Positions 1-64,000 of a DNA stretch of 64,000 nucleotides are shown in pieces. The stretch is taken from assembly GCF_029478095.1 (NCBI RefSeq), contig NZ_JAKOAV010000009.1:1-64000 (forward strand), in the 5' to 3' direction. Positions within the stretch are counted from its first letter, which is position 1. Each line of letters begins with the position of its first letter. Source of the stretch: Pelotomaculum isophthalicicum JI. GTDB taxonomy: Bacteria; Bacillota; Desulfotomaculia; Desulfotomaculales; Pelotomaculaceae. The translations under genes were made by a program, and so were the position numbers. The notes under the pieces are model-generated. The model was not told where the DNA came from. It saw only the letters and a list, made by a program, of their open reading frames with translations, and did not search any database.

Positions 1-1018
1 CGGACTGCATGCCAAGAAATGGTCTCATGCAGAATATTGGTTTACCTGGATAAGTCGCCCTTATGAGGTTTAAATAATTCTGGTAGGAAGCTTGATAAGC
101 TGCAGGTGATTGCAGTCCGTCATTTGTCCCTTGTGCGACAACAATCACATCAGGGACAGGTTCATTAATAGGATATCCGAACATCTTCCATTGAAAGCTT
201 TTTACAGCATTAGGAACATGACCAGTACCTTCAGCTACAACGCCTGTTCCACCAAAACCCACCTGCCATGGGTCAGCCCCGAGAATATCAGAGGCAATAT
301 GTGGGAAGGTCAATTCTGCGCCGGCAGTTGCAGGTGTCCCGTCATTACCCAGGACGTTTAGTCCTGCTGTTATTGAATCACCTAAAAACAGTATACGCTT
401 TTTGGTTGAATTTAAAGGTTCTACAACAGCCCCTTCGTCAACAGTCACCCCTTGAAAATTAAGACCCCTGCCAGCAAACCAAACATCATCATTGTAATAT
501 ATACCGGAAGCTACAATCTTAACCGTATGTCTGGTCGGTTGAAGTCCTGTAGCTATAGTAACTGTGTTCGCCACAATGGCACGAGTAAAAGCGGCGCCGT
601 CAACCGAGTAGGCTATATATGGTTGATAAATTGCCTTAGGATCGGCAAAAAAGTTTGCTGTAATGCTTCTCGTTCCCTCAACAGAAAAATGTAATTCTGA
701 ACCCTGATTTAAAGCGGTCATGGTTATCTTGCCATTTACAACCCGATGGATCCAACGACCGATATAGCATATGTTGTAGCTAATAATATCTTGTGCTGTG
801 GTGCAATTAACACTTGTTATGTCATTTATCTGTTTTGAGTTTAAGATAATCATGGGTTCAGATGACAATCTTAGTGGAATCATTGTTATATCACCGACAA
901 TTTTGGTTTGATCGTCATTGATAACCGTTGTGCCGTATTTGGCCGGACGTGCGGCTTGTACCATATTGGCAAAGGCTAATATTGACAGCACGAGAGCAAT
1001 CAAATAGTATTTACGCAT
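1..1018 (-). CDS. Secreted SGNH/GDSL hydrolase (CE2-like esterase), 3' end beyond window
   Basis: An open frame of 339 codons runs off the left edge. The ATG at 1018 follows a GGAGGG SD by six bases. The first 22-23 residues (MRKYY, a hydrophobic run, then VQA-A) form a signal peptide, so the protein is exported. About 190 residues of beta-rich sequence follow, then the SGNH fold: block I FLGDSITAG (GDS 213-215), a Gly-rich block II GGTG (256-259) and block III GTND (297-300). The C-terminal Asp/His block lies outside. A beta domain ahead of an SGNH domain resembles carbohydrate esterase family 2, so deacetylation of an extracellular glycan is a fair guess, but the substrate is not known. It is the last gene visible on this strand. 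Confidence 0.8.
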   Translation of the reverse strand, partial: MRKYYLIALVLSILAFANMVQAARPAKYGTTVINDDQTKIVGDITMIPLRLSSEPMIILNSKQINDITSVNCTTAQDIISYNICYIGRWIHRVVNGKITMTALNQGSELHFSVEGTRSITANFFADPKAIYQPYIAYSVDGAAFTRAIVANTVTIATGLQPTRHTVKIVASGIYYNDDVWFAGRGLNFQGVTVDEGAVVEPLNSTKKRILFLGDSITAGLNVLGNDGTPATAGAELTFPHIASDILGADPWQVGFGGTGVVAEGTGHVPNAVKSFQWKMFGYPINEPVPDVIVVAQGTNDGLQSPAAYQASYQNYLNLIRATYPGKPIFCMRPFLGMQS

Positions 1019-1127
1019 TGTATTCCCTCCATGTATATATTTATGGGATAATTAGCTGTAATGTTACCACTGAATATCCTTAGCGAATGAAGGGAGTAAT
1101 TGGACAATAATAATGATAAAAATAGCA

Positions 1128-1158
1128 ATCCCGTGCCACTTTGACAGTGATACGGGAT
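1128..1158 (-). terminator. Rho-independent terminator after the EF-G-like gene
   Basis: The seven-base arms ATCCCGT/ACGGGAT, with an inner CACT/AGTG stem, form a hairpin between the two minus-strand genes. A T-rich stretch follows on both sides. It most likely ends transcription of the EF-G-like gene before the esterase promoter. Confidence 0.65.
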
Positions 1159-1209
1159 CTCTTTTTTAATCATTTTGGGATGTAAGGTCTTGCCCTAACA
1201 CATGTTTTA

Positions 1210-3225
1210 TTACTTGTCTGCTTCTTGCGCCGCCTTGGCCTTCTTTATTATGTCATCAGCTAAGCGTCCAGGCACTTCTTCATAACCGGTAAATTCCATT
1301 GTAAAAGAACCGCGACCCTGAGTCATTGACTTAAGATCGATGGCGTACCGGTACATTTCTGATAGCGGAACATGCGCTTTTATCAAGGTTTGTTTTTCCT
1401 GGGGTTCGGTACCCAATACCCGGCCGCGCTTTGTATTGAAATCACTGATTATGTCCCCCATAAAGTTGTCTGGCACTAAAACTTCAACATCCATCATCGG
1501 CTCCAAAAGAACAGGTTTGGCCTGCAAGGCTCCCTTTTTGAAAGCAAGTGACGCGGCAATTTTAAAAGCCAGTTCCGAAGAATCCACCGTGTGGTAAGAA
1601 CCATCATATAGGGTGGCCTTAACTCCTGTTGTTGGATAACCAGCCAGCACACCTTCTGTCATAGCTTCCCGGAGGCCTTTCTCTACAGCCGGGAAATAGT
1701 TTCTGGGAACAGAACCCCCGAAAACTTCCTCAGCAAAAACAAAATCCTCCTCGGGATTTGGCTCAAACCGTACCCAAACGTGACCGTACTGACCACGACC
1801 GCCTGATTGTTTTTTATGTTTTCCTTCAACTTCAACTTTTGACCTGATCGTCTCACGATATGGCACTTTAGGATCATTCGTAACTACGTCGACACCGTAT
1901 TTGCGTTTCAGCCGTTCTAGCAAAATATTTATATGCAGTTCACCCATACCTGTAATAAGCGTCTGTTTTGTCTCGGTGTTTTTCTCAACCTTAATAGTCG
2001 GGTCCTCTTCCAGCAACTTGTTAATAGCGTCGCCCAGTTTGTCTTCATCGTTTTTACTCTTAGGGGCGATTGCCACTGAAAGTGTTGGTACCGGGAAATC
2101 AATCTTATCCAGGACAACCGGTTTGTCCTTATCACATAAAGTATCGCCTGTCCCGGTGTCCTGCAATTTCACAACAACTGCTAAATCACCGGTTGGAACT
2201 ACATCGGTTTGGATTGTATTTTTACCCCTGACATAAAGGACATTACCGACTTTTTCCGTCTTTTCTTTTGTACTGTTATATACAACAGTATCACTTTTAA
2301 AATTACCACTGAAAACGCGGAGAAAATTCATCTTGCCGACATAGGGGTCTGCTATCGTCTTAAATACCAAGGCCGACATCGGGCCGTTATCTTCCTTCGG
2401 AGCCGGGAGGTAGTCCGCGATCACATCCATCAACTGGGCCACGCCGGTATTCTTTGTAGCCGAGCCGGCCAGTACCGGAACAACTTTTGCTTGCGCGATA
2501 CTTTTCTTCAAACCATCTTTAATCTCATCCAGAGTGAGTTCCTCTCCCTCAAGATATTTCATGGTCAGGTCGTCGTCTCCCTCAGCCGCTGCTTCAATAA
2601 GCAGTTCACGGAACTGGTCGACCTCACCGGCTAGTTCTCCGGGCACCGGTGCTTCCTTGCCTTTGCCGTCACTGGTGTAGGCTTTTTGGTTAATAATGTC
2701 AACCACACCTGTAAAGGTATCAAACGATCCGTTAGGAATCTGGATCGGCGCAAAATTACCTTTAAATTTAGTCTTTAAATCATCAAGGACTTTATTAAAG
2801 CTGGCGTTCTCCCGGTCCATTTTATTAACAAATATTATCTTGGGCAGGTTATATTTATCCGCTATATCCCAGATAACTTCATGCTGTACTTCCACACCAT
2901 CCACCGCGGATATGACAAACATAGCGCAATCGGCAACTCTCAACGCTCCCTTTACTTCACCGATAAAATCAGAAAAACCGGGTGTGTCCAGCAAGTTAAT
3001 TTTGACACCGTTCCACTCGCAAGGAACAAGGCTTGTATGTATGGTTATTTGTTTGGCAGTTTCTTCAGGGTGGTAGTCGGAAGTCGTAGTGCCATCCTCC
3101 ACTCTGCCCAAACGGGAGAGAACCCCGGTATTATAGAGCATGGCTTCGACAAGTGAGGTTTTACCGGCTCCACCGTGCGCAACTACACCCACATTGCGTA
3201 TTTGACTGGTTTGATAATTCTTCAA
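1210..3225 (-). CDS. EF-G-like translational GTPase (EF-G2 type)
   Basis: A 671-residue protein with the five-domain EF-G layout: P-loop AHGGAGKTS (16-24), G3 DTPGFSDF (80-87), G4 NKMD (134-137), then the EF-G domains II-V to a normal C-terminus. It differs from housekeeping EF-G in two visible ways: the P-loop reads HGGAGKTS instead of HIDAGKTT, and the catalytic His after DTPG is replaced by Phe (F84). These are features of the EF-G2/EF-G-like paralogue group, so this is probably not the main translocase, which normally sits with rpsL/rpsG/tuf. A role in translation under special conditions is possible but unproven. It is monocistronic, with its own terminator downstream. Confidence 0.85.
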   Translation of the reverse strand: MKNYQTSQIRNVGVVAHGGAGKTSLVEAMLYNTGVLSRLGRVEDGTTTSDYHPEETAKQITIHTSLVPCEWNGVKINLLDTPGFSDFIGEVKGALRVADCAMFVISAVDGVEVQHEVIWDIADKYNLPKIIFVNKMDRENASFNKVLDDLKTKFKGNFAPIQIPNGSFDTFTGVVDIINQKAYTSDGKGKEAPVPGELAGEVDQFRELLIEAAAEGDDDLTMKYLEGEELTLDEIKDGLKKSIAQAKVVPVLAGSATKNTGVAQLMDVIADYLPAPKEDNGPMSALVFKTIADPYVGKMNFLRVFSGNFKSDTVVYNSTKEKTEKVGNVLYVRGKNTIQTDVVPTGDLAVVVKLQDTGTGDTLCDKDKPVVLDKIDFPVPTLSVAIAPKSKNDEDKLGDAINKLLEEDPTIKVEKNTETKQTLITGMGELHINILLERLKRKYGVDVVTNDPKVPYRETIRSKVEVEGKHKKQSGGRGQYGHVWVRFEPNPEEDFVFAEEVFGGSVPRNYFPAVEKGLREAMTEGVLAGYPTTGVKATLYDGSYHTVDSSELAFKIAASLAFKKGALQAKPVLLEPMMDVEVLVPDNFMGDIISDFNTKRGRVLGTEPQEKQTLIKAHVPLSEMYRYAIDLKSMTQGRGSFTMEFTGYEEVPGRLADDIIKKAKAAQEADK

Positions 3226-3542
3226 ATTGTGTTCCCCCTTTTGTAAATAATGGTTTCCTTAAAGCACTATTTCTATACTACATAGAACCTAAGCAGGGAT
3301 ATTTTGGATGAAAACAAAAAGAACCCCCTCAGGAGCAATTATTAAGGTACCCCAGGCTGATGGCATAAACATCAAGGGTGTAATTCTACAGTAAGTGTGT
3401 AAATTCCTTGTTATTTTAAAAATAACCGTGATTTTTTTTAGTTGAATAAGATACCGCATTATAAAATTTGCCTCATAGGAAAATTAAGGATGCATAGATA
3501 TTATCATATGCAATTAAAGTTCTATTTTATGGCAGGTAAAAT
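3226..3542. other. Divergent intergenic region, no supported gene
   Basis: These 317 bases separate the EF-G-like gene (minus) from the flippase gene (plus) and must hold both promoters. The region is AT-rich and contains a short GTTATTTT/AAAATAAC palindrome near 3410-3426. A 28-codon frame at 3308-3394 lacks a convincing SD and is not called. Confidence 0.5.
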
Positions 3543-5117
3543 ATGGCCGGACAATCATTAATCAACGGAACTTTAGTCCTACTGTTCAGTGGGCTATTCA
3601 ATAGAATGCTGGGTTTCACATATGAAGTTTTTATGATTCGTTTGATCCAGCCGGAGGGCATTGGCCTGTTTAACATGATTTACCCTATATATGTTCTGGT
3701 AGTGGTTATGGCTACCGCAGGCATTCCAGTAGCCATAGCCAAACTTGTTTCAGAAGAGGCAGCCCGCGGCAATCTCCGGGGAGCCTACCGCATTTTTAAA
3801 ATTTGCTTGTTTACCCTTATTGCAAGCGGCACGATTTTCACAGCATTGTGTTACCTTGGAGCTTCCTTTCTACTTAAATATATTTTTATCAATCCCAAAG
3901 CATATTACAGTTTCTTATTCCTTATTCCAGGCGTTCTTATAGTATCGCTATGCTCCGCATTCCGTGGTTTTTTTCAGGGGCTTCAGCAAATGACGCCAAC
4001 AGCTTTAACCCAATCCCTGGAACAGCTGATTAGATGTGTTTCCGGCCTTTTAATCGCATATATGCTTTTACCGAAAGGTATTGAATATGCTGCGGCTGGA
4101 GCTTCACTAGGCGTGGTAACAGGTGAACTGGCCGGTTTTGTATCTATTCTGCTGATTTACATACGCAAACGTCCCATTGTGCCATCCGGTTTCAGGACAT
4201 TACATTTTGAGTCGTTTTATTCAATTGCTGTCAGGGTTTTTAATTTAGCTATTCCGGTATCATTGACCCGTTTTGCATCTACCACACTTTTATGGATTGA
4301 TGCCGTATTGATTCCGAAACGTCTTCTGGCAAATGGGATGGGACTGTCTGAAGCTACATCAGCTTACGGGCAATTTGTGGGCATATCCCAAAGCTTGCTG
4401 TTCGCCCCGGCAATTATTACTCTTTCACTTGCTACCGCCCTACTTCCGGCAATATCTGGCGCACTGGCTGTAAACAACTTGAAAAATGTCCGTAAACGCT
4501 GTGAAGATGCCGTTAGAATTACATTGATTGCCGGAATGCCCAGCACAGTTGTCTATGTTATGCTTTCAGAAGAATTGTGCGGATTGATTTTTGATTATCC
4601 AAAAGCGGGGGCAAGCCTTTGCATACTTGCTCTGGGAGGGCCTTTCCTGTACCTGGCGCAAACTTCCACCGGTATTCTCCAGGGCCTTGGCAAAGCATCC
4701 CGGCCGTTTATAAACATGGTTATCGCATCTTTATTTAAAATTACCGGCATATACTATCTTACCGGGGTACCACAATTTGGCGTGCAAGGCACATCTGCGG
4801 CTCTTGTTATTTATTACATGATTATGGCTTTACTGAACCTGGCTGATGTACGCAAATATACCGGCTCGGAGATAAGATTACACAAATTACTTTTAAAACC
4901 CCTGTTCGCAGCTGCAGGAATGAGTATCGTAATTTTGTTGTCAAAAAGTTACTTGTCGGCTTGCACGCATTCTGAATTTTTGGTAACTACCGGAAGAGCC
5001 CTTGCCGGTATGGTCATATATGTCCTGATATTGATATTAAACGGAGGTATCAGCATTAACGACTTGAACAGGCTAAAAGCAGTAATACACTTCAAAACCG
5101 AAATTAAAACGCGTTAA
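3543..5117 (+). CDS. SpoVB/MATE-family polysaccharide flippase
   Basis: A 524-residue polytopic membrane protein of the MOP/MVF exporter superfamily. Roughly 14 hydrophobic segments span the whole length, starting with GTLVLLFSGLFNRMLGF. The N-terminal pattern and the GFFQGLQQMTPTALTQ-type segment (about 140-155) are typical of SpoVB-like flippases, which move lipid-linked cell-wall or spore-cortex precursors across the membrane. Several paralogues are usual in spore formers, so orthology to spoVB itself is not certain. The start has only a weak purine-rich SD (ggcaggtaaaat). The 3' end overlaps the convergent surE end by 14 bases. Confidence 0.8.
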   Translation: MAGQSLINGTLVLLFSGLFNRMLGFTYEVFMIRLIQPEGIGLFNMIYPIYVLVVVMATAGIPVAIAKLVSEEAARGNLRGAYRIFKICLFTLIASGTIFTALCYLGASFLLKYIFINPKAYYSFLFLIPGVLIVSLCSAFRGFFQGLQQMTPTALTQSLEQLIRCVSGLLIAYMLLPKGIEYAAAGASLGVVTGELAGFVSILLIYIRKRPIVPSGFRTLHFESFYSIAVRVFNLAIPVSLTRFASTTLLWIDAVLIPKRLLANGMGLSEATSAYGQFVGISQSLLFAPAIITLSLATALLPAISGALAVNNLKNVRKRCEDAVRITLIAGMPSTVVYVMLSEELCGLIFDYPKAGASLCILALGGPFLYLAQTSTGILQGLGKASRPFINMVIASLFKITGIYYLTGVPQFGVQGTSAALVIYYMIMALLNLADVRKYTGSEIRLHKLLLKPLFAAAGMSIVILLSKSYLSACTHSEFLVTTGRALAGMVIYVLILILNGGISINDLNRLKAVIHFKTEIKTR

Positions 5118-5865
5118 ATTCCTTAACCAATTCCTTCACATCATTCAATACTTTGTAATTGGTCAAGTCGTAATGAACCGGGGTGATCGACACATAGCCT
5201 TCATTTATCGCCCAAACGTCAGTGTCAGGGTTATCCCCGTCAACGTCAAAAGGCTCCCCTGCCATCCAAAAGTAAGTTCCGCCCCTCGGGTCGGTTCTTT
5301 TATAAAACACATTAGTATATCGCCTGTTTCCCAGCTTGGTTATTCTAATACCGCGTGGCAACCCTGGTGGTATATTGATATTCAAAAGAATACCATCACG
5401 CAGAATATTACCATATTCTGATACAAATTTTTTTATGAAAATGCCGGAATACGTGAAGTCATTAAACTCATAACTGGCCAGCGATATAGCAATAGCGGGA
5501 ACATCATTGATGATCCCTTCAATAGCTGCCGAAACCGTGCCGGAATATAATACATCGGTGCCAAGATTCGGCCCCAGATTAATGCCGGATATAACCAAGT
5601 CGGGAAGTTCTGGAAGCAGCGCTTCCAGACCAAGTTTAACGCAATCTGAAGGAGTGCCGTCTACTGCCCAGCCTTTTGAGTTTGTGCCCGGATATAACTG
5701 TTCTTTCACTCTCAGCGGTCTGTGCATAGTAATTTTATGACCCGTGGCGCTTCTTTCCCGGTCCGGAGCAACTACAAAGACTTCCGCTTGTTCCTCCAAG
5801 GACTTTCTAAGCTGTGTAATTCCGGCCGCGTTAATACCGTCATCATTACTAATTAATACTCGCAT
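5104..5865 (-). CDS. surE: 5'-nucleotidase SurE
   Basis: A 253-residue protein starting MRVLISNDDGI, the invariant SurE N-terminus that holds the metal-binding Asp pair. GINLGPNLGTDVLYSGTVSA-type residues follow near 95-115. SurE removes phosphate from nucleoside 5'- and 3'-monophosphates and acts in stationary-phase survival. The ATG at 5865 is chosen over an upstream in-frame ATG at 5883 because GGAG sits about seven bases before it and the protein then begins exactly like the family. It lies directly downstream of the YpmA-like gene and is probably co-transcribed with it. Confidence 0.93.
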   Translation of the reverse strand: MRVLISNDDGINAAGITQLRKSLEEQAEVFVVAPDRERSATGHKITMHRPLRVKEQLYPGTNSKGWAVDGTPSDCVKLGLEALLPELPDLVISGINLGPNLGTDVLYSGTVSAAIEGIINDVPAIAISLASYEFNDFTYSGIFIKKFVSEYGNILRDGILLNINIPPGLPRGIRITKLGNRRYTNVFYKRTDPRGGTYFWMAGEPFDVDGDNPDTDVWAINEGYVSITPVHYDLTNYKVLNDVKELVKEFNAF

Positions 5866-5879
5866 AAATTTCTCCGTTT

Positions 5880-6068
5880 TCAAGCCTCATAAATTGATAT
5901 TTTCATGGTATCCTTGGCAGCATCTTTCGTGAGGCCAAAAATAACATGTTTGTTTTTTAATGTCTTGTTTAAAAAATCAATTATTTTATACATATCATCA
6001 CAGGCTTTGAATGACTTTACAGCTATTAGTTCAAGTTTTCCCGTGGTGGGGATATCGTTATTATCCAA
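5880..6068 (-). CDS. YpmA-like small protein (DUF4264)
   Basis: A 62-residue protein. Its core, YKIIDFLNKTLKNKHVIFGL, matches my recollection of the Bacillus YpmA family (DUF4264), whose function is unknown. A perfect AGGAGG touches an in-frame ATG at 6074 with no spacer, whereas a TTG two codons later (6068) has the ideal six-base gap, so TTG is the probable start. It sits between folE and surE on the same strand. Confidence 0.75.
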   Translation of the reverse strand: MDNNDIPTTGKLELIAVKSFKACDDMYKIIDFLNKTLKNKHVIFGLTKDAAKDTMKISIYEA

Positions 6069-6127
6069 TTTCATCCTCCTGAAATCAGCTAATTAAAAGT
6101 GCTCCGCTCACATCTCAAAACTGATTT

Positions 6128-6688
6128 TTAATCTTTAACTAAAGAAAACGCTTCCGCCCTGGTCGCCTCGCTTCTCTGGAAGATGCCCCTTACTGCTGAA
6201 GTTACAGTCTTTGAACCAGGTTTTTTTACACCGCGAAAGGTCATACACATATGTTCAGCTTCAATAACGACTAACGCACCTTGTGCGTTCAACCTACGCA
6301 TTATCGAGTCGGCGATCTGGGAAGTGAGTCTTTCCTGCAGTTGCGGCCGCCTCGCAAAACCTTCCACCAGTCTAGCCAGTTTTGATAAGCCGGTCACATT
6401 GCCTTTCCGGGGGATATAAGCTACATGCGCCTTCCCATAAAACGGCAGCAGGTGATGCTCACACATGGAATAAAGCGGTATATCCTTTACGATAACCATT
6501 TCCTCATGGTCTCCTGAAAATTTCTTTTCTAAGTGTGCGTCTGGTTCCTCCCAGAGACCGCTAAATATTTCCTCATACATACGGGCAACCCGTGACGGCG
6601 TTTCCCTTAAACCTTCCCTTTCCGGATCTTCTCCGATAGCTTCAATAATCATCCTTACTGCTTTTTCGATTTTTTGTTGATCAATCAC
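6128..6688 (-). CDS. folE: GTP cyclohydrolase I
   Basis: A 186-residue FolE. It converts GTP to dihydroneopterin triphosphate, the shared first step of folate and of preQ0/queuosine synthesis. Signature residues are visible: the zinc ligands in CEHHLLPF and the later Cys in HMCMTFRGV, plus [17 protein letters not shown]. The start is GTG at 6688 behind an AGGAGGG SD. It ends a minus-strand run queD-queC-DUF366-queE-folE, so here it probably supplies the deazapurine pathway as well as folate. Confidence 0.95.
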
Positions 6689-6719
6689 AATTACCCTCCT
6701 AGTGCCACCCTTGTTCGAA

Positions 6720-7457
6720 TTAAAGCTGGCCCATTATCTTGTGAGTCTGTGGAATAATAAGAACATTTGCCAGTATTTTAAGAGCAAGCTGCTGCAAATA
6801 AAGCGCCCGTGCGGGTGAAACACTTTTAATACCGCTTGCTGCCGGACTGACCGGCTGGATTATCATGGTTATGCCTTTGCCATATTCGCTAATTAAAACG
6901 GCGGCTTGCTCGATCTCTTCTTCCGTGGTATCTTCACCGACAACCACTTTAACAAAAACTTGTTTCTTGCCAGCTATCTTTAAAAAAAGTCTATGTTCTT
7001 CCCAAAAGGGAATCAGGCCGCTGATACTAGGCAACTTAATATCCATACCGATTATGTCAATAAGTTCGATTACCTCCGAGAGTGCTTCAGGCAATGTGCC
7101 GTTAGTCTCAAGATAGATTCCGTGCCTGGTGCCTTTTATAAAAGGAATCAATTCCCTGATAAATGAGGTCCATAACAATGGCTCACCGCCAGTAAGGCTT
7201 ATAGAATGGTGTATTGACAGGTCGTAAGAGTGTACCGCGTCGGCAACCTCTTTAGCCGACAAGGGGTTGGGAAGTTGTCTAAAATCCTTTTGCCCGGGAT
7301 GTTGTTCAATTTTGCAAAAACCAGTCTCATTGACAGGGGTGTCACAGAATGAGCAATTTATGTTGCAGCCCTGCAGCCGGATGAAAACCTGACGGCAACC
7401 GACCAGTAATCCTTCACCCTGCACTGAAGAAAATATCTCCGCAATCTGACAGGGCAT
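6720..7457 (-). CDS. queE: 7-carboxy-7-deazaguanine synthase (radical SAM)
   Basis: A 245-residue radical SAM enzyme. The cluster motif [11 protein letters not shown] (around residues 30-40) binds the 4Fe-4S cluster, and SLTGGEPLL is the usual GGE motif that contacts SAM. QueE contracts 6-carboxytetrahydropterin to 7-carboxy-7-deazaguanine. The N-terminus ([16 protein letters not shown]) is typical of QueE. It overlaps the DUF366 stop codon by about one base, so the genes are translationally coupled. Confidence 0.93.
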
Positions 7458-8020
7458 TATCTAACCCCCCGTACTTTACAACGCGCCATTTTTATTTGCT
7501 CATATTCTTTAACGTACTCACTGAGCAGAGACCTGCCGACATCCTCGATTTCTTCTGGATCAAGGCCAATTTCCGCCAGTCCAATGGCCGGTACGGGCGC
7601 ATCCTTGCCTGTTACGTTAACACCAGTGTGAATCATGGTAGATACAGGAGTAAGAGTGGCTATTGACACGGTTAGTTTGCGATTTTGAAAAAAAAGGTCG
7701 TCTCCGTATCGGCTTAGTACGGCCCCTGATTTTTCTGTTATGATATCTTTTAAAGTAGCAATCAAAAGCCGCTGCCTGACAATAGTCTTCTCCAAATCAA
7801 GGTCAAAGTGTTCAATAATAAAATGGAGCATGTCCGTACTAAATATTGGTGAATTGCTTAAAACATCTTTAATGTCGACCATTTCTGTCAACTCAACCCG
7901 GCAAGGTCCCCTAAAAGAAACGATGCTCTCCCCCTGAATGCCGAAATTGCGGTAAGCCCAATGGGATGATAGCTGCCTACCGTCATAAGTAATTGTTTCT
8001 TTTATAAAAAGTTCTTTCAT
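7457..8020 (-). CDS. DUF366 family protein in the queuosine operon
   Basis: A 187-residue soluble protein that I recognise as DUF366 (start MKELFIKETITYDGRQL). Its start ATG (8020) overlaps the queC stop in a TGATG arrangement behind GGGGGAG, and its end abuts queE, so it is embedded in the preQ0 operon. Conserved-looking stretches are SHWAYRNFGIQG near the N-terminus and TGVNVTGKDAPVPAIGL in the C-terminal third. No catalytic motif is obvious. Position suggests an accessory role in deazapurine synthesis or transfer, but no function can be assigned from sequence. Confidence 0.8.
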   Translation of the reverse strand: MKELFIKETITYDGRQLSSHWAYRNFGIQGESIVSFRGPCRVELTEMVDIKDVLSNSPIFSTDMLHFIIEHFDLDLEKTIVRQRLLIATLKDIITEKSGAVLSRYGDDLFFQNRKLTVSIATLTPVSTMIHTGVNVTGKDAPVPAIGLAEIGLDPEEIEDVGRSLLSEYVKEYEQIKMARCKVRGVR

Positions 8021-8709
8021 CAGATCTCCCCCAAAAAACTCATGCCGCCCAAATCTAAAGCAGCCAGGTTGGCGGCGCGTTTTAAGCGCAAGCAACTTTC
8101 ACACCGGCCACACATTTTTTCCCCGCCGCGATAACAGCTCCAGATATATTGAAATGGAACCGACATCTTTAAACCAAGTTTTATAATATCCACTTTATCA
8201 AGCCTTTGAGTGTAGCTGACCACTCTTACATGATTAAGGGTGGAATAATTCAAGGATTCATTTATCGATTTTACAAAGCTGGCGCTGTTGTCAGGAAATG
8301 TCGCCGCTTCTTCACTGTTAAAACCGGTTACAACCAGTTGGGCTTCGTAAGATTCGGCAAAAGCGGCGGCAATGTTGATAAAAAGACCGTTACGGTTGGG
8401 AACCCACACCTTTGCCGCGGAAGCGTTACAAGCTTCCAGTTCGTCAAGTGCGGCTATCTCCGGTTCCGGCAGGTCTAAATCACTCTTTACCAGCGCTGTG
8501 CCGGTGATATCCTTTAAAAAAGGAATTTCGACGACCTGGTGGTGCAAACCGTAATGTCTTGCCAGGGATGCGGCGGCCTTTATTTCATTTTGCGAGGCGC
8601 GCTGTCCGTAATTAAATGTGAGACACAAAACAATGTCTGATTCCCTTGAGGCACAGGCAAGGGACACAGTCGAATCCAGACCGCCGGAAAGAAGCACGAT
8701 ACTTTTCAA
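8020..8709 (-). CDS. queC: 7-cyano-7-deazaguanine (preQ0) synthase
   Basis: A 229-residue QueC. The PP-loop LSGGLDST (7-14) binds ATP, and the C-terminal Cys cluster CYRGGEKMCGRCESC binds zinc. QueC uses ATP and ammonia to turn 7-carboxy-7-deazaguanine into preQ0. It lies between queD and DUF366 with overlapping or near-overlapping ends, consistent with one transcript. Confidence 0.95.
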   Translation of the reverse strand: MKSIVLLSGGLDSTVSLACASRESDIVLCLTFNYGQRASQNEIKAAASLARHYGLHHQVVEIPFLKDITGTALVKSDLDLPEPEIAALDELEACNASAAKVWVPNRNGLFINIAAAFAESYEAQLVVTGFNSEEAATFPDNSASFVKSINESLNYSTLNHVRVVSYTQRLDKVDIIKLGLKMSVPFQYIWSCYRGGEKMCGRCESCLRLKRAANLAALDLGGMSFLGEI

Positions 8710-8711
8710 AA

Positions 8712-9104
8712 CTAGTCCTCCTCCTCGCAGTACGCCGCCGAAGCTTCCGGAGATTCACCAACACGTACTACTGCAATTTTCGCATTTTCCAGCGAATCGG
8801 TAAACTTAGTTTTTAGTCTGCGAAATATGTATCTGGCCAGGTTTTCCGCCGTAGGGTTGTTTCCGCTGTTTTGTTTAAATGGCTCCAGCATGTTCAGATT
8901 TTGGTGATCGAGTTCTTCAATAACTTCTTTTACCCCGCTTTTTAATTCTTTAAAATCAACCAGCATACCTTTCTGGTCCAGCTTATGGCCTTTAAAGACA
9001 ACTTCTACCTGCCATGTATGGCCGTGCAGTTGGGCACATGGCCCATCGTAGTTTAATAAACAGTGCGCGGCAGCGAAACGCGTTCGGATAGCAAGCTCAT
9101 ACAT
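8712..9104 (-). CDS. queD: 6-carboxy-5,6,7,8-tetrahydropterin synthase
   Basis: A 130-residue QueD/PTPS-family protein. It starts MYELAIRTRFAAAHCL, and the zinc His residues plus catalytic Cys lie in AAHCLLNYDGPCAQLHGHTW. The enzyme makes 6-carboxytetrahydropterin from the FolE product. The ATG at 9104 is preferred over longer in-frame options because of the GGGAGGG SD upstream and the family-typical N-terminus. It is the first gene of the preQ0 operon; no preQ1 riboswitch is recognisable in the roughly 200-base leader. Confidence 0.93.
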   Translation of the reverse strand: MYELAIRTRFAAAHCLLNYDGPCAQLHGHTWQVEVVFKGHKLDQKGMLVDFKELKSGVKEVIEELDHQNLNMLEPFKQNSGNNPTAENLARYIFRRLKTKFTDSLENAKIAVVRVGESPEASAAYCEEED

Positions 9105-9313
9105 AGTGACGGAACCCTCCCTCACTCCAATTAGTGCCATTGCAATAAACTTTTCACTTTTTAACAACTTCACAATCCGTATATGTTAATGTTTATTTTA
9201 TTTTTTATTTCTTTATTTTTCCGCCGCTACCCAGGAGTATTCTTCCCCATTACTACCATACATAAAAAAAAACCGGATGGAGAAAGCTAGAATTAAATGA
9301 TGGAGGTGTTATC

Positions 9314-9478
9314 ATGGGCGAAAACAAAAACATTAACAAGAAAGGAAATTCCTTCGTGCATGAAATGACAGGTTCAGCCCCAATGGTTAATCTGGATGGA
9401 AACTCGGATTATATCGTTCAAAACACTAATCCACCGGTGCAAAAAAAATCATTACCTAACAAGAAGCTACCTAACTAA
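9314..9478 (+). CDS. Small Asn/Lys-rich protein of unknown function
   Basis: A 54-codon frame starting at 9314 behind a good GGAGGTG SD six bases upstream. The product is hydrophilic (start MGENKNINKKGNSF, end KKLPN), rich in Asn, Lys and Pro, with no Cys, no signal peptide and no membrane segment. Its stop overlaps the stop of the convergent radical SAM gene by four bases. I do not recognise the family. Size and composition would suit a small spore or stress protein, but that is only a guess. Confidence 0.5.
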   Translation: MGENKNINKKGNSFVHEMTGSAPMVNLDGNSDYIVQNTNPPVQKKSLPNKKLPN

Positions 9479-10077
9479 GTGAATACGTCTAAATATTCTC
9501 TTATTATGAATTCAGCTCCGAGATTAACGGCTATTTCACGGCATTTTTTGATGTCAACACCTGGCAATCTGACTACCGACAATGTAACTTTTGGGATATG
9601 TTTTTTACAACTAGCGGCAAATTTGAGCATCGCTCCATAAGCCTCTTCTCCCATCTGCGGCTGGCATAGTGACACGTATTGCAATGCATCGGGTGCGTTT
9701 AAGCTAATCGAAACGGCGTCAACCGAACCGGCTAATTCTGAGGCGATATCGCGTCCATGAATTAGGTCGGCCTGGCCGTTCGTGTCAATTCTTACAGATG
9801 CACCGAGCTTTTTTAACACGCGGGATGTCTCAATTACCAGATCTGCCCTAATCAACGGCTCGCCATAGCCACAAAAAACTACTTCCCGGTATTGACTAAC
9901 ATCTCCAACGGCTAATAATAATTCGTTCAGATCGGGCTCTTTATCCAACCAGAGGTCATAACCAGCGATACCCTCTTTTGCCTGTCTGATACAAAATACA
10001 CATTTATTGGTGCATTTGTTGGTAATATTTAAATATATTGAATCACCAATTTGATAAGCATAAACATTTTTACTCAA
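9475..10077 (-). CDS. TatD-associated type radical SAM protein
   Basis: About 200 residues with the radical SAM cluster motif CTNKCVFC, the N-terminal YLNITNKC context and a SAM-binding CGYGEP segment. The protein has only the short core of the fold and no extra cluster domain, as in the family named after its frequent pairing with tatD. No tatD is present here. Two starts are possible: TTG at 10077 with GGGG six bases upstream, giving MSKNVYAYQIGDS and fitting the family, or ATG at 10116 with a poor SD. Its substrate is unknown. It is a single gene, convergent with the small ORF on its right-hand side in transcription. Confidence 0.8.
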   Translation of the reverse strand: MSKNVYAYQIGDSIYLNITNKCTNKCVFCIRQAKEGIAGYDLWLDKEPDLNELLLAVGDVSQYREVVFCGYGEPLIRADLVIETSRVLKKLGASVRIDTNGQADLIHGRDIASELAGSVDAVSISLNAPDALQYVSLCQPQMGEEAYGAMLKFAASCKKHIPKVTLSVVRLPGVDIKKCREIAVNLGAEFIIREYLDVFT

Positions 10078-10171
10078 GATAATCCCCTGTTCTCTAAATA
10101 GATGAGATGCAATCATAATATGTCAACTACTTACATAAAGATAATTATAATTATTTTCCGGGGGTGTTGCA

Positions 10172-10570
10172 ATGCCATCTGTAAATATGGATAACTTTGA
10201 GCTTCCTTTTAATGTCGGCGCAGTGATAAGGGGTATTTTTTTCGCGTTGACCATTGCATTGCTGCTAAGTATAGGCACCGGCCTTGTTTACCACTTGTCA
10301 TCACTTTCGGAAAAGACTCTTCCCTTATCCGCTGCAATAATCCTGGCGTCAGGCGCTTTCGGCGGATCTCTTACCGCCGGCAGGCAAGCCGGAAATAAAG
10401 GACTTTATCATGGATTAGCGGTAGGTCTTCTGTTTTTTATAGTTGTTTGGGCTGCCGCAGCACTATTTATACCTGGTCAGGCCGGACTTAATATCTTTTA
10501 CAAATTAATAATAACATTATCTTGCGGTACAATCGGCGGAGTAGTTGGGGTGGGGCTTTCAAGTGGATAA
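10172..10570 (+). CDS. TIGR04086-type small membrane protein
   Basis: A 132-residue protein with four hydrophobic segments and the Gly-rich loop ASGAFGGSLTAGRQAGNKGLYHGL between segments 2 and 3, shown in the sequence near residues 60-83. This pattern is typical of the YrzE/TIGR04086 family found in Firmicutes, function unknown. The ATG follows a GGGGGTG SD. It is monocistronic, divergent from the radical SAM gene and followed by a clear terminator. Confidence 0.75.
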   Translation: MPSVNMDNFELPFNVGAVIRGIFFALTIALLLSIGTGLVYHLSSLSEKTLPLSAAIILASGAFGGSLTAGRQAGNKGLYHGLAVGLLFFIVVWAAAALFIPGQAGLNIFYKLIITLSCGTIGGVVGVGLSSG

Positions 10571-10594
10571 TTGAAGAAATCCAGATAATCGGAG

Positions 10595-10625
10595 AGCCCC
10601 AGCTATAAGCCGGGGCTTCCTTTTT
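10595..10625 (+). terminator. Rho-independent terminator
   Basis: The arms AGCCCC/GGGGCT, with an inner GCT/AGC stem and a short ATA loop, are followed by TCCTTTTT. It ends the transcript of the small membrane protein gene at 10172-10570. Confidence 0.75.
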
Positions 10626-10627
10626 AA

Positions 10628-10692
10628 GGGAAGATGCGGAATCGAACCGCATAGCGGGCTCCGGACCTCGCTGTGTTCCCGACACTCCCCCC
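10628..10692 (-). ncRNA. tRNA-like mini-cloverleaf RNA downstream of alr
   Basis: On the minus strand 65 nt fold by eye into a complete small cloverleaf. The acceptor is seven pairs, GGGGGGA with TCTTCCC, two of them G-U. A D-like arm GTGT/ACAC has a CGGGA loop. A middle arm AGCG-GG/CCCGCT has one bulged A and a seven-base TCCGGAG loop. One linker base leads to a canonical T arm, TGCGG/CCGCA around TTCGATT. There is no U33, no normal A box, no positions 8-9 linker and no encoded CCA, so it cannot be an ordinary tRNA. It could be a pseudo-tRNA regulator, a tRNA decoy or a decaying tRNA copy. Confidence 0.45.
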
Positions 10693-10745
10693 TGGTATTA
10701 ATTACCATTATGTCATTTGGCACTTTATTTGTCAATATTATTAAA

Positions 10746-10820
10746 GTAGTCAGTAGTCAGTAGATTTAAAGATAATAAATATTCTTTATTCTGACTCCTG
10801 AATTCTGAATTCTGACTCCT
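10746..10820. repeat. Interspersed GAATTCTGACTCCT-type repeat, copy 1
   Basis: Contains GTAGTCAGTAGTCAGTAG followed by an A/T spacer and then TTCTGACTCCTGAATTC with a second GAATTCTGACTCCT. The same modules in the same order recur at 49374-49483 and in part at 29231 and 48018. Its left part encodes the last residues of the alr frame ([10 protein letters not shown]). Confidence 0.7.
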
Positions 10821-11943
10821 TTTGCTTTACATATATTCTGGGGACCCGTAGGCTGATCATACAAACTACTTCATAATTAATCGTACCTAATTTCATCGCT
10901 ATATCATCAGCAGTAATTTCTTCGTCATCCTGGCGGCCGATGAGCACAGCCTCATCCCCCATCTTTATATGCGAGTCGTTGCCGGCGTCAACCATAATCT
11001 GGTCCATGCAAACCCTGCCAATTACAGGCCGCCGCCGGCCATTCAACAAGACCTCCCCTTTAGAAGAAAGCGACCTTGGATAGCCGTCGGCGTACCCTAG
11101 AGGCAAAGTGGCGATAACTGTTGGTTTAGCAGTTGTATAGGTACACCCGTAACTAACTTTAAAACCAGCCGGCACAGTTTTAACATAAGCGACTTTAGCC
11201 TTCAGGTTCATGGCCGGATAAAGTTTTAAGCCAGTGTGTTTAAGTCTGTCGGAAGGATTTAGGCCATAGACAATGATCCCTGCCCTTACCATGTCCAAGT
11301 GTGTCTCCGGCATTTCCATTAATGCCGGACTGTTGGCAGCATGTTTTAGCGGGATGTCGAGACCACTCTTCCGTAGCGCTTCTGTAATGTCGAGAAAACG
11401 CTCCAATTGCATTTTGGTATAATTTTTATCAGCGTCAGCGTTAGCAAAATGCGTGAAAATACCCTCTACTTCTAGATACGGTGTTTTCGCCAGTCGTAAT
11501 ATTTCGTCTACAATATCCGGACCTGACACCAAGCCAATTCTGCCCATACCGGTATCAACTTTAATATGCACTTTCGCCCGTGTCCCGCCCCGCGCCGCGG
11601 CTTCCGCCAATACCAAGGCCATTTCGCGGGTATAAACAGCCTGCGATAGCCGGTGGCGCACAACTTCAACAGCCTGTTCCGGTGGTATATACCCTAAAAC
11701 CAGCACCGGGGCTTCCAACCCCGCCTCACGAAGCGCCACCCCTTCCGATATTCTGGCAACACCGAGCCACGTTGCGCCGTTGGCCAAAGCGACCCGGCTT
11801 ACTTCAACTGCGCCGTGACCGTAGCCGTTAGCTTTGACCACTGCCAATATTTTGGCTGTAGACTTGGTAACACGACGAATCTCCCGGACATTGTTGGCAA
11901 TCGCATCCAAATTGATCTCAGCCCAAACTGGATATACGGACAT
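10786..11943 (-). CDS. alr: Alanine racemase
   Basis: A 385-residue PLP enzyme that interconverts L- and D-alanine for peptidoglycan. The PLP lysine lies in [15 protein letters not shown] near residue 40, and the catalytic Tyr region is VSYGCTYT in the C-terminal domain. The ATG at 11943 is used, behind AGGAGTG; an upstream in-frame start at 11970 lacks an SD. The C-terminal ten residues ([10 protein letters not shown]) are encoded by an interspersed repeat, so the original stop codon was probably lost to repeat insertion. It sits just downstream of ald. Confidence 0.95.
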
Positions 11944-11979
11944 ACTAGTTCCACTCCTGAAAAAGCACATTATGTCAAT

Positions 11980-12007
11980 CGTTAAAGGTTATCCGTTAAA
12001 GGTTATC
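11980..12007. repeat. 14-bp tandem duplication
   Basis: CGTTAAAGGTTATC occurs twice without a gap (11980-11993, 11994-12007), spanning the end of ald and the short ald-alr spacer. It looks like a replication-slippage duplication and has no evident function. Confidence 0.7.
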
Positions 12008-13121
12008 CCAATAAATCAGCGATTTTCATATAATCTTTTTTCAAAGATTCTCCTACCGCCCCGCAGGTGAGATTGCCTTTATAAGTATTTACCCCGCGCG
12101 ATAAAGCGTTATTATTCTTGACAGCTTCATAAAAACCATTGTTCGCCAACTCCAAGGCATAAGGAAGGGTGGCATTTGTCAAGGCAAATGTGGAAGTCCG
12201 GGCGACGGCGCCTGGCATATTGGCTACTGCATAGTGGAGTACGTTATATTTAATGTAAACAGGATCATTATGAGTGGTAACTCTGTCAATCGTCTCAATT
12301 GAGCCCCCCTGATCAACGGAAACGTCGACAATGACCGAACCGGGCTTCATTTCTTTAACCATTTCTTCACTAACAAGCTTTGGCGCTTTTGCGCCGACTA
12401 CGAGCACGGCCCCAATCAAAAGATCCGCATAACGTACAGATTGCCTGATATTAAACTGGTTTGAAACCAGGGTATTAATTCTCCCGCCGTACAGGTCATC
12501 AAGGTAGCGTAGCCGTTCGGCATTCTGGTCGATAATGGTAACCTGCGCTCCCATTCCCACAGCCACTTTGAGGGCGCTGGCACCTACAGATCCGGCGCCG
12601 ATGATCACCACGTCCGCGGCGGCCACCCCTGGTACCCCGCCTAATAAGATTCCTTTGCCCCCGTACGGCTTTTCAAGAAAATGAGCGCCAACCTGGACAG
12701 CCATCTTTCCCGCAATTTTACTCATCGGTGTGAGTAATGGCAGAACACCGTTATCCAGTTGGATAGTTTCGTACGCCACGGCTGTCACTTTGTTTTTGAT
12801 TAAGGCGGCTGTTAACTCCGGTTCACGAGCAAGATGGAGATAAGTAAAAAGAATCTGTCCTTCTCTCAGTAGCTGGAACTCACTGGGAAGCGGTTCTTTC
12901 ACCTTCATTATCATATCTGCGCGTTTGAAGACTTCAGCGGCGGTGGCAACCAGCTCAGCTCCTGAAGAAACATACGCTTCGTCTGTAATACCGCTGCCAA
13001 GGCCGGCTTTTTCCTCAATCAAAACCTTATGTCCAGCCCCGGTAAATGTCTGAACGCCTGCTGGAGTTATAGCAACACGATCCTCATTTATTTTTATTTC
13101 CTTAGGCACTCCGATGATCAT
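12003..13121 (-). CDS. ald: Alanine dehydrogenase
   Basis: A 372-residue enzyme for the NAD-dependent interconversion of L-alanine with pyruvate and ammonia. Visible features are the N-terminal [18 protein letters not shown], the substrate Lys in MKVKEPLP, the conserved [10 protein letters not shown], and a Rossmann motif [16 protein letters not shown]. The ATG at 13121 is preferred because AGGAGGTG lies seven bases upstream. It is grouped with alr, which gives a local alanine node that could feed both catabolism and cell wall. In spore formers ald also supports alanine use during sporulation. Confidence 0.95.
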
Positions 13122-13146
13122 GGTAACACCTCCTGAAAATAGGTAT

Positions 13147-14703
13147 TCAATCAGTGCCAACAACATTCATCATTGCTGCCGGCAGGTTAAATAATATGTC
13201 TCCGGCTGTTAAACCGATCATTCCCTTTATCCTGGCACCCATGTCACCGGCCAGGCCATGCACATAAGCTCCTGCGGATGCCGCTTGAGCCGGATTCAGA
13301 CCTTGCGCGATAAGCGCCGCCACTACCCCTGTCAGTACATCGCCGCTGCCGCCGGTAGCCATACCCGGGTTACCGGTGGGATTAATGTAAATAGCTCCGT
13401 CCGGAGCGGCCACTACCGTTCGGGCTCCTTTGAGCAGCGCGACTACATTCCATATTGTTGCCGCTTTTCCTGCAATTGATAGACGATCCTCTTGAATTTC
13501 CCTTGTCGTAACGTCCATTAATCGGGCCATTTCACCGGGATGAGGGGTTATCACTACCGGAGCCTGGATTTTTCTCAGAATCTCGACTTCTCCCGCCAAT
13601 GCATTTAAGCCGTCGGCGTCAATCACACACGGAATTCGTACTGACGGCAAGAGCTCTCTAACCATAGCAACCACTTCTGGTACGGTTGATAAACCTGGAC
13701 CCAGAGCTAATACATCCGCGTTATCCAGCAAGGAAAGTATGTTTTGGCGAGCGCCACGGCTCAAGTGTCCCTTTCCTGTATCAGGCAATGGCACAGTCAT
13801 AACTTCCGTCAGTTTTGATTCCATTATGTCATGCAGTGATTCAGGCACCGCCACTGTAACCAGACCCGCTCCAGCTCGCAGGGCGGCTTCGCCAACCAGG
13901 CAAGCTGCTCCGGTCATCCCGCGTGAGCCAGCCACAACCAATACCCGCCCGAAGTTACCCTTATGGGCGTCTGAAGGGCGGGGAGACAGCCATTCCTTAA
14001 TCATTTCTCCAGTAATCAAATATCTTTGCGGCGCTTCTTTTTCTATAAGAACGGCCGGTATAGAAATATCGACAACGTGTAGTTCACCGGCGTAATCAGC
14101 GCCTGGTTCCAGAATCAACCCCAACTTGGGGAGGGCAAAAGTAACCGTGTGAGCAGCTTGAATGCATGGCCCGCTTGCTTTTCCGGTATCCGCTTCCAGA
14201 CCTGACGGGATATCCACGGCAACTATAGGTTTGCCGCTTCCATTCAACACTTCTACTATTCGCCCTGTTTTTTCAACCATTTTTCCGCGAAAACCAGTTC
14301 CGTAAATAGCGTCAACAATTAGATCCGTATTCATTAGAACCAAACGGACTATATTTATCCCGTCCCCATGTTGCAAAGAGTATACTTTCTGACCCATCTT
14401 CCGCCAGATGTTAAGATTAGTGGCGGCATCACCGGTGATCTCATCAAGTTCCGCTATGGCCAGCACCTTAACTTCCGCACCCATATTTAGCAGGTGACGC
14501 GCTATTACGAAGCCGTCACCACCATTGTTTCCTTTACCGACAAATACAGTGATAACTTTACCGCGCACATTTCCCAGCACTTTCCTTATAACCTCCACTA
14601 CCTGGCGGCCGGCGTTTTCCATCAAAACAAGTCCTGGAACTTTGTATTCTTTGATAGCAGTCTGATCCAGCTTCTTCATTTCCTCAGCAGTAACAACCCG
14701 CAT
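13147..14703 (-). CDS. nnr: Bifunctional NAD(P)H-hydrate epimerase/ADP-dependent dehydratase
   Basis: A 518-residue fusion. The N-terminal YjeF_N half (1 to about 215) carries [16 protein letters not shown] and is the epimerase. The C-terminal ribokinase-like half carries [16 protein letters not shown] with the catalytic Asp and is the dehydratase. Together they repair hydrated NADH and NADPH. The gene follows acpS with a two-base gap and precedes ald, an arrangement common in Firmicutes. Confidence 0.95.
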
Positions 14704-14705
14704 TT

Positions 14706-15104
14706 TTACGCCTCCTCTCTTATAGCTACAGCAAAAGCCATTGCCCTGGCCCGGTCATGGGATAAGCTTATTTTTATTTCACAAATTCCTTTATTTCTTG
14801 CAAGAATAGCTGTTTTATTGTGCAACTGCACAATAGGACAACCTCCCGTTAACTTACCGACTTCCACGTCAGTCCAGCGAACACCTGTAATTCCAGTACC
14901 CATTGCTTTGAAAACAGCTTCTTTTGCTGCGAATCGCGCGGCATAGCAAGCGTATCGATCCCGTTTCTTGTCGCAATAGCACCGTTCAGAAGGAGTAAAA
15001 ATCCTGTTAAGAAACCGTTCGCCTATACGCTCCACCGCATTTTTTAACCGGTCAATTTCCACGGTGTCCACGCCAATGCCGGCCAAGCCTTCCACCGGTA
15101 GCAT
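14706..15104 (-). CDS. acpS: Holo-[acyl-carrier-protein] synthase
   Basis: A phosphopantetheinyl transferase of about 132 residues. GIGVDTVEIDRL holds the Mg-binding Asp and RFAAKEAVFKA the second metal ligand. It transfers 4'-phosphopantetheine from CoA to ACP. The start is uncertain: ATG at 15104 has no good SD, TTG at 15086 has GGTGG five bases upstream and would give MAGIGVD like other AcpS proteins, and the frame stays open to a TTG at 15143. It is the first gene of acpS-nnr-ald-alr. Confidence 0.92.
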   Translation of the reverse strand: MLPVEGLAGIGVDTVEIDRLKNAVERIGERFLNRIFTPSERCYCDKKRDRYACYAARFAAKEAVFKAMGTGITGVRWTDVEVGKLTGGCPIVQLHNKTAILARNKGICEIKISLSHDRARAMAFAVAIREEA

Positions 15105-15194
15105 AACGCAATTATTTTCCAATAAATATCCAACTCCCGACAACTAGCTCTTTCCAATTATTTTATCCTAATCTTTCTTCAGTAAAAAGAAAAA

Positions 15195-15257
15195 ACCTGC
15201 CCAAAAGTGATATTACTTTGAAAACGGGTCAACCTACCCGTTTCAAAACACGCAGGA
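15195..15257 (-). terminator. Strong terminator of the two-component operon
   Basis: A long hairpin with outer arms CCTGC/GCAGG and an inner TTTGAAA-CGGGT/ACCCG-TTTCAAA stem. Read on the minus strand it is followed by TTTTTTCTTTTT, so it terminates the response-regulator transcript ahead of acpS. Confidence 0.8.
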
Positions 15258-15291
15258 CAGTTCATTTAACGCATTTTCAAATTAAAAATAT

Positions 15292-16113
15292 CTAAAAACC
15301 TAAAATTCGTCTGAGTTTTTTCGCCTGAGCTCTGCTTACTGGAACTTCGCTTCCTTCCTTATCTGCAACAATAAGGTTGTATGTACCGTTAAAAAATGGA
15401 ACTATTTCTTTTACTTTGTGCAGGTTTACCAGGTAACATCGGTGGGTCCGGAAGAAATATTGCTGATTAAGTCTTGTCTCTAGCTCTTTTAAGGTAAAAC
15501 GGGTAAAAAGTTTATCAGATTCAGTTTTAATATAAACATTATCCTGCAAAGTAAAAGCATAAAAAATATCAGATTCAGTCACTAAAATAGTTTTGCCCTG
15601 TTTACCCGCCGGAATACAATCTATTCTTATATGATCCTGGATCTCACGCTGCAAAGAGTCCATTTTTTTTTCACGTGTTCGTTCTTCAATATGCTTGCCA
15701 GGGGTCTGTTCCACCGTCGCTGCCAACTCAGACAGCAACATATCATTCTGCGCTATCTTATTCACTTTATTAATGGCTTTTTTTAAACGTCCCGGATCAA
15801 CCGGTTTTAGCAAATAATCGACGGCGTCTACCGTAAAAGCGGAAACAGCATACTCTTTATAGGCAGTAACAAAAATAATGTATGGTCTGGTTTCCAGTTC
15901 CTGAATAGCCGCCGCCACTTCCAAACCGCTCATACCCGGCATAGAAACATCAAGAAAAAGAACTTGATAATGGAGCGCCTTGATCAGTTCCAAGGCTTCA
16001 TAGGCATTGGTAGCCTCACCAACTATTTCAATATTACTAAAATTGCTCAAGGCTAAACGAAGTTCCTGCCTGGCAGGATACTCGTCATCGACAATCAGCG
16101 CTTTTAGCTTCAC
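15292..16113 (-). CDS. LytTR-family response regulator
   Basis: A 273-residue DNA-binding regulator. The N-terminal receiver has the acidic pair D9/D10, the phospho-acceptor D55 in FLDVSMPG and the conserved Lys in LLKPVD. A linker of about 45 residues follows, then a C-terminal LytTR domain (TRFTLKELE, FFRTHRCYLVNLHKV). Such regulators bind direct repeats and often control membrane or cell-wall genes. The GTG at 16113 is chosen because AAGGAGG stands seven bases upstream. It overlaps the sensor kinase by 29 bases, so the pair is translationally coupled. Confidence 0.92.
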   Translation of the reverse strand: MKLKALIVDDEYPARQELRLALSNFSNIEIVGEATNAYEALELIKALHYQVLFLDVSMPGMSGLEVAAAIQELETRPYIIFVTAYKEYAVSAFTVDAVDYLLKPVDPGRLKKAINKVNKIAQNDMLLSELAATVEQTPGKHIEERTREKKMDSLQREIQDHIRIDCIPAGKQGKTILVTESDIFYAFTLQDNVYIKTESDKLFTRFTLKELETRLNQQYFFRTHRCYLVNLHKVKEIVPFFNGTYNLIVADKEGSEVPVSRAQAKKLRRILGF

Positions 16114-16933
16114 CGGTGAGACCTCCTTTAACATCTTCACTAATCATCAAAGGAACCCTAAAGCAAACAGTGGTGCCTTTGTTTTCACTACTTTCTATAC
16201 GGAGGCCGTAATTCTTACCAAATAAGCTTATCAGTCGCTCATGAACATTGCTCAAACCAATTCCGTTACCAGAGCCAAAACCGGGAAGCATTATATTCTT
16301 TAAATCATCTTTGTTCATCCCAACCCCGTCGTCCGAAATCACAAAAAGCATTTCATCTCCTGACGCTTTTACTTTTATATGCACCGTCCCCGCCCCAATT
16401 TTGGGTTGAATACCGTGTTTTATAGCATTTTCAACAATAGGTTGTAGAGTTAACGCGGGTACCCGGTAATTTAGCAATTCGGGGTCAATATCTCTTTGGA
16501 TTACTAATTTTTCGCGAAAACGTGCCTTTTCAAGCACCAGATAAGTGTTTATATATTCAATCTCTTCTTTCAGACTGTTAAAATGCCCGTGTCTCTTTAA
16601 GGCATGGCGGAAGAAAGAAGCCAACCGTATTAGGAGACGGCGGGCAGTTTCGGGATTTGTCCTGGTGTAAGATACTATGGTGTTCAGTGTATTGAATAAA
16701 AAGTGCGGGTTTATCTGGGCATGCAGGAAATCAAGCTCCACTTTTTTTATCCTTGCATTCTGATGTTTCCAGATGTGTTGAATAACAAGGCAAGTGGCAG
16801 TTAAACTGGCAAGAATCATTAATATAACAATCTCCATGGGCGTTGGTTTGAAAAGAATAATTATCAATACAGCCGCGATATTAACAAGTCCCCAACGTAA
16901 AATAACACCGAGAATGTTATTCAAATAAATCAT
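16085..16933 (-). CDS. LytS/YpdA-type sensor histidine kinase
   Basis: A 282-residue kinase. Two N-terminal transmembrane segments (about 8-28 and 34-52) replace the multi-span sensor of LytS. The His_kinase box LHAQINPHFLFNTLN carries the phospho-acceptor His (H77), followed by an HATPase domain with NAIKHGI and DDGVGMN. With almost no extracellular loop, it probably senses a membrane or intracellular signal. Its partner is the LytTR regulator immediately downstream. Confidence 0.92.
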   Translation of the reverse strand: MIYLNNILGVILRWGLVNIAAVLIIILFKPTPMEIVILMILASLTATCLVIQHIWKHQNARIKKVELDFLHAQINPHFLFNTLNTIVSYTRTNPETARRLLIRLASFFRHALKRHGHFNSLKEEIEYINTYLVLEKARFREKLVIQRDIDPELLNYRVPALTLQPIVENAIKHGIQPKIGAGTVHIKVKASGDEMLFVISDDGVGMNKDDLKNIMLPGFGSGNGIGLSNVHERLISLFGKNYGLRIESSENKGTTVCFRVPLMISEDVKGGLTGEAKSADCR

Positions 16934-17131
16934 GCCTTAACTCCTAACCAAGGTGAACAATATTTAACTAATTTATATAAATACTATAAATATTCTACAT
17001 GTAATAATGGAATCCTTTTTGTAATATTTATAAAACAAGCTTCGTGTGACTTCTATTAAAAAATTAAAAATATTCAGTAATCCATGTACTGTCATACATA
17101 TCTCTTCAATTGTCAACTAATTCTTACTAAA

Positions 17132-18334
17132 TTATTCTTTACCTTTTCTTAAAATCACTAGTTCATCCAGAATATGATTAGCCAGCGACAACTTGTCCAT
17201 TTTGGGCAAGGAAACAATCCTGCCGCTGGGGAAGACCAGCTTGGCAATATTGGTGTCCGTTCCAAATCCAGCGCCGGGCAGAGTGACATCATTAGCTACC
17301 AGCATGTCCAAATTCTTGCGCTCCACTTTTATCATGGCATTATTTACCAGTTCTTCGGTCTCAGCGGCAAAACCAATTAAAACCTGGCGTTCTTTCATTT
17401 TACCTAACTGGGCAAGAATATCGGGGTTCTTTTCAAGCTCTATTGTTAGAGTACTCTCATGTTTTTTTATTTTTTGATTTGCTGTTATTTTGGGCTTATA
17501 GTCTGCCACAGCTGCAGACATAATTACAGAGTCAACCATTGAAAAACGATCCATCACTGCGGAGTACATCTCGTTTGCTGTTTCTACATTTATTACTTCA
17601 ACCCCTGGTGGCGGATTCAACGCCACTGGCCCACTGATTAATACAACACGGGCGCCTCTCCTGGCTGCGGCATCAGCAACAGCATAACCCATCTTGCCCG
17701 AACTCCTGTTTGTTATATACCGCACCGGATCGATCGGTTCTGTAGTTGGACCGGCTGTAACCATCACCGACAGCCCATTCAGATCCCTATTATCAGAAAG
17801 TATAAAATTGATCTTATCCATGATAAGATCTAGCTCGGCTAATCTGCCGCGGCCCTCTGTGCCACAGGCCAATCGACCTACCCCGGGTTCGGCAATATGG
17901 TAACCAAGGTCACGCAATATTGTCACGTTTCGCTGAACAACCCGGTTATTATACATATTTACATTCATTGCCGGACAAACGAGCACAGGGCATGTTGCAG
18001 CCATAACCACGGTGGAAATCAAATCATCGGCAATGCCGTTAGCGGCTTTGCCGATAATATTAGCTGTAGCAGGTGCAAGAACGATCAGATCTGAACCGCT
18101 GGCCAGATCTATATGCTGAACTGGTCCGCCAAACGTTCTTTCAAATAAATCAGTATACACATGATGCCCGGATAGTGTCTGGAAGGTAAGCGGTTTAACA
18201 AATTCCTGGGCCGCCCGGGTCATTATCACTCGCACCTCGGCCTTGGCGGAAGCAAGATTGCTTACTAATTGAGCAACTTTAAAAACCGCTATACCGCCGG
18301 CTATTCCCACGGTAATATTTTTACCCGCCAGCAT
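17132..18334 (-). CDS. coaBC: Phosphopantothenoylcysteine decarboxylase/synthetase
   Basis: A 400-residue CoaBC fusion for coenzyme A synthesis. The flavin-dependent decarboxylase half (1 to about 190) has IAGGIAVFK, the active-site His region VQHIDLASGSD, PAMNVNMY and ACGTEGRGRLAE. The CTP-dependent ligase half starts near VMVTAGPTTEPIDPVRYITN. It is the last gene of yicC-remA-gmk-rpoZ-coaBC, the same order as in Bacillus. Confidence 0.96.
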   Translation of the reverse strand: MLAGKNITVGIAGGIAVFKVAQLVSNLASAKAEVRVIMTRAAQEFVKPLTFQTLSGHHVYTDLFERTFGGPVQHIDLASGSDLIVLAPATANIIGKAANGIADDLISTVVMAATCPVLVCPAMNVNMYNNRVVQRNVTILRDLGYHIAEPGVGRLACGTEGRGRLAELDLIMDKINFILSDNRDLNGLSVMVTAGPTTEPIDPVRYITNRSSGKMGYAVADAAARRGARVVLISGPVALNPPPGVEVINVETANEMYSAVMDRFSMVDSVIMSAAVADYKPKITANQKIKKHESTLTIELEKNPDILAQLGKMKERQVLIGFAAETEELVNNAMIKVERKNLDMLVANDVTLPGAGFGTDTNIAKLVFPSGRIVSLPKMDKLSLANHILDELVILRKGKE

Positions 18335-18352
18335 TAGTAATCCTCCCTGCCA

Positions 18353-18559
18353 CTACTTGATTCCCGTCTTGTTTCTTTTATAGATAATCTTGTTCACGGC
18401 TATTTCTTTAAGCGCGGTGGTCACTGGCTTGTCGCTAGCCTTTTCGAGCTTGGTATTTCCCCTCTCGGTGAGTACCCTAGCCCGCTTTGCGGCTACCACA
18501 ACCAGGGTATACCGGCTGTCTACCTTTTCCATTAGCTCATCGAGAGTTGGTTGGTTCAT
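18353..18559 (-). CDS. rpoZ: RNA polymerase omega subunit
   Basis: A 68-residue protein, MNQPTLDELMEKVDSRYTLV, with the conserved AKRARVL segment of omega. It helps assemble and stabilise RNA polymerase. The ATG at 18559 follows GGAGGGTAGAT. It lies between gmk and coaBC, as in other Firmicutes. Confidence 0.95.
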   Translation of the reverse strand: MNQPTLDELMEKVDSRYTLVVVAAKRARVLTERGNTKLEKASDKPVTTALKEIAVNKIIYKRNKTGIK

Positions 18560-18578
18560 ATCTACCCTCCAGTAAACA

Positions 18579-19190
18579 CTATTGTTTGAACTGCATAAAA
18601 AATAACTCGTGGTACCTGGGACGCAATTTTTCAACTGTTATAACCGCACGGACTTTTTCCAACGCTTTCGAAATATCATCGTTAATAACAATAAAGTCAT
18701 ACTGACGAGCAAGTTCCATTTCACTTATGGCGCAACCCAAACGCTTTTCGATTTCTTCTTTTGAATCTGTGTCTCTTGAAATAAGACGCGACCTTAATTC
18801 GGATTTTGACGGTGGAGCAATAAAAATCAGCACTGCGTCAGGAAAATTTTGCCTTACCTGAAGAGCGCCTTGAATATCAATTTCAAGCATTACATCGTCC
18901 CCTTGTTCAAGGGACTCTTGTACAAATCGCCGCAAAGTTCCATAATAATTGCCATAAACCTCGGCCCATTCGAGAAGTTGATCATTATTAATTAAATTTT
19001 TAAAAACTTCTTTTTTTAAAAAATGATAATGTAACCCGTCCACTTCATCTTTCCTGGGCTGTCTGGTAGTAGCGGAAACAGAAAGACGCAATGAAGGATT
19101 TTCCTTTTGAAGAGCTAAGGAAATGGTTCCTTTTCCCGCACCGGAAGGACCGGATAGTACCAGTAATAAACCTTTTTCCTGCACTGCCAT
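18579..19190 (-). CDS. gmk: Guanylate kinase
   Basis: A 203-residue kinase that phosphorylates GMP to GDP. The P-loop LSGPSGAGKGTI (12-23), the GMP-binding region SATTRQPRKDEVDGLHYHF and the EIDIQGALQV motif are all present. It follows remA by ten bases. Confidence 0.96.
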   Translation of the reverse strand: MAVQEKGLLLVLSGPSGAGKGTISLALQKENPSLRLSVSATTRQPRKDEVDGLHYHFLKKEVFKNLINNDQLLEWAEVYGNYYGTLRRFVQESLEQGDDVMLEIDIQGALQVRQNFPDAVLIFIAPPSKSELRSRLISRDTDSKEEIEKRLGCAISEMELARQYDFIVINDDISKALEKVRAVITVEKLRPRYHELFFMQFKQ

Positions 19191-19200
19191 TTACCTCATG

Positions 19201-19476
19201 TCAATCAGATGAATCTTCATTCTGCGGTATCACTTCTTTGGACACCAATCGATGAGCCACAGTTTCCGGTTGAACTGCGGAAAGAATTACATGATCGCTG
19301 TCCGCGATAATTACAGCTCTGGTACGGCGCCCGTAGGTAGCGTCAATCAGCATGCCCCGATCCCTGGCTTCCGTTATAATCCTTTTTATTGGCGCAGATT
19401 CCGGGCTGACTATGGCGATAATCCGGTTAGCCGAGACGATGTTACCAAAACCGATATTAATCAACTTGATCTCCAT
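19201..19476 (-). CDS. remA: RemA-type extracellular matrix regulator (DUF370)
   Basis: A 91-residue RemA/YlzA protein starting [20 protein letters not shown], with the basic DNA-binding stretch [11 protein letters not shown]. In Bacillus subtilis RemA is a ring-forming DNA-binding activator of matrix and osmoprotection operons. It sits between yicC and gmk, the usual place. Confidence 0.93.
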
Positions 19477-19523
19477 TACACTTCCCCCTTAGTATTGTCT
19501 TCCCCCAGGTTATATTTATTATT

Positions 19524-20405
19524 TTACTCTATATTCTGAACTTGTTCTCTTATTTTTTCCAACTCACTCTTTACTTCTATGACCAATCTGTTTATCTCAA
19601 GATCGTTTGCCTTTGAGGCGATTGTATTGATTTCCCTGTTCATTTCCTGAATTAAAAAATCAAACTTCCGTCCAACAGCTTCGTCTGCACCCAGACAAGC
19701 ATAAACCTGACTCAAATGACTATCCAATCGCACAGTTTCTTCAGTAATGTTGGAGCGTTCGGCAAACAATGCCGCTTCTGCTGTAATACGTCCAGCGTCC
19801 AACCCACTGTTATTTAGAAAATCATTAAGACGTTTTTCCAACCTTTCCTTGTAATCTTCCACAACATAAGGCGCTCTTTCCCTTATTTTAGCGTTATGGA
19901 TGGCTATTTGTCCGACTCTTTTCCAAATATCCTTAGCCAGCTGTTCTCCTTCTGTCACCCTCATCTTTATTAAATCTTCAAGAGCATTTTCAACTGCTTC
20001 CCTTATAGCTGACCACCATTCTTCCACATTGTCGGCAACTTCTTCCAAAGACATTACACCTGGCAGTACTGTAAGGTGCTTTAGTTTAATTTTGCCCTCC
20101 ACGCCAAGCTCTTCCTGCAGTTCTTTCATTGCCTTATAATACGCCGCTGCTAGAGCTTTGTCAACTTTTACTAAGGCTGTTGTCTCTTCACTGCACTTCT
20201 CTATTCCTAAAAAACAGTCAATTCGCCCGCGAGCTATCTGTGACTGGATTAAACGTTTTATCTGATCTTCCATTGACATAAGCGGGCGCGGCAGCCGTAA
20301 AACCACTTCACAAAAGCGATGGTTCACCGCTTTAAGCTCAACGGTAAATTTTTTACCGCATGCGTTTGCCTCTCCACGTCCATATCCAGTCATGCTTTTT
20401 AACAA
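19524..20405 (-). CDS. yicC: YicC-family endoribonuclease
   Basis: A 293-residue YicC/YloC protein: KSMTGYGRGEA at the N-terminus, the central region VNHRFCEVVLRLP, and the C-terminal signature FLIQEMNREINTIASKAND. YicC proteins are reported endoribonucleases. The TTG start at 20405 is inferred because it gives MLKSMTGYG, like relatives, and lies behind GGTGGGG; ATG at 20393 is the alternative. It is the first gene of the gmk operon. Confidence 0.92.
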   Translation of the reverse strand: MLKSMTGYGRGEANACGKKFTVELKAVNHRFCEVVLRLPRPLMSMEDQIKRLIQSQIARGRIDCFLGIEKCSEETTALVKVDKALAAAYYKAMKELQEELGVEGKIKLKHLTVLPGVMSLEEVADNVEEWWSAIREAVENALEDLIKMRVTEGEQLAKDIWKRVGQIAIHNAKIRERAPYVVEDYKERLEKRLNDFLNNSGLDAGRITAEAALFAERSNITEETVRLDSHLSQVYACLGADEAVGRKFDFLIQEMNREINTIASKANDLEINRLVIEVKSELEKIREQVQNIE

Positions 20406-20620
20406 TTCCCCACCACCCGGTTTCAAACTATTTCTTCATAATAATTTAGTATTATCTATTCTTTTAAAATTATTTTGTAATCCTTTTTCAACAAGTTTAA
20501 GTGACCAGAAAAAGGAATGGGGTGTTATTCGCGCTTGGTAAAAGAAATTCCTTCACAATCAAAAAAATATCTTGGTAAATTATAAAATGTTCTAGTCATC
20601 TATAGCAAGTATTTGGCTAT

Positions 20621-20646
20621 AAAAAAAGCGCTTTTATGCGCTTTAA
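20621..20646 (-). terminator. Terminator of the aminotransferase gene
   Basis: AAAGCGC/GCGCTTT arms around a six-base loop. On the minus strand the stem is followed by TTTTTTT, directly downstream of the aminotransferase stop. Confidence 0.8.
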
Positions 20647-20675
20647 GCATTTCATCCGTAATCCATTTCAGCAGC

Positions 20676-21869
20676 TTATTTTAATTCACTAATAAGCGAA
20701 TTAATCCGGTCCAACCCTTCTTTTAAACCATCCATTGAAATTGCATATGATATTCGCAAATAATCATCATTTCCAAAAGCCAATCCAGGTACTACCGCTA
20801 CTTGGGTTTCATCAAGCAGGATTGCGGCCAAATCGCTCGCATTATTAATTATTTTTCCTTTAAATGACTTACCGAAGCAATTTTTTACATTGGGGAACAA
20901 GTAAAAAGCGCCATCGGGCTTGGTACAAGTAATGCCGGGAATAGCCCTTAAACGATCAAGAGCATAATCCCTCCGCCTGGTATACTCAGCCACCATCCTG
21001 CTGACTGGCTCCTGCTCACCGGTGAGCGCAACAGTGCTGGCTGCCTGCGCGATAGAGGTAGGGTTCGATGTGGAATGACTCTGCAAGTCGGCCATAGCTG
21101 ATGCAACAGAGGTTGTCGCGGCGGCATAACCAATTCGCCAACCAGTCATCGCATAAGCTTTTGAAACGCCATTAATTACTACTGTCCGCTCTTTTAGTTC
21201 CTGTGAAAGAGATGCAATGCTGACATGCCGGGTGTCATCGTAAATCAATTTCTCATATATTTCATCGGAAATTACTGTAATATCGTGTTTAATGATGACC
21301 TCTCCAAGAGCTTCAAGCTCTATTTCAGAGTAAACCGCACCCGTGGGATTACTGGGGGAATTCAATATTAATAATTTAGTGCGTGAATTAATTGCTGCTT
21401 CCAATTCTGCCGGTGTTAATTTAAAATCGTTATCTTCCCGCGTTTCTACGAACCTTGCCTCAGCCCCGGCCAGTTTTATTTGTTCCAGATAACTTACCCA
21501 GTATGGAGATGGGAGAATCACTTCATCTCCTGACTGAACCAATACCTGGATAGCGTTATAAAGAGAGTGTTTCGCGCCTGCGGACACAACAATCTGGGCT
21601 AACTTATAGTCCAGACCCTGATCAATCTTAAATTTTTGGCATATAGCCTCTCTTAATTCATTTGTTCCTGCAACAGGCGTGTATTTTGTCATACCACCCC
21701 ATACAGCAGCAACAGCTGCTTCTTTTATATGATCAGGCGTATCAAAATCTGGTTCACCTGCTCCGAAACCGATAACGCTAATGCCCCGGCTCTTCATTTC
21801 TTTTGCCTTGGCATCTATTGCCAAAGTCGGGGACGGACTGATCATTTGTGCCCTGCTGGATAATCTCAT
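20676..21869 (-). CDS. Class I/II aspartate aminotransferase
   Basis: A 397-residue fold-type I PLP enzyme. It has GFGAGEPDFDTP, LNSPSNPTGAVYS, the PLP Lys in NGVSKAYAMTGWRIGY, and the C-terminal carboxylate-binding Arg in YLRISYA. This pattern is that of AspB/AspC-type enzymes exchanging amino groups between aspartate and 2-oxoglutarate. Closely related prephenate-accepting enzymes cannot be excluded. The ATG at 21869 is nine bases after AAGGAGG; a TTG at 21875 is too close. It is a single gene with its own terminator. Confidence 0.9.
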   Translation of the reverse strand: MRLSSRAQMISPSPTLAIDAKAKEMKSRGISVIGFGAGEPDFDTPDHIKEAAVAAVWGGMTKYTPVAGTNELREAICQKFKIDQGLDYKLAQIVVSAGAKHSLYNAIQVLVQSGDEVILPSPYWVSYLEQIKLAGAEARFVETREDNDFKLTPAELEAAINSRTKLLILNSPSNPTGAVYSEIELEALGEVIIKHDITVISDEIYEKLIYDDTRHVSIASLSQELKERTVVINGVSKAYAMTGWRIGYAAATTSVASAMADLQSHSTSNPTSIAQAASTVALTGEQEPVSRMVAEYTRRRDYALDRLRAIPGITCTKPDGAFYLFPNVKNCFGKSFKGKIINNASDLAAILLDETQVAVVPGLAFGNDDYLRISYAISMDGLKEGLDRINSLISELK

Positions 21870-22094
21870 TTTCAAGCTCCTCCTTGCTCAACATCGAACC
21901 AGGTAGTCAATACACTTAATTTAAACAAATCTATCTATATGCATAGGTTATCATATATCCTATTCAATTTTAGCCACTATGTTATCCTGTTGCAACACTA
22001 TCCCGATATGTATACATTATTATTAAAAGTATAACAAATAATTCCATGCCAACCGCTCAACTCACTATCAGTTAAAGGAAATAAATTCAAAAAC

Positions 22095-22991
22095 TTATCT
22101 ACCTTGAAAACTCATAAATAATTCTAAAATATATGGAATGAATATAATTATAAGTGAATAGTATAATTTTTTCCTATTTTTAACTCTTCTTTCATTTAAG
22201 AATATTTCAACTGAGGGATATAGTTCAATCATATATTCAAGATATTTAGTAGTAAGGGGTATTGCCAAAAATAGCCAAATAAATATATATAACAATGCGC
22301 CTATCAGGAAGGCTATTATTTCATTTGGTATTGAAATAAAAAAGTTTTGCTCCAGATCCAAAATGCTCATACAGATCCTAAAAAAAGAAAAGACAGAGCC
22401 GGCAAGAATTACGCTAAATATTAATTCCAGAGAGAAACTCATTTCATACCAATATTTTCTCTTATTACTACATTTGTTAATGATACTATCAAATAATGTT
22501 GCGACTTCATTAACCCAGTTTGGATTAACTCCTCTTATTTCATATCTATTGTCATAAGTATTTATTATTCCACTATGCTCTCTAACAACAAACAAGATTT
22601 TCCTTTTTAAGCTTGAACATTCAAATTTAATCCTTATTGCATTAACGGATATCTTTAATTTATCCAATAACTCCAACCAGTTATTGCCACTCGTAGTTAA
22701 TGTCTTTTCACCTGCTGTTACGGTGAATGACAAATCAACAGATTTCGCAAATATATTATCCAGGTTGTCAGAATTATCTGTAAAGCCTTCAAGCTTTTTT
22801 AACTTATTAACTATTTCTTTCTTCCAATCCTGTTCATCCTCAGGCGGTTCATTTTCCACAAAGTATTTTTCATATATCTTTTTCAAATCTTCTATAGCCT
22901 TTTTCTTTTCATTCATAAATATTTCCAGCAACGCACTAACGTTTTCTAATCTAAATGTACAGAAAGAAATATTATATTCTACTTTTTCCAT
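22095..22991 (-). CDS. Unrecognised AT-rich protein with C-terminal membrane segments
   Basis: A 298-residue protein I do not recognise. The first 180 or so residues are hydrophilic and charged (EKYFVENEPPEDEQDWKKE, then RYEIRGVNPNWVNEV). Three hydrophobic segments follow, near 188-210, 226-249 and 274-293. Codon use is visibly richer in A/T than in its neighbours, which suggests horizontal acquisition. It stands alone between the aminotransferase and dapF. A soluble head followed by membrane spans would fit a membrane effector or sensor, but nothing in the sequence proves this. Confidence 0.6.
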   Translation of the reverse strand: MEKVEYNISFCTFRLENVSALLEIFMNEKKKAIEDLKKIYEKYFVENEPPEDEQDWKKEIVNKLKKLEGFTDNSDNLDNIFAKSVDLSFTVTAGEKTLTTSGNNWLELLDKLKISVNAIRIKFECSSLKRKILFVVREHSGIINTYDNRYEIRGVNPNWVNEVATLFDSIINKCSNKRKYWYEMSFSLELIFSVILAGSVFSFFRICMSILDLEQNFFISIPNEIIAFLIGALLYIFIWLFLAIPLTTKYLEYMIELYPSVEIFLNERRVKNRKKLYYSLIIIFIPYILELFMSFQGR

Positions 22992-23023
22992 ATTTCTCCC
23001 CTTCTTTTACCAAAAACGCTTGG

Positions 23024-23869
23024 TTAGTAATTAAATATCGGATAATCCCCCGTAAAAACCTCTTCAGCGGGACCGGTCATATATATATGATTGTTTGCCG
23101 CCCATTCAATAAAAAGAACGCCTGCCTTCAGGCGCACGGATAATTGACGCCGGGTATAACCATTTATTGCACTAGCCACCGCCGCGGCACAAGCTCCTGT
23201 GCCGCAAGCCATAGTCTCACCGGCTCCTCTTTCCCAAACCCTCATATATACCTCATCCTGGTTATCTACCTGAACAAACTCCACATTGGTTTTACAAGGA
23301 AACAGGTGGTGTTTCTCCAGTAAAGGACCGGCTGTCTGAAGAGGTATCTGTTCAACATCCGGCACAAAGATAACACAATGCGGGTTACCCATTGAAACAG
23401 CGGTTACATTGTAGATTATGCCGCCTGCTTCCAATGGTTCGTTAACAACTTTTCCGGGCGGTCCTTCCATGGGTATCTCCGACCTTTGCAGCCGGGGTTC
23501 ACCCATATCAACCCGTATCATACTTACCCGTTCGTTTTCAATGATCAGTTCTGGAATCATAATCCCGGCCAGCGTTTCTACTTTTATTTTATTTTTTCTC
23601 ACTATGCCATGCTCGAAAAGGTACTTGGCGGCACAGCGAATCACATTCCCGCACATCTCAGCCTCACTGCCGTCTGAATTAAAAATGCGCATTTTTATGT
23701 CGGCCACTTCCGAAGTAAGAAGCGGCACCAGACCATCTGCCCCAATTCCAAAATGGCGGTCACAAGCCTTAACTGCGATACCAGGGAAATCATCCGGTAT
23801 GAATTTTTCTTCAATATAATCAGCCAATATAAAGTCATTACCAAGACCCTGTACCTTTGTAAAACGCAA
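23024..23869 (-). CDS. dapF: Diaminopimelate epimerase
   Basis: A 281-residue enzyme converting LL- to meso-diaminopimelate for lysine and peptidoglycan. The two catalytic cysteines are in [10 protein letters not shown] and [13 protein letters not shown]. The N-terminus, [13 protein letters not shown], is typical. The start codon is TTG at 23869 behind GGGGG; a nearby ATG at 23876 is out of frame. No adjacent dap genes are seen. Confidence 0.95.
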
Positions 23870-23903
23870 TATTCATACCCCCGAATTTGATATATCTATT
23901 ATT

Positions 23904-26699
23904 TTACCCTAATCGCACCCTCAGGTACATCATTTTTTTCTCATATTTACCAACAATATGTCGAAACAACATGCCAATAACGGAAGGTATTACAGAAATA
24001 AACAGAACACAAGCCCATTTCAAAACGTTTAAATGTACGACATGAAAATATGACTGCAAGAATGGCGCATAATTCATTGCAACTTGTAATACACAAGATA
24101 TTAACACTGTCCCCGTCAAATAGGGATTTATAAAAAGACCCTCACGGAGACCGGCGTGCGATTCATTATGACAAGTTAAAACAAAGAATAGCTGGGAAAA
24201 AACTAGCGTATTGAAGGCCATGGTACGGGCAAGCGAGGTTTCTCCCATGGAAAGCCCGGTAAAAAATGCCAGAACTATACTCATACTGATAACCGCCCCG
24301 TCGGCAACAAATTGCCAGGCCAGTTTCCTGTCAAGAACATTGTCCCCCAAATGGCGGGGTGGCCGTATCATAAGATTGCGATCATTAGGCCCCAGTCCTA
24401 AAGTCATCGCAGGTAAAAAATTACTGATAGCGTTTACCCATAAGATCTGAACCGGCAGCAAAGGTATTGGCAGCCCCGCCAATAAAGCGAGAAGCGTAGT
24501 AAATACTTCCCCTGTGTTGCAAGAAAGAAGAAAACGTATTGATTTACGCACGTTATTATAGATTCCCCGTCCTTCTTCAATCACTGCTGCAATACTGCCA
24601 AAATGATCTTCCTCAAGAAATATGTCGGAAACTTCCTTTGTCTTTTCATTACTGGAATAACCCATGGCAATACCAATATCTGCCTCACTGACAGTCCCGG
24701 CATCTTCCAGTCCACTTCCAGTTACGGCAACTACATGTCCTAACTGTTTTAATGCCTTTATTATTCGTAGCTTTTGCTTTGGTGTAACCCTGGCGCACAC
24801 TGAAACTTGATTGATGTAGGCACGTAACTGTTCATTTGACATACGGTCCAAACCACTGCCGGTAAGGATATTTTCTTCTTTGGCAATAACACCCACTTTA
24901 CTAGCTTGTGCACGCGCGGTGAAACGTTGGTCTCCCGTTAACAGCATTACTTTTATAGCAGCCCGGTGGCAAGTTTGCACCGCTTTTAACGCCGCGGGTT
25001 TAACCGGATCGAGCATCCCGGCTAAACCGAGAAAAATCAACTGTTGTTCAATAATTTCTTCAGAAATATTTCCAGCATCGTCAGGAATCTGCTTATAAGC
25101 AAAAGCCAGCACCTGGAGCGCCTCTTTTGTCATTGAGGTGTTATATGCCATGATTTCCCCTTTGTCATGGGCTGACAAGGGCACTATTTTTCCGTTAATA
25201 TAACCATGAGTGCAACGCTCCAACAGCACTTCCGGCGCGCCCTTCACATAAACTGACATGGCTCCGGAAGGCTCCCGGTACACTACGGCCATTCTTTTGC
25301 GTTCGGGATCAAAAGGCAGTTCGGCCACCCTCTGTTCATGCAACTCTAACCTTTCCCGCCAAAATCCTGCCTTAGCGGCCATAACGAGAAGCGCCCCTTC
25401 TGTTGAATCCCCCTTTACCGACCATTTCCCGCTTGTCCGGCCTCCCGTCAGACCTCTAAAAAGTCCGGCAATATTAATACTGCCGCGTTTTAAGACTGCA
25501 TTGTTACAGAGAGCAGCCGCTTTAACCAATAAGTTAAAATGTAACTCATGCTTGTCCCCGGTAAAACCACCCTTGGGATCATAACCTTCCCCTGTTACTT
25601 CCAGAGTACGCCCGCCAACCATAATTTTTTTCACAATTTTTTCGTTTTTGGTAAAGGTTCCTATTTTATTTGAACAGATCACCGTGGTACAACCAAGATT
25701 GGTGATAGAAGTGAGTTTACGGATAACAGCGCCACGTTTGCTCATTCGCTTTGCGCCGATAGCCAGTGCAACTGTGACGATTGACGGAAGACCTGCTGGG
25801 ATAGCCGCTACAGCCAGACATAAACCCGCCAGGCATATCGCGCGGAACTCCTCACCTTTAACCATCAATATCGCCAAAATTAATACACAGGTAAATAGAC
25901 AAAAAGCAGACATAACCTTGTAGAAAAGTTCCAGACAGTGTTTTATCGGTGCCTGATAACGTTCATCCGACATACTAATTCCATTTATGTAACCGATCGC
26001 GGTTGCCATGCCGGTGTGAACAACAACACCACACCCCTGCCCCTTGACAATCACTGTATTCATATAGGCTAGATTAAGATTGTCTATTAAGGCCAGTTCT
26101 TCGCCGGGTAGGACATCTTTTGTTTTTCTAACCGGCACTGATTCTCCCACAAGGGCTGACTCATCAACTTCTAATTTTTCAGTCAGTAGCAGGCGCAGGT
26201 CTGCCGGAACCAGATCCCCTTCCGCCAAAAGAACAATATCCCCCGGTACCAGCTCCGCGGCAGGAACTTTGCGCTCATGCCCACCGCGTATTACCTTTGC
26301 TGTAGGCATGGTTATTCGTTTTAATGTATTAATAAAGCGTTTTGCGCGGTATTCTTGAATACTGCCAAGAATTGCCGCTGTTGTTGCAACAACCATCAAA
26401 GCTACAGCATCATTATATTCAAGGCAAATAATTGAAATAGCAATCGCCGCTAAAAGCGCCAGCATTCCAATGCTTGCAAGCTGCTTAAAGAAAAGTTGAT
26501 GTAATGATACTTTTGCATTCCGGACCAATTGATTTGGTCCAAATCTTAATAACCTTTCACTGACCTCCTTTTCAGACAACCCGTTCTTCAGGTCAGTTTT
26601 AAAATATTCTAAAATCTCCGTCTCAGTCATGGCATGCCATTGCCCGGGCAAAACAACCACCCCTTGTCCTTTTTCCTGATTATTCCTAAACATATTCAT
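23904..26699 (-). CDS. P2-type ATPase homologue with degenerate catalytic and ion-binding residues
   Basis: A full-length 931-residue P-type ATPase of the SERCA/YloB (P2A) architecture with no stop or frameshift. Retained are the N-terminal cation-ATPase domain, KGAPE (486-490), LPFDPERKRM, TGD (588-590), and the M5 residues N728 and E731. Altered are the phosphorylation motif DKTGT, which reads NKIGT with Asn at 344; the A-domain TGES, which reads VGES (184); the hinge GDGxND, which reads GSGLED (661-666); the M4 PEGLP, which reads PAGLP (302); and the M6 Asp that ligates Ca2+, which reads Asn (760). Without the Asp no phosphoenzyme can form, so active transport is not expected. It is divergent from rqcH, as yloB is from yloA in Bacillus. 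Confidence 0.9.
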   Translation of the reverse strand: MNMFRNNQEKGQGVVVLPGQWHAMTETEILEYFKTDLKNGLSEKEVSERLLRFGPNQLVRNAKVSLHQLFFKQLASIGMLALLAAIAISIICLEYNDAVALMVVATTAAILGSIQEYRAKRFINTLKRITMPTAKVIRGGHERKVPAAELVPGDIVLLAEGDLVPADLRLLLTEKLEVDESALVGESVPVRKTKDVLPGEELALIDNLNLAYMNTVIVKGQGCGVVVHTGMATAIGYINGISMSDERYQAPIKHCLELFYKVMSAFCLFTCVLILAILMVKGEEFRAICLAGLCLAVAAIPAGLPSIVTVALAIGAKRMSKRGAVIRKLTSITNLGCTTVICSNKIGTFTKNEKIVKKIMVGGRTLEVTGEGYDPKGGFTGDKHELHFNLLVKAAALCNNAVLKRGSINIAGLFRGLTGGRTSGKWSVKGDSTEGALLVMAAKAGFWRERLELHEQRVAELPFDPERKRMAVVYREPSGAMSVYVKGAPEVLLERCTHGYINGKIVPLSAHDKGEIMAYNTSMTKEALQVLAFAYKQIPDDAGNISEEIIEQQLIFLGLAGMLDPVKPAALKAVQTCHRAAIKVMLLTGDQRFTARAQASKVGVIAKEENILTGSGLDRMSNEQLRAYINQVSVCARVTPKQKLRIIKALKQLGHVVAVTGSGLEDAGTVSEADIGIAMGYSSNEKTKEVSDIFLEEDHFGSIAAVIEEGRGIYNNVRKSIRFLLSCNTGEVFTTLLALLAGLPIPLLPVQILWVNAISNFLPAMTLGLGPNDRNLMIRPPRHLGDNVLDRKLAWQFVADGAVISMSIVLAFFTGLSMGETSLARTMAFNTLVFSQLFFVLTCHNESHAGLREGLFINPYLTGTVLISCVLQVAMNYAPFLQSYFHVVHLNVLKWACVLFISVIPSVIGMLFRHIVGKYEKKMMYLRVRLG

Positions 26700-26831
26700 T
26701 TCAGTTTAGAAAAATACCGTTTTAACCTCTTATGCCGAATAGCTGTCAAACTAAATATTTTCCAAGACACTGCTTTTGTTATAAAATAAAAAAGATGTTA
26801 ATGGCAACGAGTTGTATTGAGGGGATATAGC

Positions 26832-28625
26832 ATGCCTTTTGACGGCCTTGTACTAGCGGCAGTGACAAGAGAACTAAAGGAAAAGCTGGTGGGCGGGCGA
26901 ATCGAAAGAGTTTACCAGCCAAGTAAAGATGAGATAATCCTATTAGTGCACCGGCCAGGATTCAGGGGACGTTTACTTCTTTCGGCCAATGCAAAAAACG
27001 CACGGGTTCACATAACTACTTCAGCCGGGGAAAATCCCGCCACCCCTCCTCTTTTTTGCATGGTTTTGCGTAAATACCTGGAGGGTGGGCGCATTATCAG
27101 CTTTACACAACCTGAATTGGAACGTGTATTTATAATGAAGATAGAGTCAAGAGACGAGTTCGGCAATCCTTCACCCAAGCACCTGATCTGTGAAACCATG
27201 GGCAAGCATAGCAATATCATCCTGGTAGATCCCATCAATAATTTTATCGTTGACGGTATTAAACGTTATTCTCACAGTGTCAGCAGATACAGAGAAGTAT
27301 TACCTGGACGCCCGTATCTATCTCCGCCGCCCCAGAAAAAATTAAACCCTTTTACGGTTGACGAAGAGCTGTTCCGCCTTACCAGTCTTAAATCGCCGCT
27401 GGATACCCCCCTTCCGGCTCTGCTGCAAAAGTGCCTCGGGGGTATGAGTACCGTCACTTGCCGGGAAATTGTTTTTCGGGCCAATTTATCGCCGGACATT
27501 ATTCTGGATCAGTGTGGCGATTATGAACTCAGGTCGCTGTGGAGAGCATTACAAGAATTTATTCTACCAGCCGGTGAAGGCTGTTTCGAGCCATGCCTTA
27601 CATGCAGTCCAAAAGGCAAATTTCAGGATTTTGCCGCAATTAATCTGACGCATACCGGGTTAAAGAGAATAAACGGTGAGATGAACTTCCTTTTAGACCT
27701 TTTCTTTATGGAATATACAAAAAATGACCGGCTCAAGAAAGAAAAAAACATTCTCTTAAGCTTGCTTAATAAAGAAATAAATAAGTTGGGGAAAAAGTTG
27801 GATCTATATGTGAAAGGCCTGGACGAAACCGCTGGGGCAGGCAAACTGAAACTATACGGAGAATTGCTCACCGCTAACATTTACCGGTTGGAAAAAGGGC
27901 TCACTGAAGTATCTTTAGAAAACTACTATGGAAATGGGCCTCAGGTTGTAACCATACCCCTGAATCCGCACCGCTTTCCGTCTGAGAATGCTCAGTCATA
28001 CTTTAAACAATATTTGAAAGCCAAAAATACACACATGGCGTTAAAGACCCAGATTATACGGACTCGTGAAATACTTGATTATGTGGAAGGAATCAAAACA
28101 GCCCTGGAGCAAACTGTTGAAATATCCGGTTTAGAAGAAATTAGACAGGAACTAATCGAACAGGGATTTATCAAACAACCTCTGCAAAAATCATCCATAA
28201 GAAAAAAAACAAAAGATAAACATAAACATAAACCAGTATTTTTATCTTTCCGTTCTTCAGACGGTTTTCAGTTGTTTGCGGGAAAAAATAATAAACAAAA
28301 TGATTTATTAACCTTGAAGTTGGCGCAGGAAAATGACTTGTGGCTGCACGCGAAAGACATTCCCGGCGCTCATGTGATTATCAGAACAGAGGGCAAGGAA
28401 GTACCTCAAGCAACATTGGCGGAAGCAGCAAGTCTGGCGGCATATTTCAGTAAAGCGCGGGAATCAAAGAGTGTTCCTGTTGACTACACAAAAATAAAAC
28501 ATGTCAGCAAACCTAATAACGCGCGGCCGGGGATGGTTATATATGAGCAACAAAAAACGATAATGGGCGTACCTGATGAGGATCTGGCAACGAGGCTCAT
28601 TATCGAAGATAAAAGAAAAGATTGA
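26832..28625 (+). CDS. rqcH: Rqc2 homologue RqcH (NFACT family)
   Basis: A 597-residue NFACT protein, formerly annotated as fibronectin-binding FbpA/YloA. The NFACT-N domain starts MPFDGLVLAAVTRELKEKL, a long coiled-coil region follows (about 280-450), and the C-terminal NFACT-R domain has LWLHAKDIPGAHVIIRT. RqcH binds stalled 50S-peptidyl-tRNA complexes and adds C-terminal Ala tails. The ATG at 26832 follows GAGGGGATATAG. Its divergent neighbour is the P-type ATPase homologue, the yloA/yloB arrangement. Confidence 0.93.
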   Translation: MPFDGLVLAAVTRELKEKLVGGRIERVYQPSKDEIILLVHRPGFRGRLLLSANAKNARVHITTSAGENPATPPLFCMVLRKYLEGGRIISFTQPELERVFIMKIESRDEFGNPSPKHLICETMGKHSNIILVDPINNFIVDGIKRYSHSVSRYREVLPGRPYLSPPPQKKLNPFTVDEELFRLTSLKSPLDTPLPALLQKCLGGMSTVTCREIVFRANLSPDIILDQCGDYELRSLWRALQEFILPAGEGCFEPCLTCSPKGKFQDFAAINLTHTGLKRINGEMNFLLDLFFMEYTKNDRLKKEKNILLSLLNKEINKLGKKLDLYVKGLDETAGAGKLKLYGELLTANIYRLEKGLTEVSLENYYGNGPQVVTIPLNPHRFPSENAQSYFKQYLKAKNTHMALKTQIIRTREILDYVEGIKTALEQTVEISGLEEIRQELIEQGFIKQPLQKSSIRKKTKDKHKHKPVFLSFRSSDGFQLFAGKNNKQNDLLTLKLAQENDLWLHAKDIPGAHVIIRTEGKEVPQATLAEAASLAAYFSKARESKSVPVDYTKIKHVSKPNNARPGMVIYEQQKTIMGVPDEDLATRLIIEDKRKD

Positions 28626-28636
28626 TTAGAGATTAA

Positions 28637-29212
28637 TTAAATATTTCTACTGCCTGGTTTTACTACTTCGATCCCTTTCTTGCACAACGGGCATTCTTCC
28701 GGCGGGCAGGATAATACCTCCGTAACCAGGAGCGCTTCAGTCGTTACACCCAAGTCCACTTTTCCATTGCTCCGGTCAACCAGCACCCCGGCGCCAACTA
28801 CCTCGCCACCTGACTTCCGGACAACTTCAATGACTTCAAGCACCGAACCGCCGGTAGTAATCACGTCCTCCACCACCAGCACCTTTTCACCGGGATTAAT
28901 ATAAAAACCTCTCCTTAGTTTCATGACGCCGTTTTCCCGTTCGGCAAACATACTGCGGACTCCGAGTGCCCGGGCCACCTCGTAGGACACAATGATACCG
29001 CCCATAGCCGGACCGACAACTGCGGAAATCTTCTCGCCGGCAAACCGCCCGGCCAATTCACGGCAAAGAGATTCAGTATGACCGGGATGTTGCAAAACCA
29101 TAGCGCACTGAAAATACCTGTCGCTGTGACGGCCTGATGTCAACCGGAAATGACCGTTGAGCATCGCTCCGGTTTCTAGAAATATTGACTGAACTTCATC
29201 CATTGTAAGCAT
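28637..29212 (-). CDS. pyrE: Orotate phosphoribosyltransferase
   Basis: A 191-residue enzyme making OMP from orotate and PRPP. The PRPP-binding loop [14 protein letters not shown] is clear, and [15 protein letters not shown] and [15 protein letters not shown] match the family. The ATG at 29212 has AGAGGTG six bases upstream; a GTG at 29227 is less likely. The C-terminal [12 protein letters not shown] Cys group occurs in the crenarchaeal/Firmicute subtype. It follows pyrF on the minus strand, away from the main pyr operon. Confidence 0.94.
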
Positions 29213-29230
29213 GATACACCTCTTCACTTA

Positions 29231-29252
29231 AGTACTCAGAATTCTGACTCCT
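29231..29252. repeat. Interspersed GAATTCTGACTCCT repeat, short copy
   Basis: AGTACTCAGAATTCTGACTCC lies in the 47-base pyrF-pyrE spacer and matches the modules at 10746-10820 and 49374-49483. Confidence 0.6.
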
Positions 29253-29259
29253 GTTTTTT

Positions 29260-29976
29260 CTATTTTATCTCCTCCAGGATAGCCCTAGCCGCTTGCGCCG
29301 GATCGGGAGACGCCGTAACCGGCCTGCCTACCACCAGGTAAGTAGCGCCTTGCCGCATAGCTTCGCCAGGAGTCATTATCCTTTTCTGGTCGTTTGCGAT
29401 TACGCCCGCCGGACGTACGCCGGGTGTAATAATGACAAAATCATTCCCGCACGCTTTTCTTATAGCGGCGATCTCATGAGGCGAAGCGACCACACCGTCC
29501 AAACCGGCTTCCCTAGCCATCCTTGCCCATAAAACTACACGCTCCTGGATTGAACCGTTAATACCCACCTCATTGTTAAATACTTCCTGATCGATGCTTG
29601 TAAGCACAGTGACGGCGACAATTAAAGGACAGTCTATTCCGGTTTTAGCAGCTTCATCCCGCGCGGCTTTGACGGCTTCCCTCATCATTGTTTTGCCTCC
29701 GGCCGCATGCACATTGAGAATCGAGACCCCGTGCCTGGTGAGCACGCGGGCGGCACCTGCAACAGTGTTCGGGATATCGTGCAGCTTCAGGTCAATAAAA
29801 ATTGCGACGTTTTTTTCTTTTAGAATGCGAATTACTTCCGGACCTTCATAATTATAAAGCTGCATGCCTACTTTAAAAGCCCCGGCGTAAGGACTTAACT
29901 TATCTACCAGAACCGATGCTTCCTCAATTGTATCAACATCAAGAGCGATAATCAGCGGATTTTTAATTAATGACAT
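29260..29976 (-). CDS. pyrF: Orotidine 5'-phosphate decarboxylase
   Basis: A 238-residue OMP decarboxylase giving UMP. The catalytic Asp/Lys array is IFIDLKLHDIPNTV, with the phosphate site VITPGVRPAG and YLVVGRPVTASPDP at the C-terminus. The ATG at 29976 follows AGAGGGTGGG. It is the first gene of pyrF-pyrE, transcribed away from fapA and the pyrR operon. Confidence 0.95.
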   Translation of the reverse strand: MSLIKNPLIIALDVDTIEEASVLVDKLSPYAGAFKVGMQLYNYEGPEVIRILKEKNVAIFIDLKLHDIPNTVAGAARVLTRHGVSILNVHAAGGKTMMREAVKAARDEAAKTGIDCPLIVAVTVLTSIDQEVFNNEVGINGSIQERVVLWARMAREAGLDGVVASPHEIAAIRKACGNDFVIITPGVRPAGVIANDQKRIMTPGEAMRQGATYLVVGRPVTASPDPAQAARAILEEIK

Positions 29977-30017
29977 AGTCCCACCCTCTAATATTAATAA
30001 TACGATTTGTTTGTTAT

Positions 30018-30046
30018 ATTAGATAATACTTTTAATGGTTGGTCAA
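30018..30046 (-). promoter_or_regulatory. Sigma-A type promoter of pyrF
   Basis: Read on the minus strand, TTGACC and TCTAAT are 17 bases apart, about 40 bases upstream of the pyrF ATG. The short leader leaves no room for a PyrR attenuator. Confidence 0.55.
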
Positions 30047-30186
30047 GCATAATTTGGCTAAGATGTTATTTGCATCTTACATGTTTATCAATTGTATGTT
30101 ATAATTACCTATAATCTGAAAGGATTCTATTTTCTGACTAAATGCATTATATCACAAATAAAGTAACGCCGTAAGGGGGATTATCC

Positions 30187-32001
30187 ATGGAATCTGATAC
30201 CGGCCAAAACAATAGGGATAAAAATAACCTAGGTAAAGTTTGGGTTAAAGATGGAAAGATATTCGTAAAGAACCCAGGTGAAAACGGTAACTTCCCTACG
30301 ATCACTCCATGCAACGGCATAGAACTCTTGATAAACGGAATAAAAATTGAAGAAAAAACTACCGTTAGTGAAAAAGATATTATTGAATTAAAAGCTGTAA
30401 CAAGTGAAGAAGAAGAGAAGAAAGGAACCTATCAGGTAAAGTTGACCTCCGGCGGATTGTCGGCCGTGCTTGAAATGAAGACAAGTATTATTAACCGTCA
30501 ATATGCGCAGGACAGTGATCCTGAAAGTAACTTGGTGTTAGAATTATCAAGTAACCTTGAAGATGCCTGTCCCTTTACCTTGGCTGATATAATGCAGGAG
30601 TTAGCGAAAAAAAATATTAACTACGGTATAAAACACGACGTTATCCAAGATATACTGGCAAAACCGGAAAGTGGACAGTATGTTATAGCCGAAGGGGATC
30701 CTCCCGGAAATACAATTGACGAACAGGTTGAACTAACCGTCAAAAAAAAATCAGACGATGAAAAGGTTAAAGATGATGACAAGAAAGTTAATTTTCGCGA
30801 TATGGTTGAAATACTGTCGGTTGATCCGGGTACGCTGCTAGCGGTGAAACACCCGGGAGTTCAGGGCACTCCGGGAAAAAAAGTGACAGGTGATATTATT
30901 GCCCCCGCCCAACCTATTGTTTGTGAATTGACCGCCGGTAAAGGGGCGGAAGTTTCATCTGACGGTAGTAAAGTAATAGCTAAGATTAGTGGTAGTCCTG
31001 TTATGAAGAAGATTGGCAACAAGTATGCAATTGATGTAGACCCGGTGCTGCAAAAAAAAGGCGACGTTGACATTTCATCCGGAAATATTCGTTTTAAAGG
31101 CAGCGTTGTAGTACAGGGCACTGTCTGTGAGGGTATGTCAGTACAGGCGTCGGAAAAAGTCGACATTCACGGTATGGTTTTTGAGGCTAATATCACAGCC
31201 CAGGGAGGGGTTAATGTCAAACAAAATATAACCGGGAGCAACCTGATAGCCGGGAGCAATAAATCATTTTACAAAGATTTTTTCAGAATGCTTGACCCCA
31301 TTCAGTCAGATTTGTCTGAAATCGCCAAGCTGGTTCCCGGGCTGGCCAATCATCCACAATTAAAGGATGTAAAAACCGGTCAATTAATCCAAGTTTTAAT
31401 TGATAAGAAATACTCCCGCGTTCCCAATCTAATTAATGAGTTAATTAAATTTGCCGGTGAGAACTCATTTAGTCTACCCCATGAAATAACAGAACTAATG
31501 GTGGATATCGGCAGGTATCTCCGGGGATTAAATCTGTTAAAATTAGAATCGCTAGATTGTTTGCGCAGCATCCTCCTGAAAATGGACGAAGCGCATAAAT
31601 TAATAGAGAATATGGCCAGGAACAAAGCCGACATCTCTTTTGCGTATGCAGTGAACAGCAAAATCGAAGCCTCCGGTGATGTGAAAGTAAGTGGCCGCGG
31701 CTGTATCAATACCACTATCCGCGCCGGGGGTAACGTGAACATAGCTGGAGTGTTCCGCGGCGGTGAAATATTAGCTAACGGAGATGTTATTATTAACGAA
31801 GCGGGTTCTGAATTGGGCGCTAAAACGGTAATCAGGACAGGTGAGAAAAGAAAAGTTTTTATTAATAAAGTCAATGAAGGTGTGCGTATTCAAATTGGCG
31901 ATCGCCAGCTCAACTTCACTTCTATACAGAACAATGTCAAAGCAGAGTTGGATAAGGATGGCGCAATGTCTGTTTCTACAAATAGACGTATAGCTAAATA
32001 A
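30187..32001 (+). CDS. FapA family protein (DUF342)
   Basis: A 604-residue DUF342/FapA protein. After an N-terminal region with acidic and lysine-rich stretches (up to about 200) comes VLSVDPGTLLAVKHPGVQGT-PGKKVTGD, the hallmark of the family, then repetitive beta-helix sequence (VKVSGRGCINTTIRAGGNVNIAG) and a central helical section. FapA-like proteins are polymer-associated proteins of unclear function, sometimes linked to flagella or surface differentiation. It stands between pyrF and pyrR with no functional link to pyrimidine synthesis. The ATG follows AAGGGGG. Confidence 0.82.
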   Translation: MESDTGQNNRDKNNLGKVWVKDGKIFVKNPGENGNFPTITPCNGIELLINGIKIEEKTTVSEKDIIELKAVTSEEEEKKGTYQVKLTSGGLSAVLEMKTSIINRQYAQDSDPESNLVLELSSNLEDACPFTLADIMQELAKKNINYGIKHDVIQDILAKPESGQYVIAEGDPPGNTIDEQVELTVKKKSDDEKVKDDDKKVNFRDMVEILSVDPGTLLAVKHPGVQGTPGKKVTGDIIAPAQPIVCELTAGKGAEVSSDGSKVIAKISGSPVMKKIGNKYAIDVDPVLQKKGDVDISSGNIRFKGSVVVQGTVCEGMSVQASEKVDIHGMVFEANITAQGGVNVKQNITGSNLIAGSNKSFYKDFFRMLDPIQSDLSEIAKLVPGLANHPQLKDVKTGQLIQVLIDKKYSRVPNLINELIKFAGENSFSLPHEITELMVDIGRYLRGLNLLKLESLDCLRSILLKMDEAHKLIENMARNKADISFAYAVNSKIEASGDVKVSGRGCINTTIRAGGNVNIAGVFRGGEILANGDVIINEAGSELGAKTVIRTGEKRKVFINKVNEGVRIQIGDRQLNFTSIQNNVKAELDKDGAMSVSTNRRIAK

Positions 32002-32009
32002 ATTATCTA

Positions 32010-32038
32010 TTGACACGTTCTTCTATTTTCTATAAACT
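32010..32038 (+). promoter_or_regulatory. Promoter of the pyrR-pyrD operon
   Basis: TTGACA and TAAACT are separated by 17 bases, just after the fapA stop and about 20 bases before the PyrR-binding leader. Confidence 0.6.
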
Positions 32039-32058
32039 AATTAAGGATAAGTACCTTG

Positions 32059-32150
32059 AAATCGGTCCCGTGAGACCGGTAAGGATTCATAGAAATGGTT
32101 AACGAGGCCAACTATGCCTGCTTACCGGTGGTGAGCAGGTTTTTTATTTT
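32059..32150 (+). promoter_or_regulatory. PyrR-dependent attenuator in the pyrR leader
   Basis: The PyrR-binding stem-loop is ATCGGTCCCGTGAGACCGG followed by TAAGG, matching the conserved anti-antiterminator. A terminator hairpin follows: CCTGCTTACC/GGTGGTGAGCAGG (32117-32139) with TTTTTTATTTT. When UMP is high PyrR should bind the loop and favour termination before pyrR. Family knowledge supports the mechanism; the sequence match is direct. Confidence 0.85.
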
Positions 32151-32173
32151 GGTTAAACTCCCGGCATACGTAA

Positions 32174-32749
<576 letters not shown>

Positions 32750-32761
32750 GTAAAAATTCGG

Positions 32762-32920
32762 GTCGTCAAAAGAGACACCGGCCGGCAACCGGAATTTGAC
32801 GACTTAATCCGGCTCCATCCTAACAAAGTACGGTCCTGCGAGGCCGGAAAGGGAACAGGTTCCGGAAATCTTCCCTTTAAGGCCCCAGCCCGGTAATTAA
32901 CCAGACAGGGGTCTTTATTT
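32762..32920 (+). promoter_or_regulatory. Second PyrR attenuator, pyrR-pyrB spacer
   Basis: The 190-base spacer has a GTCGTCAAA/TTTGACGAC hairpin (32762-32803), then a PyrR loop ACGGTCCTGCGAGGCCGG with AAAGG (32830-32852), then a terminator AGGCCCC/GGGGTCT (32880-32914) followed by TTATTTTT. The layout parallels the pyrR leader and indicates separate attenuation of pyrB onward. Confidence 0.8.
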
Positions 32921-32941
32921 TTGAGCTTGGAGGGTAAATAG

Positions 32942-33883
32942 ATGGGACTTAGTGGCAAAGATTTAGTTGGCCTGCAGTTTGTCCCGGCCGAAGAAATAAA
33001 ACTGATATTGGATACTGCCACGCCAATGAAGGAGATAATTAAAAGGCAAATTAAAAAGGTACCTACCTTGCGGGGTCGTTCAGTAGTAACTGTATTCTAT
33101 GAAGCCAGCACTCGCACCAGGGTTTCCTTTGAGCTGGCAGCCAAGTACTTAAGTGCAGATACAGTTAATATTGCCGCGGGAACAAGCAGTGTTAGCAAGG
33201 GGGAAGGATTAAAGGATACTGCCCGTACTATCGCCGCCATGGGTGCGGATTTGGTAGTGCTTCGGCATCCGATGGCAGGTGCGGCTGAATTATTGGCCCG
33301 AACTATTAACGCCCCGGTTATTAATGCCGGAGACGGCGCCCATGAGCACCCTTCCCAGGCTTTATTGGATCTGTTTACCGTGAGAGAGAAAAAAGGCCGT
33401 TTGGAAGGGCTGAAGATAGCAATCATCGGAGATATTTTACACAGCCGGGTAGCCCGCTCTGATATCTGGGGTTTTACCAAAATGGGCGCCGAGGTAAGGT
33501 TGTCAGGACCGGCCACACTTCTCCCCCAGGGAATTGAAAAAACTGGTGCAATGATTTACGCCAGTATTGAGGAAGCCATCGCAGATGCTGACGTAATCAA
33601 CATTCTCCGGATTCAAACGGAAAGGCAGCAACAGGGATTATTCCCCGGGCTGCGCGAATACAGCCAGCTTTTTGGGATAAATACTGAACGTCTTAAACTA
33701 GCCGCGCCGGACGCGTTGGTAATGCACCCGGGTCCGATGAACCGGGGTGTGGAAATTGCCCCGGAGGTGGCGGATGGAGTTCAGTCTGTAATAAATGAAC
33801 AAGTAACTAACGGAGTAGCGGTGCGCATGGCATTGCTTTACCTGCTGACCGGAGGTGGTAACCAGCATGAGATTGCTCATTAA
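32942..33883 (+). CDS. pyrB: Aspartate carbamoyltransferase catalytic subunit
   Basis: A 313-residue ATCase catalytic chain. The carbamoyl phosphate site [13 protein letters not shown], the [15 protein letters not shown] segment and the aspartate-binding [13 protein letters not shown] are all present. It carbamoylates aspartate. No pyrI follows, as in Bacillus. Start ATG behind GGAGGG. It overlaps pyrC by 17 bases. Confidence 0.96.
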
Positions 33884-35153
33884 AGGCGGAACAGTGATCG
33901 ACCCGGGCACCGGAAAAGTTGTCGAGAAGGATATTCTGCTCGCTGACGGCAAAATTGCTAAAATAGGGGTAAATTTAAACGCCGGTAGCGCTGAAGTGTT
34001 AGATGTCAGCGGTAAGCTGGTGGCGCCGGGTTTAATCGATATGCATGTGCACTTGCGCGAGCCTGGATTTGAAGCCAAAGAAACCATTTTCAGCGGCACC
34101 CGCGCCGCGGCGCGTGGCGGCTTTACTACTGTGGCCTGCATGCCCAACACCAACCCCGTGGCCGACAACGCCGCTATAATTTCACATATAAAAAACACCG
34201 CCTTTGTAAAGGGAACCTCAAATGTTTATCCTATAGGAGCTATCTCCAGGGGAAGCAAAGGTGAGGAACTGGCTGAAATGGGTGATATGAAGGAAGCCGG
34301 AGCGGTGGCTTTTTCCGATGACGGGATGCCCGTGATGAACGCCGGCTTAATGCGCAGGGCCATGCAGTATGCCCGGATGCTCGGCCTGACTATAATATCC
34401 CACAGTGAAGATAAGAATCTTTCCGCCGGCGGAGCAATGCACGAGGGATACATGTCCACCGTACTTGGTTTGAAGGGAATACCGTCTTCCGCGGAAGAAG
34501 TGATGGTGGCCAGAGATATTCTTCTGGCCGAAGAAACCGGTTGCCGCTTGCACATCGCTCACGTCAGCACTGCCGGTTCCGTCCAACTGGTACGCGAAGC
34601 TAAAGCCAGAGGCGTCAAAGTTACCGCCGAAGTCACGCCTCACCACTTCAGCCTGAATGACGGGGCAGTAGCTGGTTACGATACGTCCACTAAGGTTAAC
34701 CCGCCATTGCGCACTGCCGCCGATGTGGCCGCGGTAAAGGATGGATTGGCCGACGGCACTATTGACGTTATTGCTACCGACCATGCCCCGCACACCATTG
34801 AGGAAAAAGATGTAGAATATGAACTCGCCCCATTTGGTCTTGTAGGCCTGGAAACAGCGGTTGGCCTGGTCTGGACCGAACTGGTCGCCAACGGTGTGCT
34901 TACTCCATTGCAGGCCATTTCAAAGCTGACCATAAATCCGGCCTCGGTGTTGGGGATCTCCAAGGGTACACTAAAGACCTGCGCTGACGCTGACATAACA
35001 ATTATTGACCCGGCGACTTCATGGACAGTTGACCCGGAGCAGTTTGCCAGTAAAGGCCGGAACACTCCTTTCACCGGGCGGCAATTAAAGGGCATGCCAT
35101 ATATGACGATAGTTGGAGGACGCGTAGTAATGCGTGAAGGTATTTTATTATGA
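33867..35153 (+). CDS. pyrC: Dihydroorotase
   Basis: A 428-residue class I dihydroorotase. Metal ligands include [10 protein letters not shown], the His of EVTPHHF and the late DHAPHT Asp. It cyclises carbamoyl aspartate. The ATG at 33867 is eight bases after GGAGGTGG, inside the end of pyrB, so the two are coupled. There is no sign of the catalytically dead PyrX form. Confidence 0.96.
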
Positions 35154-35207
35154 TTATAAATAATCTTTCTTTTAAATAGATTTCCCAAATATTGCGGAGG
35201 TGTTATT

Positions 35208-36287
35208 ATGCGAGCAGTACTAGCCCTGGAAGACGGCACCGTTTTTACCGGCGAAGCTTTTGGCGCAACAGGTGAAAGATGGGGTGAAGTGGTTTTCAAT
35301 ACCGGGATGACCGGTTACCAGGAGGTTCTCACCGACCCTTCATACTGTGGCCAAATCGTTGTGATGACCTACCCATTAATCGGTAACTACGGCATCATGA
35401 AAGAGGACTTCGAGTCAAAAAAGTCGTACGTCCGCGGCTTCGTTGCGCGGGAGGAGTGCAATCGGCCCAGCAATTGGAGACTTTCCGAAATCATTGACAC
35501 TTTTTTAAAGAGAGAAAACGTGATCGGCCTGGCCGGCATTGATACCCGTGCCCTAACCAGACGACTCCGCAGTTTCGGAACCATGCGCGGCATCATCAGC
35601 ACCAGCGCCGCCGATATACAGTCGCTTGTGGAACAGGCGCGCAATTGTCCACACCTTACCGGGCAAGATCTGGTCCCTACTGTGGCCACCACTGAAGTTT
35701 ACACATTGCCTGGTGACGGTCACCGTGTTGTCTTGATGGATTTCGGCGCTAAACTAAATATTATTCGCTGTCTTCAGGAACGCAATTGTGAAGTGGTAGT
35801 TGTGCCCCCGAACACGACAGCCAATGACATTCTTGCCTTGCACCCGGCTGGGGTTATGCTCTCTAACGGTCCTGGCGACCCTACCGACGTGCCTTATGCG
35901 ATTGAAACGGTTCGTTCATTAATCGGCAAACTTCCCGTTTTTGGTATTTGTCTTGGCCACCAGATTCTTGGTCTGGCCTTGGGCGCCAAGACCTATAAAA
36001 TGAAGTTCGGCCACCGGGGAGCCAATCACCCGGTAAAGGATCTGGAAACCGGACGGGTTTATATTTCCTCGCATAATCATGGATTCTCAGTTGATGAGGA
36101 ATCAATGAAAGGGCTGGACATTGTCGTCTCCCACCGCAACTTGAACGACGGCACGGTGGAAGGTCTGAAGCACAAATACCTGCCGGTCTTTTCCGTGCAA
36201 TACCACCCCGAAGCCTCACCCGGTCCGAGAGACTCCGAATACATTTTCGAACAGTTCATGGCTATGATGGATAAGGGGGGGAGGTAG
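35208..36287 (+). CDS. carA: Carbamoyl-phosphate synthase small subunit
   Basis: A 359-residue glutaminase subunit. The class I amidotransferase Cys lies in [15 protein letters not shown] with the partner His/Glu in QYHPEASPG. The N-terminal [17 protein letters not shown] is typical. It supplies ammonia to CarB. ATG behind GGAGGTG; one base separates it from carB. Confidence 0.96.
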
Positions 36288-36288
36288 C

Positions 36289-39200
36289 ATGCCGCTAAAA
36301 AAAGGTATCAATAAAGTAATGGTTATCGGCTCCGGCCCCATTATTATCGGCCAAGCAGCCGAATTTGACTACGCCGGCACCCAAGCCTGCCGTTCCTTGC
36401 GGGATGAAGGCCTGGAAGTGGTTTTGGTAAACTCCAATCCAGCCACGATTATGACAGACGCCAACATGGCCGACCGGGTGTATATCGAGCCCTTGACACC
36501 GGAATTTGTCGCCAGAGTAATCCGGCAGGAAAAACCGGACGGCCTGCTCCCCACCCTGGGCGGGCAGGTAGGTCTGAACCTGGCCTTGCAACTTGCGGAA
36601 TCCGGTATTCTGGCCAGGGAAGGAGTACAGCTTCTGGGTACCTCTTTAGAGGCGATTAAGCGCGCCGAAGACCGGGAATTATTTAAGGAAATGATGCAGA
36701 CAATCGGGGAGCCTATTCCCGAAAGCATAATTGTTTCAACACTGGAAGAAGCCGAGAACTTTGCCCGCGAAATCGGGCTGCCCTTAATCGTGCGCCCGGC
36801 CTACACCCTCGGCGGCACCGGCGGGGGCATCGCTTACACAATGGATGAGTTGCGCAACATCACAACCAGAGGTTTAAAATACAGCATCATTGACCAGGTG
36901 TTGATCGAGCGCTGCGTGGTGGGCTGGAAGGAATTGGAGTACGAGGTAATGCGGGACAGCGCCAATAACTGCATTACCATCTGCAATATGGAAAACATAG
37001 ATCCGATGGGAATCCACACCGGGGACAGCATCGTGGTGGCTCCTTCGCAAACCTTGAGCGATAAAGAATATCAGCTATTAAGAACAGCGTCCCTGAAGAT
37101 TATTCGCGCTCTTGGTATAGAAGGTGGTTGTAATGTGCAATTTGCCCTGGACCCCGCCAGTTTTCAATATTACGTGATCGAAGTCAACCCCAGGGTTTCC
37201 CGTTCTTCCGCCCTGGCCTCCAAGGCCACCGGTTACCCGATAGCCAAAGTGGCGGCTAAAATTGCCATGGGCTTGACCCTGGACGAGATTAAAAACGCGG
37301 TTACCGGTAAGACCTATGCTTGTTTTGAACCGGCATTGGACTATGTGGTTATTAAATACCCCCGCTGGCCGTTTGACAAGTTCGCCCTGGCCGACCGTGA
37401 ATTGGGCACTCAGATGAAAGCCACCGGAGAGGTAATGGCGATCAACCGCACCTTCGAAGGCGCGCTGTTAAAGGCTGTCCGCTCTTTGGAAATCGGGTTG
37501 GACTATTTGAAACTGCCTGGAGCGGAATTATTAAGTTCGGAGGAGCTTGAAGCCAAACTGGCCTGCGCGGAAGATGAACGTCTTTTTCTTGTCGCCGAAG
37601 CTTTGCGCCGGGGCTTGACCATTGAGCGGGTACATGATATTACCAAAATAGACCGCTTTTTTCTTGATAAAATCCAGGGTATCCTGCAGCTTGAAAATGA
37701 AATTTGTCGCACCGCTGAAGAGGGCATATCCCCTGCCCTGCTAGAACAAGCCAAGAAATTTGGCTTCTCCGACGCCCACCTGGCCAAACTGACCGGGCTG
37801 GATCAATGTGAGATAAGGGCTAGACGCAAAGAAAACGGAATTTTGCCCACTTTTAAAATGGTAGATACCTGCGCCGCCGAGTTTGAAGCTGAAACGCCCT
37901 ACTATTATTCTTCATACGATCAGGAAGACGAGTCCCAGGCCACATCCCAGCGCAAGGTTATGGTGCTGGGCTCCGGCCCGATCCGGATCGGACAGGGTAT
38001 TGAGTTTGACTACTGCTCTGTGCACTCTGTCTGGGCGCTCCGTGAGCAAGGATTTGAAGCAATTATTGTTAATAATAACCCCGAAACAGTAAGCACTGAT
38101 TTCGACACCGCCGACAGGCTCTACTTCGAGCCTCTGGTCACTGAGAATATCTTAAACATCTTGGACAGGGAAAAACCCGAGGGAGTAATTGTGCAGTTCG
38201 GTGGCCAAACGGCCATAAATCTGGCCAAGCCTCTTGAAAACGCCGGCATCAGGATATTGGGAACTACCGTGGAAGATATTGACCGGGCTGAAGACCGCGA
38301 ACGGTTTGACAGCCTGCTTATTGAGTTGGGTATACCTAAACCGCCAGGCCGTACTGCTTTTTCGGTGGATGAAGCGGTCATAATCGCTTCCGAGATTGGG
38401 TTCCCGGTGCTGGTGCGTCCCTCTTATGTCCTTGGCGGCCGGGCCATGGAGATTGTCTATAATAATGACGATTTATTGAATTACATGGCCACTGCGGTAA
38501 AAATAACACCTGAACACCCTGTGCTGGTGGATAAGTACCTCTTCGGCAAGGAGCTTGAGGTTGACGCCATTTCTGACGGAGTGGACATTATGATTCCGGG
38601 AATCATGGAGCATATTGAGCGGGCGGGTGTTCATTCCGGTGACAGCACCGCGGTTTATCCACCACAAACACTAAGTCCAAAGATAAAAGAACAAGTTGTC
38701 GATTATACCATCAGACTGGCCCGGGCTTTAAACGTTAAAGGTCTTATAAATATTCAGTACGTGCTGCATGACGATGGAATTTATGTACTTGAGGTCAACC
38801 CCCGGTCCAGCCGTACCGTGCCATATCTGAGCAAGATTACCGGCATCCCGATGGTTAACCTGGCTACAAAAATTATTATGGGCAGTACTTTAAAGGAAAT
38901 GGGCTACCACTCCGGGCTCTATCCTGAAGGTGACGTTATCGGTGTAAAAGCTCCTGTTTTCTCCTTTGCAAAGCTGCTCCAGGTGGATATTTCATTAGGT
39001 CCGGAAATGAAATCAACCGGAGAGGTCATGGGCGTTGACCGCGACTTTAAAGTAGCTCTATTTAAGGCAATGGTCGCAGCCGGGAGTATGTTTCCTAAAG
39101 AGGGAACCGTCCTGGTCACTATAGCCGACCGGGATAAAGAAGAAGCCCTGCCGGTCATCCGGAGCCTGGAAGACTTGGGCTACCGTATCCTTGCCACTTC

Positions 39201-39501
39201 CGGAACCGCGGAGCTAATCAGAAAAGCCGGTTTGCCGGTGGAACAAGTGAAGAAAGTTCACGAAGGCTCCCCGCATATTGTTGACTTGATCCGGGCAAAT
39301 AAAATAAACCTGGTGATCAACACCTTGACCAAAGGTAAAGCGCCGGAGCGGGACGGCTTCCAAATCCGCCGGGCGGCAGTTGAATACGGTGTTCCCTGCC
39401 TGACATCGCTGGATACCACCCGCGCTATTATAGATGTTCTCGCTGAAGAAAAGGAAAAGGAGCATAACAGACTGGTCCCGCTTCAAGAATACATTAAATA
39501 A
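36289..39501 (+). CDS. carB: Carbamoyl-phosphate synthase large subunit
   Basis: A 1070-residue synthetase with the two homologous ATP-grasp halves ([20 protein letters not shown] and [16 protein letters not shown]) and a C-terminal MGS-like allosteric domain (about 935-1070). It makes carbamoyl phosphate from bicarbonate, ammonia and two ATP for pyrimidines and arginine. Length is normal. ATG behind GGGGGGAGG. Confidence 0.97.
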
Positions 39502-39531
39502 ATAATAATATGCGATATGGGAGGGAAAAAA

Positions 39532-40353
39532 TTGTCGCCGGTTGCTGACGCGAAAGTTATAAAGCAAGATAAGATTGCGCCGGGTCATTTCAGGTTATAC
39601 TTGTTTGCGCCGGAAATTGCTGAAGCGGCGAAACCGGGGCAATTCGTGCATGTACGCTGTGGCCATACTTCGGACCCGTTATTGCGCAGACCGGTCAGCA
39701 TCCATGCTGTGGATCGTGAAAAGGGCAAGGTTATTCTTTTTTATCGAGTTGCCGGAAAAGGAACCTCCCTTCTTTCGAAAAATAATAGAGGTGACACCAT
39801 CAGCCTATTGGGGCCGCTCGGTCATGGTTTTTCGATACCTTCAAGGCATGCGCGTATTTTCGTTGTGGCCGGCGGCATCGGCATTGCACCGCTCTATTTT
39901 TTCCTGCAAGAGATAGCTGATTCGGGAACCAGCGCCGATGTTTTTCTGGGAGCGGCCACAGAAAAACAATTATTCTTTATGAATGAAATTAAGGAATCTG
40001 GCCACCGGGTTTTCCCTTCCACCGACGACGGTTCGACCGGTTACCATGGAACTGTCACCGGTTTATTTGAGGAATATTTACGGAAGAGCGATAATCAAAG
40101 CGGACCGATCCGGCGCGGTGATGATGCAAAGGTTTACGGTTGCGGCCCTTACGGAATGCTTAAACGTTTGACAGATATTATTACAACAGCCGGCATTACC
40201 GGTGAAGTATCCCTTGAAGAACGAATGGGCTGCGGTGTGGGAGCCTGCCTCTCCTGCGCCTGCAAAACCCGGAGTGGGGAAAATGGTGTGCAATACCGGC
40301 GGGCCTGTGTGGAAGGCCCGGTTTTTCCGGCCAAAGAGGTGGTATGGGAATGA
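39532..40353 (+). CDS. pyrK: Dihydroorotate dehydrogenase electron-transfer subunit
   Basis: A 273-residue FAD/2Fe-2S subunit. The FAD motif [10 protein letters not shown], the NAD-binding [12 protein letters not shown], and the 2Fe-2S cysteines in [17 protein letters not shown] and further on are visible. It passes electrons from PyrD to NAD. The TTG at 39532 is preferred, because GGGAGGG lies six to seven bases upstream while the ATG at 39517 precedes that SD. It overlaps pyrD by ten bases. Confidence 0.95.
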
Positions 40354-41276
40354 GCCGAATCAAGCCGAACCTGTCCGTGAATGTCGGCGGTATTTTGATG
40401 AAAAATCCGGTCACCACCGCGTCGGGAACTTTCGGCTTTGGGCCGGAATACGCGCCTTACCTTTACTTAAACCGCTTGGGCGCCATTGTGGTAAAAGGGA
40501 TTACCCTGCTGCCGAGAACCGGCAACCCCACCCCCAGGCTTGCTGAAACACCAGCCGGCATCTTGAATTCCATCGGCCTGCAAAACCCCGGCGTGGAGCG
40601 TTTTATTTCTGAAGCGCTACCCTTCCTGGCGAATTATGACCTGCCGGTTATTGTTAACATAGCCGGTGACACTGTGGATGACTATGCCCTGCTGGCTGGT
40701 AAGCTCAGCCGCGCCCCCGGTGTAGCCGGCCTGGAAGTCAACATCTCCTGCCCCAACGTTAAAAAAGGCGGGATGCAGTTCGGCAGCGACCCGGCCATGG
40801 CGGCGGAAGTCACCCGCGCGGTGAAAGCAAGCACAGGCTTGCCGGTGATTGTAAAACTATCACCTAATGTAACCAGCATCGTGGCAGTGGCCGAAAAAGT
40901 GGCGGAAGCGGGAGCGGACGCGCTTTCCATGATTAATACCGTTTTAGGGATGGCCATCGACATAAAAAAGAAACGTCCGGTGTTGGGAAATGTGCTCGGA
41001 GGACTCTCCGGCCCGGCGGTTAAACCGGTGGCGGTACGGGTGGTCTGGCAGGTATACCAGGCGGTAAAACTGCCTATTATCGGCATGGGCGGTATTACCA
41101 CAGCTGAAGACGCAATCGAGTTTTTCTTGGCCGGGGCCACTGCCGTAGCAGTGGGTACCGCCAACTTTATCAACCCCCGGGCAACCATGGATGTGCTCAA
41201 GGGGATAGAGAACTACCTTCATGAAAACGGAATCAACGAAATCAGCGAACTTACCGGCCTGGCCCAAAAAACATGA
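40344..41276 (+). CDS. pyrD: Dihydroorotate dehydrogenase B catalytic subunit
   Basis: A 310-residue class 1B enzyme oxidising dihydroorotate to orotate. The FMN barrel motifs include [10 protein letters not shown], the catalytic Cys region [12 protein letters not shown] and the phosphate-binding [14 protein letters not shown]. The presence of pyrK makes it the NAD-linked type. It is the last gene of the operon; pyrF and pyrE are elsewhere. Confidence 0.96.
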
Positions 41277-41326
41277 ATAAAGACCTGCGGGACAACAGCT
41301 ATCGGCTTACATATATAAAACAACAC

Positions 41327-41352
41327 ACCACCGGCTAAAGCAGGTGGTTTTA
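41327..41352 (+). terminator. Terminator of the pyr operon
   Basis: ACCACC/GGTGGT arms around a ten-base loop, followed by TTTATATTT, 50 bases after the pyrD stop. Confidence 0.55.
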
Positions 41353-41432
41353 TATTTAAACATATAGTTTTACTTAATGCATTATTGTGATAAAATAATA
41401 ATATCAGTAGAACTTGTTAAGGTGGTGCAGGA

Positions 41433-41687
41433 GTGGAAATTAATAAAATAAGTTCTAAAGGGCAAATAGTTATTCCAATCACTCTCAGGGAAAAATACGG
41501 GCTAAAACCTAACTCGCTTGCCAGGATAACTGAGATAGATGGACACATAGCGATCATTCCTATTCCGAAAGACCCAATAGGTTCAGCCAGAGGAATGCTT
41601 CACGGCGGTGAAACAGCAGCCCAGCACATGAAAGAAATCCGGGCCGAAGAACTAGAAATTGAACGTAAAAAGAGAGGCCGGGACTGA
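41433..41687 (+). CDS. AbrB/VapB-type antitoxin
   Basis: An 84-residue protein. The N-terminal half is a SpoVT-AbrB swapped-hairpin DNA-binding domain (KISSKGQIVIPITLREKYGLKP), and the C-terminal half (MLHGGETAAQHMKEIRAEE) is the part that would bind the toxin. GTG start behind GGTGGTG and CAGGAG. It is three bases upstream of the PIN gene, forming a VapBC-like pair that is expected to autoregulate. Confidence 0.85.
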   Translation: MEINKISSKGQIVIPITLREKYGLKPNSLARITEIDGHIAIIPIPKDPIGSARGMLHGGETAAQHMKEIRAEELEIERKKRGRD

Positions 41688-41689
41688 AA

Positions 41690-42103
41690 GTGGAACAATT
41701 CGTATTAGATAGTTACGCTGTCCTGTCTTACCTAAACGATGAACCAGCAGCCCAAGATGTCGAAGATATTTTACGATCAGTCCGGGATATGCAAATTGCA
41801 GTTTATATGAGTTGGATTAATCTAGGTGAGGTTTATTACAGGCTACAGCGCGTATACAACCGTCAAATAGCCAGACAAGCTGTAGAAATTATCAAAGCCT
41901 GGCCTATTAAACTGATGCAAGCTGAGGAGCAAGTTACTATGATGGCCGGGGACATTAAAGCCAGATACCGGTTATCATACGCAGATGCTTTTGCGGCGGC
42001 AACAACAGTAAACACCCGTGGAATACTTTTAACCGGTGACCCTGAATTTAAGCCATTGGAAAACCATATCATTAAAATCAAGTGGTTAAAACCTAATCAC
42101 TAG
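41690..42103 (+). CDS. PIN-domain VapC-type toxin
   Basis: A 137-residue PIN domain. The N-terminal acidic strand is FVLDSYAVLSYLNDEPA, a second acidic residue follows in SWINLGEVYY, and the third lies in LSYADAFAAATTV. These carboxylates form the Mg-dependent RNase site. Start GTG. The target RNA cannot be read from sequence. Its partner antitoxin is immediately upstream. Confidence 0.85.
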   Translation: MEQFVLDSYAVLSYLNDEPAAQDVEDILRSVRDMQIAVYMSWINLGEVYYRLQRVYNRQIARQAVEIIKAWPIKLMQAEEQVTMMAGDIKARYRLSYADAFAAATTVNTRGILLTGDPEFKPLENHIIKIKWLKPNH

Positions 42104-42129
42104 CATGGGAATGGTAGTATAATTATCCA

Positions 42130-42179
42130 TTGCTACAAACAAGTGTTTTGGATATAATAGTAATACGAACACTTGTTTG
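42130..42179 (+). promoter_or_regulatory. SOS-controlled promoter with two LexA-like sites
   Basis: -35 TTGCTA (42130-42135) and -10 TATAAT (42153-42158) are 17 bases apart. CGAACACTTGTTTG (42166-42179) fits the Gram-positive LexA box CGAAC-N4-GTTYG just after the -10. An inverted copy of AACACTTGTTT lies inside the spacer (about 42137-42147). LexA at either site would block the polymerase. Confidence 0.75.
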
Positions 42180-42186
42180 CGGGGTG

Positions 42187-43404
42187 ATGGTTTTGAACTG
42201 CCCTATTCTCCTAATTGACGCAAACTCTTTTTTCGCCTCCTGCCATATCGCTTTAAATCCTGAACTGGCAGATATTCCTGTGGTCGTCGGCGGGGATGAA
42301 AAGAAGCGCCACGGGATCTGTCTGGCAGCGAACTATATAGCAAAACGTGAATACGGCATAAAAACCGGCATGGCGGTACGGGAGGCCCGCGAGAAACTGG
42401 GGAACGAAGGTGTGATTGTTTCCCCGCAGCACAGCCTGTACGTTGACTTTTCGGCGCGGATTCTCAGGATCAAACGCCGGTATTCCCCCCTGGTGGAGCC
42501 ATTCAGCATCGACGAAAGCTGGGTTGATTTGACCGGCACGGAACGTCTCCATAAAACAGATTCTTCAGAAGAAATAGCTTCCCGTCTCCAAAAAAATATT
42601 TTGGAAGAAACAGGCATACCCACCTCCGTCGGGATCGGTCCAAACAAGATAATAAGTAAAATGGCGGCGGAAATTAAAAAACCGCTGGGCATTACCAAAG
42701 TGAATTTTCAGGACGTTCCCCGGGTGTTCTGGCCCCTGCCGGTAAAAGAGCTCTTTGGTGTAGGGCACCGGATGGAAAAAAACCTATGGCTCCTTAATAT
42801 ACATTCAATTGGAGATCTGGCAAACTATCCGGCCGGTACTTTAAAAAAACGGTTCGGGCTAATCGGGTTAATCTTGAAAAACTCTGCCAACGGCGTGGAC
42901 TATTCCCCGGTCAACCCGGCAAACCTGGAGGTGGTTAAATCAGCCGGCCACCAAATTACTCTTCCCAAAGATCTGGCCGGGCACGAAAACATCCAGGTGA
43001 TTATTCACGAACTCTCGGAAATAGTGGGCAGGCGGGTGCGTATCGGGGGTTATACCGGCAAAACCGTCGGACTTACTCTTAAGGACACCGAATTCCAATG
43101 CCTGCACCGGACTCAGTCCATGCCTTATTTTTCTGACTTGTCGGAGGATATTTACGGCACTGCCGTTGTGCTTCTGCAACGGCACTGGCCGTACTGGAAG
43201 CCGGTAAGAATGGTTGGTCTCACTCTTTCCCACCTGATCAAAAATTCAGAAGAGCAGTTGGATCTGTTCGGCGTCACCGAAAAAAGGAGAAAGATTACGC
43301 GCGCTCTGGATAAAATCAAAGACCGCCATGGTGAAACAGCGATCTTTAAAGCGACATCCCTGACCGGCGTCAGCGTAATGTTCCAGAACAGATGGGGGTG
43401 CTGA
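42187..43404 (+). CDS. Y-family DNA polymerase (DinB/UvrX type)
   Basis: A 405-residue translesion polymerase. The metal-binding Asp is in LLIDANSFFASC (D11) and the second acidic pair in PFSIDESWVDLTG. The helix-hairpin and little-finger regions follow, and QLDLF near the C-terminus fits a beta-clamp binding motif. The variant IDANSFFASC and RHGICLAANY resemble the UvrX/YqjW branch more than classical DinB. The start is ATG 42187 or TTG 42193; GGGGTGAT fits the TTG slightly better. LexA sites upstream point to SOS control. Confidence 0.9.
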   Translation: MVLNCPILLIDANSFFASCHIALNPELADIPVVVGGDEKKRHGICLAANYIAKREYGIKTGMAVREAREKLGNEGVIVSPQHSLYVDFSARILRIKRRYSPLVEPFSIDESWVDLTGTERLHKTDSSEEIASRLQKNILEETGIPTSVGIGPNKIISKMAAEIKKPLGITKVNFQDVPRVFWPLPVKELFGVGHRMEKNLWLLNIHSIGDLANYPAGTLKKRFGLIGLILKNSANGVDYSPVNPANLEVVKSAGHQITLPKDLAGHENIQVIIHELSEIVGRRVRIGGYTGKTVGLTLKDTEFQCLHRTQSMPYFSDLSEDIYGTAVVLLQRHWPYWKPVRMVGLTLSHLIKNSEEQLDLFGVTEKRRKITRALDKIKDRHGETAIFKATSLTGVSVMFQNRWGC

Positions 43405-43406
43405 CA

Positions 43407-43721
43407 ATGTCCAACACAACGGATTACTACAGGAGAAATTACCTGTATTCAAGTCACCGGCTCTTTATCCCGGAATCCAAACAAAAAGCGGTGAACACCT
43501 GCGGGGACTGCCGGTTCTACATCACAATCATCGGCAGGGAGGAGAGAAAAATGGGCTGCGCCGCCCTTATTCCCAAGTATTTTGCTATGGAGAAAAAAAT
43601 CCCGGCTGAAATTGATATCAGTGATTTTTTAAAGGAAATAGGCAAGGTCGGACTGCAGAATGCCGTAACCTGCTGTGGTGAATACCTTAACGCATGCGGC
43701 CTTTTTCAACCTAAAATATAA
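43407..43721 (+). CDS. Small Cys-containing protein coupled to the Y-family polymerase
   Basis: A 104-residue protein starting two bases after the polymerase stop, with its SD (GGGGGTG) inside the polymerase gene. It has cysteines at CGDC (about 32-35), MGCAAL, VTCCGEY and NACGLF. Six Cys in a small soluble protein suggest a zinc or redox site. I do not recognise the family. Tight coupling implies a joint SOS-induced role with the polymerase, for example as an accessory subunit; this is inference from position. Confidence 0.7.
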   Translation: MSNTTDYYRRNYLYSSHRLFIPESKQKAVNTCGDCRFYITIIGREERKMGCAALIPKYFAMEKKIPAEIDISDFLKEIGKVGLQNAVTCCGEYLNACGLFQPKI

Positions 43722-43730
43722 TACCTGCCG

Positions 43731-45047
43731 TTAAACTGTAGCTGCGGTAACTGCCATTGCCGCCCGGAAAGCGCTCCGCGCCGCTTCCGCCGTTTTTTCC
43801 AATTCCTTGTCGCTGTGCGCCAGGGAGATAAACGCTGCCTCAAACTGGGAAGGGGCCAGGTAAATTCCCTGCTCCAGCATGGATTTAAAGAAAGCGGTAT
43901 AACGTTGAGTATTTGATAAACATGCGTTCACGTAATTTTTAACTTTTGCCCCCGTAAAAAAAACACATAACATCGAACTGACCCGGTTGAAACTGACTTC
44001 CACCCCGGTTTCTCCGGCTGCGTCAGTCAGCCGGCCGGCCAGTTTTGCCGACTTTTCTTCAAGACTTTCATAAACACCCGGTTGGTTTAACATTTTTAGA
44101 GTAGCGATGCCCGCCGTCACCGCCAGGGGGTTTCCCGACAATGTTCCGGCTTGGTATACCGGCCCCGCAGGTGACACCTGCTCCATAATTTTGACGCTGC
44201 CGCCGTAAGCGCCCACTGGAAGGCCGCCTCCAATCACTTTACCGAGACAGGTTAAGTCCGGGGTCACCCCGTAAAGCTGCTGCGCCCCGCCGTAAGCCAC
44301 ACGAAAACCGGTCATCACTTCGTCAAAAATCAACAGGCTGCCGTATTCCCGGGTCAATCGGCGCAGCCCCTCCAGAAAACCCGCGGCGGGCGGAACGACA
44401 CCCATATTCCCCGCGACCGGTTCCACTATCACCGCCGCGATATCTTCACCTTGTTTTCTAAATAACTCATCCAGATAAGTCAAGTCGTTGTATTCCGCGT
44501 TTATAGTATCGGCAGCCGTACCGGCCGTTACTCCCGGACTGGTCGGCACGCCCAGCGTCAGCGCCCCGGAGCCGGCTTTAATCAACAAATAATCGGCGTG
44601 CCCGTGGTAACACCCCTCAAACTTGACGATTTTATTCCTGTTCGTATAACCCCTGGCAAGCCGGAGCGCGCTCATGACGGCTTCGGTGCCGGAATTAACC
44701 AGCCGCACCATTTCCACGGACGGCACGGCGTCAACAATCATGCCGGCCAGGACATTCTCGAATTCAGTCGGCGCCCCAAAACTGGTCCCGGTCTCGTCCA
44801 AGCAGCGCTTCAGCGCCTCAACCACCCGCGGGTGACGGTGCCCCAGGATCAGTGGCCCCCATGAGCACACGTAGTCGACGTATTCGTTCCCGTCAGCGTC
44901 ATAAACAAACGGTCCCTCACCCCGTTCAATAAAAAGCGGGGTTGAATCCACCGACTTGAAGGCGCGCACCGGACTGTTGACACCGCCGGGGATAACTTTT
45001 TTCGCTTTCTCAAAAAGCTCAACCGACCTGGTGTAATTCCTGGTCAC
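43731..45047 (-). CDS. hemL: Glutamate-1-semialdehyde 2,1-aminomutase
   Basis: A 438-residue PLP enzyme making 5-aminolevulinate from glutamate-1-semialdehyde. The PLP Lys is in [18 protein letters not shown]. It starts with a typical [26 protein letters not shown] start behind GAGG. It is the last gene of the haem operon, though it acts second in the pathway. Confidence 0.95.
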
Positions 45048-45065
45048 CTGATTCTGACCTCTTTT

Positions 45066-45542
45066 CTATTCAAAATAACGCATGCTGCTTTTTTTAAGCT
45101 CAGCGGTGCTGTACAGCAGGGAATAGTTAGTTATCCCGGTGGCCCGGGACAGCCTTTTTGCGATTTCATCACAGTATTCCCGGCTTTGCCCATGGACAAC
45201 CGTAAAAAGGTTATAAGGCCAACCAGGACGCCGCGGACGCCGGTAGCAGTGCGTAACTTCTTCAAACCCGGCCATTATCCGTCCCGTTTCAGACACCTTC
45301 TCTTCCGGCACATCCCATACCACCATGGCGTTCGCCACGAAACCGAGATCAAAATGCCGCACTGTCGCTCCAAAACGTCTGATTATCCCGTCGTTAATAA
45401 AACTTTTTACTTTATCGATAAGCTCATCCTCGGTCATCTCCAATTTTTCCGCCATTGCCTGAAAGGGACGGCTAACCAGAGGCAGGCCGTTTTGAAGAAC
45501 TCTGATTATCTTTATGTCTAGTTCGGTTAGGATTTTATCCAC
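45066..45542 (-). CDS. ahbB: Siroheme decarboxylase subunit, AhbB-like
   Basis: A 158-residue Lrp/AsnC-like protein of the NirDLHG/Ahb family. The N-terminal HTH-like region contains IRRFGATVRHFDLGF, and the C-terminal half contains EVTHCYRRPRRPGWPYNLFTVVHG, the signature of the beta subunit with its His residues. With AhbA it removes two carboxylates from siroheme to give 12,18-didecarboxysiroheme. Alpha/beta assignment is from recalled motif differences and is less certain than the family. GTG start. Confidence 0.88.
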   Translation of the reverse strand: MDKILTELDIKIIRVLQNGLPLVSRPFQAMAEKLEMTEDELIDKVKSFINDGIIRRFGATVRHFDLGFVANAMVVWDVPEEKVSETGRIMAGFEEVTHCYRRPRRPGWPYNLFTVVHGQSREYCDEIAKRLSRATGITNYSLLYSTAELKKSSMRYFE

Positions 45543-45551
45543 CTCGTTTAA

Positions 45552-46004
45552 CTAAAGACTAAAATTAACTCTAACTTTGAATACTTCTTCCGCGGGCAGA
45601 TCCATTATTTCTCCGATACCTGTTCTCTCACGGATTAGACCTAATATTTCACTTAACTCATCTTTGCTTCCAGCCAGCACGGTAAACCACATATTAATCT
45701 GGTGTTCCCTTAGATAGTTATGGGTCACACCGGAAAAGGAATTTATTACGGCGGCCACTTCATCCACTCTATCCGGTTCAACCTGCATGGCGCATAAAGT
45801 GCCGCTATAGCCAAGTTTTCTTGATTCAAACATAGCGCCCAGGCGGCGGATTACCCCTTCGTCCCGCATTCGCTTCAGCCTGGCCAGGACTTCATTCTCG
45901 CTCACACCGATAATTTCCCCAAGCTTGCGGTACGGCTCCGGTATTAAAGGAAAATTATCTTGGACTAGATCTAATAATTTCCGGTCGATTTTATCCAAAT
46001 GCAT
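45552..46004 (-). CDS. ahbA: Siroheme decarboxylase subunit, AhbA-like
   Basis: A 150-residue NirDLHG/Ahb family protein. MHLDKIDRKLLDLVQDNFPL opens an Lrp-like N-terminal domain; VIRRLGAMFESRKLGYSGTL and GVTHNYLREHQINMWFTV are the family motifs, with the His that is implicated in decarboxylation. The ATG at 46004 follows AAGGGG. The frame remains open upstream into ahbD, but that extension has no SD. Partner of AhbB next door. Confidence 0.88.
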   Translation of the reverse strand: MHLDKIDRKLLDLVQDNFPLIPEPYRKLGEIIGVSENEVLARLKRMRDEGVIRRLGAMFESRKLGYSGTLCAMQVEPDRVDEVAAVINSFSGVTHNYLREHQINMWFTVLAGSKDELSEILGLIRERTGIGEIMDLPAEEVFKVRVNFSL

Positions 46005-46032
46005 GAAACAACGCCCCTTCAGAATATAACCT

Positions 46033-47043
46033 TTAGTGTTCGGCCCGGTAAAGACACCACGGTTCTTCAGCCAGGTAATCGCCGTGGTAGAAATAAGCGC
46101 GGGCCCGGCAGCCGCCACAGATCTGTTTGTACTCACAGGAGCCGCAGCTTCCTTTGTACTCCCCGTTTCTCAATGAATGAAAAATTTTTGAGTCGCGCCA
46201 GATTTCGCCGAAAGTCTTCTCTCGGACATTACCGGCCGGGATATTCAGGTAGGCGCACGGCTGGACGATACCTCCAGGGCTGACTATGCAGTAAGATATC
46301 CCGGCCAGGCAGCCTTTGCTGAAGCGTGTCTTCACCCCCAATTGGGCGGCAATCCGCATAAACTGAGGAGCGCAAGTCGGCTTCAACTCAATCTTAACCT
46401 CAGTTTGCTTGCGCATTATGCGGCGCAACAATGCTTCGTACTGGGCGGCCTGCAATGATTCAGCCTCAATGTTGACAGCGCGGCCGGATGGAACCAGGAA
46501 AAAAATATGATGCCCGACAGCGCCGATATCTACCGCGAAGTCGGTTAATTTCTCTACTTCCGGCAGATTCCATTCCATCACGGTAGTATGGACCTGAAAA
46601 GGAAGATCAACTGACCGGCAGGCGCGCATCCCTTCCACCGCCCCCTGCCATGCCCCCGGTGCAGCCCTGAAATCGTCATGACTGGCCGGGTCGACGCTGT
46701 CCAGGCTGATTCCCATTGCCGCGGCGCCGGATTCCTTGAGCCGCCGGGCCACTTCCCCGCTGATCAAAGTGCCGTTGGTGCCGAAAACAGGTCTCAGTCC
46801 TTTTTCCTTCGCCCGCTCTAGCAGCGTATATATATCGTCGCGCATCAGCGGCTCCCCGCCGCTGAAGATCATGATCTTAAAACCGGCTTCAGCTATCTGG
46901 TCTACCAGCGCCAGGCCTTCTTTTGTACTCAGTTCCTCATTTGACCTTTCCCCGGCGTCGCGGTAGCAGTGCCGGCAGTACATGTTGCATGCATTGGTGG
47001 TGTTCCAGGATACTATCACGGCTATTCCCCTTCCCGCAGCCAT
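46033..47043 (-). CDS. ahbD: AhbD-type radical SAM haem synthase
   Basis: A 336-residue radical SAM/SPASM protein. [13 protein letters not shown] binds the SAM cluster, [10 protein letters not shown] contacts SAM, and the C-terminal Cys-rich part ([19 protein letters not shown], then [18 protein letters not shown]) binds auxiliary clusters. AhbD converts Fe-coproporphyrin III to haem b by oxidative decarboxylation of two propionates. ATG 47043 overlaps hemB; GTG 47019, just after the hemB stop with AAGGGG upstream, is an equally good start. Confidence 0.88.
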
Positions 47044-48002
47044 TTTGCCGCGTCCTTGGCGTGGTAGGTGAGAATAATGTCCGCCCCCGCCCGTTTAATG
47101 CCGGTGAGTAACTCCATGACAATCTTTCGCTCATCGATCCAGCCCTTTTGCGCCGCCGCCTTAACCATACTGTATTCACCGCTGACATTGTACGCCGCCA
47201 CCGGAAAACCGGTTTCGTCTTTGACCCGCCGGATCACATCCAAATAGGCCAGGGCTGGCTTGACCATGACGATGTCAGCTCCCTCTTCTATATCCAGCCG
47301 CGCCTCCCGCAGGGCTTCACCGGCGTTGGCCGGGTCCATCTGATAGGTCTTGCGGTCGCCAAATTGCGGGGCCGAACCCGCCGCTTCGCGAAAAGGTCCG
47401 TAAAAAGCCGATGCATACTTGGCGGAGTAAGCCATAATTAAAACATTTTCATATCCTTGGGCATCCAGCGCCGCGCGAATCTTTCCCACACGTCCGTCCA
47501 TCATATCGGAAGGAGCAACCATGTCCGCCCCCGCCGCGGCATGAGACAGAGCTGTCTTGACCAGCAACTCAAGAGTCGGGTCGTTTAACACACTGCCGTT
47601 CTCAACCACTCCGCAATGACCATGACTGGTGTATTCACAAAGACATATATCAGTTACAACCAATAAACCGGGGAATGCTTTTTTAATTGCCCGCACCGCT
47701 TCATGGACAATCCCGTCGCGGGCATATGCCTCCGAGCCAAGGTCATCTTTAACTGCGGGGATGCCGAAAAGAAGAACACCGGGTATTTTGAGCCCGGCTA
47801 CTTCCGTCAGTTCCTCCAGTAGCCTGTCTATCGAGTAGTTATATATGCCGGGCATAGCCTCGACAGGCCGGGCAACGCCCTCCCCGTGAGTAACGAAAAC
47901 GGGGTATAAGAAATCGTCCACGGATAAAGCCGTCTCACGTACCATCCGGCGAATAATTTCATTTGACCGCAAACGCCTTGGACGCTGTACGGGGAAAGAC
48001 AT
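47022..48002 (-). CDS. hemB: Porphobilinogen synthase (5-aminolevulinate dehydratase)
   Basis: A 326-residue enzyme condensing two 5-aminolevulinate molecules. The zinc-type Cys triad [14 protein letters not shown] and the two active-site Lys regions [12 protein letters not shown] and [10 protein letters not shown] are intact. N-terminus [21 protein letters not shown] at 48002. It lies between a repeat copy upstream and ahbD, which it overlaps. Confidence 0.96.
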
Positions 48003-48017
48003 AGTATAGGACCCCCA

Positions 48018-48172
48018 TAATTCAAGTATTCAGAATTCAGAAGTCAGTAGTCAGAATTAAAAATTCAGACTTAAAGAAGCTTCGCTTCACCATTGGGTGG
48101 CTGAAAATGGTAATGATTTATCTTCAGGGCAGAATATTTCAACACAAACCATGCTCTTATTCTGACTCCTAT
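48018..48172. repeat. Interspersed repeat between ahbC and hemB
   Basis: The left part (48021-48067) carries TATTCAGAATTCAGAAGTC and AGTCAGAATT modules. The right part (48148-48170) reads ACCATGCTCTTATTCTGACT-CCT and is identical to a stretch in the repeat at 49374-49483. The middle is unrelated A/T-rich sequence. It fills almost all of the ahbC-hemB spacer. Confidence 0.65.
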
Positions 48173-48175
48173 CTA

Positions 48176-49351
48176 TTATTGCAGTCCAATCTCTTCATCA
48201 GTCAGGTAACAGGCCGGATCAGCTTCCCAGAAGTCACCGGTTACCGCTTCGGCGCGGGCCCGGAAATTGCCGTTGCAGAGATCCAGCCACTTGCATTGAG
48301 CGCAGCGACCTTTCAGGAGCGGCTTCCGGTTTTTCAGTCCGGCTAAAACAGGCTGTGAGTAATCGGTCCATATTTCTCCGAACTTCCTGTCCCGCACATT
48401 GCCAAAAGTTAAGTTTTGGGTAAATTGGTCTGGGTGTACGTTTCCGTTCCAATCTACCGCTCCGATCGCCATCCCGGTGCGGTTGCCGCCGTTCATCCGG
48501 AGCAGCGTTAAAACCTGTTCCGCTCTTGCCGGGTCAGTCTTTTTGAGTTTAAGATATATGTAAATACCGTCGGCGTGATTATCCACTGTCAGAATTTCTT
48601 TCCTCAGACCGCGCCGGTGGAAGTCTGCCGTACGTTCAATAATCAAGTTTACGGCCGCGCGCGTTTCATCCTTGGATATATCCTCCCCAACCATTTTGCT
48701 TCCCCTGCCGGTATAAACCAAGTGGTAGAAGCAAACCCGTGGTATATTTTCCTTTTCAATCAAGTCAAAAATATCATTTATTTCATGATAATTATGCTTG
48801 TTAATGGTAAAGCGCAAACCTACCCGCTGTCCCACGGCAATGCAGTTCCTGATGCCGTTGAGGGCAGCGTTAAAAGCACCCCCGCAGCCCCGGAAGCGGT
48901 CATTTATTGCACCGGTGCCGTCAAGGCTGACGCCAATATAACTGATACCCAATTTATTAAAAATTTTAGCTTTTTCCTCATTGAGCAAGGTGCCGTTGGA
49001 GGATAAAGTCACCCGGATGCCCTTACTTACCGCGAAAGTAATCAGTTCCGGCAGATCATTTCTTAAAAGCGGTTCGCCTCCTGAAATCAAGAGAACAGGC
49101 ACATTAAACTCCGCCAGGTGATCGATAAAACGCAACGCTTCCCCAGTGGTCAGTTCACCTTCATATTTTTTTGCGTCTGAAGTGGAATAACAATGAATAC
49201 ATTTTAAATTACAGGTCCGGGTACAGTTCCATACCACTACCGGCCCATGCCCCGCGTTTACGCCGTGTGCTTGGTTTCCCGCTCCGCTGCTATAACGCAG
49301 TGAGTCACCGAAATATTCATCACCACACAATAGCTTAGTAACGCCGATCAT
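48176..49351 (-). CDS. ahbC: AhbC-type radical SAM enzyme (didecarboxysiroheme to Fe-coproporphyrin III)
   Basis: A 391-residue radical SAM/SPASM protein. It starts MIGVTKLLCGDEYFGDSLRY, a family-typical leader, then PVVVWNCTRTCNLKCIHCYS with the SAM cluster cysteines, LLISGGEPLLRND, and a C-terminal cluster region CAQCKWLDLCNGNFRARAEA. AhbC removes the acetate side chains of 12,18-didecarboxysiroheme. Spacers on both sides are filled by interspersed repeat copies. No clear SD is seen other than GAGGGTG upstream of the ATG. Confidence 0.88.
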   Translation of the reverse strand: MIGVTKLLCGDEYFGDSLRYSSGAGNQAHGVNAGHGPVVVWNCTRTCNLKCIHCYSTSDAKKYEGELTTGEALRFIDHLAEFNVPVLLISGGEPLLRNDLPELITFAVSKGIRVTLSSNGTLLNEEKAKIFNKLGISYIGVSLDGTGAINDRFRGCGGAFNAALNGIRNCIAVGQRVGLRFTINKHNYHEINDIFDLIEKENIPRVCFYHLVYTGRGSKMVGEDISKDETRAAVNLIIERTADFHRRGLRKEILTVDNHADGIYIYLKLKKTDPARAEQVLTLLRMNGGNRTGMAIGAVDWNGNVHPDQFTQNLTFGNVRDRKFGEIWTDYSQPVLAGLKNRKPLLKGRCAQCKWLDLCNGNFRARAEAVTGDFWEADPACYLTDEEIGLQ

Positions 49352-49373
49352 TTATTCCACACCCTCGCAATAT

Positions 49374-49483
49374 TTAAGTATTCAGGAGTCCGGAGTCAGT
49401 ACTCAGAATATTTAAAGATAAAAAACCATGCTCTTATTCTGACTCCTGAATTCTGAATTCTGACTCCTGAATTCTGACTCCTG
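49374..49483. repeat. Interspersed repeat between cobA-hemD and ahbC
   Basis: Starts with TATTCAGGAGTCCGGAGTCAG, an ATTTAAAGATAA spacer (also in the copy at 10746), CCATGCTCTTATTCTGACTC and three more GAATTCTGACTCCT units. It encodes the last 15 or so residues of the cobA-hemD frame ([19 protein letters not shown]), in which the repeat periodicity is visible. Confidence 0.75.
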
Positions 49484-50992
49484 TGATTTAACGATGGTTT
49501 CAACCAATCCTTCGATTGTATATTCCTCCGCCACCATGTCAACCTGAAGGCCCAATGCGCGGGCAGCGCCTGCAGTAACCGGTCCGATACAGGCGACAGC
49601 GAATTTCCCCCGCGTAGCACTAAGCAACGGGCTGCCGGCCATCTCAACAAAGTATCGTACGGTGGAGGAACTGGTAAAGGTAACCAGATCTATCTCGCCA
49701 CGTCCGAGTACTTCTTTTAACGCGGCACTGTTGCCGGCCGCCGGCACGGTACGATAAGCGGCAACTTCAGTCACAACAGCTCCCATTTCGCTTAATGCCT
49801 TTGGCAATACTTTACGCGCTTCCGCCGCTCTTGGCAAAAGCACACGCTCTCCGCATGTTAGTTTGCCGCGCAGCCCCACGGCTATTTCTTCAGCCCGGTA
49901 TTCACCGGGTATGTATTCCACCAAAAGCCCGTATCTTTCCAGCGCTTCTCTTGTCTTGGGTCCGATAGCGCAAAGCCTTGCGTTATAGAGCTCACGTATA
50001 TCTTTCCGGTGGTGGCGCAGCCTCTTAAAAAAAGACTCAACACCGTTCACGCTTGTAAAAACTACCCAATTAAAATTATTCAGTTCTTTAATAGATTGGT
50101 CCAAAGAAGCAAAATCTACAGGTTCAGCAATTTTTATAGTGGGAAATTCCAGTGATTCACCGCCAAGGGCTTCAATTTTCTCTGAAAGAGCGCCGGCTTG
50201 CTCTCTCGCACGGGTTACCAATATTTTTTTGCCAAATAGAGGTTTGTTTTCAAACCACTTCAGTTTCTCCCTTAATAGAACGACCTCGCCCACAATAATT
50301 ACAGCAGGGTTTGTGAAACCCGATCTTTCAGCTTGCTCATTAATGTTCTCCAGTGTTCCGACCAGAGTGCGTTGCTCCGGTCTCGTACCCCATCTTACCA
50401 ACGCCGCCGGTGTTTGAGAAGAACGGCCGCCATTTATTAAACGCTGCGTTATTTCCTGTAAGTTCGCCATACCCATCAGAAATATTAAAGTATCCGCACC
50501 CGTGGCGATTTTCTCCCAGTCAATACTGGAATCATCTTTTAACGGGGCTTCATTTCCGGTAATAATAGCCAGGGTAGACGCATAATCCCGGTGAGTCGCC
50601 GGAATGCCGGCATAAGCGGGCGCCGCAATGGCCGAGGTCACTCCTGGAACAATCTCAAAACGCACTCCCGCCTCATGAAGAGCTTCGGCTTCCTCTCCGC
50701 CACGGCCGAAAACAAAGGGATCCCCTCCCTTCAGCCGGACTACAACCTTCCCCTCGCCGGCTTTCTCCGCCAACAGGCGGCATATTTCCTCCTGTTTTAT
50801 AGCGTGGCAACCGGGTTCCTTGCCCGCATAAATAATTTCAGCCCCGGGCCGGGCAAATGCCAGGAGCCTGGGGGCCACCAACCGGTCATATATAATTGTA
50901 TCGGCTTTTTTGATCAATTCAAGACCGCGTACGGTAATTAATTTCGGGTCGCCGGGTCCCGCGCCCACCAGGTAAACAACGCCTTCATACAT
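49412..50992 (-). CDS. cobA-hemD: Uroporphyrinogen-III C-methyltransferase/uroporphyrinogen-III synthase fusion
   Basis: A 526-residue fusion. The N-terminal SUMT half (1 to about 245) has VYLVGAGPGDPKLITVRG, VVRLKGGDPFVFGRGGEE and the GMANL motif, and methylates uroporphyrinogen III to precorrin-2. The C-terminal half (from about 255) is uroporphyrinogen-III synthase, starting KILVTRAREQAGALSEKI and with FTSVNGVESFF. The ATG at 50992 follows AGGAG and overlaps the end of hemC. The final residues come from a repeat, so the native stop was probably lost. Confidence 0.94.
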   Translation of the reverse strand: MYEGVVYLVGAGPGDPKLITVRGLELIKKADTIIYDRLVAPRLLAFARPGAEIIYAGKEPGCHAIKQEEICRLLAEKAGEGKVVVRLKGGDPFVFGRGGEEAEALHEAGVRFEIVPGVTSAIAAPAYAGIPATHRDYASTLAIITGNEAPLKDDSSIDWEKIATGADTLIFLMGMANLQEITQRLINGGRSSQTPAALVRWGTRPEQRTLVGTLENINEQAERSGFTNPAVIIVGEVVLLREKLKWFENKPLFGKKILVTRAREQAGALSEKIEALGGESLEFPTIKIAEPVDFASLDQSIKELNNFNWVVFTSVNGVESFFKRLRHHRKDIRELYNARLCAIGPKTREALERYGLLVEYIPGEYRAEEIAVGLRGKLTCGERVLLPRAAEARKVLPKALSEMGAVVTEVAAYRTVPAAGNSAALKEVLGRGEIDLVTFTSSSTVRYFVEMAGSPLLSATRGKFAVACIGPVTAGAARALGLQVDMVAEEYTIEGLVETIVKSQESEFRSQNSEFRSQNKSMVFYL

Positions 50993-51926
50993 TATGACAA
51001 TTCTCCTGCCGCATACTCCGCAATAATTCTCCCGCACCCATTTGTGCCAGCTTTTCCGCCAACTGTACGCCGATAGACGCCGCATCCTCAGCCGAGCCTG
51101 ACCAGGAAGAGCGCACAAGTTTACTGCCATCCAAACTCGCTACTACTCCTTCCAGCAATAAGCGCCCGTTGTCAACCGTACCAAGAGCGCCGACCGGTAT
51201 CTGACAACCGCCTTCAAGTTTCCTCAAAAGCGCCCTTTCAGCAGTAACAGCCAAGCGCGACTCATGGTGATCAATTTTACCGGTCAGGTTTTGCATTTCT
51301 TCATCCCCGGCGCGTATTTCCACGCCAATAGAACCCTGCCCCACCGCGGGCAAGCATACTTCGAGAGGAATCAACTGCGTAATCCTGTCACCCAGTCCCA
51401 GACGGTGCACTCCCGCGAAAGAAAGCACGACAGCATCCATCATTTCGCTTTCCAGTTTGCCCAAGCGGGTGTCGACATTGCCACGCAGGTTGATAATTTT
51501 AAAATCATTCCGGTAGTGACAAAGCTGAGCGCGGCGTCTGAGGCTGCTGGTGCCGATAATAGCGCCCGGAGGCAAATCCTCGAGTTTATTACCTTTGCGA
51601 GAAATCAGCACGTCGCCGGGATTTTCCCTGCGGCATACCGCTCCTATCACCAGTCCCTCCGGCAAAATAGTGGGCATATCCTTCATACTATGCACAGCCA
51701 AATCAATTTTACCGCGCAGCAGAGCAAGCTCCAGTTCCTTCGTAAAGAGCCCCTTATCTCCGATTTTTGCCAGGGCCGTATCAAGATTCTTATCTCCCAG
51801 AGTCTTAATACCTTTTATCCGGAAACTATATGCTGGCGCTAACTTCTGCAAGCAGTCTTTTACCCAATTAGCCTGCCAAAGAGCCAGCCTGCTTTCTCTT
51901 GTACCGATAACGATTTCTTTGCTCAT
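50985..51926 (-). CDS. hemC: Hydroxymethylbilane synthase
   Basis: A 313-residue porphobilinogen deaminase. IVIGTRESRLALWQANWV begins the protein, LRGNVDTRLGKL and the dipyrromethane cofactor Cys in LEGGCQIPVGA (about 240) are present. It polymerises four porphobilinogens. It follows hemA by 18 bases and overlaps cobA-hemD. Confidence 0.96.
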   Translation of the reverse strand: MSKEIVIGTRESRLALWQANWVKDCLQKLAPAYSFRIKGIKTLGDKNLDTALAKIGDKGLFTKELELALLRGKIDLAVHSMKDMPTILPEGLVIGAVCRRENPGDVLISRKGNKLEDLPPGAIIGTSSLRRRAQLCHYRNDFKIINLRGNVDTRLGKLESEMMDAVVLSFAGVHRLGLGDRITQLIPLEVCLPAVGQGSIGVEIRAGDEEMQNLTGKIDHHESRLAVTAERALLRKLEGGCQIPVGALGTVDNGRLLLEGVVASLDGSKLVRSSWSGSAEDAASIGVQLAEKLAQMGAGELLRSMRQENCHNV

Positions 51927-51944
51927 ATAAAACTCCCAATTATT

Positions 51945-53273
51945 TTAGGCAAGACCGGTATTGTTTTCAGTATTAGCGTTCGGTGTCTTTTTTGTGGTTT
52001 TTTGGCCGGGAACGTTAAGGCAAAAAAGGTTTTGCAGCACCTCGGTGTAAAGGTGTCCTTCATTGGTCAACGCATAATTTTTTAGCTGAGTCACCGGTAT
52101 ATGCAAGATCTGATTGACAATCGAATTGGCCAGTGAGCAAACCACTTTTTGATCGTGCTCGGAAAGCTTTTCCAAACGGTTTAACGCGTGCCTTAGCTCA
52201 TTTCTTTTAATATTTTCCCCCCACTGTTTTAAAGCGGAGATTGTAGGAATAACGAACTGTGTCCCCAACCACTTCATGAATTCACTTAATTCTTCTTCGA
52301 TTATTTTTTCAGCTCTTATGGCTGCTTGTTTTCTTTCAGCCAGGTTGCGATCCACAACCATTTCCAGGTCGTCAACATCATAGAGGGCAACTCCCTCAAG
52401 CTCGCCGACTCCAGTTTCGATATCCCTTGGTACTGCCAAGTCAATCATAATCATCTCCCGTCCGTGTCTTCTTTCGATAATATGACTTACTTCGGCAGTT
52501 TTAATCACACAATGGGGAGCCGCGGTAGAACTAATTACAATGTCCGCCGTTTCAAGGTATTTGGACAATTCATTAAAATTGACCGCTTTCCCCGCCATCT
52601 GTGACGCAAGCAACTCCGCCCGGTCGAAGGAACGGTTTGAAACAATAATACCAGAAACACCGTTTGCCACAAGGTGTTTTGCAGCCAGTTCACTCATTTT
52701 GCCGGCGCCGATGATGAGCGCCGAACAACTGGACAGGCTGCCCAGCCGGCTCTTCGCCAACTCAACCGCTGCATAACTGATTGACACGGCATTCCTATCA
52801 ATCCCTGTTTCCGTCCGTACGCGCTTCCCGATAGCAATAGCCTGTTGAAACATGGTATTAATTATACGGTTGGTCGTATAATAGTCATAAGCCTGCAGGT
52901 AAGCCGCCCTTACCTGGCCAAGTATTTCGGTCTCACCAAGCAGCATCGAGTCCAATCCTGCCGCGACCCTGAATAGATGCCGGACAGCGTCGTAAAGGGC
53001 ATGACAATAAGTTATATTTATTATCTCAGAAACATCCACACCAGACCAGCGAGATAAAAAATCCCGGATGGCGTTAAGCCCTTCATCCACCTCCGTCGTG
53101 GCGGCGTAGACTTCAGTCCGGTTACATGTCGATAAAATAACACATCCTTGTATCGCGGGATAAGTTTTTAGCTGCTTCAAAGCTTTCTCCAGGGAAATAC
53201 CGCTGAATGACAACTTCTCCCGCACCTTAACCGAAGCTGTTCTGTGGTTAAGTCCTACCACTGCGATAAGCAC
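51945..53273 (-). CDS. hemA: Glutamyl-tRNA reductase
   Basis: A 442-residue reductase. [11 protein letters not shown], the catalytic Cys50 in [12 protein letters not shown], the NADPH-binding [15 protein letters not shown] and a long C-terminal dimerisation helix are seen. It commits glutamyl-tRNA to tetrapyrroles through the C5 route. The GTG start at 53273 has GGAGAG upstream and overlaps the dehydrogenase gene by 26 bases. Confidence 0.96.
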
Positions 53274-53886
53274 TAAGTATTCTCTCCTTTACCATATCCA
53301 TCCTGCCGCTTTTAAGAAAATCCAAAACTTCGTCACAAACCATATTCTCAAGAATTTCTTTTTTCTTGTTTTTGTCGGAAACATTATTAATTACGTCTCT
53401 GCGAATATCAGCGATCAAATCCAGAAACTCACCATATTGAAGACCGTAAGTTGTTTCCAGTTCCTCACGTATTTTTCTGGCCAGCAACGGACTCCTGCCA
53501 CTGGTCGATACCGCGATGGAAAGCCCCCCCCGTTTGACTACGGCAGGAACGAAAAAATTGCATTTCTCCGGGGTATCAACGATGTTCACTAACAGGTTTC
53601 GGGAAGCGCAGTCCTCAGCAACCTGCCGGTTTACTTCCTTGTTGTCCGTGGCGCTGATTACCAGAAAAATATTATTTAAGTCTGCCGGAAGGTATTGCCC
53701 CTGTCTGTAGAGAATCCGGCCTGATTCTACCATATCCTTGAGACCCGGGGTTAATTCCGGGCCGACAACCCGAACCAAGGCGCCACTTTCAATTAAGGAG
53801 TATACTTTACGTTCTGCTACTTGTCCACCGCCAATAACCAGACATAATTTATCGCTCAAGTCTAGAGATATTAGATAATGCCCCAT
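53248..53886 (-). CDS. sirC: Precorrin-2 dehydrogenase (SirC/Met8-like)
   Basis: A 212-residue NAD-dependent enzyme of the CysG N-terminal/YlnF family. The motif [21 protein letters not shown] binds NAD, and the [30 protein letters not shown] segment is characteristic. It oxidises precorrin-2 to sirohydrochlorin. A helical tail of about 60 residues resembles that of Met8p, which also chelates iron, but chelatase activity cannot be read from sequence. ATG behind CGGAGG. It is the first gene of the haem operon. Confidence 0.92.
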
Positions 53887-53938
53887 CCCATACCTCCGGG
53901 GGAAGAATTAGCTTATATTATACTGTTGTCCATATATG

Positions 53939-54907
53939 TTAATGCTTTCTGATACCAATAAAATCAGCGATTGCCGAAAGATTATTCCTCGCAGGCAAAT
54001 CGGGCAAAGCCATCAATTCTTCTTTGGCCTTGCTCAGATACTTATTAACTACTTCAAATGAATAATCAATAGCTCCACAGCTTCTGATTATTTCAATCGC
54101 TTCCTGCACTTCCTCTTCACTTTTTTCCATTTTCCCCGCCAATTCCACCAAACGTTTCTTTTCTCCGGATTTTTCAAGAGCAATAATAACCGGTAAGGTG
54201 ATAATTCCCTGGCGTAGATCCCCACCGACAGGCTTGCCTAATTTGCTCTGGTCGGCGACCATATCCAGGATATCATCGGTTATTTGAAAAGCCATACCAA
54301 TATTATTCCCATATCTACGAAGAGGCAAATATGTTTTTCTGTCTGCCCCACAAGCTACCGCCCCAAGTTGCACACTTGCCATGATCAAAAACGCTGTTTT
54401 GCGTTTAACTCTATAAAAATAATCCTTCGATACCTGGCCGGTATCAAAAGAAGCTGAAATCTGCCGGATCTCACCTTCACACATTTTTACGCTGACATCA
54501 GACAGAACTTTTGTGATTAGCGGTTTCTTTTCTTCATACTGGGAAATCAAGATCAATGATTTCGCGAATAGATATGTTCCAATGTGAGTTGATGTTGCCT
54601 TTCCCCATTTTGCATTTACTGTGGGAAGACCCCTGCGGATCAATGAATTATCAACCACGTCGTCATGAATGAGTGTGGCCATGTGGATTAGCTCCAGAGC
54701 AACTGCCAGGGGTATTACGTCTGCTAATTTAAAATTGCAAAACTTAGCTCCCAATAAGCTTAGAGCAGGCCTCAATCGCTTGCCCCCTGCATAGAAGAGA
54801 TGTGTGGATGTTTCTGTTATAAAGGGGTCTTGCGCCTGTAGTGTTGCCTGCAATTCTTTTTCTACAACTTTCATGTCTTCTTCTATGCCTTTATAGAGCT
54901 CCAGCAT
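53939..54907 (-). CDS. Polyprenyl diphosphate synthase (HepT-like)
   Basis: A 322-residue trans-prenyltransferase. The first Asp-rich motif is IHDDVVDNSLIRRG and the second FQITDDILD. The residues before the first motif (ALELIHMATL) fit medium- to long-chain products such as heptaprenyl diphosphate used for menaquinone. The N-terminus YKGIEEDMKVVEKEL resembles HepT. No HepS or menG is adjacent. It may be read from the same direction as the haem genes, 50 bases upstream of sirC. Confidence 0.92.
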   Translation of the reverse strand: MLELYKGIEEDMKVVEKELQATLQAQDPFITETSTHLFYAGGKRLRPALSLLGAKFCNFKLADVIPLAVALELIHMATLIHDDVVDNSLIRRGLPTVNAKWGKATSTHIGTYLFAKSLILISQYEEKKPLITKVLSDVSVKMCEGEIRQISASFDTGQVSKDYFYRVKRKTAFLIMASVQLGAVACGADRKTYLPLRRYGNNIGMAFQITDDILDMVADQSKLGKPVGGDLRQGIITLPVIIALEKSGEKKRLVELAGKMEKSEEEVQEAIEIIRSCGAIDYSFEVVNKYLSKAKEELMALPDLPARNNLSAIADFIGIRKH

Positions 54908-54963
54908 TTTTCCACCTACAATTACTCTTTAATTAAGACAAAATTACCAACAAATCAGCTTAT

Positions 54964-55014
54964 TTAGCCAGATTTAACGGACTTAAACCACTTTATAAAT
55001 ATTCGCTGGTGCAT
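54964..55014 (-). CDS. Possible 16-residue leader peptide upstream of the prenyl synthase
   Basis: The ATG at 55014 has a strong GGGAGG six bases before it and opens MHQRIFIKWFKSVKSG, then a stop, 56 bases upstream of the polyprenyl synthase start on the same strand. A CTTATTGTT/AACAATAAG hairpin (55073-55100) lies upstream. No regulatory amino-acid run is evident. It may be a real mini-ORF or chance. Confidence 0.3.
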   Translation of the reverse strand: MHQRIFIKWFKSVKSG

Positions 55015-55137
55015 GTAAAAATCCTCCCTATATAAAAAAGGCGAACCAAAATACAGCAGCAAAAAGCGACAACTTATTGTTACTGTCGAAAAACAATAAG
55101 ATTAATTCCGGATAAGTTCTTTCCGTAACCGCTCTCG

Positions 55138-55166
55138 TTGCCGGGTTATAGAATATATGTTATAAT
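55138..55166 (+). promoter_or_regulatory. Promoter of tRNA-Sec
   Basis: TTGCCG and TATAAT are 17 bases apart, with the -10 seven bases before the tRNA 5' end. Confidence 0.65.
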
Positions 55167-55173
55167 GCTTAGC

Positions 55174-55271
55174 GGGGGTGGATGGTGCCTGGTGGTGCTC
55201 CTGGTCTTCAAAACCAGTCGTCGGGCAGTGCTCCTGTCCGTGGTGAGTTCGATTCTCACACACTCCCGCCA
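55174..55271 (+). tRNA. selC: tRNA-Sec (anticodon TCA)
   Basis: A 98-nt tRNA with encoded CCA. The anticodon stem CTGGT/ACCAG encloses CTTCAAA, anticodon TCA at 55208-55210. The variable arm is long (CGTCGGGCAGTGCTCCTGTC region), the T arm is GTGAG-TTCGATT-CTCAC, and the discriminator is G, as in SelC. The extended acceptor (GGGGGTG with CACTCCC including one G-U) fits the 8-bp selenocysteine type. It shows that the organism decodes UGA as selenocysteine. No selA, selB or selD lies in the window. A weak CGGA/TCCG hairpin near 55409-55424 may end its transcript. Confidence 0.95.
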
Positions 55272-55460
55272 GATAAGGCTTTGAGGGGGTTTCTTGGGTT
55301 AGTAATCACTGTTGAAAAATAGTAAGAATAACGGTGAAAAACATAGAAGTCTTCCCGTTCTGGAGGCGAGAGTTCCCAGTGAAAATTCGGAGCCTTTCCG
55401 AGTTTTGCTCCTGCTGGGATTAATACCTTTTAATAAGCCCTGTTAAATAAAATAATTTTA

Positions 55461-56504
55461 TTAATGTACCGGTTCCTTAGCCAGTTCCCGCCGGTCTATT
55501 TTGCGTGGAGGTTCCTCGAACCAGCCATTCTCTATCATAATGTTTATCCCATCCTCCCCGTAGTTCACAGCCTCGCCAATCAACCGGGTATAAGTTACGA
55601 TGAGGTCATGTCTCAAGCTTGATGCAATGGAAGTTGCATAGTTCACGATACCGATTAACACAACCACATTTTGCATCATTAATTTGTCAGATAACGGTGG
55701 TATAGTTGAGTCCGTGACCAATTCGCCGGACTGTATTGAGACCGGAATGTTTTCCTTTTGCAGAGCTGAACTTAATATATCCTTGAGTTTCCTAGCGATC
55801 TCCACACCTTTTACCATGTATGCTCGAACCTGTTCTGATTTAGCGACTTGCAAAAAACCAGTTGCTAAGGCTTTTGCCAACTCGTTATTTCTAATCCCAA
55901 AAAAAAGTTGATCTATTTCTTCAGCAAGAAGAGGTCTTCGTTCACCTAAGAACCCGCGTAAAAAGTTCTGTTTTTCTATCACATCTGCTTCCTTGTAAAT
56001 ATTCGTAATGGGTGGCCGAATATAAATTCCCTTTTCCAGCATTATTTCAGAAAACCGGTTATAGAACCTCGTTGTTGACATAAGAGCTTCTGTATAGAAG
56101 TCCCGAACATCCTTACGAACTGAATGGGATAAGTTCATACCGCCGAGTTGGAGTCCAATCCGAGCCAAATTAAGGGTAAAGTAATAATAATATAGATCCG
56201 TGAACAACCTCGGAGCACCTAAATCTATATCCTCATCTCCGAACCCCTTTGGGATAGGTCCTTCTTTCTTTAGGATTTTAGAAGTTCGATTTACCCGCTT
56301 CTCAAACATAGATATGGCATCCTCAATATATGGACGAAGGTCTGGGGCGTCCAATGTATTCAGGAAATGCTTATAGATACACTCAAGCATACTATAATAA
56401 ACATTTGTACGCCAAAGTATTGCTATTTCGGATGAAGTTAGTGGAGCATGGTGGTGAATTTCTTGTATTGTACCTTGAGCTTCTATTGTTGTTTGTTGTT
56501 CCAA
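55461..56504 (-). CDS. DUF3231 family protein
   Basis: A 347-residue protein I recognise as DUF3231, found mostly in spore formers, function unknown. It is an internal duplication: each half is helical, and GPIPKGFGDEDIDLGAPRLFTD in the first half corresponds to IPVSIQSGELVTDSTIPPLSDK in the second. Both halves end in similar MLEKGIYIRPP and MIENGWFEEPP motifs. The halves resemble the ferritin-like/DinB-helix type of bundle. TTG at 56504 is preferred, seven bases after GGGAGG; GTG at 56522 lies before that SD. Confidence 0.82.
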   Translation of the reverse strand: MEQQTTIEAQGTIQEIHHHAPLTSSEIAILWRTNVYYSMLECIYKHFLNTLDAPDLRPYIEDAISMFEKRVNRTSKILKKEGPIPKGFGDEDIDLGAPRLFTDLYYYYFTLNLARIGLQLGGMNLSHSVRKDVRDFYTEALMSTTRFYNRFSEIMLEKGIYIRPPITNIYKEADVIEKQNFLRGFLGERRPLLAEEIDQLFFGIRNNELAKALATGFLQVAKSEQVRAYMVKGVEIARKLKDILSSALQKENIPVSIQSGELVTDSTIPPLSDKLMMQNVVVLIGIVNYATSIASSLRHDLIVTYTRLIGEAVNYGEDGINIMIENGWFEEPPRKIDRRELAKEPVH

Positions 56505-56544
56505 ATTTATTGCCTCCCACACGATATTTTTGATTATATTTTCC

Positions 56545-57009
56545 CTAGTTCTTATAAAATATTCCCTTACTCAGTCTCTCAATAACAGCCCCTAATAACC
56601 CACCTATTACTCCACCTAAAATCCCACAGAATATAGGACCGATTCTACAACTATATATAACACCCAATGTTCCTCCCATCGCAACACCGATAAACAACCC
56701 GTTATATTTCGTATTGGCAAATATTCTGTCTTTTTCAGCCTGGATAAAACCATTGTTGATCTCCATTGCCCTGTTATAAGCCTGCCAGATTGAGTAGGCA
56801 TATAAACAAGGATAAAACAATATCCACTGGAAGTTAGCCACGTCTGAAGCATTCTGAAACTGCCCTCTGAATGAATATAGGATGGATAAATTCAAACTTG
56901 CTTTTACATTGATTACTAACTCCAATAAAACCAGCAATACTCCTATAAGATAATCCCCGATATAAAGCTGTCCAAAACCAGGAATGGCTATCGACCATAA
57001 GGCCGACAT
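56545..57009 (-). CDS. Small TM2-like membrane protein, unknown function
   Basis: A 154-residue membrane protein. It starts MSALWSIAIPGFGQLYIGDY, a TM2-like GxGQLY motif ahead of the first span, and has about four hydrophobic segments including a Gly-rich C-terminal pair (CGILGGVIGGLLGAV). Its SD is poor. It is 40 bases upstream of the DUF3231 gene and could be co-transcribed with it. Confidence 0.65.
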   Translation of the reverse strand: MSALWSIAIPGFGQLYIGDYLIGVLLVLLELVINVKASLNLSILYSFRGQFQNASDVANFQWILFYPCLYAYSIWQAYNRAMEINNGFIQAEKDRIFANTKYNGLFIGVAMGGTLGVIYSCRIGPIFCGILGGVIGGLLGAVIERLSKGIFYKN

Positions 57010-57211
57010 CAAGGGTGAACGATATTTTTTTATTTCTGATCACCACCGGAATCTCTACGCTTCATTTATTGTTCGCATTCTGTTAAATTTTAGTCACTAG
57101 CTAGGGCTAAGAGCTTTCTAGAATTATTCTCGGAGGTTCATATTAGGTATAAAATGCCAGGGGTTATTTGGAAGATATCTACTTTACAGGATATTATAAA
57201 AGGAGGAATTT

Positions 57212-57430
57212 ATGGGGAAAATAGCGAAGACTAAGCCCGAGAAATGTATTACGACTTCTACCGAAGATAACAAGCTTAATATTATGTTTTTGACCGGTAA
57301 ACAACATGATCTAAAAAAAGTACCACTAGTACGCCAACCACGAAACCGTTACCTAATAATGGTCTCAGAGACACAGGGAAGGTTCCAAGAACATCCCCCG
57401 GCAAAAAGGATACCACTATCCCAAGCATGA
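57212..57430 (+). CDS. Doubtful short frame with strong ribosome site
   Basis: AAGGAGG stands five bases before an ATG that opens 72 codons (MGKIAKTKPEKC...). From codon 24 onward the frame is antisense to the permease gene, whose C-terminus reads normally, so only the first 23 codons lie in free sequence. It may be the remaining 5' end of a gene cut off by rearrangement, or chance. Confidence 0.25.
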   Translation: MGKIAKTKPEKCITTSTEDNKLNIMFLTGKQHDLKKVPLVRQPRNRYLIMVSETQGRFQEHPPAKRIPLSQA

Positions 57431-58574
57431 AAGGCAGCCCCATGACCAGACCGTCATCAAATTCAATTTTGGCGGATTTTAAGGCCACCATCAGACCCGC
57501 GGATACTTGGGAGCACATCACATAAATCAGTACACTGCCAATCACAACTCTTGGAATTAAACTAACAAATTCAACTGCTTTCGGAAAAAAGGAAATAGCA
57601 AGCAAGCCTAAGGCAGCAGGCACCATGGTATATCTGGACGCGCAAGCAGTGGAAGCAATGACGCCGGGGCTCATGGAAAAGTTAACTATTCCCACTATAC
57701 CTAGCAAACCAGATAGCCCATTGGCCAATCCGGTTATGGACAAACCTCTGGTAATCCTCTTTTCCATTTCATCCGGTTCGATAAGTTCACCAACTGACTG
57801 GATTGAACCCAGATCGTTAATGGAAAGCGCCAAAAAACATATAAGAAATGATACCACTACAGCCGGATTAACAGAAAGCTCAAAATTAAAAAGGTTGGAA
57901 AATGGAGCAGAGAAATTTATCATCTGACTATGCCCAAAGACCATCTGATCCGGGAAAAATAAAAAATAGATGAGGCTTCCTGTTAGTAATGACCATATTA
58001 TTATGGTGGATTTCCAGATCCCCGTCAGATATTTGCCGCAAACAAACATAATAAAGAGAAATACAAGAGTAAAAATAAGGTTGAAAAGCGAGGATGCCTG
58101 CATTACCGGTGTAATAATAAGATTCATTATGGTTGGTGCGAGTGTAAACGCGATGAGTATTAGGATTACGGCTACCACCCTGGGGGTGAATAATTTTTTT
58201 AAGCGACCGAAAAGTCCGGTAACGGCAATTAAGGAAAGAATTATACCGCCGATCATTATTGAGGAGTAAACTGTGTGCGAGTCGCTTCCCGTGCTTGCCG
58301 CCACACCCACTAACAATACTGTTGCCGGCCCGGTAACAATCGGCAGCCGGTGACCCAAAAGCACCTGGGTCAATAGGGCAATTGCTGTTACAAAAAATAT
58401 TTTTTGCACATATATGACCTGTTCAATGTTACTGTTATAATGAAAATCAGCCACCACTTTCCCGATGATAACGATGGTGGGAACTGAAATAGCCAGCCAT
58501 TGCAAGCCGAACAGAATTAGCTCCAACGGTGGTGGAACATCGTCAAGCCCATATTTGAAAGCCATTTTGCTCAT
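57282..58574 (-). CDS. NCS2-family nucleobase (xanthine/uracil-type) permease
   Basis: A 430-residue membrane protein with about 12-14 hydrophobic segments. LLGHRLPIVTGPATVLLVG matches the NCS2 segment near TM3, NDLGSIQSVGELI the NCS2 signature and ASRYTMVPAALGLLA the following TM10 region. Such proteins import xanthine, uracil or related bases by proton symport; the substrate cannot be set from sequence. The ATG at 58574 is used because GGAAGG lies six bases upstream of it; an earlier ATG (58589) contains that SD. No purine genes are adjacent. Confidence 0.85.
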   Translation of the reverse strand: MSKMAFKYGLDDVPPPLELILFGLQWLAISVPTIVIIGKVVADFHYNSNIEQVIYVQKIFFVTAIALLTQVLLGHRLPIVTGPATVLLVGVAASTGSDSHTVYSSIMIGGIILSLIAVTGLFGRLKKLFTPRVVAVILILIAFTLAPTIMNLIITPVMQASSLFNLIFTLVFLFIMFVCGKYLTGIWKSTIIIWSLLTGSLIYFLFFPDQMVFGHSQMINFSAPFSNLFNFELSVNPAVVVSFLICFLALSINDLGSIQSVGELIEPDEMEKRITRGLSITGLANGLSGLLGIVGIVNFSMSPGVIASTACASRYTMVPAALGLLAISFFPKAVEFVSLIPRVVIGSVLIYVMCSQVSAGLMVALKSAKIEFDDGLVMGLPFMLGIVVSFLPGDVLGTFPVSLRPLLGNGFVVGVLVVLFLDHVVYRSKT

Positions 58575-58651
58575 AGCTATACCTTCCATTAATGAAAGTC
58601 AGAACCCATCGGCTCCGTATAAGCAAATAAGATTCTGATGCAGTTAATCTT

Positions 58652-59086
58652 TTATGAATAAGTTGATTGCAAAACTGAAAATAGATATAAACAAGGCGGA
58701 TATAATCGCCGCTCCAAAACTACCGTTAATGATATGGGCATAACATAATGATTCGCTTTTCTTTCCTCCATTAACCTCTCGATTTCCGGGTTAAGTTGCC
58801 TGTTTAGTAATCTCTTTTTATTAAAGCCGGCAACAGCAATAATATTTTCTTTGTCAACAATACAAACAGTATGACCAAGTGATTCATATAAAGCCTGCGC
58901 GTATTCTTCCACTAATTGTCCAAGTTCTTTAATTGGCGAGAATTTTTTAAAAATGACTCCACCCTCGTAATCGGTTAATATTTCTAAAGATGAGTAATGT
59001 TTAATATGAAGTGTGTTCCTGATTTCCTTGGGTATTAAAAACCTGCCGAGTTCATCAATACGGCGCACAAATCCAGTTGCCCTCAT
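58652..59086 (-). CDS. SpoVT-like AbrB regulator with altered C-terminus
   Basis: A 144-residue protein. MRATGFVRRIDELGRFLIPKEIR is an almost SpoVT-like AbrB DNA-binding domain, followed by FKKFSPIKELGQLVEEYA and the start of the GAF domain (LGHTVCIVDKENIIAVAG). SpoVT is about 178 residues. Here the sequence leaves the family after MEERKAN. Another minus-strand frame continues with INGSFGAAIIS-like sequence from about 58735 to a stop at 58644, resembling the missing GAF end. A frameshift or decay of the effector domain is likely; DNA binding may persist. ATG behind GGTGG. Confidence 0.75.
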   Translation of the reverse strand: MRATGFVRRIDELGRFLIPKEIRNTLHIKHYSSLEILTDYEGGVIFKKFSPIKELGQLVEEYAQALYESLGHTVCIVDKENIIAVAGFNKKRLLNRQLNPEIERLMEERKANHYVMPISLTVVLERRLYPPCLYLFSVLQSTYS

Positions 59087-59243
59087 TATGCAAGTCACCA
59101 CCAATTGTATATTTAATATCGTCGGAAATAATATCTCCTGTGAAGACGAATTATTACCGCTATTAAATATATACGAAAAAGATATGACTAGCTGCGGGGT
59201 GAAATTTATAAAATATTTGTTTTTACTGTAATAGAGATACAAG

Positions 59244-59266
59244 AAGGGGCTGTTATGAGGCCCCTT
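59244..59266. terminator. Hairpin terminator near the nagA end
   Basis: AAGGGGC/GCCCCTT arms with an eight- to nine-base loop, followed by TTTATAA on the plus strand. It lies between the nagA stop and the SpoVT-like gene's upstream region and probably ends nagA. Confidence 0.6.
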
Positions 59267-59276
59267 TTATAAATCC

Positions 59277-60428
59277 TCATGAGTTCGCCCAAAATTCAAA
59301 TTTCCCATTAACGACAACACCCTTTACTTCCACCTGGTCATCGAAAATCACTAAGTTTGCGTTATATCCGGGTTCTATTTTGCCAAGCTCGCATCCCATG
59401 CCGAGGAATTCCGCTGGATATGTGGAAGCCATCCGCAGGGCTTCTTCAATGGGGATGCCAATTTCATATATACAATTGCGTACTGCCGTAGCCATGTCCA
59501 ATACCGATCCGGCAATTACTCCTGTTTCTGTTGTGCATTTTCCGTCCCGGCACTGAATCACGTAATCGCCCAGCATGAAGTTCCGTGAAGCTTTTCCCAC
59601 GGGCGGCATGGCGTCTGTTGTTAAAAACAACTTCCTCCCTTTGATTCGTTTTGCTATATCTATGGCGGCATAGTGCACATGAAAACCGTCGGCGATTATG
59701 CCCGCCCATACGTTTTTCGCCTGCAATGCCGCGCCGGCAAGGCCGGGTTCTCTGCCGCTTAATTGAGACATCGCGTTAAATAAATGAGTAACGCATGTTA
59801 TGCCGTTTTCAAAGCATTTTATCGCTTCATCATATGTAATATCCGAATGTCCGGCTGAGAGCAAAACACCGGCGCCTGACAACATTCTTAAATAATCGGG
59901 CGGGATAAACTCGGGTGCCACGGTTAACAGTTTTAGCACCTTCGATCCGGCAGCTTTGATCAAGTCATTCAACTCTTCTGCATTTAGAGTCCTGATGTAT
60001 TTATTGTTATGTACCCCCGCTTTTTTTCTATTAATAAAAGGTCCTTCTAAATGCAATCCCAAAATCCCATGCAGTTTTTTATCCAGGCAATATTTCACGG
60101 ATTTAACAGCCGCCATCATTTTATCTCTGGAATTGCTGAGCAGAACGGGTAAAAAGTTAGTTGTTCCAAACCGCTTATGCGCTTCATATATCTTGCAGAT
60201 AACAGAAACGCTCGGTTCTTCATTAAATAAACAGCCTCCCCCGCCATTAACTTGTATATCAATGAACCCCGGCGCGATAGATAAACCACCCAGGTTTATT
60301 TCGGAAATACCTGCGGGCAGATTGAACGGGCTAATAATATCAACTATCTTATTACTATCGATAATAACTGCCTTATCCACGAGTAAATTTTTTCCCGTAT
60401 ATACCTTACAATTATTAATAGCGTACAC
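59277..60428 (-). CDS. nagA: N-acetylglucosamine-6-phosphate deacetylase
   Basis: A 383-residue amidohydrolase. HLEGPFINRKKAG, LLSAGHSDITYDEA and CVTHLFNAMS carry metal and substrate residues, and LTTDAMPPVG the catalytic Asp. It yields glucosamine-6-phosphate and acetate from recycled or imported amino sugar. GTG at 60428 is the likely start: GGTGG is six bases upstream and MYAINNCKVYTG is the family-like N-terminus. The open frame extends to 60518. No nagB or nagR is adjacent. Confidence 0.93.
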   Translation of the reverse strand: MYAINNCKVYTGKNLLVDKAVIIDSNKIVDIISPFNLPAGISEINLGGLSIAPGFIDIQVNGGGGCLFNEEPSVSVICKIYEAHKRFGTTNFLPVLLSNSRDKMMAAVKSVKYCLDKKLHGILGLHLEGPFINRKKAGVHNNKYIRTLNAEELNDLIKAAGSKVLKLLTVAPEFIPPDYLRMLSGAGVLLSAGHSDITYDEAIKCFENGITCVTHLFNAMSQLSGREPGLAGAALQAKNVWAGIIADGFHVHYAAIDIAKRIKGRKLFLTTDAMPPVGKASRNFMLGDYVIQCRDGKCTTETGVIAGSVLDMATAVRNCIYEIGIPIEEALRMASTYPAEFLGMGCELGKIEPGYNANLVIFDDQVEVKGVVVNGKFEFWANS

Positions 60429-60751
60429 TTTATTCCACCATTCTAAAATAAATTTATTTTCTTTCGTGCCGGTCGTTGAATAATTACGAAGCTTAAATCT
60501 ATACACAGATATATCCACAAATATAGGTAAATTTGTGGATAAGTCAAACGTCCTACAAATAGGACGTTTGTCCTATTAACGTTAATGCTATCAAAAATAA
60601 TATTTTTTAAGCACTATTTCACAATACTAGATTAACATATCAGCAATTTCTTCAGAAAAATATTTTAAAGCCAAAAGGCACGGACACATAATTTACTGCC
60701 TTGCCCGAATATGGCTCTCATCCGTCCCCAAATCGCAGATCAACTTATACG
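60429..60751. other. Intergenic region upstream of nagA
   Basis: The stretch between nagA and spoVR holds the nagA promoter region, the operator candidate at 60550-60575 and A/T-rich sequence without a supported gene. The spoVR terminator follows at 60752. Confidence 0.5.
60550..60575. promoter_or_regulatory. Operator candidate: three alternating half-sites 10 bp apart
   Basis: GTCCTA (60550-60555), TAGGAC (60560-60565) and GTCCTA (60570-60575) follow one another with four-base spacers CAAA and GTTT. The outer flanks make a 10-bp perfect inverted repeat AAACGTCCTA/TAGGACGTTT. Two overlapping palindromes with helical-turn spacing suggest cooperative binding of a dimeric repressor ahead of nagA. 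It does not match the GntR/NagR site. Confidence 0.6.
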
Positions 60752-60778
60752 AAAAAATGCCCTCCACCGGAGGGCATT
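60752..60778 (-). terminator. Terminator of spoVR
   Basis: AATGCCCTCC/GGAGGGCATT perfect ten-base arms with a three-base loop. Read on the minus strand it is followed by TTTTTT, 12 bases after the spoVR stop. Confidence 0.9.
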
Positions 60779-60789
60779 CTAATTTGAAC

Positions 60790-62223
60790 TTATATGAATT
60801 TCTTGCTACTTTTCTCTCCATTAAATGAAAAAAGCACTGATTTATTATCCAGAACCGTTTCCAGATGTATAGTGTGTCCCCAGAGGGAATGCAAGTAAGG
60901 AATTGTTTTTTCAATATAATATACATCCAACTCTGTTCCCTCATAGTGATGCTTCAGGTACAACTCACCGTTTTTATTATAATCACCGTCTTGTACTGTA
61001 ATGTAAGGATAACCACCATTTGTCATGCTAGAAACAAGACCGTCCCTTACTTTTTCCCAATCTTTTTCATCTACCTTCCATTCATTTCCCACCTTTTTGT
61101 ATAGATATAAATCCATTTCCTCAATTAGTTCTTTAGTCAAGTAATTACGTAAAAATGAAATATCATTTTCATTCGCACGAATTTCAAATATTTTTTGTTT
61201 GCCTTCCCCGCCAGAACGTCCATACCGCTCTCTTTCCTCGGGAGTGGGATTATCCCATCGCTTTTCAACATCCTCAAATATTTTCAGGCCGAGTGTATAT
61301 GGATTAATACGGGTACGCGAAGTTTGAATAATACCGGAGTGCATTTTGGCAAACTCTATCGTTTCAGTTTCATCAAGATGTATATCACGCATTATTCGAA
61401 GATGCCAGTAAGTAGCCCATCCTTCATTCATAATTTTTGTTTCCATTTGCGGCCAGAAATAATGCATTTCCTGTCTGATAACTGACATGATGTCCCTCTG
61501 CCAGTCTTCTAATTCTTTGCTATGTTGGATAATGAACAGCATAAGATCTTTTTCAGGTTCTATGGGGAATTTTTTTACTTTTTCACTATCTTTAGAAGTA
61601 TCCTTTCGGGCTTCTTCAAGCTCCCATAAGTCATCATAAGGAGTTTCAATGCGTTCAGCATGGCAGGTCCGCTCTTTCTCTTTCTGCCGTTTTTTTCGTA
61701 AATTCTCCCCTCTTTTTATCATCAACCTGGGTTCGATGTGTTCCTGAATGGATAAGGCAGCATCAATAAATGATTCAACTTTTGCCCGGCCAAATTCAAA
61801 TTCATATTCACGAAAACGCTCGGCCGCCGAAGCCATAGACTCCACCATGTTCCTTGAGGTATTTTTAAAATATGCATTGTTTTTGAAGAAATCACAATGC
61901 GCAAGAACATGCGCCATGACCAGCTTGTTCTGTATTATGCTGTTGCCTTCGAGGAGAAAAGCGTAGCAAGGGTTGGAATTGATTACCATTTCATATATAC
62001 GGCCAAGATTATAATCGTATTGCGTTTTCATTTTATGATAGGCTTTGCCGAATGTCCAGTGTGAAAAACGGGTGGGCATTCCATAAGCGCCGAAAGTATA
62101 AATAATATCTGCCGGGCAAATTTCAAAAAACATATCATAAAAATCCAACCCTAATTCTTTAGCCTTCGCATTGATAACCTGCAAAGCATCTTCCAAAACC
62201 CTTAATTCATCCTTAGAATTCAT
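60790..62223 (-). CDS. spoVR: SpoVR family protein
   Basis: A 477-residue SpoVR protein. YDMFFEICPADIIYTFGAYG, MVINSNPCYAFLLEGNS, LVMAHVLAHCDFFKNN and MNEGWATYWHLRIMRD are family landmarks, containing repeated His and Glu residues of a possible metal site. In Bacillus it is needed for normal spore cortex. Start ATG behind GGAGG. It forms prkA-yhbH-spoVR, a group often conserved as yeaG-yeaH-ycgB-like genes in other bacteria. Confidence 0.95.
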   Translation of the reverse strand: MNSKDELRVLEDALQVINAKAKELGLDFYDMFFEICPADIIYTFGAYGMPTRFSHWTFGKAYHKMKTQYDYNLGRIYEMVINSNPCYAFLLEGNSIIQNKLVMAHVLAHCDFFKNNAYFKNTSRNMVESMASAAERFREYEFEFGRAKVESFIDAALSIQEHIEPRLMIKRGENLRKKRQKEKERTCHAERIETPYDDLWELEEARKDTSKDSEKVKKFPIEPEKDLMLFIIQHSKELEDWQRDIMSVIRQEMHYFWPQMETKIMNEGWATYWHLRIMRDIHLDETETIEFAKMHSGIIQTSRTRINPYTLGLKIFEDVEKRWDNPTPEERERYGRSGGEGKQKIFEIRANENDISFLRNYLTKELIEEMDLYLYKKVGNEWKVDEKDWEKVRDGLVSSMTNGGYPYITVQDGDYNKNGELYLKHHYEGTELDVYYIEKTIPYLHSLWGHTIHLETVLDNKSVLFSFNGEKSSKKFI

Positions 62224-62286
62224 ATTAATTCCTCCATTAACCGAGACATATCTACATTAGCTTTTCACATCCCCTAACTCCATAAC

Positions 62287-63441
62287 CTAATTGGCTGCCT
62301 CACCCTGTGTTTGATTAAAAAACTTCTTCAACGCGGGGTAAACCCCACTCTTGTCTTTGATCGTAACGCTGGTAAATTTAGGATTATTTACTCTTTTAAA
62401 AGCCGTCCTCAAAGTGCTGGTATAGTAGTAAGCCCCTTCGATCTCGCCATAACCGACCATGTTGCATACTTTGAGAAGCTCGTTGATTAATTTAATACAG
62501 TTGTCATTATCCGAAACAAGATTATCGCCGTCAGAGAAGTGAAACGCATAAATATTATAATCCTGAGGACTGTACCGTTTTTCGATAACATCCAGAGCAA
62601 GTTTGTAAACCGACGAACAGCGGGTACCGCCGCTAGTCCCCTTGGTAAAAAACTCCTCTTCGGTTGTTTCCTTCGCTTCAGTATGATGCGCGAGGAAAAC
62701 AATCTGGACGTTATTATACTTTGTGCGTAGAAAACGAACCATCCAAAAGAAAAAACTGCGTGCAATGTATTTTTCAAAAGGTCCCATTGAACCGGAAGTA
62801 TCCATCATTGCGAGAACTACCGCACTGGATTCATATTTATAAGTATTATCCCAAGTTTTATAACGCAAATCCTCAGGCGTTATGCCGTGTAATCCCGGGT
62901 TTCCTTTTAAAGCATTTCGTTTAATTACTTCGATAATAGTCCGCTTTCTGTCAATATTGCTCGCTATACCTTTCTTTCGCACATCCTTAAATTCTACCGA
63001 CTCCGAAGCAAGCTCTGGTTTCTTTTTTTGTTCCAGATTTGGCAGACCGAGATCTTCAAAGATCATTTCCGCTAGCTCTTCAATAGTTACATCAGCCTCA
63101 TAGTAATCAACGCCAGGTTCTTCGCCTGCCCCCTTACCCTTACCCTGTCCTTTCTGAGGATCAGTATAAACTACATCACCCTTTTTGCTATTGCCATCCC
63201 CCTGACCACCATGCTTTTGCTTGCCATAGTCAAAACGGAAGTGAAATTCATCCAAGGAACGGATCGGTACTTTAAGAATCTTACGTCCGTCATGCATGAT
63301 AATGCTTTCTTCACTGACAATATCAGCCAGGTTTTTCTTTATTGCCTCCCGTACTTTTTCCCGGTGCCGTTCCCGGTCAATCTCTCCCTTACGGTGAAGT
63401 GACCAGTCTTCCCGGGAGATTACAAAATCTCCGTCGGACAC
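62287..63441 (-). CDS. yhbH: YhbH/DUF444 sporulation protein
   Basis: A 384-residue DUF444 protein. The charged N-terminus SREDWSLHRKGEIDRERH precedes a Lys/Gly-rich low-complexity stretch (about 95-120). The C-terminal half is a von Willebrand-A-like domain with the MIDAS motif MDTSGSMG and FHFSDGDN. YeaH/YhbH proteins accompany the PrkA kinase. The GTG at 63441 follows GGGAGGGG. Neighbours prkA and spoVR give the classical stress/sporulation triad. Confidence 0.95.
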   Translation of the reverse strand: MSDGDFVISREDWSLHRKGEIDRERHREKVREAIKKNLADIVSEESIIMHDGRKILKVPIRSLDEFHFRFDYGKQKHGGQGDGNSKKGDVVYTDPQKGQGKGKGAGEEPGVDYYEADVTIEELAEMIFEDLGLPNLEQKKKPELASESVEFKDVRKKGIASNIDRKRTIIEVIKRNALKGNPGLHGITPEDLRYKTWDNTYKYESSAVVLAMMDTSGSMGPFEKYIARSFFFWMVRFLRTKYNNVQIVFLAHHTEAKETTEEEFFTKGTSGGTRCSSVYKLALDVIEKRYSPQDYNIYAFHFSDGDNLVSDNDNCIKLINELLKVCNMVGYGEIEGAYYYTSTLRTAFKRVNNPKFTSVTIKDKSGVYPALKKFFNQTQGEAAN

Positions 63442-63605
63442 GGCAACCCCTCCCTTAAAATGTAATTTAGTATTTAAAAGTCAACATGCTTTCTCGTTCG
63501 AAAGACGCATTTGCAACGTAGCTGTCCACGCTACATTATATGAGTAACCAGCTAATAAATGTAACGTGTTGATAAAAAATGTTAACTAAATTTACCATAT
63601 ATTTA

Positions 63606-63633
63606 AAAGCCGGTAAGTATGACTTCCGGCTTT
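63606..63633 (-). terminator. Hairpin after prkA
   Basis: AAAGCCGG/CCGGCTTT eight-base arms with a 12-base loop. On the minus strand it is followed by TTAAATAT, so termination may be partial and allow read-through into yhbH. Confidence 0.55.
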
Positions 63634-63695
63634 AGACAGCAACTACAGGTTCTGATCGTAATTAGTTGGTTAACACATTTACGTCTTGATCCAAA

Positions 63696-64000
63696 TTAAC
63701 GATTTAATAAACTGCCAACGTATTTTAACAACTCATTGGCGCAAGTGGGACAGTATCCGTGCTCCGCTATCAATCTGGCACTAACCTCGTTTACCCGCTT
63801 CAACTGTTCAGCGTCTGGCGTCTTGGTGGAAGTAGTAATTTTGACCACATCTTTAAGATCCGCAAATAATTTTTTCTCAATGGCTTCCCTTAAACGTTCG
63901 TGAGAACTGTAATTAAAGCGCTTGTTCTTACGCGCATAGCTAGAAAGTCTGATTAATATTTCTTCCCGGAAAGCTTTCTTAGCGCCTTCAGAGACACCTA
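63696..64000 (-). CDS. prkA: Serine protein kinase PrkA, C-terminal end
   Basis: About 100 C-terminal codons are inside the window; the 5' part lies beyond the right edge. The sequence HERLREAIEKKLFADLKDVV, ITTSTKTPDAEQ, and the end HGYCPTCANELLKYVGSLLNR is essentially the conserved C-terminus of PrkA. This AAA-type serine kinase acts in sporulation and stress. Stop TAA at 63696. It is first in prkA-yhbH-spoVR. Confidence 0.93.
   Translation of the reverse strand, partial: GVSEGAKKAFREEILIRLSSYARKNKRFNYSSHERLREAIEKKLFADLKDVVKITTSTKTPDAEQLKRVNEVSARLIAEHGYCPTCANELLKYVGSLLNR

Follow-up and report, generated by a model that had tools for sequence, protein, structure and literature searches.

Can the gene of an ion pump outlive the residues on which pumping depends and, if so, what might its product still do? 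The question is raised by a frame lying in a stretch of 64,000 nucleotides of Pelotomaculum isophthalicicum JI (hereafter the window). This frame runs on the minus strand from position 26699 down to 23904, comprises 931 codons from its first ATG without any internal stop, and corresponds to a degenerate P2A-type (YloB/PMR1-like) ATPase in which the Pfam domains PF00690, PF00122, PF13246, PF00702 and PF00689 are recognized. The aspartyl-phosphate cycle is the defining trait of P-type ATPases. It needs a phosphorylated Asp, and the M4 Glu and M6 Asp bind Ca2+. The roles of individual residues are assigned below after established SERCA biochemistry.

The motifs, all on the minus strand, read as a sequence-only reading of the window had claimed. 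In the P domain, NKIGT (residues 344–348, 25656–25670) replaces DKTGT, Asn344 (codon 25668–25670) occupying the place of the phosphorylatable Asp, and GSGLED (residues 661–666, 24702–24719) replaces the Mg2+-coordinating hinge motif GDGVND, with loss of the Mg2+ Asp and of the Asn and retention of the last Asp. In M4, PAGLP (residues 301–305, 25785–25799) replaces PEGLP and the ligand Glu is lost (codon 302, 25794–25796); in M6, Ser759/Asn760 (24420–24425) replace Thr-Asp. Among the ligands of a Ca2+-transporting ATPase (M4 Glu, M5 Asn/Glu, M6 Asn/Thr/Asp), M5 Asn728/Glu731 and M6 Asn756 are kept while the M4 Glu, M6 Thr and M6 Asp are replaced. The nucleotide-binding motif KGAPE (residues 486–490, 25230–25244) is kept. 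As judged from its sequence, the protein is thus devoid of the phosphorylatable Asp, the hinge Mg2+ Asp and the M4/M6 Ca2+ ligands. By contrast, the loss of dephosphorylation that had also been claimed was overstated and is unsupported in the window genus, since the A-domain loop VGES (residues 184–187, 26139–26150; TGES in relatives) retains Gly-Glu-Ser with the catalytic Glu186 and since the sister species Pelotomaculum terephthalicicum JT has a normal TGES.

The frame is open over its whole claimed extent, but its first ATG (26699) is probably not the start. Translation probably starts at 26651, at a TTG (codon 17, 26649–26651) giving 915 aa, because this codon aligns with the ATG of the homologues checked and because residues 1–16, upstream of it, form a low-confidence end of the AlphaFold2 model (pLDDT <50). 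In the window species and in its sister alike, the TTG lies behind GGACAAGGGGTG (26658–26669 in the window, minus strand), a probable ribosome-binding stretch that also precedes the ATG in an intact homologue (L011, genome G005).

Do these replacements exceed ordinary variation? Across 47 homologues of the order, D344, N665 and D760 are invariant (47/47 each) and E302 and D662 are each found in 46/47; this near-invariance indicates that the changes in the window protein are not chance variation. Key catalytic and ion sites are intact in 46 of the 47 other homologues, two showing at most a PESLP-like neutral variant, and eight genera of the family have intact motifs. Most intact orthologues within the family are about 50–55% identical to the window protein. 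Elsewhere in the order, a YloB-type ATPase from another family (L108:1-2733, genome G048) carries TSAS, PDGL and GEGVND with an intact DKTGT, and may be a pump at an earlier stage of a separate degeneration.

The degenerate state is not confined to a single genome. P. terephthalicicum carries a full-length orthologue (71% identity) with NRTEI, PVGLQ, GRGLAD, an M6 Ser-Asn and, as said above, an unaltered A-domain loop. As this genome was assembled separately and has Asn at the same place, a sequencing error at Asn344 is excluded. Four further orthologues belong to two other genera, here called g8 and g9. That of g8 (L031) displays PGGLP, DKSGT with its Asp kept, GSKFDD and loss of the M5 and M6 ligands. 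In the three orthologues of g9 (L056, L057 and L058), the phosphorylation Asp is replaced by Ser, Gly and Ala, the hinge motifs are GSGGGD, GSGIDD and GSGASD, M4 reads PWDLP or PWNLP, and M6 reads GLIAG. The same sites are therefore dead in the sister species and in two more genera, so that the motif loss looked for in relatives is indeed conserved. Among these six pseudo-pumps, the Mg2+ Asp, the hinge Asn and the M4 and M6 ion ligands are changed in all, the phosphorylation Asp is absent from five (g8 being the only genus that keeps it), and the catalytic Glu of TGES is lost only in L057 and L058. All six frames are open and full-length, with an overall identity of 44–50% across genera. A DNA pattern for CxNKTGTLT matched none of 398 genomes of the phylum, the Asp control pattern working as expected, and its Ser/Thr/Ala/Gly version matched 2 of 113 genomes of the order, both from g9; these counts are lower bounds since NKIGT, NRTEI and similar variants escape such exact patterns. 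As to polymorphism within the window species, its one other genome is 64% complete and does not contain the yloB locus.

The pseudo-pump occupies the ancestral yloB locus. The neighbouring genes rqcH (NFACT; 26817–28625, plus strand, Pfam NFACT_N), which is divergent and adjoins yloB in pseudo-pump and intact genomes alike, and dapF (diaminopimelate epimerase; 23024–23869, minus strand, PF01678), located downstream, serve as synteny markers. Wherever the contigs extend far enough and the neighbours could be located, dead and intact copies alike lie in the arrangement pyrF-pyrE-rqcH/yloB-dapF-aminotransferase, which could not be recovered for the intact copies of genus g5. Bacillus shares with this locus an rqcH-yloB-yicC-gmk neighbourhood. 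Between dapF and the aminotransferase gene lies a 298-aa ORF without Pfam match (22095–22991, minus strand), which is 72% identical in P. terephthalicicum; the other genomes examined showed no such ORF at this position. In the yloB tree, the six pseudo-pumps group together as a single clade (SH-aLRT 99), and a tree of eight neighbouring genes, from which yloB was excluded, unites the same three genera with a support of 100 (its row for G005, for which the wrong ORFs were used, carries no meaning). This independent tree counters the view that the clade is a long-branch artefact. Synteny and trees thus support a retained pseudo-pump at the yloB position adjoining rqcH, orthologous to the pumps of the family, rather than a recent paralogue beside an intact copy, no intact YloB copy having been found in the pseudo-pump genomes. 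The simplest history, as read from the tree, is likely a single ancestral loss followed by a second one: the M4/M6 ion ligands, the GDG Asp and the hinge Asn would have been lost first, in an ancestor shared by all three genera, and the phosphorylation Asp later, as it is still present in g8 and has become Asn in the window genus and Ser, Gly or Ala in g9.

The architecture of a pump nevertheless persists. YloB/PMR1-type P2A Ca2+-ATPases (Bacillus YloB, Listeria LMCA1, SPCA1, SERCA) resemble the window protein in domain order, length and fold, but the latter is devoid of their phosphorylation Asp, Mg2+ Asp and M4/M6 Ca2+ ligands. The five Pfam domains all score above their cut-offs, and the AlphaFold2 model (mean pLDDT 78.6) keeps the P2A fold, its best Foldseek match being SPCA1 (E 1.8e-60), with SERCA also matched. 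Residues 680–697 of the P domain, right after GSGLED, fall below a pLDDT of 50, whereas an intact control reaches 59–82 and has a short strand there. Furthermore, the window protein misses the NCBIfam equivalog cut-off for PMR1-type Ca2+-ATPases (566.6 versus 798.3 bits) and that for the SERCA type (528.6 versus 703.4 bits); an intact relative passes both, with 806.6 bits for the former.

Is such a protein still under selection? One half of the refutation proposed with the sequence-only reading comes true, as other genera include relatives that carry DKTGT at this locus; the other half does not, as dN/dS in the window lineage is not neutral. The window gene and its P. terephthalicicum orthologue, which are both dead and are the only two species sampled in the genus, give a pairwise GY94 omega of 0.277 (dN 0.188, dS 0.679), well below 1 as had been anticipated (2ΔlnL 181.6 against omega 1). 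Their dS matches the highest value found in the neighbouring genes (0.50–0.68). The frame has therefore remained open, under purifying selection, after the loss of catalysis. For comparison, omega is 0.10–0.20 in neighbouring genes, 0.086–0.167 in intact yloB pairs and 0.35–0.42 in pairs from g9.

These values must be weighed against slow decay, according to which function was lost in the ancestor, the gene is a pseudogene in the making and the residual constraint does no more than keep an expressed membrane protein from misfolding toxically. Indeed, the overall omega of the pseudo-pumps (0.28–0.42) is about twice that of their intact relatives (0.09–0.17), which indicates that constraint is partly relaxed, and the start codon has changed from ATG to TTG. 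Furthermore, the catalytic and ion sites of the window protein were not lost preferentially (7/18 versus 73/292 other invariant columns, p = 0.26). This last result also leaves unsupported the argument that changes hitting all key sites while the frame is conserved betray a new function, as well as targeted ablation of these sites by positive selection; it points to a relaxation of the core and not to a directed ablation. Slow decay is, however, hard to reconcile with six full-length open frames in three genera, when neutral simulation at the distance of the two congeners alone yields 33 stops on average, and never fewer than 19 in 300 runs, where none is observed. Moreover, misfolding avoidance should shield the membrane helices, yet it is the helices that are relaxed and the soluble N domain that is protected. 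It is thus a rather unlikely explanation.

The distribution of this constraint is the most informative feature of the clade. Among 310 columns invariant in intact pumps, the pseudo-pumps retain 87–92% in the N (nucleotide-binding) domain, their most conserved module (codons 353–583, 24951–25643, minus strand), and 50–64% in M1–M4. The odds ratio of identity between the N domain and the M1–M6/P-loop core is 0.24–0.47 in intact pairs and 1.6–2.5 in pseudo-pump pairs (p from 0.02 to 1e-5 for the shift), the N domain being the less conserved part in the former and the more conserved part in the latter. With region-specific dS, the omega of the N domain is 0.19 (bootstrap 0.14–0.29), versus 0.107–0.183 in three intact pairs (a fourth, with 0.045, is saturated), whereas that of M3M4 plus the P loop is 0.46 versus 0.045–0.060, i.e. 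an approximately ninefold relaxation. An overlapping antisense ORF (25258–25584) was considered as a cause of the N-domain conservation and rejected: the sister species and an intact relative have this frame open, but g8 does not; fourfold sites have diverged about as much in the N domain (0.43) as in M7–M10 (0.44), and the result holds with region-specific dS. Constraint is therefore redistributed, the N domain being held as tightly as in a working pump and the ion path and the phosphorylation loop being strongly relaxed. It is this purifying selection, together with its shift to the N domain, that makes the case for a function.

The same data bear on the roles that the sequence-only reading had listed, i.e. 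sensor, scaffold, channel or nucleotide-binding regulator, of which the last fits best and the channel worst. A passive channel or leak, or a transporter of another ion, would use the old transmembrane path, and M5 Asn/Glu and M6 Asn756 are indeed kept in the window genus. However, the former ion path, M3–M4, is the most relaxed region: it is among the fastest-evolving ones (58% identity between the two congeners, PAGLPSIV versus PVGLQTLP), and the six orthologues share no common replacement site, the M4 Glu having become A, V, G or W. Such a role is very improbable. Even less credible, to the point of being negligible, is a still active ATP-driven pump relying on another acceptor residue; g8 retains its Asp and Asp590, Arg637 and Asp666 are present in 6/6 orthologues, but the loss of the phosphorylated Asp from five and of the Mg2+ Asp and M4/M6 ion ligands from all speaks against it.

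What, then, does the N domain retain? Over the six orthologues, 49 of 54 adenine-pocket residues (91%) are kept, compared with 47/72 for phosphoryl transfer and 7/36 (19%) for the ion ligands. Phe463, Met470, Lys486 and Glu434, positions with a known role in ATP binding, are retained in 6/6; against nucleotide binding counts the loss of the phosphate-contacting Arg R529 in three, including the window protein. The constraint could nevertheless come from folding or from an interaction surface instead of nucleotide binding. Indeed, in a pure protein-interaction scaffold, a partner would dock on the N domain and nucleotide binding would play no part, which agrees with N-domain constraint at pump level and with a pocket that is not singled out, being kept about as well as the other N-domain invariants (91% versus 87–92%). 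The persistence of the four ATP-binding positions in every orthologue, despite the low identity across genera, argues against this scaffold, which is considered fairly improbable.

Any such partner is in at least one case not a P2 paralogue. A second, intact pump, the presence of which had been suggested as a check, was found in the window genome: a separate P2-type ATPase with intact motifs on contig C20 (1595-aa frame). In G015, a g9 genome, no P2 ATPase was found apart from the pseudo-pump, so that regulation of an active P2 paralogue is rejected as a general role. P-type ATPase frames of ~1570–1595 aa, about double length and with intact motifs, occur in both species of the window genus (L003 on G000:C20, L038 on G001:C49). 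In G003 (genus g3), a truncated second yloB copy (L111:1192-2679, minus strand) keeps DKTGT and ends after TGD, an intact yloB being also present. The PF01699 Na+/Ca2+ exchanger was detected in none of the seven genomes of the pseudo-pump clade (G000, G001, G008, G009, G015, G019 and G080, one of them 64% complete) versus 17/18 other genomes of the family, and it is also missing from many other genomes of the order. As all seven belong to one clade, the exchanger may have been lost just once, along with pump function.

On this evidence, the best explanation, with a probability of roughly 0.55, is that the window protein is a dead orthologue of YloB-type P2A Ca2+-ATPases, under purifying selection, that serves as a nucleotide-responsive membrane regulator or scaffold and not as a transporter. 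The pseudo-pump would be unable to autophosphorylate or to run the pump cycle; its N domain, given the residues kept, most likely still binds an adenine nucleotide; this nucleotide, or a partner bound to that domain, would make the cytoplasmic headpiece move relative to its membrane anchor, and this movement would underlie the regulatory or scaffolding role at the membrane.

A few known systems come close to such a protein. TMEM94/ERMA of animals is P-type-like, with a disputed or absent phosphorylation cycle and no TGES; a micromolar affinity for AMPPCP was reported, although the site proposed for phosphorylation had no nucleotide visible nearby (PMC12134183). Its activity is contested, a Mg2+ pump having been argued (PMC13322241). 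It thus resembles the pseudo-pump in combining a P-type-like architecture with a doubtful cycle, but it is eukaryotic, distant and keeps Asp417. Plasmodium guanylate cyclase beta includes a degenerate P4-ATPase domain from which the signature motifs are largely gone (PMC6592433). It also shows a P-type part without signature motifs in a protein with another output, but is a eukaryotic cyclase fusion of P4 type, whereas the window protein is stand-alone, bacterial and P2A. According to the retrieved part of a broad review of P-type ATPases, CtpE/P6 ATPases are devoid of the M6 Asp of Ca2+ efflux pumps, like the pseudo-pump, but are active pumps and keep PEGL in M4; that part of the review makes no mention of a dead bacterial P-type member (PMC10654040). 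No description of a bacterial protein of this kind was found in the open-access literature searched.

It is possible, if still doubtful, that a stand-alone lineage of bacterial P-type ATPases has turned into non-pumping, nucleotide-sensing membrane regulators kept across three genera. Annotation by family name would label these proteins cation pumps, though they are very probably unable to pump. The clade provides a natural separation-of-function series, from intact pumps through an Asp-keeping but ion-dead form (g8) to fully dead ones (the window genus and g9). As it is vertically inherited and has lost the cycle while selection on the N domain stays at the level of a pump, it makes transport-independent jobs of P-type ATPases testable. 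If the proposed role is true, the P-type N domain would be a reusable signalling module that is separable from transport.
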